In this document: positions 1-64,000 of the stretch, piece by piece
Numbering within the stretch: position 1 is the first letter of the stretch
Layout of the letters: each line of letters opens with the position of its first letter
Assembly: GCF_030269685.1 (NCBI RefSeq)
Contig: NZ_BSTT01000005.1
Coordinates: 1 to 64,000, forward strand
Direction of reading: 5' to 3'
Origin: Actinomycetospora sp. NBRC 106378
Lineage (GTDB): Bacteria; Actinomycetota; Actinomycetes; Mycobacteriales; Pseudonocardiaceae
Length of the DNA stretch: 64,000 nt
Notes under the pieces: generated by a model
Seen by the model: only the letters and a program-made list of their open reading frames with translations
Told to the model about the DNA's origin: nothing
Database searches by the model: none
Position numbers and translations under genes: made by a program

Positions 1-45
1 TCTCGAACCCTGTCCTGCCCACAGCCGAGCAGGCTGGTCACCACC

Positions 46-1404
46 GTGACCAACCCACCCAGCGGGCCTGCTCAGTGTCCGCGATGTGCTGAGACATCAA
101 CTGTCCTCGATGTCCTGAGCACAGACATGTCCGGGTTGGACGACGCCGTACTCACGATGGCTGAGGAGCAGCTCGCCGCTTTGGCGGCGACGCATTCCCC
201 GAAGCGGTTGTATGCGGCGGCCCGGGTGATCGCGGATCGGCTCGACCCGGACGGGGCCGCCCCGAAGGACGACGATCCGGCGGGGAACGAGTTGCACTAC
301 GCGACGCGGCGCAACGGGAACCTGCACGCGAAGCTGGTGCTGCGCGACCCCGCGGCGGCGGCGTTGTTCGACGACGCGATCCGCGCCGCCACCCCGCCGC
401 CGGCCTCGGCGGCGGTGACCGACCCCGACGTCGAGCCCGGGCAGGTGTTGCGGGACGAGGCCCGCGACACCAAACCCGCCCGCCAGGCCTCCGGGATGCT
501 CGACCTGATCTCGGCCTCGCACCGCGCTGGGCTCGACCACATCGAGGAGGAGCAGGCCCCGGGCAGCCCCACCGCCTCGATGCCGCTCCCGGACCTCGAC
601 GACCACCACACCAGCCGCAGCGACACCGACGTCGACGTCGAGGAGCCCCTGCCCGGCAACGGCGCCGCTGCGAACGACGAGGCCGCCGACCGCGAGGCCA
701 CCGAGGACGAGGCCACCGAGGACGAGGCCACCGACCCCGAGGCGCCCGACGAGTTTGTCGACACCGACGACACCGACGACACCGACGACACCGACGACAC
801 CGACGACACCGGCGAGCGCGGCGACACCGGACCGCCCGGCGGTCCACCGCCGCACCGGCCGTGGACCCCGCCGGACCTCACGGGCATGACCCTGCCCGGG
901 CGGGAACGGGTCACCCTCACCGTCACCCTGAACTACCAGACGCTGCGCCAACAACTCACCGACACCAGCACCGCACTCGCACTACTGGGCGACTCCACCT
1001 TCATCCGCCCCGAGACCGCGCGCCGGTTGGCGTGCGACGCCGACGTCATCCCGATCGTCCTCGGCTCGAAGGGCGAGGTCCTCGACGTCGGCCGCAAGAC
1101 CCGGGCGATCCCCACCGCCACCGGACGCGCGGTCACCCTCCGGGATCGGCACTGCGCGTTCCCCGGCTGCCGCCGCCGCGCCCGCACCGCCCAGATCCAC
1201 CACATCGTCCATTGGGCCCATGACGGCGAAACCGAGCCGGACAACCTGGTGTGCCTGTGTCGGTATCACCACGACCTGGTCCACCACAGCGGCTGGGACG
1301 TGATCATGGTCGATCACCTGCCCTGGTTCCGGCCACCGGCCTGGCTCGACCCCACCCGCACCCTCAGACACAACCGACCCTGGCAGCTCGTCGATCGCGG
1401 CTGA
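46..1404 (+). CDS. HNH endonuclease-domain protein with DUF222 (13E12 family), probably incomplete at the left edge
   Basis: The C-terminal ~90 residues carry an HNH nuclease fold with CAFPGC, the QIHHIVHWAHDG histidine motif, and CLCRYHHDLVH, which supply metal and catalytic histidines. Upstream is the second half of a DUF222 region (LDPDG and RDP motifs), typical of the abundant actinobacterial 13E12 proteins. The usual first ~100-150 residues of DUF222 are missing. The frame is open to base 1 with no stop, so the gene may begin outside the window, or the GTG at 46 may start a truncated copy. An acidic low-complexity linker (about residues 200-260) is built of DEATE and DTD repeats. The 3' end overlaps the convergent methyltransferase by 41 bases. 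Family assignment is firm; the biological role of these proteins is unknown, and they often behave as mobile or repetitive genes. Confidence 0.8.
   Translation: MTNPPSGPAQCPRCAETSTVLDVLSTDMSGLDDAVLTMAEEQLAALAATHSPKRLYAAARVIADRLDPDGAAPKDDDPAGNELHYATRRNGNLHAKLVLRDPAAAALFDDAIRAATPPPASAAVTDPDVEPGQVLRDEARDTKPARQASGMLDLISASHRAGLDHIEEEQAPGSPTASMPLPDLDDHHTSRSDTDVDVEEPLPGNGAAANDEAADREATEDEATEDEATDPEAPDEFVDTDDTDDTDDTDDTDDTGERGDTGPPGGPPPHRPWTPPDLTGMTLPGRERVTLTVTLNYQTLRQQLTDTSTALALLGDSTFIRPETARRLACDADVIPIVLGSKGEVLDVGRKTRAIPTATGRAVTLRDRHCAFPGCRRRARTAQIHHIVHWAHDGETEPDNLVCLCRYHHDLVHHSGWDVIMVDHLPWFRPPAWLDPTRTLRHNRPWQLVDRG
760..810 (+). repeat. In-frame 9-base tandem repeat in the HNH gene linker
   Basis: GACACCGAC-type units repeat about five to six times, encoding DTDDTDDTD. 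A 15-base unit encoding EDEAT repeats just before it (about 699-735). Both keep the reading frame and lie in the disordered acidic linker between DUF222 and HNH. Confidence 0.85.
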
Positions 1405-2185
1405 ACGCCGTCGCGAGCTCGACGGCGACGGAGCGGACGACCGGGCCGCCCGGCTGGGCGCGGAGACGCTCACGCAGGCAGGCGAAGAGGCCGTCGCGGC
1501 GCCACGCGGGCAGCGCACGGTGGTTCGAGAACGTGCCGATCAGGTCCAGGTACTGCTCGGGGTCGTAGTGGTGGTCGACGCGGAACCGCCGCATCTCCGC
1601 GCTGTGGAAGTCCTCGGCGTCCTCGATGCCGTAGGCGCTGGCCGCAGGCAGGTCCTCCGCGCGGGGGAGTCGCAGGCCGGGCGGGGTGTCCGGGTCCCAC
1701 CGCTCGTAGCAGGTCTGGGCGCCCGCGAAGAAGGCGTCGGACGGACCTGCGACGGCGATGGTCTGCACGAGTGCCAGCACCCCGCCCGGCCGGAGCAGGC
1801 GTGCGGCGCGGGCGAGCCGCGTGTCCGGATCGAGCCAGTGGAAGGCCGTGGCGCACACGACGACGTCGAACCCGGCCACCTCCGGCTCCCACCGCTCGAC
1901 GTCGGCGGTCACCACCTCGACCTGCGGGAAGCCGGCGAGTCGGCTCCGGGCGAGCTCGGCGAGGGCAGGCCCGAGTTCGACCGCGACGACCCGGTGACCA
2001 CGGCGCGCGAGATCGATGGTGGCCTGCCCGGTGCCGCAGCCGATCTCCAGCGTCCGTGGAGCCGTCGTCGCCACCCGCCGGTCGATCTCGTCGAACACCG
2101 CCGCCGGGTAGGTCGGACGCGCCCGGTCGTACCGGTGCGGGTCCTCGTCGAAGGTCGCGCGGAGCGTCTCGCGGTCCTCGGCCAC
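1364..2185 (-). CDS. SAM-dependent methyltransferase, class I
   Basis: A 273-residue protein with the Rossmann methyltransferase motif I (LEIGCGTGQATIDLARRG), an acidic motif II (VVAVELG) and a post-motif region CATAFHWLDPD that resembles UbiE/Methyltransf_11-type proteins. It should transfer a methyl group from S-adenosylmethionine to an unidentified small substrate in the cytosol. I chose the GTG at 2185 because homology-like sequence begins there (VAEDRETLRATFDEDPHRYDRARP); an upstream ATG exists but encodes unlikely sequence. It is divergent from the oxidoreductase at 2292, with about 106 bases between them, and its 3' end overlaps the HNH gene antiparallel. Confidence 0.85.
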   Translation of the reverse strand: MAEDRETLRATFDEDPHRYDRARPTYPAAVFDEIDRRVATTAPRTLEIGCGTGQATIDLARRGHRVVAVELGPALAELARSRLAGFPQVEVVTADVERWEPEVAGFDVVVCATAFHWLDPDTRLARAARLLRPGGVLALVQTIAVAGPSDAFFAGAQTCYERWDPDTPPGLRLPRAEDLPAASAYGIEDAEDFHSAEMRRFRVDHHYDPEQYLDLIGTFSNHRALPAWRRDGLFACLRERLRAQPGGPVVRSVAVELATAFSRDRRAARVGCV

Positions 2186-2291
2186 GTCAGCAGTGTGGCC
2201 GTCGCGGGGCGGGTGACCGCGGGTCCACGGAGGGACACACGTTCGCAACAGGAGCGAGCGCCAGTGGAAACGGTTGCGCACAACATTAACG

Positions 2292-3530
2292 ATGAGTACC
2301 TCCTCCGACCTCGAAAGGCTCACCGTGGCCGACCTCTTCAGCTCGTTCACCCTCAAGGGCGTGACGCTGCGCAACCGCATCGGGATGTCCCCGATGACGC
2401 AGCACGCGTGCGAGGACCGCAGCGGGAAGATGAACGACTATCACGTGATGTACCTGGGGGCCCGCGCCGCGGGGGGCTTCGGGCTGATCTTCCCCGAGCA
2501 GGTCGCGATCGTGCCCGAGGGACGGACCACCGTCGACTGCGCGGGCATCTGGGACGACGACCAGGTCGAGGGCCACGCCCGGGTCACCGCGATCATCAAG
2601 CGGCAGGGCGGCGTCGCGGGCATCCAGCTCGGGCACACCGGCCGCAAGGGCAGCGAGGTCGCCGCGCACGACCGCATCGGCGAGTACGGCCCCGGCGCCC
2701 AGTTCCCGCCGGACCACGACCGCGGCTGGCAGTGCGTCGGCCCGTCGAACGTCCCCTACGGCGGGGACCACCCCTTCGACGTCCACGCCCTGTCCGTCGA
2801 CGAGATCAAGAGCCTGCACCGCTCCTACGCCGACGCCGCCCGCCGCGCGGCCGACGCCGGGTACGAGTGGCTGGAGATGCACTTCGCGCACGGCTACCTC
2901 GGCGCCGAGTTCTTCTCGCCGCTGGCGAACCGGCGCGACGACCAGTACGGCGGGTCGCTGGAGAACCGGGCCCGCTTCCTGCTCGAGGCCCTCGACGCCG
3001 TCCGCGAGGTGTGGCCCGAGCGGCTGCCCCTGACGATGCGGCTGGGCTCGGACGACTTCCACTCCCAGGGCGTCCAGTTCGAGGAGTCGGTGCAGGCGGT
3101 GGCGTGGATGGCCGACCACGGGCTCGACGCCGCCGACATGAGCCTCGGGTTCAACACCGACGACATGGAGCGCAAGCCCCCGATGAACGACCCGGGCTTC
3201 ATGCTCGAGCGGTCGTCGCAGATCAAGCGCGAGGTCGGCATCCCGACCGTCTGCTCCTGGAACCTCGGGGTGCCGCAGAACGCGAACCGGGCGATCGAGG
3301 CCGGTCTGACCGACGTCGTCCTGCTCGGGCGTCCCGCGCTGTCCAACCCGCACTGGCCGCTGTGGGCGGCGCGCGAGCTCGGCCACGAGGCGCCGTTCTC
3401 GATGCTCCCCGACGACTGGCGGCACTGGCTGGAGAACTTCCGCGGGCACGCGGCCTCGATCGGGCTCCCGCCGACGGGTGCCTGGTCGCCGGCCCCGGAG
3501 GACGAGATCGCGATGCTCCGGTCCGCGTGA
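2292..3530 (+). CDS. Old yellow enzyme family NAD(P)H:flavin oxidoreductase
   Basis: A 412-residue FMN TIM-barrel protein. The start of the barrel reads LKNRI-like 'TLRNRIGMSPMTQ', and the mid-barrel has HFAHGYLGAEFFSPLANRR followed by DDQYGGSLENRARFLLE, the hallmark of OYE/YqjM-type ene-reductases and related 2,4-dienoyl-CoA reductases. The family reduces activated C=C bonds with NAD(P)H. No [4Fe-4S] or second dinucleotide domain follows, so it is the short single-domain type. The ATG at 2292 is preferred over an in-frame one 18 bases upstream because of its spacing and sequence. A strong hairpin follows the stop. The substrate cannot be deduced. Confidence 0.88.
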   Translation: MSTSSDLERLTVADLFSSFTLKGVTLRNRIGMSPMTQHACEDRSGKMNDYHVMYLGARAAGGFGLIFPEQVAIVPEGRTTVDCAGIWDDDQVEGHARVTAIIKRQGGVAGIQLGHTGRKGSEVAAHDRIGEYGPGAQFPPDHDRGWQCVGPSNVPYGGDHPFDVHALSVDEIKSLHRSYADAARRAADAGYEWLEMHFAHGYLGAEFFSPLANRRDDQYGGSLENRARFLLEALDAVREVWPERLPLTMRLGSDDFHSQGVQFEESVQAVAWMADHGLDAADMSLGFNTDDMERKPPMNDPGFMLERSSQIKREVGIPTVCSWNLGVPQNANRAIEAGLTDVVLLGRPALSNPHWPLWAARELGHEAPFSMLPDDWRHWLENFRGHAASIGLPPTGAWSPAPEDEIAMLRSA

Positions 3531-3555
3531 CCTCGTGACCTCGTGACCCGCCCCG

Positions 3556-3581
3556 GCCGACGCGGGAACACCCGCGTCGGC
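3556..3581 (+). terminator. Hairpin terminator after the oxidoreductase gene
   Basis: An 11-base perfect stem (GCCGACGCGGG and its complement) closes an AACA tetraloop 26 bases after the stop at 3530. There is no strong T-run, as is common in GC-rich actinomycetes. Confidence 0.6.
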
Positions 3582-3599
3582 AGGGCGGTTGCCCCGCGC

Positions 3600-4259
3600 A
3601 TGAGGATCGGCATCATCGGAGCGGGCAACATCGGCGGCACCCTGACGCGGCGGCTCACCGCCCTCGGCCACGAGGTGCGGGTGGCCAACTCCCGCGACCC
3701 GGAGACCCTGGCGGACCTGGCCGGGGAGACGGGCGCCACCGCGGTGTGGGCGAAGGACGCCGCGCAGGACGCGGACCTCGTCATCGTGAGCATCCCGCAG
3801 AAGAACACCCCGGACCTCGCGCCGGGGATCGTCGCGACCGCGAAGCCCGGCGCCCCCGTCGTCGAGACCAACAACTACTACCCGCAGCAGCGCGACGGCC
3901 GGATCGAGGCCCTCGAGGACGGGACGCCGGAGAGCGTCTGGGTCAGCGAGCTGCTCGGCGTCGACGTGTACAAGGTCTTCAACGGCATCTGGTGGAAGTA
4001 CCTGCTCGAGCGCGGGGTCCCGCAGGGCACGCCCGGCCGGATCGCGCTCCCGGTCGCCGGCCCGGACGGGCCCGCCAAGGACGCGGTGCTGGCCCTCGTC
4101 GACGAGCTCGGCTTCGACCCGGTCGACGCCGGGTCCCTCGAGGAGTCGTGGCGCCAGCAGCCCGGTACGCCGGTCTACGGCACGGACCTCGACGCCGACG
4201 GGGTGCGGAAGGCCCTCGCCGAGGCCCCGCGGGAGCGCCCGGCGGAGTTCAGCGCCTGA
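3600..4259 (+). CDS. F420-dependent NADP reductase-like dinucleotide-binding protein
   Basis: A 219-residue protein opening directly with a Rossmann fingerprint (MRIGIIGAGNIGGTL, GxGxxG) and VRVANSRDPETL, where the serine/arginine after the second strand suggests NADP(H) preference. It belongs to the NAD(P)-binding family that includes F420:NADP oxidoreductase and YqcI/short oxidoreductases ('DADLVIVSIP', 'VVETNNYYP'). It probably transfers hydride between NADP and either F420 or a small carbonyl substrate. The ATG at 3600 was chosen because the fold begins exactly there. It lies downstream of a terminator, so it is probably its own transcription unit. Confidence 0.8.
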   Translation: MRIGIIGAGNIGGTLTRRLTALGHEVRVANSRDPETLADLAGETGATAVWAKDAAQDADLVIVSIPQKNTPDLAPGIVATAKPGAPVVETNNYYPQQRDGRIEALEDGTPESVWVSELLGVDVYKVFNGIWWKYLLERGVPQGTPGRIALPVAGPDGPAKDAVLALVDELGFDPVDAGSLEESWRQQPGTPVYGTDLDADGVRKALAEAPRERPAEFSA

Positions 4260-4393
4260 CCGGGATCGTGACGTACTCCATGAGGTCGAGTCCGTGAGGA
4301 TCTCCGCGCGGCGAACGTCCTACTCGTGAGTGCGGCGGTCGGATGATCTCCGGCCGTCGCCCACGACCGGGCCGCCGACGTCAGGAGGACAGG

Positions 4394-4573
4394 ATGGCTC
4401 CGCTGCACGACACGACCGAGCAGGAGCGCACGAACGACCGGGCCGAGGGCACCACCGGCTGGTCGGCCTGGCTCGCGACCCCCGGGGCGATCCGGGGCGG
4501 GCTGGCCCTGCTGGTGCTGCTCGCCATCTACGTGGTGGGCGCGCTCTCGCACCTGCACGTGCTCGGTCTGTAG
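4394..4573 (+). CDS. Small single-pass membrane protein (59 aa)
   Basis: A 59-residue protein with a polar, charged N-terminus (HDTTEQERTNDRAEG) and one hydrophobic helix near residues 36-52 (GGLALLVLLAIYVVGAL). An excellent ribosome-binding site, AGGAGG at 4383-4388, precedes the ATG by a good distance, which supports it as a real gene. I do not recognise a family. It reads in the same direction as the quinone reductase 25 bases downstream and may be co-transcribed. Confidence 0.65.
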   Translation: MAPLHDTTEQERTNDRAEGTTGWSAWLATPGAIRGGLALLVLLAIYVVGALSHLHVLGL

Positions 4574-4598
4574 ACCCGGGGTGGGGCATGATCGCCCC

Positions 4599-5570
4599 AT
4601 GCGCGCAGTCCAGGTGAGCAAGCTCGAGGGTCCGGAGGCGCTCGAGGTCGTCGAGATCGACGAGCCGGTCGCCGGTCCGGACCAGGTCCTCATCGACGTC
4701 GAGTCCGCGGGCGTGGTCTTCCCCGACCTGCTGCAGACCCGCGGCGAGTACCAGATGAAGCCCGAGCTGCCGTTCGTGCTGGGCTCCGAGGTCGCCGGCA
4801 CCGTGCGGACGGCGCCGGACGGGTCGGGCTTCGCGCCCGGCGACCGGGTCGCCGCGTTGTGCGTCGTCGGCGGGTTCGGCGAGACCGTCGCGGCCCCGGT
4901 CGACCAGACCTTCCCGCTGCCCGACGCGGTGTCGTTCGACGTCGGCGCCGGGCTGCCGATGAACTACCTGACCGCCGAGTTCGTGGTCGCGACCCGCGGG
5001 CGCCTGGCCGACGGCGAGACCGTGCTGGTCCACGGGGCCGCCGGCGGCGTCGGGATCGCCTGCATCCAGTTCGCGAAGGCGCGCGGGGCGACCGTCGTCG
5101 CCGTCGTGTCCACCGAGGGGAAGGCCGAGGTCGCCCGCGCGGCCGGCGCGGACCACGCCGTCCTCGTGGACGGCTTCAAGGACGCGGTCCTCGAGCTGAC
5201 CGGCAAGCGGGGCGTCGACGTGATCGTCGACCCCGTCGGCGGTGACCGGTTCACCGACTCCCTGCGCTCGCTCGCCCGGGGCGGACGGCTCGTCGTCGTG
5301 GGCTTCACCGGCGGCGACATCCCGACGGTGAAGGTCAACCGGCTCCTGCTGCGCAACACCGAGGTGGTCGGCGCGGGCTGGGGCGAGTGGGCCTGGAACA
5401 ACCCCGGCTACATGCGCCGCCAGTGGGACGAGCTCACCGGGGACATCGCCGCCGGCCGCCTCGCCCCGCCGATCAGCGGCGTCTACCCGCTCGCCGAGGC
5501 CGCCGCCGCGGTGGGCGAGCTCGCGGAACGGCGGGTCACGGGCAAGGTCGTGATCCACACCCGGGAGTAG
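4599..5570 (+). CDS. Zinc-free quinone oxidoreductase, MDR superfamily (NADPH:quinone reductase)
   Basis: A 323-residue medium-chain dehydrogenase/reductase. The N-terminal GroES-like half is followed by the NADPH-binding motif VHGAAGGVGIACIQFAKARGATVVAV, the classical AAGGVG signature of QOR-type enzymes. Zinc-binding cysteines are absent, so it should reduce quinones or enones rather than oxidise alcohols. The first in-frame ATG (4581) encodes only MGHDRP extra; the ATG at 4599 gives the standard MRAVQV start. It is followed after 50 bases by an alpha/beta hydrolase on the same strand. Confidence 0.88.
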   Translation: MRAVQVSKLEGPEALEVVEIDEPVAGPDQVLIDVESAGVVFPDLLQTRGEYQMKPELPFVLGSEVAGTVRTAPDGSGFAPGDRVAALCVVGGFGETVAAPVDQTFPLPDAVSFDVGAGLPMNYLTAEFVVATRGRLADGETVLVHGAAGGVGIACIQFAKARGATVVAVVSTEGKAEVARAAGADHAVLVDGFKDAVLELTGKRGVDVIVDPVGGDRFTDSLRSLARGGRLVVVGFTGGDIPTVKVNRLLLRNTEVVGAGWGEWAWNNPGYMRRQWDELTGDIAAGRLAPPISGVYPLAEAAAAVGELAERRVTGKVVIHTRE

Positions 5571-5620
5571 TCCGGCTACCGTCCGTCGGGCATCGTCGCC
5601 GTCGTCGTGGAGGTCCGGTC

Positions 5621-6409
5621 ATGCTCGCCCACAGCCGCACGGGATCCGGGGAACCGCTGTTCCTGCTCCACGGCATCACCCACCGCCGGCAGGGCTGGGA
5701 CCCCGTGCTGCCGCTGCTGGAGCGCGAGCACGAGGTGATCGCCATCGACCTGCCCGGGCACGGCGAGTCCGCCGACGTCGACCCGGGCTTCGACGGGTCG
5801 CCGCGGCCGCTGGTCGAGGCGGTCGAGGGCCTCGCCGACGAGCTCGGGATCGACCGTCCGCACATCGCGGGCAACTCCCTGGGCGGCCTGATCGGGCTCG
5901 AGATGGCGGCGCGGGGCTCGGTGCGCTCCGCGACGGCGCTCTCGCCCGCCGGGTTCTGGTCGCCGGTCGGGCGGCTGTGGGCCAAGGCGCTCCTGGGCGG
6001 TGCGTCGAGCGTGCTGCAGGCGTGGTCGCGGGAGCGCCTCGACTCCGTCCTGTCGACGCCCGCGGGCCGGTACGCGCTGCTCGGGGCCCTCGTCGCCCAC
6101 CCCGGACGTGACCACTACGCGGCGATGGGGGACGACCTGCAGGGTCTCGCCCGGCCGCGCGAGGGGTTCGCGACGATGCTTGCCGCTCTCGACACCTGGA
6201 CCGCGCCGCGGCGGTCGGACGTGCCGACGATGGTCGGCTGGGGTTCGCGTGACCTGCTGCTGCCGCGCGCCCAGATCCGGCGGCTGCGCCGGGTGCTGCC
6301 CGACGCCCGGGTCGTGGTCCTGCCGGGATGCGGGCACGTGCCGATGGCCGACGACCCGGAGCTGACCGCCGAACTGATCCTGGGCACGGCGCGGCTGTCG
6401 CGGGCATGA
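5621..6409 (+). CDS. Alpha/beta hydrolase
   Basis: A 262-residue alpha/beta hydrolase with the oxyanion HG motif (LFLLHGITH), nucleophile elbow GNSLGG (Ser about residue 88), an acidic residue in GWGSRDLLLP and a catalytic histidine in GCGHVPMADDP. The fold is that of esterases, lipases and C-C hydrolases; the substrate is unknown. A GGAGG ribosome-binding site lies before the ATG. It sits in a string of same-strand genes from the quinone reductase to the OsmC protein. Confidence 0.85.
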   Translation: MLAHSRTGSGEPLFLLHGITHRRQGWDPVLPLLEREHEVIAIDLPGHGESADVDPGFDGSPRPLVEAVEGLADELGIDRPHIAGNSLGGLIGLEMAARGSVRSATALSPAGFWSPVGRLWAKALLGGASSVLQAWSRERLDSVLSTPAGRYALLGALVAHPGRDHYAAMGDDLQGLARPREGFATMLAALDTWTAPRRSDVPTMVGWGSRDLLLPRAQIRRLRRVLPDARVVVLPGCGHVPMADDPELTAELILGTARLSRA

Positions 6410-6413
6410 GCCC

Positions 6414-6620
6414 ATGCGCATCCGTGGCAGAGTGACGCCCGTGGCCCACGAGAACGAGTGGTACTACTGCCTGAAGCACAACACGGTGGAGCCCTACGAG
6501 GGCTGCCGCGCGGCCGACCGCCTCGGTCCGTACCCCGACGAGGACACCGCGGCCCGCGCGCTCGAGATCGCCCGGGAGCGGACCGAGGAGGAGGACCGCC
6601 GGGACCGCGAGGGCCGGTAG
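6414..6620 (+). CDS. Small conserved actinobacterial protein (WYYCLKH motif)
   Basis: A short protein, 68 residues from the ATG at 6414 or 59 from the GTG at 6441, containing EWYYCLKHNTVEPYEGC and LGPYPDEDTAARAL, followed by a charged C-terminal helix. I recall this pattern from small actinobacterial proteins often loosely labelled as hypothetical. Two cysteines and a histidine could bind a metal, but that is a guess. It starts 4 bases after the hydrolase stop and ends 2 bases before the OsmC gene, so the three genes are probably co-transcribed. Confidence 0.65.
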   Translation: MRIRGRVTPVAHENEWYYCLKHNTVEPYEGCRAADRLGPYPDEDTAARALEIARERTEEEDRRDREGR

Positions 6621-6622
6621 CG

Positions 6623-7063
6623 GTGGCGCACGAGTACCGGCTGACGGTGTCCTGGTCGGACGACCCGGGCACCGTCGACTACCGCTCCTACACCCGCGAC
6701 CACACCGTCGCCGCGGACGGGAAGCCGACGCTCGACGGCTCGGCCGACCGCTCCTTCCGCGGTGACCCCGCGCGGTGGAACCCGGAGGAACTGCTGGTGG
6801 CGGCGCTGTCCGAGTGCCACCTGCTGAGCTTCCTGCACGTGGCCGCCGAGGCCGGCGTCGTCGTGACCGCCTACACCGACCACCCGGTCGGACGGATGAC
6901 CCGCGACGACGACGGCGGCTGGTCCTTCGCGTCCGTGGTCCTCCACCCGCGGGTGACGACGACGGGTCCGGCCGGCGACCAGGAGAAGCTCCACCACGCG
7001 GCGCACGAGGCGTGCTTCATCGCCCGCAGCGTCGCGTTCCCCGTGACGGTGGAGCCGGACTAG
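6623..7063 (+). CDS. OsmC/Ohr family peroxide-stress protein
   Basis: A 146-residue OsmC-like protein. Two conserved cysteines sit in SECHLLSFL and HEACFIARS, the redox pair that reduces organic peroxides in this family with thiol reductants. The RSYTRDHTV and NPEELLVAALS segments match the YhfA-like branch. The GTG at 6623 is the only sensible start. The stop overlaps that of the convergent IclR gene by 4 bases. Confidence 0.85.
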   Translation: MAHEYRLTVSWSDDPGTVDYRSYTRDHTVAADGKPTLDGSADRSFRGDPARWNPEELLVAALSECHLLSFLHVAAEAGVVVTAYTDHPVGRMTRDDDGGWSFASVVLHPRVTTTGPAGDQEKLHHAAHEACFIARSVAFPVTVEPD

Positions 7064-7809
7064 CGGTACCAGAGCCGGTGGGCGGTGCGGGCGACGTCGG
7101 TGACGGCCCGGATCGTCGCCGCGCGGCACGTGTCGAGCTGGCGGGTGGGCATGGAGACGGCGAGGCAGGCTGCGACCCGCCCGCCCGGGTCGGCCACCGG
7201 CGCGGCGACGCAGCTGAAGCCCTCCGCGAACTCCTCGCGGTCGAGGGCGTAGCCGACCCGGCGGACCGTGGCGAGCTCGGCGTCCAGGGCGATCGGGTCG
7301 GTGATCGTGGTGGCCGTGAAGCGGGTCCACGTCGCGCCCTCGAGCCGGGTGCGACGGGCCGAGGAGAACGCCATCAGCACCTTCGCGGCCGCGACCGCGT
7401 GCGCCATCGTCGGGGGTACGCGGGCGGGGAGGTCGGGGATGCGCGCGAGCCGTTCGTGGCCGCGGGCGTCGAGCAGGTCGACGTGGTCGTCGTCGGTCCA
7501 CTCCGCGAGGTAGGCGCGGGCCCGGGTCCGGCGGTGCAGTTCGGTGACCGCATCGGCCAGCATCGTCGGGACCTCCGCCGCACGGGCGACCGGACCGGAC
7601 GGGGCCGGCGCCGGACCCGGGCGCATCCGGAAGGTGCCGGTGGGCGTCCGTTCGACGTACCCGCCCGCGACGAGCGCGTCGACCGTCGCGCGGGCCGAGT
7701 CGGCCGGACGCCCGAGGTGACGGCCCGCGTCCCGCAGGTCCAGCCCGTCCGGGTTCGCCGCGAGCAGACGGAGGGCGCGGAGCGTGCCGGCTGGCGCTAC
7801 GGTCGTCAC
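7060..7809 (-). CDS. IclR family transcriptional regulator
   Basis: A 249-residue regulator. The N-terminal winged helix (TLRALRLLAANPDGLDLRDAGRHLGRPADSARATVDALVAGGYV) is followed by an IclR effector domain, with GHERLARIPDLPARVPPTMAHAVAAAKVLMAF and EEFAEGFSCVAAPVADPGGRVAACLAV. IclR proteins bind as dimers to palindromes and respond to small aromatic or aliphatic ligands. The GTG start lies inside a perfect inverted repeat, which suggests direct autoregulation. Its target beyond itself is not evident. Confidence 0.85.
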   Translation of the reverse strand: MTTVAPAGTLRALRLLAANPDGLDLRDAGRHLGRPADSARATVDALVAGGYVERTPTGTFRMRPGPAPAPSGPVARAAEVPTMLADAVTELHRRTRARAYLAEWTDDDHVDLLDARGHERLARIPDLPARVPPTMAHAVAAAKVLMAFSSARRTRLEGATWTRFTATTITDPIALDAELATVRRVGYALDREEFAEGFSCVAAPVADPGGRVAACLAVSMPTRQLDTCRAATIRAVTDVARTAHRLWYR

Positions 7810-7836
7810 GCTCCGGAGCGTAGATTCCGGAGCGTG
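7807..7836 (-). promoter_or_regulatory. Inverted repeat overlapping the IclR start codon, probable operator
   Basis: Two perfect 11-base arms (CACGCTCCGGA and TCCGGAGCGTG) are separated by 8 bases. The left arm contains the complement of the GTG start codon. The dyad size suits a dimeric regulator and suggests autoregulation, or a leaderless transcript. Confidence 0.6.
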
Positions 7837-7864
7837 ACGCGTCGTTGAGCTGAACAGGTGAAGC

Positions 7865-8962
7865 TCAGTAGCCGTACGACCCGCCGCTGTCACCGTAGGA
7901 CGTCGAGCCGCCCGCGGCCGGAGCCGAGTAGCCGCCCTGACCGGCGGGCTGGCTCTGCTGGGCCTGCTGGCCGCCCGCCTGGCCCCCCTGCTGCTGGGCC
8001 CCCTGCGCGCCCGCGGCGGGGGCGTTCGGGGCGACCGGCTTGCCGTCGGGGCCCACGGCGCGCCAGGTGCCGCCGACGCCGTTGCCGGCGGTCTCGCCGG
8101 GCGCGGTGTCCTTCGCGAACCGGTACAGCGGCCAGCCGTTGAGGGTGAGCTGCTTGGTGCCGTCGGGCCGGTCGACGGTGCCGACCCGGCTGGCGTCGAT
8201 ACCCTTGAGCCACGGGTCGGCGTCGGAGGCGAGGACCGGCGGCCACTGCTCGGCGCACGTCCCGGTGCAGGTGCTCGCCGCGGGCTTGTTCGAGTCCTTC
8301 GTGAACGAGTACAGCGTGTACCCGTCACTGGTGGCGACGGTGCCGAGCGGCGTCTGGCGGGTCGCGAGGTTCGCACCGGTCAGCGAGGTCGGTGCGACCT
8401 GACCCGCACCCGCCGTCGTCGTGACCGCCTGGTCGGAGGTGCCCCAGTGGGCGATCGCGACGTAGCCCGCCGCGCCCGCGGCGACCGCGCCCGCGGCGAC
8501 GAGGGCGAGCAGGGCCGAGCGGCCGCGTCGACCCCGCCCGGCGCCACCGCCGCGACGGTGCCCGGACGTCGGCAGCGGGCCGCTCGGGTGCGCGTCGCGC
8601 GGGCGGGCCTCGACGTCGTCGGCCAGGCGCCGGCGGACGGTCGGGTCGGAGGCGCCACGGACGGGGATGTCGTGGGGGAACGAGTGCGGGCCCGACAGGG
8701 GGCGCTCGGAGGGCCAGGCGCCGGTGCTCGGGCCACGCCCGGCGACGGGCTGCGGACCGGAGGCGGGCATCGCGGCGTGGGCGCCGGATCCGTAGGGGCT
8801 CACCGGCTGGGGGCCCGACACGGGGCCGTAGCCGCCGGTCGGGTAGCTGCCGGTGCGCGGAGCGGTGCCCGGGCCGTCGGGGTGGCCGTCGTAGCGACGC
8901 GCCTCGCGCGGCACGGGGATGCCGAACTCCGGTCGCGGGTCCTGCTGGACATCGGGGCGCAT
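7865..8962 (-). CDS. Membrane-anchored protein with secreted PF03640-type repeats
   Basis: A 365-residue protein in three parts. Residues 1 to about 190 are a proline/glycine-rich, probably cytosolic region. One transmembrane helix follows (about 195-220, SALLALVAAGAVAAGAAGYVAIA). The extracellular part has two repeats of the 'secreted repeat of unknown function' (Lipoprotein_15), with YTLYSFTKDS, CTGTCAEQWPPVLA and NGWPLYRFAKDTAPGETAGNGVGGTWRAVGPDG. The tail is Gln/Gly/Ser-rich. These repeats are usually found in short lipoproteins; the large cytosolic N-terminus is unusual and there is no lipobox. The ATG at 8962 is preceded by GGAGG that forms a palindrome (8966-8977). Confidence 0.75.
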   Translation of the reverse strand: MRPDVQQDPRPEFGIPVPREARRYDGHPDGPGTAPRTGSYPTGGYGPVSGPQPVSPYGSGAHAAMPASGPQPVAGRGPSTGAWPSERPLSGPHSFPHDIPVRGASDPTVRRRLADDVEARPRDAHPSGPLPTSGHRRGGGAGRGRRGRSALLALVAAGAVAAGAAGYVAIAHWGTSDQAVTTTAGAGQVAPTSLTGANLATRQTPLGTVATSDGYTLYSFTKDSNKPAASTCTGTCAEQWPPVLASDADPWLKGIDASRVGTVDRPDGTKQLTLNGWPLYRFAKDTAPGETAGNGVGGTWRAVGPDGKPVAPNAPAAGAQGAQQQGGQAGGQQAQQSQPAGQGGYSAPAAGGSTSYGDSGGSYGY

Positions 8963-9234
8963 GGGGGAGGTACCTCCGGTCGCGGGGGAGCGGTGCCGCC
9001 GCGGGAGTCGGGGGCTTCCCGCGGCGGCGCAGCCAGAACGGTAGGGACCGCCTCCCCGACGACCCCCGTTTGCTGAGAGCGAGCGGGCCCGCACACCGGG
9101 CAGGGGCTCGTCCGACGCGGCGAACGGCGGCAGGTTCCTCCGGACGGCGCGTCGAGTTGCGCCGTATGCCGATGTCACGGTTCAGCAACGGCGAGGTCGC
9201 CGGGTCCCCGGACGGATGCTGGGCGGACGAGGTC

Positions 9235-9825
9235 TCAGGGGCGGTGCGGCGTGGCCTCCGACCGGTCGTCCTCGGCGGACGAGCGGACGCCGCGACCGGT
9301 CGCGGTGGCGACGGCGGTGCCGAGCAGTCCGGGGTTGTCCGCGCCGGCGAACTCCCAGGCCCGGCCGATACCGAGTACGAACAGGACGATGACGACGACG
9401 CTCAGGCCGTCGACCGCCGCCGCGTCGTCGGGGCGGGCGGACAGAGCGACCCCGTCGGTCACCTGCAGGACGTAGAGCACCGCCTGGCCGACCACCAGCA
9501 CGACGCCGCGGATCCGCGGGCCGACCGGGGTGGGGCGGTCGGAGGCGAGCAGGATCAGGAGGGTCGCCATGGCCACGAGTCCGAGGGCGCCGAGGGTGAC
9601 CGCCACGTCGCCGAGCTGGGGCCGTGGACGCAGGGCCAGCAGGGAGAGCACGAGCGTGTCGAGGAAGGCGGACAGCGCGGCGATCGCGCGCAGTCGGGTG
9701 GTGCTGCGGGCCGAGCGGCTCGCGCCCTCGGGGTGGACCGAGATGGCGACGAAGAGGAGACCGATGAGCGCGCCCGCCACCGTCGCCGTCGCGAGGAAGA
9801 AGTCGCCGTAGCCGTCGGGAAGCAC
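9235..9825 (-). CDS. Integral membrane protein, about five helices, unknown function
   Basis: A 196-residue protein with hydrophobic segments around residues 8-28, 47-65, 75-95, 105-123 and 138-155. It begins with DGYGDFFLATATVAGALIGLLFVAISVHPE, seen in a family of small actinobacterial membrane proteins that I know only as hypothetical. The C-terminus is charged and cytosolic. A GTG start at 9825 is used. The protein reads away from the upstream tRNA cluster and its terminator. Confidence 0.65.
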   Translation of the reverse strand: MLPDGYGDFFLATATVAGALIGLLFVAISVHPEGASRSARSTTRLRAIAALSAFLDTLVLSLLALRPRPQLGDVAVTLGALGLVAMATLLILLASDRPTPVGPRIRGVVLVVGQAVLYVLQVTDGVALSARPDDAAAVDGLSVVVIVLFVLGIGRAWEFAGADNPGLLGTAVATATGRGVRSSAEDDRSEATPHRP

Positions 9826-9871
9826 GGCAAGATGTTAGCGAGGCCAACGACGGCGGGTCCGGGGACGACAA

Positions 9872-9901
9872 AGGCCCTGGTCACAAGCGTGACCAGGGCC
9901 T
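9872..9901 (-). terminator. Terminator of the tRNA cluster
   Basis: A perfect 13-base stem (AGGCCCTGGTCAC and complement) with a 4-base loop lies just 3' of tRNA-Val(GAC). On the minus strand it is followed by TTTGTCG. Confidence 0.8.
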
Positions 9902-9905
9902 GTTG

Positions 9906-9977
<72 letters not shown>

Positions 9978-9978
9978 G

Positions 9979-10050
9979 AGGCGGAGGCGGGAATCGAACC
10001 CGCGTACAGGGCTTTGCAGGCCCTTGCCTAAACCACTCGGCCACTCCGCC
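9979..10050 (-). tRNA. tRNA-Cys (anticodon GCA)
   Basis: The acceptor stem is GGCGGAG, the anticodon loop CTGCAAA sits on an AGGGC stem, and the T-arm is CGCGGGTTCGATTCCCG. The discriminator is U, as expected for tRNA-Cys. It lies one base upstream of tRNA-Val, so the two are processed from one transcript. Confidence 0.95.
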
Positions 10051-10077
10051 GGGATCCTCGGAGGCCTGTGCTCCCCG

Positions 10078-10150
10078 AGCGGACGACGGGACTCGAACCC
10101 GCGACCCTCACCTTGGCAAGGTGATGCGCTACCAACTGCGCTACGTCCGC
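10078..10150 (-). tRNA. tRNA-Gly (anticodon GCC)
   Basis: The acceptor stem is GCGGACG, the anticodon loop TTGCCAA sits on a TCACC stem, and the T-arm is CGCGGGTTCGAGTCCCG, with discriminator U. It is the first gene of the unit; on the minus strand a TAGAGT -10-like hexamer lies about 50 bases upstream (10199-10204 on the plus strand). Confidence 0.95.
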
Positions 10151-10220
10151 ATGTCATCGGGGGAAAGTTCCGGGGAAGTTCTCCCTGCCGATGATGAGAA
10201 CTCTACTGCATCGTGCGCGG

Positions 10221-10235
10221 CCCCCGATCAGGGGG
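10221..10235 (-). terminator. Hairpin after ssgB
   Basis: A C5/G5 stem with a GATCA loop, nested near a wider GATCA...TGATC dyad, starts a few bases 3' of the ssgB stop on the minus strand. It would separate ssgB from the tRNA cluster. Confidence 0.5.
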
Positions 10236-10242
10236 GTGGTGA

Positions 10243-10662
10243 TCAGCTGGGGTCGGTCGAGAGCAGCAGGCCGAGGGCGTGCTCGAGGTCCAGCCAGTCG
10301 TCCTCGGCGCCCGGCTCGATCACCTCGTGGGTCCGCTGGAGGAACTCCGAGACCTCCCGGGCGAGGGCCCGGAACGTCGCGTGGCCGGAGGGGGAGGAGA
10401 GCTCGATCTCCACCGACTCGCCCTCGGAGGGGCGGATGCGGACGTCTCCGTCCCCCGCCGCGTCGATGAGTCCCTCGGTCAGGAGGTCCCGCGAGAACAC
10501 CCACTCGACCCACCCGGCGCGGCCGGTGCGGAACGCCGCCTGCACGGCGTACGGGTCGCGGGTGTCGTAGCGGAGCTCGACTTGGACCGGGACGGGCGGG
10601 TTCGGCGGACCGACGAGGTCGAACACCGCCGTGGACCGGATCGTCACGTGGTCGTTGTGCAT
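10243..10662 (-). CDS. ssgB: SsgB-type sporulation/cell division regulator
   Basis: A 139-residue SsgA-like protein. The signature segments are all visible: VPVQVELRYDTRDPYAVQAAFRTG, WVFSRDLLTEGL and the C-terminal FLQRTHEVIEPG. In Streptomyces, SsgB marks future septum sites and recruits FtsZ during sporulation; in other actinomycetes it is the archetype of the family and supports cell division. The ATG at 10662 gives the standard length of about 137 residues; an upstream start would add 28 improbable residues. Its presence points to a morphologically complex actinomycete. Assignment as SsgB rather than another SsgA-like paralogue rests on its length and sequence. Confidence 0.88.
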   Translation of the reverse strand: MHNDHVTIRSTAVFDLVGPPNPPVPVQVELRYDTRDPYAVQAAFRTGRAGWVEWVFSRDLLTEGLIDAAGDGDVRIRPSEGESVEIELSSPSGHATFRALAREVSEFLQRTHEVIEPGAEDDWLDLEHALGLLLSTDPS

Positions 10663-10901
10663 TCGAAGGCTGCCTTTCGCGCACGCTGCTGTCGAAGAGG
10701 GGAACGACCGGCGGCCGAGCCTGTGACGCCGGTTCACCCGGCTCACGCACCGAGCACATCTTAGGAGTACCCGGTCGAGCCCTTACCCGGTCCGCCTCCG
10801 TAACGGTCGACCCTCCCTGCCCGAGCGCCCGCCACTACCCGACCGCACTAACCTGGGCCGCATCGGACCCGGGCACGACGGCACGAGGAGGAGGTGAACC
10901 C

Positions 10902-11552
10902 GTGGCGGAGGCGTCGCAGAGGCGATCCGAGGCGACTGCGGAGCGTGACGGTCGGTCCGGCGACGCCGTGGCGGACGCCACACTGCTCCGCGCCGTGGCC
11001 GAGCGGGCCCCTCGGGCGCTCGAGGCGTTCTACGACCGCTTCGACCGCCGGGCCTACTCCCTCGCCCGTCGCATCTGTGTGGACGAGACGCTCGCCGAGG
11101 ACGTGGTCCAGGAGGTCTTCCTGCACGTCTGGCGGCACCCGGACCGGTTCGACCCCACCCGCGGGAACGTCGCGACCTGGTTGATGACCATGGTCCACCA
11201 CCGCGCGGTCGACGCCGTCCGGCGCGAGGCCACCCGCCGCAAGTACACGGTGCCCCCCATCGACGACGGTGACGACTGGACCGGCCAGGACCGCCTCCCG
11301 CTGGGCCCGGGCGCCGACGAGGCCGCGCTGGACCGGGTCGAGGCCGGTCACGTGCGGGACGCGCTGGAACGCCTCCCCGCCGAACAGCGCGAGGCGCTGA
11401 CCCTCGCCTACTTCGGGGGTTTCACCCAGCGGGAGGTCGCGAGCATCGCCGGCGTCCCGTTGGGCACGGTGAAATCGCGCATGTTCACCGCGGTGCGCAC
11501 GCTGCGGGGGATGCTGGAGGGACAGGTCGGGCGAGGGGAGGGGACCCCATGA
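10902..11552 (+). CDS. ECF sigma factor, SigK-like
   Basis: A 216-residue ECF sigma factor with region 2 (LARRICVDETLAEDVVQEVFLHVWRHPDRFDP) and region 4 (LERLPAEQREALTLAYFGGFTQREVASIAGVPLGTVKSRM). The N-terminal leader of about 30 residues is charged. A strong GAGGAGGTGA ribosome-binding site precedes the GTG. The stop overlaps the ATG of the anti-sigma gene (ATGA), so translation is coupled. The RskA-type partner suggests the SigK (ECF19) group, which often controls oxidative or envelope stress genes. Confidence 0.9.
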   Translation: MAEASQRRSEATAERDGRSGDAVADATLLRAVAERAPRALEAFYDRFDRRAYSLARRICVDETLAEDVVQEVFLHVWRHPDRFDPTRGNVATWLMTMVHHRAVDAVRREATRRKYTVPPIDDGDDWTGQDRLPLGPGADEAALDRVEAGHVRDALERLPAEQREALTLAYFGGFTQREVASIAGVPLGTVKSRMFTAVRTLRGMLEGQVGRGEGTP

Positions 11553-12388
11553 GCACCACACCGGGTGGTCACCGCGAACTCGCCGTCGCCCGGGCCCTGC
11601 ATGCCCTGGACCCCGAGGCGGACGCGGAGTTCACCGCGCACCTCGACGGGTGCCCGGAGTGCCGGGACATCGTGGCGGGGACCGAGGAGGTCGCCGTCCT
11701 GCTGGGAACTGCGGTCGAGCAGGTGTCGCCGCCGCCGTCCTTGCGGGCGCGCATCCTCGCGGCGGCGGAGGACGACGAGGTCCCCGATGACGTCCCCGAT
11801 GACCTCCCCGATGGCCTCCCCGATGACAGGAAAGCGTCGTTGCCGGCGTCCGGTGGCAGGGACGCCGCATCGTCGAACGTGGTCCCGCTGCGTCGTCGCC
11901 GGCGTCTCGTGGCCGGGCTGGCGGTGGCGGCCGCGGCCGCGCTCGTCGTCGTGATCGGCGGGCTGGTGAACGCCAACCGCGACCTCGCCCAGGAACGGGA
12001 CGCGGCGACCGCCCAGGCCGACCGGAGCCGTCAGGTCGTGGAGCTCGTCGACGCGGCGGCCCGGCCGGGGACGCCGCATGCGGTGCTGGCGTCGGCCGAC
12101 GGGGGGTTCGTGGGGCTCGTCGTGGACCGGGGCCGGGGTCCCGAGTTCCTGGCCACCGGACTGCCGGCCAACGACGGTGCGCACACCTACGTGCTGTGGG
12201 GGCTCGCGGGCGGGCGACCGGTCGGACTCCAGGCGTTCGACATGTCCGGTTCGGGGCCCGTGACGGCTTCCGTACCCTCGACCTTGGCGGATCGCCGCTT
12301 CGCCGGGTTCGCGGTCTCCTACGAGCCCGGTCGGACGGTGCCCGCCACGCCGACGCAGGTCGTCGCGAGTGGTCAGCTGGCGGGCTGA
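11549..12388 (+). CDS. RskA-type transmembrane anti-sigma factor
   Basis: A 279-residue protein. An N-terminal anti-sigma domain with a zinc-binding histidine/cysteine pattern (HLDGCPECRD) is followed by an unusual acidic linker (about 73-115). A stop-transfer-flanked membrane helix comes next (about 118-145, after RRRRRLVAG), then an extracytoplasmic RskA domain (ANDGAHTYVLWGLAGGRPVGL). It should hold the upstream sigma factor at the membrane until regulated proteolysis. The linker is oddly built: four 12-base tandem units (VPDD/LPDG), then a 54-base segment that recurs inverted in the intergenic region near 13235. The start overlaps the sigma stop by 4 bases. Confidence 0.88.
   Translation: MSTTPGGHRELAVARALHALDPEADAEFTAHLDGCPECRDIVAGTEEVAVLLGTAVEQVSPPPSLRARILAAAEDDEVPDDVPDDLPDGLPDDRKASLPASGGRDAASSNVVPLRRRRRLVAGLAVAAAAALVVVIGGLVNANRDLAQERDAATAQADRSRQVVELVDAAARPGTPHAVLASADGGFVGLVVDRGRGPEFLATGLPANDGAHTYVLWGLAGGRPVGLQAFDMSGSGPVTASVPSTLADRRFAGFAVSYEPGRTVPATPTQVVASGQLAG
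11780..11827 (+). repeat. 12-base tandem repeat in the anti-sigma linker
   Basis: Four 12-base units (two of GTCCCCGATGAC, then CTCCCCGATGGC and CTCCCCGATGAC) encode VPDDVPDDLPDGLPDD. They abut the 54-base dispersed repeat. Confidence 0.9.
11825..11878 (-). repeat. 54-base dispersed repeat, copy A (inside the anti-sigma gene)
   Basis: Read on the minus strand, this segment matches 13235-13288 on the plus strand at 48 of 54 positions, including an uninterrupted GCAACGACGCTTTCCTG block. It keeps the anti-sigma reading frame open and encodes RKASLPASGGRDAASS. Its CTTTCCTG end borders short tandem repeats, as in copy B. Confidence 0.8.
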
Positions 12389-12429
12389 CCCTCCGCGGGC
12401 CCGCACCGACGACGAGGCCAGGGAAGGCG

Positions 12430-12924
12430 ATGACCCAGGACCAGGGCACCACCTCCGCGCGACCGACCACGACCGCCCCGGGCGAGCCGAGCGACCCGCC
12501 GTCGAGAAGGCGCCTGCACGGCCTGCGCGTCCGCCTGCGGGCCTTCCGTATGACGGTGCGCGCCCGGCCGCACTGGAACCTCGCCTGGCGCTGCGGCATC
12601 GGGTTCCTCGGCACCGTCGTGCTGATCCTCGGGGTGATCGCCATCCCGTACCCGGGCCCGGGGTGGCTGATCGTGTTCACCGGCCTCGGGATCCTGTCCA
12701 CCGAGTTCGAGTGGGCCGGCCGCGTCCTGCGCTTCGCGCGCCGGTACTACGACCGGTGGGTGGCGTGGGTGAAGCGGCAGAACACCTTCGTGCAGCTCCT
12801 GTTGGCGCTGGCCACCGGCCTGATCGTGCTGGCGACGCTGTGGCTGCTCGATGCGCTGTGGATCGTCGCCAGGCTCGTGGGCCTCGGTCACTGGACCTGG
12901 CTGCACAGCCCGATCATGGCGTGA
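12430..12924 (+). CDS. TIGR02611/PGPGW family membrane protein
   Basis: A 164-residue protein with a disordered basic N-terminus, then paired membrane helices around IPYPGPGWLIVFTGLGILSTEFEWAGR (the PGPGW hallmark), an amphipathic RRYYDRWVAWVKRQ loop and a final helix (FVQLLLALATGLIVLATLWLL). The family is widespread in actinobacteria and of unknown function. The ATG at 12430 follows a GGGAAGG ribosome-binding site. It sits 41 bases after the anti-sigma gene and just before a tRNA. Confidence 0.8.
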   Translation: MTQDQGTTSARPTTTAPGEPSDPPSRRRLHGLRVRLRAFRMTVRARPHWNLAWRCGIGFLGTVVLILGVIAIPYPGPGWLIVFTGLGILSTEFEWAGRVLRFARRYYDRWVAWVKRQNTFVQLLLALATGLIVLATLWLLDALWIVARLVGLGHWTWLHSPIMA

Positions 12925-12944
12925 GTTAGGCTTCTTCCTGCTGC

Positions 12945-13016
12945 GGGCGATTAGCTCAGGGGGAGAGCGCTTCGTTCACACCGAAGAGGTCACTGGTTCG
13001 ATCCCAGTATCGCCCA
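12945..13016 (+). tRNA. tRNA-Val (anticodon CAC)
   Basis: The acceptor stem is GGGCGAT, the anticodon loop TTCACAC sits on a CTTCG stem, and the T-arm is CACTGGTTCGATCCCAGT, with discriminator A. Outside the anticodon arm it is nearly identical to the tRNA-Val(GAC) three kilobases away on the other strand. Confidence 0.95.
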
Positions 13017-13026
13017 CTCGCAGGCA

Positions 13027-13057
13027 GGCCCGGTTCCCGTGCAGGGAGCCGGGCCTT
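13027..13057 (+). terminator. Terminator after tRNA-Val(CAC)
   Basis: A 12-base stem (GGCCCGGTTCCC with one G-T wobble) and a GTGCA loop are followed by TTCGTCGTT. Confidence 0.8.
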
Positions 13058-13234
13058 CGTCGTTCCACGGCCTGGGGTGCGCGGCGAGGCGTCACCCATC
13101 GGTCCGAGCCGGGCGCTGCAGGCTGACCGGTGACGTCTCGGCGCCGGGTGGGACGACGTCCGTGGCATCGGGGGCACTCAGGTCGCCCCGGTGCCACTGA
13201 CGTGTCGATGGTTTCCCGACGGCGGGTCCGGCCG

Positions 13235-13288
13235 GCTCGACGATGCGGCGAACCTGCCACTGGACGCCAGCAACGACGCTTTCCTGCC
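13235..13288 (+). repeat. 54-base dispersed repeat, copy B (intergenic)
   Basis: This is the inverted partner of the copy inside the anti-sigma gene at 11825-11878 (48 of 54 identical). It lies in the 349-base gene-free stretch 13058-13406. Apart from this repeat, the adjacent tandem tail and a short GGTTG/CAACC dyad near 13353-13370, I see nothing else in that stretch. Confidence 0.8.
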
Positions 13289-13333
13289 ACGGAGGCCACG
13301 GAGGCCACGGCCACGGAGGCCACGGCCACGGGG
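13287..13333 (+). repeat. Tandem CCACGGAGG/CCACGG units
   Basis: Short 9- and 6-base units repeat head to tail directly after dispersed repeat copy B, mirroring the tandem repeat that borders copy A. Confidence 0.8.
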
Positions 13334-13406
13334 AGACTGGTCCGGACCACATGGTTGTGTCCAACCGACTTTCGTGGGAACGGTTGAGCGTTCTAGTATC
13401 TCGCTC

Positions 13407-13646
13407 GTGCACGAAGCGACGGTGTGGGGCGAGCGGGCTCGCCTGGCGGCGTGGTCTGCCCTGGTGAACATCGACGAGCTGGGGCTCGACGACGACGGCC
13501 GCGTGCGGGTGGTGGAGCTCGCGCGGTCGCTGACCGAGCTCCCCGACCAGCGCAAGGCGCGGCTCCTGCGCGAGGCGCTCTCGCGGTCGACCGGCCTGAC
13601 CGTCAGCACGGTCGTCTCGTGGCTCGACGAGGTCCCCGCGGCCTGA
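13407..13646 (+). CDS. Small hypothetical protein (79 aa)
   Basis: A 79-residue, helix-rich protein (VWGERARLAAWSALVNIDELGLDDDGRVRVVELARSLTELPDQRKARLLREALSRSTGLTVSTVVSWL). The composition is normal for a globular actinobacterial protein and codon third positions are GC-rich, which supports coding. No family is recognised. The GTG at 13407 is used, with another GTG at 13422 as an alternative. It lies between the repeat region and the SGNH esterase. Confidence 0.55.
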   Translation: MHEATVWGERARLAAWSALVNIDELGLDDDGRVRVVELARSLTELPDQRKARLLREALSRSTGLTVSTVVSWLDEVPAA

Positions 13647-13727
13647 CCCGGTCGGCACCCGCTCTTCTGCTCGTCGGGGGGTGCCTCTACCGTCCTGCTC
13701 GGTCGGGTGACACGGGGAGGACATCGC

Positions 13728-14588
13728 ATGGGTGCACGTCGGGCCGTGGTCGCCGCGGCGGCGGTGATCGGGCTGTTCCTGGTGGGGACGGTGGCCTGGG
13801 CGAACCAGGCGCAGCCGCTGCGCTACGTCAACCTGGGCGACAGCTACAGCTCGGGTGCGGGCATCCAGCCGGCCGCCCCCGGATCGGCTCCCGCGTGCAG
13901 CCAGTCGCAGCTCAACTGGGCGCACGACATCGCCGCCGACACGGGTGCGACGCTCCGCGACGCCTCCTGCAGCGGGGCGGACACGCAGGACTTCCGGACG
14001 TCGCAGTCGGTCGGGGTCCCGCCCCAGCTGGACGCGATCGCCTCGGACACGCAGCTGATCACGCTGACGATCGGCGGGAACGACAACAACGTCTTCGTCT
14101 CGACGATCCAGAAGTGCGCCACCGCCGCGCTGACGACGGCCGGCCAGGGTAACCCGTGCCAGCGGACGTACGGCTCGAGCTTCGTCGACACGATCAACAC
14201 CAGCAACTACCCGAACATCGTCCGGGCGCTGCAGGACGTGAAGAAGAAGGCCCCGAAGGCCCGGGTCGCCATCTCGGGCTACCTGCGCATCCTGCCGGCG
14301 GAGAAGGGCTGCTACCCGATCATGCCGGTGGCCGCCGGGGACGTCCCCTACCTCAACGGCATCCAGGGCGCGCTCAACGACGCCGTGAAGCGGGCGGCGG
14401 CGAAGACCGGGGTGACCTACCTCGACGTCACGGCGATCTCCACCGGCCACGACGCCTGCCAGCTCCCGGGCGTGCGCTGGGTCGAGCCGGTGGTCCCGGT
14501 CAACGCCGCCCCGGTGCACCCGAACGCCATCGGCGAGCGGGAGATGGCGAACAACGCGATCGCGAAGCTCGGGCTCGCCCGGGCCTGA
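13728..14588 (+). CDS. Secreted SGNH/GDSL hydrolase (lipase/esterase)
   Basis: A 286-residue protein with a clear signal peptide (residues 1-25, ending VAWANQAQ). The SGNH blocks are in order: GDSYSSG with the nucleophile serine, a glycine in block II, GGND, and the catalytic DxxH pair near the C-terminus (PVHPN). Four or more cysteines (CSQS, CSGAD, CATA, NPC, CYP, ACQLPG) imply disulfides, as in the Streptomyces SCO-type extracellular lipases. It should hydrolyse esters outside the cell. The GGGGAGG ribosome-binding site at 13714-13720 supports the ATG at 13728. Confidence 0.9.
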   Translation: MGARRAVVAAAAVIGLFLVGTVAWANQAQPLRYVNLGDSYSSGAGIQPAAPGSAPACSQSQLNWAHDIAADTGATLRDASCSGADTQDFRTSQSVGVPPQLDAIASDTQLITLTIGGNDNNVFVSTIQKCATAALTTAGQGNPCQRTYGSSFVDTINTSNYPNIVRALQDVKKKAPKARVAISGYLRILPAEKGCYPIMPVAAGDVPYLNGIQGALNDAVKRAAAKTGVTYLDVTAISTGHDACQLPGVRWVEPVVPVNAAPVHPNAIGEREMANNAIAKLGLARA

Positions 14589-14612
14589 CCCGGTGAGCCG
14601 GGCGGCTCGACG

Positions 14613-15254
14613 TCACGGACGCCGGGCCGGGAGCTCCGTCAGGGCGCGGAGCTCCTCGGCCAGGCGGTCGCGGTGCTCGTCGAGCATTCCCGACGACGGG
14701 TCGGCGCCGTCCGACCACGCGAGGGCGTCGGAGAGGACGCGCAGTGCCGCGTTCACGGCCGCCGCGCGCACGAGGACCGTCAGGTCGTCCGCGGGCAGGC
14801 CGAGCCGCTGCCCGAGCGCGGCCGCGAACACCGGCTCGGCCCGCTCGTGGAGCACCAGCCACACCGCGCGCACCCCCGGCTCGTCGCGCGACATCCGCAC
14901 GACAGCGAGCACCGCCTCCAGGTCCTCCGGGGGCATCACGTAGGCCGCGCGCAGGTGCTCGCCGAGTTCCGCGGACTCCGGCCACGAGCGCAGGACGTGC
15001 ACGAACGCGTCCAGCGAGACCGACAGCAGCGGCTCGACGCAGGACTCCTTCGTCCGGAACAGCCGCCACAGCGTGCGCTCGGAGACCCCGGCCGCGCGGG
15101 CGATCTGCTCGCCGGTCGTCTCGGCGACGCCGTGCTCCCGGAACAGGGCCACCGCCTGCCGGGAGATCTCCAGCCGTCGCCGCCGGCGCTCCTCCTCGGT
15201 CACCGGAGGCCGGCCGCGGCGGCCGGCCGACCCGTCGTCGGGAGCTGTGCTCAT
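14613..15254 (-). CDS. TetR family transcriptional regulator
   Basis: A 213-residue regulator with an RRGRPP tail and an N-terminal TetR helix-turn-helix (ISRQAVALFREHGVAETTGEQIARAAGVSERTLWRLFRTKESCV). The C-terminal ligand domain is unclassified. It is divergent from the P450 gene with 85 bases between starts, which hold a perfect inverted repeat. It is therefore a likely repressor of itself and of the P450. The ATG at 15254 was chosen; a GTG two codons upstream is also possible. Confidence 0.88.
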   Translation of the reverse strand: MSTAPDDGSAGRRGRPPVTEEERRRRRLEISRQAVALFREHGVAETTGEQIARAAGVSERTLWRLFRTKESCVEPLLSVSLDAFVHVLRSWPESAELGEHLRAAYVMPPEDLEAVLAVVRMSRDEPGVRAVWLVLHERAEPVFAAALGQRLGLPADDLTVLVRAAAVNAALRVLSDALAWSDGADPSSGMLDEHRDRLAEELRALTELPARRP

Positions 15255-15278
15255 CCGCACATCTTACCCACCTTTTAA

Positions 15279-15293
15279 TGGCAGGGACTGCCA
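15279..15293. promoter_or_regulatory. Inverted repeat between the TetR and P450 genes, probable operator
   Basis: TGGCAG-GGA-CTGCCA has perfect 6-base arms. It lies 24 bases before the TetR start and 46 bases before the P450 start, a typical place for a shared TetR operator. Confidence 0.65.
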
Positions 15294-15339
15294 CAAAGAC
15301 GTACGGTCGGTGATGTCGCCGTCACACCGAGGAGTCCTC

Positions 15340-16557
15340 ATGACTGCCACCACCGACCGGACCGCGGACCTGACGCTGCCGTTCGCGCGCCCGAACATCC
15401 TCGAGCTCGCCCCGCTGTACGAGGTCCTGCGCCGCGAGGCCCCGGTCGCCGCGGTGACGACGCCCGCGGGCGACCCGGCCTGGCTGGTCACCCGCTTCGA
15501 GGAGGTGCGCGACCTGCTCGGCGACAAGCGGCTCGGCCGCTCGCACCCGCACCCCGAGCAGGCCTCGCGGATCACCGACGGCGCCGTGCAGGAGGGGCCC
15601 TCGGGGAACTACGAGACCGAGGAGGCCGACCACACGCGGATGCGTCGCCTGCTCACGCCCGCCTTCTCCGCCAAGCGGATGCGGCGGATGGGTGAGGACG
15701 TCCAGGGCCTCGTCGACGGTTATCTCGACACCCTCGTCGCCGCGAAGGAGGCCGACGGCGTCGCCGACCTCCACGAGACGCTGGCGGTGCCGCTGCCGGT
15801 CGCGGTGATCTGCCGCCTGCTGGGCGTCCCGCACGACGACTCGGGCTACTTCCGCGACCTCTCCGACCGCATGGCGAGCTACGGCCACGGCGACGACGCC
15901 CAGGCGGCCCGGGCGGAGTTCGGCCGCTACATGGCGGGGCTCGCCGAGCAGAAGCGCGCGGACCGTACCGAGGACGTCATCTCCGACCTGGTCACCGCCC
16001 AGGAGGAGGACGAGAGCTACGACTACGCCGAGATGATCCGGCTCTCGGTCGGCCTGCTCTTCGCCGGCCACGAGACCACCGTCAACCGCATCGGGCTCGG
16101 CGTGCTCATGCTGCTCACGCAGCCGGAGCGGTGGCGCTACCTCGTCGAGGACCCGGCGGGGCGCACCGACCGGGTCGTCGAGGAGATCATGCGGCTCGGG
16201 GCTCCCGGCGACCTCGGCCTGCTGCGCTACGCGCACACCGACGTGGAGGTGGGCGGCGTGACGATCCAGGAGGGCGACGCGGTCATCCTCTCGGTCAACG
16301 CCGCGAACCGGGACCCGCAGGCCTTCGCCGACGCCGAGGCGTTCGACCCCGAGCGCGAGGAGCGCGCCCACGTCGGCTTCGGTCACGGCGGGCACTTCTG
16401 CATCGGCGCGAGCCTCGCCCGCACCGAGCTGCGGACGGTCTTCCGGACGCTCGCCGAGCGCCTCCCCGACCTCCGGCTCGCCGTCGACCTCGACGACATC
16501 GACGTCCGCACGCAGCACCTCACCGGCGGCGTGAAGGCCCTGCCCGTCACCTGGTGA
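15340..16557 (+). CDS. Cytochrome P450
   Basis: A 405-residue soluble bacterial P450. The I-helix oxygen-activation motif is AGHETT, the K-helix ExxR is EEIMR, and the heme loop FGHGGHFCIGASLAR contains the cysteine thiolate. The family inserts oxygen into C-H bonds using ferredoxin electrons; no ferredoxin gene is adjacent. A good GAGGAG ribosome-binding site precedes the ATG. The nystatin tailoring P450s (NysL, NysN) lie downstream of the PKS in known clusters, so this one, 18 kb away with its own TetR, is more likely unrelated to the polyene. Confidence 0.9.
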   Translation: MTATTDRTADLTLPFARPNILELAPLYEVLRREAPVAAVTTPAGDPAWLVTRFEEVRDLLGDKRLGRSHPHPEQASRITDGAVQEGPSGNYETEEADHTRMRRLLTPAFSAKRMRRMGEDVQGLVDGYLDTLVAAKEADGVADLHETLAVPLPVAVICRLLGVPHDDSGYFRDLSDRMASYGHGDDAQAARAEFGRYMAGLAEQKRADRTEDVISDLVTAQEEDESYDYAEMIRLSVGLLFAGHETTVNRIGLGVLMLLTQPERWRYLVEDPAGRTDRVVEEIMRLGAPGDLGLLRYAHTDVEVGGVTIQEGDAVILSVNAANRDPQAFADAEAFDPEREERAHVGFGHGGHFCIGASLARTELRTVFRTLAERLPDLRLAVDLDDIDVRTQHLTGGVKALPVTW

Positions 16558-16568
16558 GCGCCGGGCGT

Positions 16569-16593
16569 CCCGGGGCCGCCCGGCGGCCCCGGG
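16569..16593. terminator. Bidirectional terminator between P450 and DUF1330 genes
   Basis: Perfect 9-base arms (CCCGGGGCC and GGCCCCGGG) with a 7-base loop sit in the 42-base gap between two convergent stops. Confidence 0.65.
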
Positions 16594-16599
16594 TCGTGC

Positions 16600-16938
16600 T
16601 CACCGGCTCGCCGCGATCTCGTCGGCCATCGCGGCGCTGTCGTGGTCCGGCCCGCAGCCCTCGAGCAGGAACGTGATGCTGCGCGTGTTGCGGGTGCGCA
16701 GCGGGAGCAGTTCCTGGTACCCGGGGGATCCGTACCAGGCCCGCGCCGACCCGACATCGGGGAAGCCGATCAGGACCACCACCCCGTCGAAGGGGCCCTC
16801 GAGCACCTCCGGCATGGAGCCGTGCACGAGGAAGTGCCCGCCGTAGGGGTCGAGGGTCGCCTGGATGCGACGCAGGTAGTCGAGGATCTCGTCGTTCTGG
16901 TCGATGTCGTGGAGCAGGCCCACCGCGTATGCGTTCAC
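16600..16938 (-). CDS. DUF1330 family protein
   Basis: A 112-residue ferredoxin-like-fold protein with the DUF1330 pattern: [44 protein letters not shown]. Members are small cytosolic dimers of unknown function. The start is GTG. It is convergent with the P450 and divergent from the SnoaL-like gene. Confidence 0.82.
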
Positions 16939-17033
16939 GACGACGAGCGTGGTCCGCTCCGGTCACCGGCGCGATGACCTCGCAGGTCATGGCCGGGTTG
17001 CCCCCGACCCGCGCGTCGCGCACCGTGGGAGGC

Positions 17034-17432
17034 GTGACCAAGGCGGTGCAGGACCTCATGATCGCCGTGGAGCGGGTGCACGACGCCCTGCACGCGGCGA
17101 TCCGCGCCGGCGCCCCCGTCGCCCACCTCCTGGCGCAGGACGCGACCTTCGACGTCCTGCCGGCCGGCGTCGGCGCCACCGGGGCCGACGAGGTGGAGCG
17201 CTTCGTCGCCGAGCAGGTGGTCGTGCCCGGGGACCTCACCGTGCGCCGGACCTCCCGCACCGGCGACCGGTTCCGCGTGGTGGACGAGGAGGTCTTCGCC
17301 TTCACGCACGACCGCGAGCTGGCGTGGCTCCACCCCGGACCACCGACCGGGAAGCCGACCGAGCTCGTCGTCGTGACCCTGACCGCGGTCAAGCGTGGGC
17401 AGGTGACGCGGTCCCGGATGATCGTGGCGTGA
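17034..17432 (+). CDS. SnoaL/NTF2-like protein
   Basis: About 132 residues with an NTF2-like pattern: an N-terminal helix ([19 protein letters not shown]), an ATFDVLPAG strand, a [13 protein letters not shown] helix, then beta strands ending in TRSRMIVA. Similar cone-shaped barrels act as small cyclases, isomerases or binding proteins. The start is uncertain, since GTG 17034 has GGGAGG very close and an ATG at 16977 would add 19 residues. The last codons overlap the ynfA start (GTGA), implying coupled translation. Confidence 0.55.
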
Positions 17433-17761
17433 CGCTCCGGTCGGTCCTGCTGTTCCTGCTCGCCGCCGTGACCGAGATCGGCGGGGCGTGGGCGGTGTGG
17501 CAGGGGGTCCGGGAGGACCGCGGGTGGGTGTGGATCGCGGTCGGGATCGTGTCCCTCGCGGCCTACGGGTTCGTCGCGACGCTGCAGCCCGACGCCACGT
17601 TCGGCCGGGTGCTCGCCGCGTACGGCGGTGTGTTCGTGGCGGGATCGCTGGCGTGGGGCACGGTGCTCGACGGCTACCGGCCCGACCGGTTCGACGTGCT
17701 CGGCGCGCTGCTCTGCCTGGCCGGCGTCGCCGTCATCATGTATGCGCCGCGCAGCGTCTGA
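17429..17761 (+). CDS. ynfA: UPF0060/YnfA family membrane protein
   Basis: A 110-residue protein with four membrane helices and the conserved segments [49 protein letters not shown] and [21 protein letters not shown], which identify the YnfA/UPF0060 family. It is distantly related to small multidrug-resistance (SMR) pumps, but the transport role is unproven. It starts inside the previous gene's stop. Its last 88 bases overlap, in antiparallel, the 3' end of the pabB-pabC fusion gene. Confidence 0.9.
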
Positions 17762-19473
17762 GCCGGCCGCCACCCGCGCAGGCTGTTCACGACGGCGAGC
17801 CCGGTCGCCTCGTCCAGGTCGGCGGCGGTGAGCGTGCGCTCGACCAGCTCGCCGCGTTCGACGAGCTCGGCACGGGCCACCCCCGGCAGGGCGCCGCCCC
17901 CGAGCGGCGGGGTATACCAGGTGCCGCCGAGCCGCACGGCGAGCGTGGCGGTCGTGGTCTCGGTCAGCTCGCCCGCGGTGTTGACCAGGATCGCGTCGTC
18001 GGCGTCGGGGTACGCCCGGCGCGCCGCGGCCAGCCGCTGCTCGTAGGGGGAGCGGTCGGTGGTCTTGTGGTGCGGCCAGGTCGCCGTCGGGTCGACCGGC
18101 TCGCACGCGTCGGGCGGGGCGAGCCGGACGGGACCACGGCCGGCGTCGGGAAGCGGATGCAGCTCGACAGACGGCGTCCCGGAGCGGGGGAGCACGAGCC
18201 GGACCCGGGCGTCGCGGACACCGCGCAGGCGGGTGGCGAGCTCGGACCGCACGCGGCGGTCGTCGAGATCGAGGTGGGCCGCCGAGTCGGCGAGCCGTGC
18301 GAGGTGGCGCTCGAGGCGGACGGGGTGTCCGTCGCGGACGGCGAAGGTCTCGAGCAGGCCCTCGACCGGTCGGTGACCGAGCACGGTCGCCTTGGCCCGC
18401 AGCTCGGCCCACTCCGCGTCGGCGCGGGAGTCCCACGTGATGCCGCCGCCGGTGCCGTAGACCGCGCGTCCGGTCGCGCGGTCGGCGACCACGGTGCGGA
18501 TCGCCACCGCGAACTCGGCACGCGACCCGGGCCCGACCCAGCCGATCGCCCCGCAGTACACCCCGCGCGGGGAGTCCTCGAGTTCGGTGATCAGGCGCAT
18601 CGTCGCGATCTTCGGCGCCCCGGTGACCGAGCCGCACGGGAAGAGCGCGCGCATCGTCGCGAGCAGCCCCGTGCCGGGCCGGGCGGTGGCGGTGATCCCG
18701 CTGGTCAGCTGCCAGACGGTCGGGTAGCGCTCCGGGGTGCAGAGGTCGGTGACCCGGACGTCGTCGCCGACGCGGGCGACGTCGTGGCGGAGCAGGTCGA
18801 CGATCATGACGTTCTCGGCGCGGTCCTTGGCGCTCGCGTGCAGGGTCGCGGCGGCGGCTGCGTCCTCGCCGGTCGTGCGCCCGCGCGGCGCGGTGCCCTT
18901 CATCGGCCGCACCGTCACCGTGTCGCCGTCGCGGCGCACGAAGAGCTCGGGGCTCGCGGAGGCGACCACCCAGCGGCCGAGGTCGAGCCGGGCGTGGTGC
19001 GCGCCGCGCTGCGCGTGGACCAGGGCCGGATAGAGGTCGGCCGGGTCCCCGCGCACCGTGCCGTCGACCCGGCCGGTGAGGTTGACCTGGTAGGTCTCGC
19101 CCGCCGCGATGCGGTCGTGGATCCGCGCGACGGCGGCCGCGTGCGTCGCGGCGTCGGTGCGCAGCGACCACGCCGCCGGCGGCGGGGGGCCGGGTGCGAC
19201 GACGGGGACCGGGCGCGGCGGGACGTCGCTCAGCGCGAACCGGGCCACGGGCGGGCCGTCCGGGTCCGGCCGGTGGGTGACCAGGTCGGGGTCGAGACCC
19301 GGCGCGGCCTCGTAGGCGAGGTAGCCGTAGGCCCAGCGGCCCGATGCGGTGGCCGCGTCGACGGCGGCGAGGACGTCGGGCACCTCGTCGGCCCGACCCG
19401 CCGTCAGGACCTCGGCGGGACGGTCGAAGGCGACGGCGGAGTCGGCGCGCAGGTCGTCGAAGCGGGCGCGCAT
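17674..19473 (-). CDS. pabB: Fused aminodeoxychorismate synthase component I and 4-amino-4-deoxychorismate lyase (PabB-PabC)
   Basis: A 599-residue fusion. The chorismate-binding PabB domain (about 1-360) has [10 protein letters not shown], the PMKGTAPRG motif whose lysine marks PabB (TrpE has alanine there), [11 protein letters not shown] and [12 protein letters not shown] fold-type IV PLP domain follows (about 365-590) with [10 protein letters not shown], the PLP lysine in HHKTTDR (Lys470) and [17 protein letters not shown], matching PabC lyase. With a separate PabA it would turn chorismate into p-aminobenzoate for folate. No PabA domain is fused. PABA also primes aromatic heptaene polyenes, but the distance from the PKS makes the housekeeping role likelier. 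The last ~30 residues overlap ynfA. Confidence 0.87.
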
Positions 19474-19528
19474 CGCCCGGAGCCTTCCCGACGCCGGGGG
19501 CCGGAGTCGATGCGCGTACCGTCACACC

Positions 19529-19831
19529 ATGCTCGCGGAGCTCCTCGGCCGTCTCGCCGGCCGGATCACGTGGCCCCCGCCGGACACCGACCGGAACCGC
19601 TTCCTGTTCCGGCTCACGTTCCCGCTGGCCGCGCTCGCCGCCGTGTACGTGCTGACCTTCGCGCTGGTGAGCAACGGCTGGCTGCCCTACCTGGTGGCGG
19701 TGATCCTGCTGGTGGTCACCGGCGTCAGCGGGATCGGCCTGCTCCTGATGCGCGCGCACCGCCAGGAGGTGGCGCGCGCCGAGGCGGCCGAGCTCGCGCG
19801 GGTCGAGGGCCGCTCGCCCGCGACCCCCTAG
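19529..19831 (+). CDS. Small membrane protein, two helices
   Basis: A 100-residue protein with two hydrophobic helices (about 29-50, FPLAALAAVYVLTFALV; and 55-75, YLVAVILLVVTGVSGIGLLLM) and a charged C-terminal tail (RAHRQEVARAEAAELARVEG). No family is recognised. It is divergent from pabB with 55 bases between starts, and its stop nearly touches the convergent LacI gene. Confidence 0.65.
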   Translation: MLAELLGRLAGRITWPPPDTDRNRFLFRLTFPLAALAAVYVLTFALVSNGWLPYLVAVILLVVTGVSGIGLLLMRAHRQEVARAEAAELARVEGRSPATP

Positions 19832-19834
19832 CCG

Positions 19835-20893
19835 TCACGACGTCCAGCGCCCGGTCGTCGCGGGGGTGCCGGCGACCTCCGGGGTCGGGGAGCACCCGCA
19901 CGACGCGCGCAGGACGAGGGCCGGCGGCAGGCGCAGCGCCTCCGGCGTCGCGTCCGGTCGCGCGCGTCGGCGCTGGAGCAGCCGGATGGCCTCGGTGGCG
20001 ATGCGGTCGAAGGGCTGGGCCATGACCGTGAGCCGGGGTTCGAACAGGTCCGCCCACGCGAAGTCGTCGAAGGCGACCAGCGCGAGGTCCGCCGGGACCC
20101 GGACCCCGGCGTCCCGCACGGCCCGCATGACCCCGATGGTCATGCTGTTGTTCCCGACGACGACGGCCGTCGGCGGTCGCGGCGCGGCCAGCAGCGCCGC
20201 CATGGCGGCCCGGGCGGGCTCGGTCGCCGACTCCCCGGAGACCTCCAGGGCGGGGTCCCGCTCGATCCCCGCCTCCGTGAGCGCGCGGACGAACCCGGCG
20301 CGGCGCTCCTCGGTCGTGGAGAGGCCCGGCAGGCCCGCGACCAGCGCGATGCGCGTGTGGCCGTGCTCCACGAGGTGGCGGCACAGCGTGGCCGTGGCCT
20401 CGAGGCACTCGCTGCCGATCTGGTCGAGCCCCGCGGCGGGCCCCTCCTCGGCGAACCGGTCGAGCAGCACCGTCGGGACCTCGTGCTGCGCGAGGTAGCC
20501 CAGCGCGGCCTCGGGCTGCGCCGACGGCGCGAGGACGATGCCGTCGACCCGGTGGTGGTGCAGGCGCGTGACGACCGTGTGCTCGTACTCCGGGTCCTCG
20601 TGCGGGTCCACGACGAGCAGGGTGTAGCCGTCGGCCGCCGCCGCGGACTCGGCCGCCGAGAGCAGGTCGCCGAAGTAGGGGTTCGTCAGCGCGGAGAGGA
20701 CCAGCCCGAGCGTCATCGTGCGGCGGGTGGCCAGGGAGCGCGCGACCGTGTTCGGGGTGTAGCTCGTCTCGTCCACGGCCGCGAGGACCGCGGCGCGCGT
20801 CTCCGCGCGGACCGAGCGCGTGTTGTTCAGGACGTGCGAGACGGTGGCCGTGGAGACCCCCGCCCGGCGTGCGACATCCGCGATCGTCACCAT
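19835..20893 (-). CDS. LacI family transcriptional regulator
   Basis: A 352-residue regulator. The LacI helix-turn-helix and hinge (TIADVARRAGVSTATVSHVLNNTRSVRAETRAAVLAAVDETSYTPNTVARSL) are followed by a periplasmic-binding-protein-like domain (TLGLVLSALTNPYFGDLLSAAESAA, GVRVPADLALVAFDDFAWADLFEP). The ligand is probably a sugar or sugar-like molecule, as in the family. It is divergent from the first LAL gene across a 301-base region that contains inverted repeats. No sugar transporter or hydrolase is adjacent, so its target is unclear; control of the polyene regulators is an attractive guess. Confidence 0.9.
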   Translation of the reverse strand: MVTIADVARRAGVSTATVSHVLNNTRSVRAETRAAVLAAVDETSYTPNTVARSLATRRTMTLGLVLSALTNPYFGDLLSAAESAAAADGYTLLVVDPHEDPEYEHTVVTRLHHHRVDGIVLAPSAQPEAALGYLAQHEVPTVLLDRFAEEGPAAGLDQIGSECLEATATLCRHLVEHGHTRIALVAGLPGLSTTEERRAGFVRALTEAGIERDPALEVSGESATEPARAAMAALLAAPRPPTAVVVGNNSMTIGVMRAVRDAGVRVPADLALVAFDDFAWADLFEPRLTVMAQPFDRIATEAIRLLQRRRARPDATPEALRLPPALVLRASCGCSPTPEVAGTPATTGRWTS

Positions 20894-20997
20894 CCGTGAT
20901 CCTCCGACGGGTCGTCCGGCGAACTCGGCAACGCCCGTCGGGCACGGGGTGCGTGTAACCCGGCCGCTGCTGCACCGGGAACCCTAGTGAAGCGGGG

Positions 20998-21025
20998 ACT
21001 GGGGATTGTCCCAGTTCGTCCGAAC
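20998..21025. promoter_or_regulatory. Overlapping dyads in the LacI/LAL intergenic region, one resembling a PAS-LuxR (PimM) box
   Basis: CTGGGGATTGTCCCAG (20999-21014) matches the published PimM consensus CTVGGGAWWTCCCBAG at 14 of 16 positions and extends to ACTGGG...CCCAGT arms. A second dyad, GTTCG-TC-CGAAC, overlaps it (21014-21025). The rest of the 301-base region 20894-21194 shows no gene. It could serve the LAL gene, the LacI gene or both. Confidence 0.5.
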
Positions 21026-21194
21026 CTCCGCCGGGACGCAGGGGCCGCCTGGCACGGTGGTCCTGCCCCTACGGACACCGCGTCCGTGATCACTTGCCGG
21101 GTCGTCGCGCCGCTGTCGATACTGCCTCCGACCCGGGGGGAGACGTCGATGGTGGCGGCCGGCGGCGTCCGAGGTCCCTGACCGCGTCGAGGAG

Positions 21195-24092
21195 GTGGAC
21201 CCCGTCGACGCCGACGACGTGCAGACCGACGAGCAGGCGGACGGGCGCGACGGCGTCCCCGCGGGGACGGGCCCCGGCGGCCCGCTGCTCGAGCGCGACC
21301 ACGAGCTGGCGGTGCTGGACGAGGTCACGGACCGGCTCCCGGCGGGCCGTAGCGCGGTGGTGGCGATCGCCGGGCCCCCGGGGGTCGGCAAGACGCGCCT
21401 GCTCTCGGTGGTGCGGGAGCGGGCGGCGGCGGCCGGGGCCGTCGTGCTGCACGCCGCCGGCGAGGAGCTGGCGGAGGCCCGGGCGCCGTTCGAGGTGGCG
21501 CGTGCCCTGCTCGGCCCGACCCTGCGGGCGGCGGACCCCGCACACCGCGAGGCGCTGCTCGCCGGGGCCGCCCGCCACGCCGCGGCGGTGCTGGAGGAGG
21601 ACCCGGAGGGTCAGGACCGCGGATCGGCGTCGGGCGGAGCCGCGGTGCACGGCCTCTACTGGTACACGGTGGCGCTCTCCGACTCCGCCCCGCTCGTGCT
21701 GATCGTCGACGACCTGCAGTGGGCCGACGACCCGTCCACCCGCTGGCTGCTCCACCTCGTGCACCGCCTCGAGGACCTGCCGGTGCTCGTCGTCGTGGTG
21801 GTCCGGACGGGGGAGGAGGGCAGCGACGTGCTCGCCGAGGTCGCCGAGGCCCCCCGCTGCCGCGTCCTGCGTCCGGCCGCGCTGTCCGCCGACGGGGTCG
21901 CCGAGCTCGCGGGCGACCTGCTCGGCGGGACCCCGGACGAGGCGCTGGTCGACGCCTGCGTCGAGGTGGCCGCGGGCAACCCCCTGCTCACCGTCGACCT
22001 GCTCGAGCGCGTGGCCGCAGCACCCGAGCACGTGGCGGGCCCGGCCGCGGCGGTGCGGGCGCGCGCGGTGGAGGTGTTCGACGACCGGGTCTTCGCCACC
22101 CTGGACCGCCAGACCGCGCCGGCGACGGCGCTCGTCGAGGCGGTCGCCGTGCTCGGCGAGGACGCGGACGCGGAGACCTCGGCCCTGGTCGCGGGGCTCG
22201 ACGGCGCCGAGCGGGACCGGCTCGCGGCGTCCCTCGTCGCCGCGGGCCTGCTGAGCCCGGCGCAGTGGCGGTGCCGCCACCCCCTCGTGCGGGCGGCGGT
22301 CGTCGAGCGCATGTCGGCCGCCGACCGGGAGCGCGGGCACGCGCGGGCGGCCCGGGTGCTCGACTCGCTCGCCCGTCCGCTCGACCGGGTCGCCGCGCAC
22401 CTGCTCGCCGCCGGCCCGCCCCCGGACGAGGCCACCGTCGACGCCCTGGCGGGGGCCGGGCGACGGGCCATGGCCCGGGGGGCGCCCGCCGAGGCCGAGC
22501 GGTTCCTGCGCAGCGCCCTCGAGGGACCGACGTCCCGCCGGGCCCGGGTCGGCCTGCTCACCGACCTCGGGGTGGCCGAGCGCCTGCGCTCGCCCGAGGA
22601 GGCCCGGGAGCACCTCGCCGAGGCGCTCGGGCTCATCGACTCGCCCCGTGAGCGGGCCGCCACCGTGCTCCACCTCGTCCCGCTGCTCAGCGGCCAGGAC
22701 GCCGCGGGCCTCGCCGTGCTGCTGGGCGAGGTGCGCGACGAGCTCGCCGACGCCGTCGACGGCCCCGAGGACGTCGAGCTGGTCGCGCGCCTGCGGGCGC
22801 TGCACCTCTACTGCTCCTCCGAGCACCGCGATCACGTCCACCGGCTCTGGACGTGGTTGGACGCCACCGACCCCGGGACCCTGGGGGCGGGCGCGGGCAG
22901 CGGTGCGCAGCTCGGTGTGCACGTCTACTTCGCGGCCGCCGGACTGCGGGGCGACGCCCGCACGCTCGCCGACCTGGCCCGGCGCTCGCTGCACGGCGAG
23001 ATGGCCCAGCACGAGCTGTTCCAGCCCATCTCGATGGGCGTGCTCGCCATCCTGGCGTGGGCCGAGCAGGAGGACGAGCTGGCCCCTCGCTACGACGCGG
23101 TGCTCGAGCTCGCCCGGGCCCGGCACTGGCCGATGGTCTACGCCTTCGTGTGCGGGGTGCGATCGGCCTCGGCGTTCCGCAACGGGCGGATCCCCGAGGC
23201 CCTCGCGGACGCGCGGACCGCGTCGGAGCTGCGCCGCCCGAGCCTCAACGACGAGGTGCGCATGATGCTGGCGCCGGTCGCGGCCGCCCCGCTCGTCGAG
23301 CTCGGCGAGGTCGACGAGGCCGCCGCGATGCTGTGGGCGCCGTTCCCGGCCACGAGCGAGAACTCGTGGCGGTGGAGCTGGGTGCTCGAGGGGCGGGCCC
23401 GCGTGCACGCCGCCCGGGGCGAGCGGCGGGCCGCGCTGGCCGCCCTGCGGGCCGCGGGCGAGCACCTGCACCGCTTCGGCATCGTCAACCCGGCCGCCAT
23501 GCCCTGGCAGGGGGCCGCGGCGTTGCTCGCCCACGAGCTCGGCGAGGAGGCCGAGGCGCTGGCGGCGGCGGAGGAGCACCTGCGGCTCGCGCGGCGGTGG
23601 GGGACCCACGGGCACGTCGGGGCGGCGCTGCGGGTGCTCGGCGTGGTGCGGGGCGGCCGGGCCGGGCACGAGCTGCTCGAGCAGGCCGTGGCCGACCTGG
23701 AGCGCTCGCCGAAGGCCCTGGAGGCGGCCCGGGCCGTGGTCGACCTGGGGATGTCGCACCACCGTCTCGGCCGGGTGCGCGAGGCCCGGGCCGTGCTGCG
23801 CCGCGGCCTGGACCTGGCCGACGCGTGCGGCTCGGTCCTGCTCGCGCGCCGCGCCCGGCAGGAGCTGGTCGCCGCGGGCGGGCGGCCCCGGCGCAACCGG
23901 CAGTCCGGGCCGGAGGCCCTCACGCCGTCCGAGGCCGACGTCGCCCGCTTCGCCGCGCGGGGGCTGTCGAACCGCGACATCGCGCAGGCCCTGTTCGTCA
24001 CGCAGCGCACCGTCGAGCTGCACCTGACGAACTGCTACCGCAAGCTCCACATCGACGGGCGCACGCAGCTCGCGGGGAGCCTCGACGGGTGA
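21195..24092 (+). CDS. LAL-family LuxR regulator (large ATP-binding), first of two
   Basis: A 965-residue regulator, the size of NysRI-NysRIII. The N-terminal ATPase has a Walker A motif GPPGVGKT (60-67) and a Walker B LIVDDLQWADD (about 168-178). A long helical repeat region follows, then a C-terminal LuxR helix-turn-helix (about 906-955: LTPSEADVARFAARGLSNRDIAQALFVTQRTVELHLTNCYRKL). LAL proteins activate polyene, pikromycin and rapamycin clusters. The GTG at 21195 is the first possible start after an upstream in-frame stop. It lies between a LuxR-box-like dyad and a second LAL gene, and should be a pathway activator of the polyene genes. Confidence 0.9.
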   Translation: MDPVDADDVQTDEQADGRDGVPAGTGPGGPLLERDHELAVLDEVTDRLPAGRSAVVAIAGPPGVGKTRLLSVVRERAAAAGAVVLHAAGEELAEARAPFEVARALLGPTLRAADPAHREALLAGAARHAAAVLEEDPEGQDRGSASGGAAVHGLYWYTVALSDSAPLVLIVDDLQWADDPSTRWLLHLVHRLEDLPVLVVVVVRTGEEGSDVLAEVAEAPRCRVLRPAALSADGVAELAGDLLGGTPDEALVDACVEVAAGNPLLTVDLLERVAAAPEHVAGPAAAVRARAVEVFDDRVFATLDRQTAPATALVEAVAVLGEDADAETSALVAGLDGAERDRLAASLVAAGLLSPAQWRCRHPLVRAAVVERMSAADRERGHARAARVLDSLARPLDRVAAHLLAAGPPPDEATVDALAGAGRRAMARGAPAEAERFLRSALEGPTSRRARVGLLTDLGVAERLRSPEEAREHLAEALGLIDSPRERAATVLHLVPLLSGQDAAGLAVLLGEVRDELADAVDGPEDVELVARLRALHLYCSSEHRDHVHRLWTWLDATDPGTLGAGAGSGAQLGVHVYFAAAGLRGDARTLADLARRSLHGEMAQHELFQPISMGVLAILAWAEQEDELAPRYDAVLELARARHWPMVYAFVCGVRSASAFRNGRIPEALADARTASELRRPSLNDEVRMMLAPVAAAPLVELGEVDEAAAMLWAPFPATSENSWRWSWVLEGRARVHAARGERRAALAALRAAGEHLHRFGIVNPAAMPWQGAAALLAHELGEEAEALAAAEEHLRLARRWGTHGHVGAALRVLGVVRGGRAGHELLEQAVADLERSPKALEAARAVVDLGMSHHRLGRVREARAVLRRGLDLADACGSVLLARRARQELVAAGGRPRRNRQSGPEALTPSEADVARFAARGLSNRDIAQALFVTQRTVELHLTNCYRKLHIDGRTQLAGSLDG

Positions 24093-24274
24093 TCGGCCCG
24101 CGAGGTGTGGGGAAAAGCCCGGATCCGTCGTGGTGCCCTGGGTCCCGGTGTCGGCGGTCCGGCCGGCACCGGCGGCCGGTCCGGCCGCGGACGCCCCCCG
24201 GGAGGACCGTCGATGGCACGCCCGCCCCGCACGGGACGCCCGGGCCCGTCCCGGCAGGGACGGTCCCCGACCGG

Positions 24275-24288
24275 ACGACACGTGTCGT
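24275..24288. promoter_or_regulatory. Perfect 14-base palindrome between the two LAL genes
   Basis: ACGACACGTGTCGT is an exact palindrome in the 345-base gap 24093-24437. A TAGACT -10-like hexamer lies at 24325-24330. Both fit a separate promoter for the second LAL gene. I see nothing else distinctive in the gap. Confidence 0.45.
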
Positions 24289-24437
24289 TTTCCCCGTCGT
24301 CGCCCCAGGACGGTGTTCCACTCCTAGACTCACCGGTCCGGGCAGGCGGGGGCGGGCCGGCACCCGCCGCGGTCGGCGCCGGTTGCGAACCCGGCGGTCG
24401 GACGGTGCGGTCCGCGTGCCCCGACGGACGGAGGCCC

Positions 24438-27374
24438 GTGCTCCAGGAACGTGACGAGCAGCTCGGCGTGATCGCCCGACTCGTCGAGCGGGCGCGGACC
24501 GGGGTCGGGGCGGTCGTCGGCGTCACCGGACCGGTCGGGGTCGGGCGGACGGCGGTGCTCGTCGCCGCGGGGGCGGCCGCGGAGCGGGCCGGGGCGACGG
24601 TGCTCCGGGCCCGCGGCACGCCGATCGAGCGCGGGTTCACGCTCGGGCTCGCGCGCCAGATCGCCGAGTCGGTGCCCGCCGACTGCGGCCGCGAGGAACT
24701 CGCCCTGCTCGACGAGCTCGTCTCGGACCTCGCCGGGGCCGACCTCGAGCATCCGGACGCCGCGACGACCGCCCGCCTCCAGCGGGCGTTCGCCGTCCTG
24801 CTGGAACGGATCCGCGCCCCGGCCCGGGAGAACCCCGTCGTCCTGGTGGTCGACGACCACCAGTGGAGCGATCCCGCCTCCCGGTACTGGCTCGCGCACC
24901 TCGCGCGGCGCATCGACCGGCTCGGCGTCGTGGTGCTCGCGGCGGTGCTCGACGGCGACGGCGGGGCACCGGGCTGGTCGGCGAGCGCCCTGCACGCCGA
25001 CGCCGTCACGCTCCCGCTCGCCGGCCTGACGGCGGCCTCGGTCGCGGCCGTGGTGACCGAGCGGTTCGGGGTGGCGGGGGACGAGGCGTTCCTGGCGGCG
25101 TTGCGCGAGGCGGGGGGCCGGACCCCGGCCGCGCTCCACGCCCTGCTCGACGAGGTGGTGGCCGCCGGCGGACGCCCCGACGCCGGGCAGGCCGTGTTGG
25201 TCCGCACCGCACGTCCGAGCCTGCTGCGCGAGCGGCTCCTGCGCACCGTGCGGGCGCAACCGCCCTCGACCCGCCGCTTCCTCGCGGCGCTCGGGGTCTT
25301 CGACCGGCCCGTCGGGCCCGAGCTGCTCGCCCGGCTCGCGGATCTCGACGACGCCGACCGGGCCGCGGCCCAGGACTCCGCCCGCCGCCTCGGCCTGGTG
25401 GTCGAGGACCCGTCCCCCCGGCCGGCCGAGCAGGTCCGGGAGGCCGTCGAGGGCCTGCTCGGGGCCGGCGAGCGCCGGGAGCTGCAGCTGCGGGCCGCGG
25501 AGCTCGGCCGGGACGGCGCCCTCGGGGTGGAGCAGGTGGCCGGTCACCTCATGGCGGCGACCCGCCACGGGACCTCGTCCGCCGACGTCGGGTGGGCGTC
25601 GGGGGTGCTGCGCGCGGCGGCGGTGGCGGCGGCGCGTCGGGCCGGGGCGCCGGAGGCGGTGGTGCCGCTGCGGCACGCGCTCATCGCGCTGCCGCTGCCC
25701 GACCAGGAGCGCGCCGAGGTCCTGGTGGAGCTGGCGACGCTCGAGCGGGACCTCGACATGGGGATCGCGCTGCGGCGCATCGCGCAGGCCGTGCCGCTGC
25801 TGCCGGACGCCGCGGCCCGGGCGGACGCCCTGGTGCGGATCCCCGTGTTCGCCCTGGTCGACCTGCCCGAGAGCCTCGTCGTGAGCATGCGGGACGTGGC
25901 CGGGCGGGTCGCCCCTGCCGCGGACGGCCCGGACGGTGCGGCGCGGGAGTCCGCGCTCGCGCTCGAGGCCCGTGTGCGCTTCCTCGACCTCGCCGACCGG
26001 GAGGGCCTGGCGGCCGCCGCCGACCGCTACGCCGACCGGCTGCCGCTGCCGCTGGACACGCCGGCCGAGCGCGATCTCGCGACCGTGCTCGTCTGGGCCG
26101 CGGCCGTGGCGGGTCGGATCGACGCCGCGCGGGTGGGAGAGCACGTCGGTGACCTGCTGCGCCGGGAGCCGGCCTCGTCGAGCCACGTGCACCGGCCGAT
26201 CTCGCTGCTCGTGGAGTGCGCGTGCATGGCCGAGAGCTCGCTCGACGACCTCGTCCCGTGGCTGGAGATCGCCGTGGACCAGGCCACCCGGCACGCGCTG
26301 CGCTCGAGCGAGGCCGTCATGCGGGCGCAGCTCGCCGCCGTGCTCGTGTGCTCGGGGCGCCGCACCGAGAGCGAGGAACAGCTCCGACGGGCCCAGGCCC
26401 TGCTCGGCGAGGGGCTGGTGGACGACCCGCTCCTGCCCGACGTCGTGCTCGCACCGCTGCTGCTAGGGGCGGGGGACACCGACCTCGTCGAGCGCACCCT
26501 GCGCCGGGTGCGCCCCGGCGGCCGTCGCTTCGCGCCCTTCGACGCCCTCCTGCAACTGCTCCGGGCCCGCCTCGCGATCGAGGCCGGTGAGCTCGCCGCC
26601 GCCCTCGAGTACTGCCTCGACTGCGGACGCCGCCTCGAGCAGGCCGGGCGGCGGGGCGTGGTGCCCCTGCCGTGGCGCTCCTTCGCGGTCGCGGTGGCCC
26701 TCCACCTCGGCCAGCGTGAGCAGGCCCGGGCCCTCGCGGAGGCCGACCACGCCGAGTCGCTGCAGTGGGGTGCGCCGCTGGCCGTCGGGCGCAGCCTGCG
26801 GCTGCTCGCCGCGACCGGCGAGCCCGCGGCGGCGGGGGAGCTGCTCGAGGCGGCGCTCGACCTGCTGCGGGGCTCCGCCGACCGGAGCGAGCTCGTCGGG
26901 GTGCTGCGCGAGCTCGCCGCCCACCGGCGGGAGCACGGCGGGGCCGATCCCGCCCTCGACGAGGAGGCCGACCGGTGCGAGGCGGCCCTCGGCCTGCCGG
27001 CGACGTCGCCGCCCCTGCGCCCCGAGCGACCGGACCGGTCCGAACGGGTCGACCCGGCCCGGGGCCCGGCGGGGCCGTCGGCGCCACCGGCGCCGTCGGC
27101 ACCGGAGGCGGACGGGGTCGACCGGGCCGGGAGGAGCCCGGGGCGGCTCACGCTCTCGGAGCGCCGCGTGGCGGGGCTCGCCGCGAGCGGCATCACCAAC
27201 CAGGACATCGCCGAGCAGCTGGGGGTGTCGGTGCGTGCGGTGGAGAAGCACCTCACGTCCACCTACCGCAAGCTCGGGCTGCCGGGGCGCGGTGCGCTCA
27301 TCTCGATGTGGACCGACGCGCGCGGCGACGGCGGCGACCGGTCCGCCGCCCCCCGACCGACCCCCGACCGGTGA
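24438..27374 (+). CDS. LAL-family LuxR regulator, second of two, with altered Walker A
   Basis: A 978-residue regulator with an N-terminal ATPase, a Walker B LVVDDHQWSD, helical repeats, a Pro/Ser/Ala-rich linker (about 860-895) and a C-terminal LuxR helix-turn-helix (LTLSERRVAGLAASGITNQDIAEQLGVSVRAVEKHLTSTYRKL). The Walker A reads GPVGVGRT (31-38): the invariant lysine is arginine, so ATP binding or hydrolysis may be weak. The GTG at 24438 has a GGAGG ribosome-binding site. An ATG at 24213 and farther starts are open but encode low-complexity sequence. It overlaps the Nudix gene by GTGA. It is probably a paralogue of NysRII or NysRIII. Confidence 0.87.
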   Translation: MLQERDEQLGVIARLVERARTGVGAVVGVTGPVGVGRTAVLVAAGAAAERAGATVLRARGTPIERGFTLGLARQIAESVPADCGREELALLDELVSDLAGADLEHPDAATTARLQRAFAVLLERIRAPARENPVVLVVDDHQWSDPASRYWLAHLARRIDRLGVVVLAAVLDGDGGAPGWSASALHADAVTLPLAGLTAASVAAVVTERFGVAGDEAFLAALREAGGRTPAALHALLDEVVAAGGRPDAGQAVLVRTARPSLLRERLLRTVRAQPPSTRRFLAALGVFDRPVGPELLARLADLDDADRAAAQDSARRLGLVVEDPSPRPAEQVREAVEGLLGAGERRELQLRAAELGRDGALGVEQVAGHLMAATRHGTSSADVGWASGVLRAAAVAAARRAGAPEAVVPLRHALIALPLPDQERAEVLVELATLERDLDMGIALRRIAQAVPLLPDAAARADALVRIPVFALVDLPESLVVSMRDVAGRVAPAADGPDGAARESALALEARVRFLDLADREGLAAAADRYADRLPLPLDTPAERDLATVLVWAAAVAGRIDAARVGEHVGDLLRREPASSSHVHRPISLLVECACMAESSLDDLVPWLEIAVDQATRHALRSSEAVMRAQLAAVLVCSGRRTESEEQLRRAQALLGEGLVDDPLLPDVVLAPLLLGAGDTDLVERTLRRVRPGGRRFAPFDALLQLLRARLAIEAGELAAALEYCLDCGRRLEQAGRRGVVPLPWRSFAVAVALHLGQREQARALAEADHAESLQWGAPLAVGRSLRLLAATGEPAAAGELLEAALDLLRGSADRSELVGVLRELAAHRREHGGADPALDEEADRCEAALGLPATSPPLRPERPDRSERVDPARGPAGPSAPPAPSAPEADGVDRAGRSPGRLTLSERRVAGLAASGITNQDIAEQLGVSVRAVEKHLTSTYRKLGLPGRGALISMWTDARGDGGDRSAAPRPTPDR

Positions 27375-27946
27375 GCGCCGACGACGGGGCCGCCGCCGGA
27401 CCGACCGGCGGCTGGTCCACCCACGGCCGGCGGGTCCGCTACACCTCGCCGTGGATGGCGCTCGAACTGCTCGACGTCGCCACCCCCGACGGCCGCCGCT
27501 ACGAGCACCACGTCGCGCGGCTGCCCGCCAGTTCCTCGGCGCTGGTCCTCGACGAGCACGACCGGGTGCTGCTGATGTGGAAGTACCGGGTCGTCACCGA
27601 CCGCTGGGGCCACGAGCTCCCCGGTGGCATGGTCGACCCGGGCGAGGCCCCGGCCGCGGCGGCCGCCCGGGAGTGCGCGGAGGAGACCGGCTGGTGCCCG
27701 GTGGGGGAGTCCGAGCAGCTGCTGTCCCTCGAACCGCTGCCCGGTCAGGTCGTGGCGCCCTGCGAGGTGCACCTGTGGCACGGGGCCCGGCCCTCCGGGG
27801 CGCCGATCGACCCGGAGGAGACGGGGGAGGTCCTGTGGGTCCCGCTCGACGACGTGCTCGGGCTGGTCACCAAGGGCGCCCTCGCCGGTGCCGCCACGCT
27901 CGCGGGCCTGACGACGCTGCTGGCCCGGCGGGCCGCCGGCGTCTGA
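27371..27946 (+). CDS. Nudix hydrolase (ADP-ribose pyrophosphatase type)
   Basis: A 191-residue protein with a complete Nudix box, GMVDPGE through REC-AEETGW (Gx5Ex7REUxEExGU). The beta-strand start VRYTSPWMALELLDVATPDGRRYEHHVARLPASS and the VLLMWKYRVVTDRWGHELPGG segment resemble ADP-sugar pyrophosphatases. It would cleave a nucleoside diphosphate linked to another group with Mg2+. The GTG start sits inside the stop of the LAL gene (GTGA), so it is translated from the regulator's mRNA. I know of no such gene in textbook polyene clusters. Confidence 0.88.
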   Translation: MSADDGAAAGPTGGWSTHGRRVRYTSPWMALELLDVATPDGRRYEHHVARLPASSSALVLDEHDRVLLMWKYRVVTDRWGHELPGGMVDPGEAPAAAAARECAEETGWCPVGESEQLLSLEPLPGQVVAPCEVHLWHGARPSGAPIDPEETGEVLWVPLDDVLGLVTKGALAGAATLAGLTTLLARRAAGV

Positions 27947-28008
27947 CGGGGCGCGGCGGCCCGGGCCGGCCGGCGGACCGGGGTGGTCAGCCGGTGGTCA
28001 GCCGGTGC

Positions 28009-29433
28009 TCAGCTACCGGCCCCCGCGCGCTCGGCGTCGAGCCCGGCGAGGACGTCGAGCACCAGGTCGGCCGCGGCGTCCAGCCCGCCGGCGGCGCGCT
28101 GGAGCTCGCCGAGGACCTCGGCCCGGCGCGCGAACGCCCCGTCGCCCAGGACGCGGCGCAGCTTGGCGGTGACCTCGTCGACGTCGACGCGGTCCGGCCG
28201 CGCGACGGCGAGCCCGATGCCGGTGTCCACGGCGCGGACGGCGTGGTCGTACTGGTCGACGTTGGTGGGGCGCACGAGCAGGGGGGTCCCGAAGAAGAGC
28301 CCCTCGTGCACGCTGTTGCTGCCGCCGTGGGTGAAGAAGGCGCGGACGTGCGGGTGGGCCAGGACGGCGTGCTGGTCGTGCACCCAGTCGACGACCCGCA
28401 GGTTGCGCGGCAGCTCCGCGGCGGGCGGCAGGAACCGCTGCTGGTCGCGGCGCAGGACCCAGAGCACGGCGTGCTCGCCCTCCAACTGCCGCGCGACCTC
28501 CACCATCGCCCCGACCTGGGCGGCGGTCATCCGGGTGATCGAGCCGAAGGCCGTGTACACGCAGGAGGGCCGGTCGGCGAGCCACGCGTGGACGTCGGCG
28601 TCGCGCTCGTCGCCGGACACCGGCGGCACGAGCGCGCCCACCAGGTGCACCTCCGGCGGGATCGGGAAGGGGTAGTCGACCTCGGCCACGGAGAAGCAGA
28701 GGAGGCCGCGGGCCGCCGCGTTCTGCACCGGGACCCGCGCCGTCGACGGGTCGATGCCCAGCTCGCCCATCCGCCGGTGCATCGCCACGGCCGCCCGGAG
28801 GATCGTGCGGTCGAGGAACAGCGTGCCGGTGCCCACGCGGAACCACGCGTGCGCGAGGCGCTGCGCGAGGGTGCGTCGCAGGGGCAGGCCCGAGGACGGG
28901 CGCGGGAAGCCGCGGGGGAGCCGGTCCTCGACGAGGCTCGAGGGCAGGCAGGGCGCGGTGATGACGTAGGGGATCCCGCGCGTGAGCGCCAGCTGGATCG
29001 CGTGGGTCGCGAAGCGGTTGACCACGAGGAGCGCGGGCTGCACGCGGTCCACGACCTCCTCGAGGGCCCGGTAGCGCCCGAACAGGTGCTCGACGTCGAA
29101 GAGCTGGCGGGCCCGGGCGCGCAGGCCCCGCACCCGGGAGCGCTGGTGGATCCGCGCGTAGGTCCGGTCGTCGACCATCGTCAGGGCGACGGCGGGGTTG
29201 ACCTCGCCGAGCGAGGCGAACCGGACCGGGGAGGCGCCGTCGAGCTCGGCCACGGGGGCACGCAGGTTCTCGTCACCGGCGAACCACAGGTCGGGGACGC
29301 CGCGGCGGGCGAGCTCCCCGGCCAGCACGATGCTGGTCGTCGCCTCGCCCGTCGAGTGCGTGGCGCAGAACAGGATCGGCGCCCGGCCCCCGCTCGTCGC
29401 CGGTTCCCGCTGCGTCCCGACCGTCTGCGCCAT
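28009..29433 (-). CDS. UGT/macrolide-type glycosyltransferase, candidate polyene sugar transferase
   Basis: A 474-residue GT-B enzyme of the UGT/MGT family. The N-terminal acceptor half opens with ILFCATHSTGEATTSIVLAGELARRGVPDLWFAG. The C-terminal donor half carries the signature WVHDQHAVLAHPHVRAFFTHGGSNSVHEGLFFGTPLLV followed by DQYDHAV, with the histidines and DQ that hold the nucleotide sugar. NysDI and AmphDI (mycosamine transfer) belong here, as do the extending transferases PegA and NypY/NppY that build disaccharide polyenes. It lies 49 bases after nysG in the same operon, unlike nysDI, which in known clusters sits beside the aminotransferase nysDII. I therefore favour the extending role, without proof. 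ATG 29433 is preferred; 29475 is also open. Confidence 0.85.
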   Translation of the reverse strand: MAQTVGTQREPATSGGRAPILFCATHSTGEATTSIVLAGELARRGVPDLWFAGDENLRAPVAELDGASPVRFASLGEVNPAVALTMVDDRTYARIHQRSRVRGLRARARQLFDVEHLFGRYRALEEVVDRVQPALLVVNRFATHAIQLALTRGIPYVITAPCLPSSLVEDRLPRGFPRPSSGLPLRRTLAQRLAHAWFRVGTGTLFLDRTILRAAVAMHRRMGELGIDPSTARVPVQNAAARGLLCFSVAEVDYPFPIPPEVHLVGALVPPVSGDERDADVHAWLADRPSCVYTAFGSITRMTAAQVGAMVEVARQLEGEHAVLWVLRRDQQRFLPPAAELPRNLRVVDWVHDQHAVLAHPHVRAFFTHGGSNSVHEGLFFGTPLLVRPTNVDQYDHAVRAVDTGIGLAVARPDRVDVDEVTAKLRRVLGDGAFARRAEVLGELQRAAGGLDAAADLVLDVLAGLDAERAGAGS

Positions 29434-29482
29434 GCCCGAATCCGACCACCCCCGGCGTCGGGAAAACCCCAGCACCGGGCGG

Positions 29483-31321
29483 TCAGGCCGGGGCGTCCGG
29501 GCCCGCGTGCAGGCGCGCGTAGTGACCGCCGGCGGCGAGGAGCTCCTCGTGGCCGCCTTGCTCGACGATGCGCCCGGCGTCCATCACGACGATGGTGTCC
29601 GCCTCGCGGACGGTGGAGAGCCGGTGGGCGATGACGAGGCTCGTGCGCCCGGCGCGCAGCGCGCCCATGGCGCGGGAGATGAGCAGTTCGGTCCGGGTGT
29701 CCACGGCGCTGGTCGCCTCGTCGAGGACGAGCACGGCGGGCCGGGCGAGGAAGGCCCGCGCGACCGTGATCAGCTGCTTCTCCCCGGCGCTCACGCCCGC
29801 GGCGTCGTCGTCGAGCACGGTGTCGTAGCCGTCGGGCAGCGCCCGGACGAACCCGTCCACGCAGGTCGCCCGCGCCGCCTCGACGACCTCCGCCCGGGAC
29901 GCCGACGGCGACCCGTAGGCGATGTTGTCGGCGATCGTGCCGCCGACCAGCCACGTGTCCTGGCCGACCAGCCCGAACTGTCGGCGCAGGTCCGCGCGCG
30001 ACAGGCTGGTGACGTCGGTGCCGTTGATGAGGATCCGGCCGGAGTCCACGTCGTAGAAGCGCAGGAGCAGGTTGCCGAGCGTGGTCTTCCCGGCGCCGGT
30101 CGGACCGACGACCGCGACGGTCGCGCCGGGCGGGACCACCAGCCAGAGCCGTTCGATGAGCGGGACGTCGGGGGCGTACCGGAACGACACGTCCTGGAAC
30201 TCCACCCGGCCGGTGATGCGCCCGGGACGGACGGGATCGTCCGGGTCGGGGGCCTGCTCCGGCGCGTCGAGCAGCCCGAACACGCGCTGGGCCGACGCGA
30301 CGCCCGCCTGGAGGCGGCCCGCGACGGACGCGATCTCGACGATCGGCTGGCTGAACTGCCGGGCGTAGAGGATGAAGGCCTGGACGTCGCCGAGGGTGAG
30401 GGTGCCCGCGAGGACCTTCCACGCGCCGACGACGGCGACGGCGAGGTAGCCCAGGTTCGCCACGAACATCATCACCGGTTCCATGGCGCCGGACACGAAC
30501 TGGGCCGCGGAGCCGGCGCGGGTGACGGCGGCGTTGTGGGCGGCGAACTCCCGCTCGACGGCGTCCCGCCGATGGTGGGAGCGCACGAGGGCGTGCGCCG
30601 TGCAGACCTGCTCGACGTGCCCGGCGAGCGCACCCCCGGCCGTGTACTGGGCGGCGAACGAGGGCTGGGCCCGCCGTGCCAGCAGGGCGGCCAGGGCCGC
30701 GGCCACCGGCAGGCTCGCGAGCATCACCCCGGCCAGCAGGGGCGAGATCCACAGCATCAGCCCCAGCATCACCAGCACCGAGAACGTCGAGGTGACGAGC
30801 TCGGCCAGGGACTGCTGCAGGGTCTGCTGGAGGTTGTCGACGTCGGTGGTGGTGCGGCCCAGCACGTCGCCCGTCGCGTGCCGGTCGAAGTGCCGGACCG
30901 GGAGCCGCGCGAGCTTGGCGCGCGCGTCCGCCCGCAGCCGGTGCACGACCTGCCAGACCGCCGAGGCGACCAGCCGGCCCTGCCCGAGCATCAGTCCCGA
31001 GGCGGCCACGTACACCGCGAGCAGGACGCCGAGCAGGCGGCCGATCGCGGCGAAGTCGACGCCCGCGCCCGGGGGACCGGTCACGCCGGCGACGATGATG
31101 TCGGTGATGCGCCCGAGCAGCAGCGGGCCGACGGCGTTCAGGGCGGTCCCGCCCAGGCCGGCGAGCAGGGCGAGCAGGGCGGCGCCGCGGTGGGGGCGCA
31201 GCAGGCCGACGAGCCGCCGGACGGCGGTCCCCGCCGGCAGGTCGGGCTCGGTGGCGCGGTCGGGCTCGGTGGCGCGGTCGGGCTCGGTGGCGCGGTCGGG
31301 GTCCCGGGCGGTCGCCGTCAT
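29483..31321 (-). CDS. nysG: ABC exporter half-transporter, NysG type
   Basis: A 612-residue type IV ABC exporter with six membrane helices (about 35-330) fused to an ATPase. Walker A is GPTGAGKT (about 405-412), Walker B VLVLDEATSAVD with the catalytic glutamate, and the switch histidine is in IAHRLS. The signature loop is non-canonical, VSAGE instead of LSGGQ. It should pair with NysH to export the finished polyene. Its ATG overlaps the nysH stop (ATGA). The N-terminus carries three exact copies of an 18-base unit encoding DRATEP. Confidence 0.92.
   Translation of the reverse strand: MTATARDPDRATEPDRATEPDRATEPDLPAGTAVRRLVGLLRPHRGAALLALLAGLGGTALNAVGPLLLGRITDIIVAGVTGPPGAGVDFAAIGRLLGVLLAVYVAASGLMLGQGRLVASAVWQVVHRLRADARAKLARLPVRHFDRHATGDVLGRTTTDVDNLQQTLQQSLAELVTSTFSVLVMLGLMLWISPLLAGVMLASLPVAAALAALLARRAQPSFAAQYTAGGALAGHVEQVCTAHALVRSHHRRDAVEREFAAHNAAVTRAGSAAQFVSGAMEPVMMFVANLGYLAVAVVGAWKVLAGTLTLGDVQAFILYARQFSQPIVEIASVAGRLQAGVASAQRVFGLLDAPEQAPDPDDPVRPGRITGRVEFQDVSFRYAPDVPLIERLWLVVPPGATVAVVGPTGAGKTTLGNLLLRFYDVDSGRILINGTDVTSLSRADLRRQFGLVGQDTWLVGGTIADNIAYGSPSASRAEVVEAARATCVDGFVRALPDGYDTVLDDDAAGVSAGEKQLITVARAFLARPAVLVLDEATSAVDTRTELLISRAMGALRAGRTSLVIAHRLSTVREADTIVVMDAGRIVEQGGHEELLAAGGHYARLHAGPDAPA
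31241..31294 (-). repeat. Three exact 18-base tandem repeats in the nysG N-terminus
   Basis: The unit, GTCGGGCTCGGTGGCGCG on the plus strand, occurs three times without mismatch and encodes repeated DRATEP before the first membrane helix. Exact identity suggests recent expansion. Confidence 0.92.
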
Positions 31322-33111
31322 CGGCCGACCTCCTCCATCGCGTCCTCGGCCGCGTCCTCCACGGCGTGCTCGACCGTGTCCTCGACGGGGTCCTCCACCG
31401 CCTGCGAGCGGGCGATCTCCCGGTAGGTCCCGCTCGTGGCGAGCAGCGTCCGGTGGGTGCCCGTGGCGACCACCCGCCCGGCGTCCAGGACCACGATCCG
31501 GTCCGCGTCCCGGGCGGCCGCGATCCGCTGCGCCACGAGGAGCACGGTGGCGCCGGCGGTGCGCTCGGCGACGGCCGCCCGCACCTCGCGCTCGGTGACC
31601 TGGTCGAGGGCCGAGAAGCAGTCGTCGAACAGGTAGACCGCGGGGCGGCGCAGCAGCGTTCGCGCGAGGCAGAGCCGCTGCCGCTGACCGCCCGAGACGT
31701 TGCGCCCGCCCTGCGCGAGCGGCGCGTCCAGCCCCCCGGGCATCTGCGCGACGAACTCGTCCGCGCGGGCGACCCGCAGGGCCTCCCACAGCTCGGCGTC
31801 GTCGGCGTCGGGGTGTCCGAAGCGCAGTGCCTCCGCCACCGTCCCGCTGAACAGGAAGGGCCGTTGGGGGACGACCCCGACCGTCGCGGCCAGCAGGGCG
31901 GGGTCGAGGTCGCGCAGGTCCGTGCCGCCGACGAGGACCTCGCCGGCCGTCGGGTCGCTCGCCCGGACCAGGAGGTCGACCAGGGTGCTCTTGCCGCTGC
32001 CGGTGCCGCCGAGGACCGCCACCCGCTCGCCGGGCTCCAGCAGCAGGTCGAGGTCGTGCAGCACCGCGCGCTCCGCGCCGGGGTAGCGGAACTCGACCCC
32101 GCGCAGCTCCACCCGGCCCGGGCGGGTCCGCAGCCCGACCGGCGCGGCCGGCGGCCGGGCGCCCGGCTCGCAGTCGAGGATCTCCTGGATGCGGCCCGCG
32201 CAGACCCGGGCACGCGGCACGGCCAGCAGCACGAAGGCGAGCATCACCACCGACATGAGGATCAGTGCGAGGTAGCTCAGCAGGGCGCTCAGGGTGCCGA
32301 CCGGGGTGGCGCCGGCGGCGATGCGGTGCGCCCCGACCCAGAGCAGCGCCACGGTCGCCAGGTTGAGGATGAGCAGGACCAGCGGGAGCATCGAGGCGAT
32401 CAGCCGCCCGGCCCGCCGGGAGAGGTCCAGGAAGTCGTCGTTGCGGTCGGCGAAGCGGGCGATCTCCCGGTCGTCGCTGACGAACGAGCGCAGCACCCGC
32501 ACCCCGGAGATCGCCTCCCGCAGCAGCACCCCCAGCCGGTCGAGGGCCACCTGCATCCGCCCGTAGACCGCGGCCATCCGCGCCAGGAGCAGCCCGAACC
32601 CGACCGCGACCACCAGCACCATCGCGACCAGCAGCGCGGCCATCGGTACGTCCAGCGAGAGCGCGAGCACGACGCTGCCGAGACACATCAGCGGGGCCGA
32701 GACCAGCACCCCGAGCCCCGAGCGGGCGAGGTTCTGCACCTGGGTCACGTCGTTCACGGTGCGGGCGACGAGCGAGGCGGTGCCGAAGCGGGCGACCTCG
32801 CGCCCGGAGAGGTCCAGGACCCGGGAGAACACCGCGGCCCGCAGGTCCCGCCCCATGCCGGTCGAGACGTGGGCGGCGAGTCCGGCCGCGACCAGGGCGG
32901 CGACGACCTGGACCACGGCCACCGCGACCATCACCGCGCCGAGCGTCGCGATCCGGTCGCCGTCGCGGCGCAGAACGCCGTCGTCGATCACGGCCGCACC
33001 CAGGGTCGGCAGCGCGAGCGTCCCCGCGATCTGCACCGCCTGGAGCACCACCAGGACGCCGACGGCCGGCAGCCAGCCGCGCAGCCGGTCCTTCGCGAGT
33101 CGTACCAGCAC
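31318..33111 (-). CDS. nysH: ABC exporter half-transporter, NysH type
   Basis: A 597-residue ABC exporter half with six helices (about 15-300) and an ATPase with Walker A GGTGSGKS (about 366-373) and a canonical signature VSGGQ (about 470). Its Walker B ends LFDD, so aspartate replaces the catalytic glutamate. Together with NysG's weak signature this predicts one dead and one active ATP site, as in other heterodimeric exporters. The GTG at 33111 has GGAG nearby and starts the normal protein (VLVRLAKDRLRGWLPAVG); longer open starts run through the promoter dyad. It is divergent from nysDIII. Confidence 0.9.
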   Translation of the reverse strand: MLVRLAKDRLRGWLPAVGVLVVLQAVQIAGTLALPTLGAAVIDDGVLRRDGDRIATLGAVMVAVAVVQVVAALVAAGLAAHVSTGMGRDLRAAVFSRVLDLSGREVARFGTASLVARTVNDVTQVQNLARSGLGVLVSAPLMCLGSVVLALSLDVPMAALLVAMVLVVAVGFGLLLARMAAVYGRMQVALDRLGVLLREAISGVRVLRSFVSDDREIARFADRNDDFLDLSRRAGRLIASMLPLVLLILNLATVALLWVGAHRIAAGATPVGTLSALLSYLALILMSVVMLAFVLLAVPRARVCAGRIQEILDCEPGARPPAAPVGLRTRPGRVELRGVEFRYPGAERAVLHDLDLLLEPGERVAVLGGTGSGKSTLVDLLVRASDPTAGEVLVGGTDLRDLDPALLAATVGVVPQRPFLFSGTVAEALRFGHPDADDAELWEALRVARADEFVAQMPGGLDAPLAQGGRNVSGGQRQRLCLARTLLRRPAVYLFDDCFSALDQVTEREVRAAVAERTAGATVLLVAQRIAAARDADRIVVLDAGRVVATGTHRTLLATSGTYREIARSQAVEDPVEDTVEHAVEDAAEDAMEEVGR

Positions 33112-33187
33112 CGCTCCGCCCTCGCCCCGGTCGTCTCGTGTCGTGTCGTCGACGCTTCGTCGGCCCGGGCATCCGAACGCATCGCGC

Positions 33188-33254
33188 ACCGAGAAATCCC
33201 CAGTCCCCGACGGAATGCGCCGCGCATTCCGCGAGGCACTCGGGATTTCCTCGG
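33188..33254. promoter_or_regulatory. Divergent nysH/nysDIII control region: large dyad with two PAS-LuxR-like boxes
   Basis: Within the 281-base gap 33112-33392, a central perfect dyad (33211-33231: CGGAATGCG-CCG-CGCATTCCG) is flanked by two sites resembling the PimM consensus CTVGGGAWWTCCCBAG. Site 1, ACCGAGAAATCCCCAG (33188-33203), matches 13 of 16. Site 2, CTCGGGATTTCCTCGG (33239-33254), matches 14 of 16. The flanks are themselves near mirror images with a one-base offset. A TTGACA hexamer (33271-33276) could be the -35 of the nysDIII promoter. In known polyene clusters a PAS-LuxR activator (NysRIV, AmphRIV, PimM) binds such sites. Confidence 0.65.
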
Positions 33255-33392
33255 CAACGGTGCGGTCTCGTTGACATCGCGTTCGCGGCGTTGCGAGCGT
33301 CCTGCTCCGTCGAGGAGCGCGGAGCACACCTTCCGCCGGCGCCGCCCGGACCGGGCGCGGACGCCACACCGTCGTCGAAGAGGGGAATCCCC

Positions 33393-34424
33393 ATGTCGAA
33401 GCGCGCTCTGGTGACCGGTGTCACCGGCCAGGACGGCTCCTACCTGGCCGAGCACCTGCTCGGGCAGGGTTACCAGGTCTGGGGCCTGATCCGGGGTCAG
33501 GCCAACCCCCGCAAGTCCCGGGTCAGCCGGCTCGCGTCGGAGCTGGACTTCGTCGACGGCGACCTGATGGACCAGGCCAGCCTGGTCGCCGCCGTGGACT
33601 CCGTGCAGCCCGACGAGGTCTACAACCTCGGGGCGATCTCCTTCGTCCCGCTGTCGTGGCCGCAGGCCGAACTGGTCACCGAGGTCAACGGCATGGGCGT
33701 GCTGCGCATGCTCGAGGCGATCCGGATGGTCTCGGGGCTGAGCACGTCCCGCACGGCCGCGCCGGACGGGCAGATCCGCTTCTACCAGGCGTCGTCGTCG
33801 GAGATGTTCGGCAAGGCCGCCGAGACCCCGCAGCGCGAGACGACGCTGTTCCACCCCCGCAGCCCGTACGGGGCCGCCAAGGCCTACGGCCACTACATCA
33901 CGCGGAACTACCGCGAGTCGTTCGGGATGTACGCGGTCTCGGGGATGCTGTTCAACCACGAGTCCCCGCGCCGCGGGCAGGAGTTCGTCACCCGCAAGAT
34001 CTCCCTCGCGGTCGCGCGGATCAAGCTGGGCCTGCAGCAGGAGCTGGCGCTGGGCAACCTCGACGCCGTCCGCGACTGGGGCTACGCCGGGGACTACGTC
34101 CGCGCGATGCACCTCATGCTCCAGCAGGAGGAGTCCGACGACTACGTCATCGGCACCGGGCAGATGCACTCGGTGCGCGACGCCGTCGCGATCGCCTTCG
34201 ACCACGTCGGGCTCGACTGGCGCGACCACGTCGTCGTGGCCCCGGAGCTCGTCCGGCCGGCCGAGGTCGAGGTCCTGTGCGCCGACAGCGCCCGCGCGCA
34301 GGTCCGGCTGGGGTGGAAGCCCGAGGTCGAGTTCCCCGAGCTCATGCACATGATGGTCGACGCCGACCTGGAGCAGGTCGCCCGGGAGACCCGGATGGGC
34401 GAGCTGCTCGCCGGCACCTGGTAG
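33393..34424 (+). CDS. nysDIII: GDP-mannose 4,6-dehydratase, NysDIII type
   Basis: A 343-residue short-chain dehydratase. The NADP-binding TGVTGQDGSYLAEHLL opens the protein. The active site has SSSEMFG (Ser/Glu) and the YGAAK tyrosine-lysine pair in RSPYGAAKAYGHYI, and GDP-mannose recognition segments (NHESPRRGQEFVTRKI, DWGYAGDYVRAMHLMLQ) are all present. It converts GDP-mannose to GDP-4-keto-6-deoxy-mannose, the first step to GDP-mycosamine for the polyene. The ATG at 33393 follows GAAGAGGGG. It sits immediately before nysI, as in nystatin and amphotericin clusters. Confidence 0.95.
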   Translation: MSKRALVTGVTGQDGSYLAEHLLGQGYQVWGLIRGQANPRKSRVSRLASELDFVDGDLMDQASLVAAVDSVQPDEVYNLGAISFVPLSWPQAELVTEVNGMGVLRMLEAIRMVSGLSTSRTAAPDGQIRFYQASSSEMFGKAAETPQRETTLFHPRSPYGAAKAYGHYITRNYRESFGMYAVSGMLFNHESPRRGQEFVTRKISLAVARIKLGLQQELALGNLDAVRDWGYAGDYVRAMHLMLQQEESDDYVIGTGQMHSVRDAVAIAFDHVGLDWRDHVVVAPELVRPAEVEVLCADSARAQVRLGWKPEVEFPELMHMMVDADLEQVARETRMGELLAGTW

Positions 34425-34446
34425 CCCCGCCGCACGGGCATCGATT

Positions 34447-34462
34447 CCAAGGAATTCCCGCC
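34447..34462 (+). promoter_or_regulatory. Possible PAS-LuxR-like box before nysI
   Basis: CCAAGGAATTCCCGCC in the 123-base nysDIII-nysI gap keeps the GGAWWTCCC core of the PimM consensus but matches only 12 of 16 positions. It may give nysI an internal promoter, or may be chance. Confidence 0.35.
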
Positions 34463-34547
34463 GGGAGCGCCTCGACACTCCACGTCGAGGGTGCGGTGAC
34501 CGACCGCGCCCGCGCCGCCCTCGGCCGCCGAGACGGGTTGGGACGAG

Positions 34548-63040
<28,493 letters not shown>

Positions 63041-63041
<1 letters not shown>

Positions 63042-64000
63042 TGGAGCAGACGATGAACGCGTCGAACACGACGAACGCACCCGGCACCGATGTCGTCACC
63101 GCCCTGCGCGCCGCGGTCAAGGAGACCGACCGGCTCCGCCGCGCCAACCGCAGCCTCGTCGCGGCGGCCAGCGAGCCGATCGCCGTGGTCGGCATGGCGT
63201 GCCGGTTCCCCGGCGGGGTCGACTCGCCCGAGGCGTTCTGGGAGATGGTCGCCTCCGGGACCGACGTCGTCGGCGGGTTCCCGACCGACCGCGGATGGGA
63301 CCTCGCCGCCCTCGCCGGCGGGGGCGTCGACGCCCGCGACACCGAGGTCAGCCAGCAGGGCGGGTTCCTCGACGGCGTCGCCGACTTCGACCCCGGCTTC
63401 TTCGGGATCTCCCCGCGCGAGGCCACGACGATGGACCCGCAGCAGCGGCTGGTCCTGACCACGGCGTGGGAGGCGATCGAGCGCGCCGGCATCGACGCGA
63501 CCGACCTGCGGGGCTCGCGGACCGGCGCGTTCGTCGGGACCAACGGGCAGGACTACGCCTACCTGCTGGTCCGCTCGCTCGACGACGCCACCGGCGACGT
63601 CGGCACCGGCATCGCCGCGAGCGCGGTGTCCGGCCGGCTGTCCTACACGCTCGGGCTGGAGGGCCCGGCTGTCACCGTCGACACCGCGTGCTCCTCGTCG
63701 CTGGTCGCGATGCACCTCGCGATGGCCTCGCTGCGGGCGGGGGAGTGCGGCCTCGCGCTGGCCGGCGGCGTCAACGTCATGTCGACCCCCGGGTCGCTGG
63801 TCGAGTTCAGCCGCCAGGGCGGGCTCGCCCGCGACGGCCGCTGCAAGGCCTTCTCCGACGACGCCGACGGCACCGGCTGGTCCGAGGGCGCCGGCATCCT
63901 GCTGCTGGAGCGGCTGTCCGACGCCCGCCGCCACGGCCACCCCGTGCTGGGCGTGCTCCGCGGGTCCGCGGTCAACCAGGACGGCGCCTCGAACGGGTTC
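63041..64000 (+). CDS. nysJ: Type I PKS, NysJ type, 5' part only (runs off the window)
   Basis: An open frame of 320 codons reaches the right edge with no stop. An N-terminal docking segment ([20 protein letters not shown]) is followed by a ketosynthase: [45 protein letters not shown], active-site Cys in [12 protein letters not shown], and the beginning of [12 protein letters not shown]. By position it should be NysJ, modules 15-17. The ATG at 63041 shares a base with the nysI stop; the ATG at 63053 is an in-frame alternative. Confidence 0.9.

Follow-up and report, generated by a model that had tools for sequence, protein, structure and literature searches.

A short palindromic repeat family in Actinomycetospora, with copies behind stop codons and in-frame copies inside genes

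The best-known palindromic repeats in coding sequence are those of Rickettsia (Rickettsia palindromic elements, RPEs), and REPs lying inside genes have been described in several other bacteria, as far as the accessible parts of two reports go (PMC10969869, PMC3733652). The RPEs, also treated in the available part of PMC2635572, are palindromic repeats of about 150 bp that are found in-frame in unrelated protein genes, encode a recurrent peptide and have nearly half of their copies inside genes (PMC10969869, accessible sections). CGTC-tagged REPs are high-copy short palindromes with stems of 8–9 bp, loops of mostly 4–5 nt and a terminal CGTC. According to the available text of PMC3733652 they are located mostly downstream of genes, often as inverted dimers, some of them lie inside genes, and they have no dedicated transposase. 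The enterobacterial repeats RU-1, RU-2 and RU-3 (103–168 bp) are mobile and contain open frames that are fused in-frame to genes (PMC2759123, accessible part).

Here we describe a repeat family from Actinomycetospora sp. NBRC 106378, two copies of which lie in a stretch of 64,000 nucleotides (contig NZ_BSTT01000005.1, positions 1 to 64,000; hereafter the window). Compared by description with what the available text says of RPEs, short palindromes of Actinomycetospora are likewise found in-frame in unrelated genes, at 14 distinct sites (12 of them in one frame), but the host is a soil actinobacterium, the unit is only 53–55 nt long and most copies in our sample lie outside genes. Coding palindromes are reportedly also the subject of a paper on Nematomorpha mitochondria. 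With the CGTC-tagged REPs, as the accessible text presents them, the family has in common high copy number, location downstream of genes, inverted dimers and some copies in genes. CCA, which forms the tail of those REPs, stands at the conserved end, but CGTC is internal to the arm and not terminal, and the stems of the palindromic form are longer than 8–9 bp, with arms of up to 28 bp. The RU repeats, on the described features, are longer, are not perfect short palindromes and belong to other hosts. The family resembles REP/REPIN/BIME sequences, judged on partial descriptions of these, in having a short palindromic unit in more than 100 copies per genome, located extragenically near the 3′ ends of genes, where the gap is convergent or co-directional, in forming inverted pairs and in occurring in mosaics. 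It differs from them in two respects. A RAYT gene (Y1_Tnp, PF01797) was found in none of the 18 genus genomes, with the control positive in 5 of 14, and a GTAG end is absent from the alignment columns of 29 copies of the asymmetric form (with flanks) and 73 of the palindromic form (without flanks). RPEs and CGTC-tagged REPs are the closest described systems, and by analogy the Actinomycetospora family would seem to work like a mix of both. Among the literature matches listed there was no description of such repeats in Actinomycetospora.

The two copies in the window were known from a preliminary description as a 54-base dispersed inverted repeat, and its coordinates are exact: the reverse complement of 11825–11878 is identical to 13235–13288 at 48 of 54 bases, and no better ungapped register was found in the small range tried. 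A repeat search of the window placed the arms at 11824–11876 (minus strand) and 13237–13289 (plus strand), with 91% identity over 53 positions. A two-copy pattern matched the window twice and none of 100 dinucleotide shuffles; the similarity of the pair is far above chance. The first copy lies in-frame in the linker of an RskA-type anti-sigma factor gene (11549–12388, plus strand, zf-HC2 and RskA_C domains), where it encodes the peptide DDRKASLPASGGRDAASS; an ECF sigma factor gene is located upstream (10902–11552, plus strand). The second copy is intergenic according to our own gene calls. It lies between a tRNA gene (12945–13016, plus strand), which itself is situated between the two copies, and the next called gene, and an H-like copy (see below for this form) is present at the syntenic place in a related genome, G002. 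Its right end is not adjacent to a stop codon and faces a start codon 131 nt away. Apart from the tRNA, a search of 10800–14800 for known RNA families gave nothing. Different tandem arrays border the same end of both copies, as had been noted: a 12-bp array at 11781–11827 (plus strand), which adjoins the conserved end of the first copy and codes for PDDV PDDL PDGL PDD, and an array with periods of 9 and 15 at 13286–13331 (plus strand), in which the unit includes the last bases of the element (CCAC).

These two copies had been proposed to represent a small non-autonomous repeat family. A whole-genome search excludes the case that they are the only two in the genome. Blastn of 13200–13340 against the 6.31-Mb genome of the strain (G000) gave at least 52 matches with 40 of 716 candidates scored, and at least 41 matches, the query itself included, had E < 1e-13. 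The right-end 20-mer of the element, GCAACGACGCTTTCCTGCCA, has 247 matches in the same genome at ≤2 mismatches (125 forward, 122 reverse; 100 of the 247 places were listed individually), and the reversed 20-mer has 0. In a 1.197-Mb sample of G000 we found 71 matches at ≤2 mismatches and 75 at ≤4, with 2 for the reversed control at ≤4. At ≤3 mismatches the sample holds 51 elements. Scaling these 51 elements per 71 matches to the 247 gives an extrapolated figure of about 175–180 elements chromosome-wide; the sampled stretches C4, C6, C7 and C26 had been chosen because elements are present in them, and C5, C1:1-400k and C8:40-260k had not. The family is therefore a high-copy one, and the word non-autonomous agrees with the lack of an own transposase in what was searched, that is, RAYT-type genes in 18 genus genomes.

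The elements come in two forms which have one outer half in common, and the 51 elements of the sample consist of 22 of form P and 29 of form H. P is a near-perfect 55-nt palindrome made of two copies of TGGCAGGAAAGCGTCGTTGCTGTC placed back to back in inverted orientation, so that two 20-mers face outward at a fixed offset of 35. H is asymmetric: the common outer half is followed by a diverged second unit (CGACGATGCGGCGnnCCTGCCACTGGA). Both window copies are of the H form. The 20-mer is nearly invariant across many copies, with species dialects: in the G000 sample exact TTTCC is present in 48 of 71 matches at ≤2 mismatches, and in G014, by our reading of the match rows, 26 of 64 matches have the variant TTCGC. 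A related dialect, GTGCAAGCAATGCGTCACTGCTTGCAC, takes the place of the outer half at several orthologues of C8 sites in G016, G014 and G002.

RNA of the P form folds with z-scores of −10 to −14 in all three copies tested. The two window H copies gave z-scores between −1.3 and +0.1 on both strands, no better than shuffled sequences, and we therefore claim no hairpin role for H. No T-tract was seen in the copies that were read. In the P arm 19 matched double changes were counted vs 11.1 expected, and 34 of 2000 shuffles, which ignore the relatedness of the copies, reach this number. In G000 alone the excess is not significant (257 of 2000 such shuffles reach it), and near the loop of P matched changes are below expectation (16 vs 21.5). 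Compensation in the arms is thus weak, indicating that it is the primary sequence that is kept and not the pairing. Compensatory pairing as a conserved feature was rejected, the P arms varying largely independently.

Relative to genes, which were called by a simple script of our own, the elements favour positions shortly past stop codons. Among the 51 sampled elements 37 are intergenic, 1 in a divergent gap, and the other 14 overlap called genes. Ends that face a stop codon have a median distance of 11–16 nt past it. A stop codon is 0–20 nt away from the conserved (right) end of H for 16 of 24 intergenic copies in G000 and for 21 of 44 in sibling genomes; for P ends the corresponding figures are 19 of 34 and 37 of 71, vs 6.5% for random placements. 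Left ends of H are found near a stop codon more rarely (5/24 and 7/40, p about 0.02). Other long perfect hairpins of the genus occupy the same slot behind stop codons.

The preliminary description regarded the tandem repeats as a variable tail of the family. Such a tail is no more than a tendency, as the arrays are enriched but rare: a tandem array within 50 nt was found for 15 of 207 conserved ends and for 28 of 2040 intergenic stretches taken at random (p = 3e-6). The comparison of conserved ends with H left ends (2/81) is not significant (p = 0.17). By our own reading the repeated unit includes the last bases of the element in 8 of the 10 longest arrays. Slippage at the base of the hairpin may be the source of these tails.

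Tolerance of in-frame insertion into coding sequence, which had been suggested for the anti-sigma linker, turned out to be a feature of the family. In all data, 21 of 146 elements lie inside called genes with ≥60 nt of gene on both sides; calls near gene starts may include mis-called starts. Eighteen of the 21 are in one frame, all 8 labelled P among them, and this frame reads GRKASLL..DSNDAFLP. Some copies labelled H (L210, L212) are in fact palindromic, one of their arms having more than 3 mismatches. Since orthologues recur, the 21 copies correspond by our own count to 14 distinct sites, of which 12 are in the usual frame; the off-frame cases (3 of 21 copies) are one of two sites in an EmbC-type gene and one A. 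soli gene. According to the consensus, P has a second stop-free frame, and no P copy uses it. The preliminary description had noted neither that one form is a perfect palindrome, nor that elements sit behind stop codons, nor that the coding copies mostly use one frame.

One case of insertion is found in a HemK-like gene. Its product has 15–20 extra residues in G000, G002, G014 and G016, and the corresponding loop is empty in 13 relatives including G006 (G003 is not covered). In a tree of HemK-like and RskA sequences from 17 taxa, calculated with the element columns left out, the four carriers form one group (support 0.938) with the empty G006 as its sister, so one gain fits the tree. An acyl-CoA ligase-like gene contains, by eye, an element-like segment in 8 species, each with its own version. 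The names acyl-CoA ligase-like, methyltransferase-like, HemK-like and aminotransferase-like are our reading of the sequences, and the HemK-like protein scores just below its Pfam cut-off. An EmbC-type arabinosyltransferase gene (Pfam; L050, with copies at G000 C4:88071 and 89318, and L247) contains two H copies whose positions correspond between G000 and A. soli; one copy reads the usual frame, the other does not.

The copy in the anti-sigma gene is old. An rskA orthologue was found in 17 of 18 genus genomes, and the H model matches inside 8 of the 17, with 52.8 bits in G000, 41.7 in G009, 36.8 in G006 and 34.8 in G013, and more weakly in G015 (18.1), G002 (15.0), G014 (14.3) and G016 (10.8, E 0.025); the other nine give ≤1.6 bits or no match. 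The eight H-bearing species form one group with support 1.000. Confinement of the matches to one clade means that the anti-sigma copy is old and inherited and not a recent insertion; the segment predates the split of the clade and has drifted since. Presence of the segment in all anti-sigma orthologues, which would have spoken against the preliminary description, applies in about half: the 8 of one clade match the H model, some only weakly, and the other 9 do not. The 12-bp tandem array of rskA is seen in G000 and not in its orthologues.

The family is restricted to the genus, and within it to one clade. Among 41 genomes, the own one included, the 20-mer was found in 8, all of them Actinomycetospora. 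Of 390 family genomes 14 had matches, 8 of the 18 in the genus and 6 of the 372 others; the latter six have one match each, and there the reversed control likewise yields one or two. The counts in the genus are 247, 158, 146, 64, 13, 8, 1 and 1, so that six genomes have 8 or more, and the eight 20-mer-bearing genomes form one clade. It is important to note that the 20-mer is the G000 dialect, and its absence elsewhere means the absence of that dialect. In a scan of public genomes the matches listed (61 stretches) all came from two strains, A. soli SF1 and A. chiangmaiensis DSM 45062. Plasmid and phage records gave no match with a 59-nt P query, and viral contigs gave none with the exact 20-mer.

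Most sites in the compared blocks are common to close species. In syntenic blocks the 20-mer core is at the orthologous place in 85 of 105 comparisons at ≤6 mismatches, a count that has no control, and many of the 17 cases with a shorter interval are internal deletions or longer query flanks and not empty sites. Where flanks were found, the palindrome is present at G000 P sites in 10 of 12 cases in G002, 7 of 8 in G014 and 3 of 4 in G016, and occupancy is lower outside the closest species (1 of 3 in G009, 0 of 1 in G006). Arm identity where the element is present is 0.80–0.89, somewhat inflated by the mismatch ceiling of the search, vs 0.63–0.70 at four-fold sites; for G002, G014 and G016 the two figures are 0.83–0.89 and about 0.70. 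The form at one site can differ between species. One such site is the 3′ end of a gene read as aminotransferase-like, where H is present in G000 and G002, P in G014 and neither in G016, although the four genomes do not differ in the sequence downstream; at C8:220656 G000 and G014 have P and G002 has H. The empty site of G016 and the empty HemK-like loops fix neither the ends of the element nor a target duplication. No current transposition was seen in the compared genomes.

Taken as a whole, the interpretation offered in the preliminary description is partly supported. We consider it probable that the family consists of clade-specific palindromic repeats of the REP/RPE kind, combining non-autonomous spread, inheritance in place, a predicted 3′-hairpin role of P and tolerated coding copies. 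The family would have spread as non-autonomous DNA, and the copies would now mostly be inherited in place. P copies are predicted to serve as mRNA 3′-end hairpins (terminators or exonuclease blocks), in a slot that other hairpins of the genus use as well. Coding copies would have escaped removal by selection, since one of the frames is free of stops and encodes a hydrophilic linker, and the anti-sigma copy may be such a tolerated copy, acquired before the clade diversified.

A further, tentative reading, which we hold to be somewhat less probable than its opposite, is that the palindrome has a dual use: the same 55 nt of DNA would act as a hairpin when it follows a stop codon and as a neutral linker when it lies in an enzyme gene, with switching between P and H at one site and without a REP-type transposase. 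As the unit is self-complementary, either orientation of insertion would read the same tolerated peptide, and this is what would make the same sequence usable in both ways. With its large palindrome family, a free-living high-GC actinobacterium offers an insertion that can be dated, in a HemK-like enzyme, as well as coding copies in genes of the acyl-CoA ligase-like and EmbC types, and relatives are available for comparison. Two questions thereby become testable: the way in which repeats spread when no transposase is dedicated to them, and the cost of a hairpin longer than 20 bp within a translated gene.

Among the other explanations, the one that survives best is that P arises from H, or the reverse, when replication switches templates across the imperfect palindrome at a given site; the family would then be remodelled where it stands and not by new insertions. 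The two sites at which related genomes have different forms, together with the slight excess of matched arm changes, speak for it, but this excess is weak, it is not significant in G000 alone and the shuffles ignore relatedness; we regard template switching as rather unlikely, at about one chance in a few. It is less probable still that the elements are binding sites of a sequence-specific DNA protein, used in chromosome organisation or similar to uptake sequences, with selection on the primary sequence and inverted pairs that double as hairpins. Conservation of primary sequence rather than pairing, arms that are better kept than synonymous sites at common places and the species dialects would all be expected of such sites, but placement is tied to stop codons and the coding insertions are whole units of about 55 nt and not short words.

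The elements could also be intrinsic terminators of the usual kind, similar to each other through convergence or a common sequence preference and without any mobile or repeat history; the genus does have numerous long perfect hairpins of other families behind stop codons. Such convergence is improbable in view of the nearly invariant 20-mer with its almost empty reversed controls, the in-frame copies inside enzymes whose relatives are empty and the poor hairpins formed by the window H copies; it is largely refuted because the in-frame gain in the HemK-like gene has an empty sister. Least probable is that facing H pairs around one or a few genes are the terminal inverted repeats of a cargo-carrying transposon: 8 of 9 adjacent H pairs closer than 2.5 kb, the window pair included, are in the (−,+) orientation and 9 close pairs were found vs 1.86 expected, but the sample was partly chosen for pairs (only 3 are in the stretches not so chosen, C5, C1:1-400k and C8:40-260k, and sibling blocks have none), none of the 6 pairs viewed out of 8 encloses a transposase-like gene, and for one pair, inspected by eye, all 8 clade species compared have a homologue of the enclosed gene (called shorter in G002 and G013), so it is not mobile cargo, and we rejected this explanation.

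Beside the P/H family, other repeats were observed in these genomes. A second hairpin family has conserved ends, GTGAGCA..TGCTCAC, and interiors that change yet stay complementary; it usually overlaps or directly follows stop codons (G000 C5:251293, C1:168652 and C26:17408, and sibling blocks). In a third family, CGAACGGCACTCTCGC..GCGAGAGTGCCGTTCG, the loop is 13 nt long; it is likewise found behind stop codons, at G000 C5:312720, C1:176104 and C26:15144. Among repeated words, TCCCGACGACGGGT with its close variants is one of the most frequent (52 occurrences in 1.2 Mb of G000), and a 13-mer within it occurs 51 times in 0.4 Mb of G002; these words adjoin some H copies. At L082 (G000 C6:164463-164944) and L085 (C6:228081-228317) two H copies are located around mosaics that resemble those of BIMEs and consist of other palindromes, such as CGAGGTGCACGCCAGGCAG..CTGCCTCACGTCACCCTCG and GAGCGAAGTGCTCGCTCAGCGAGCACTTCGC.
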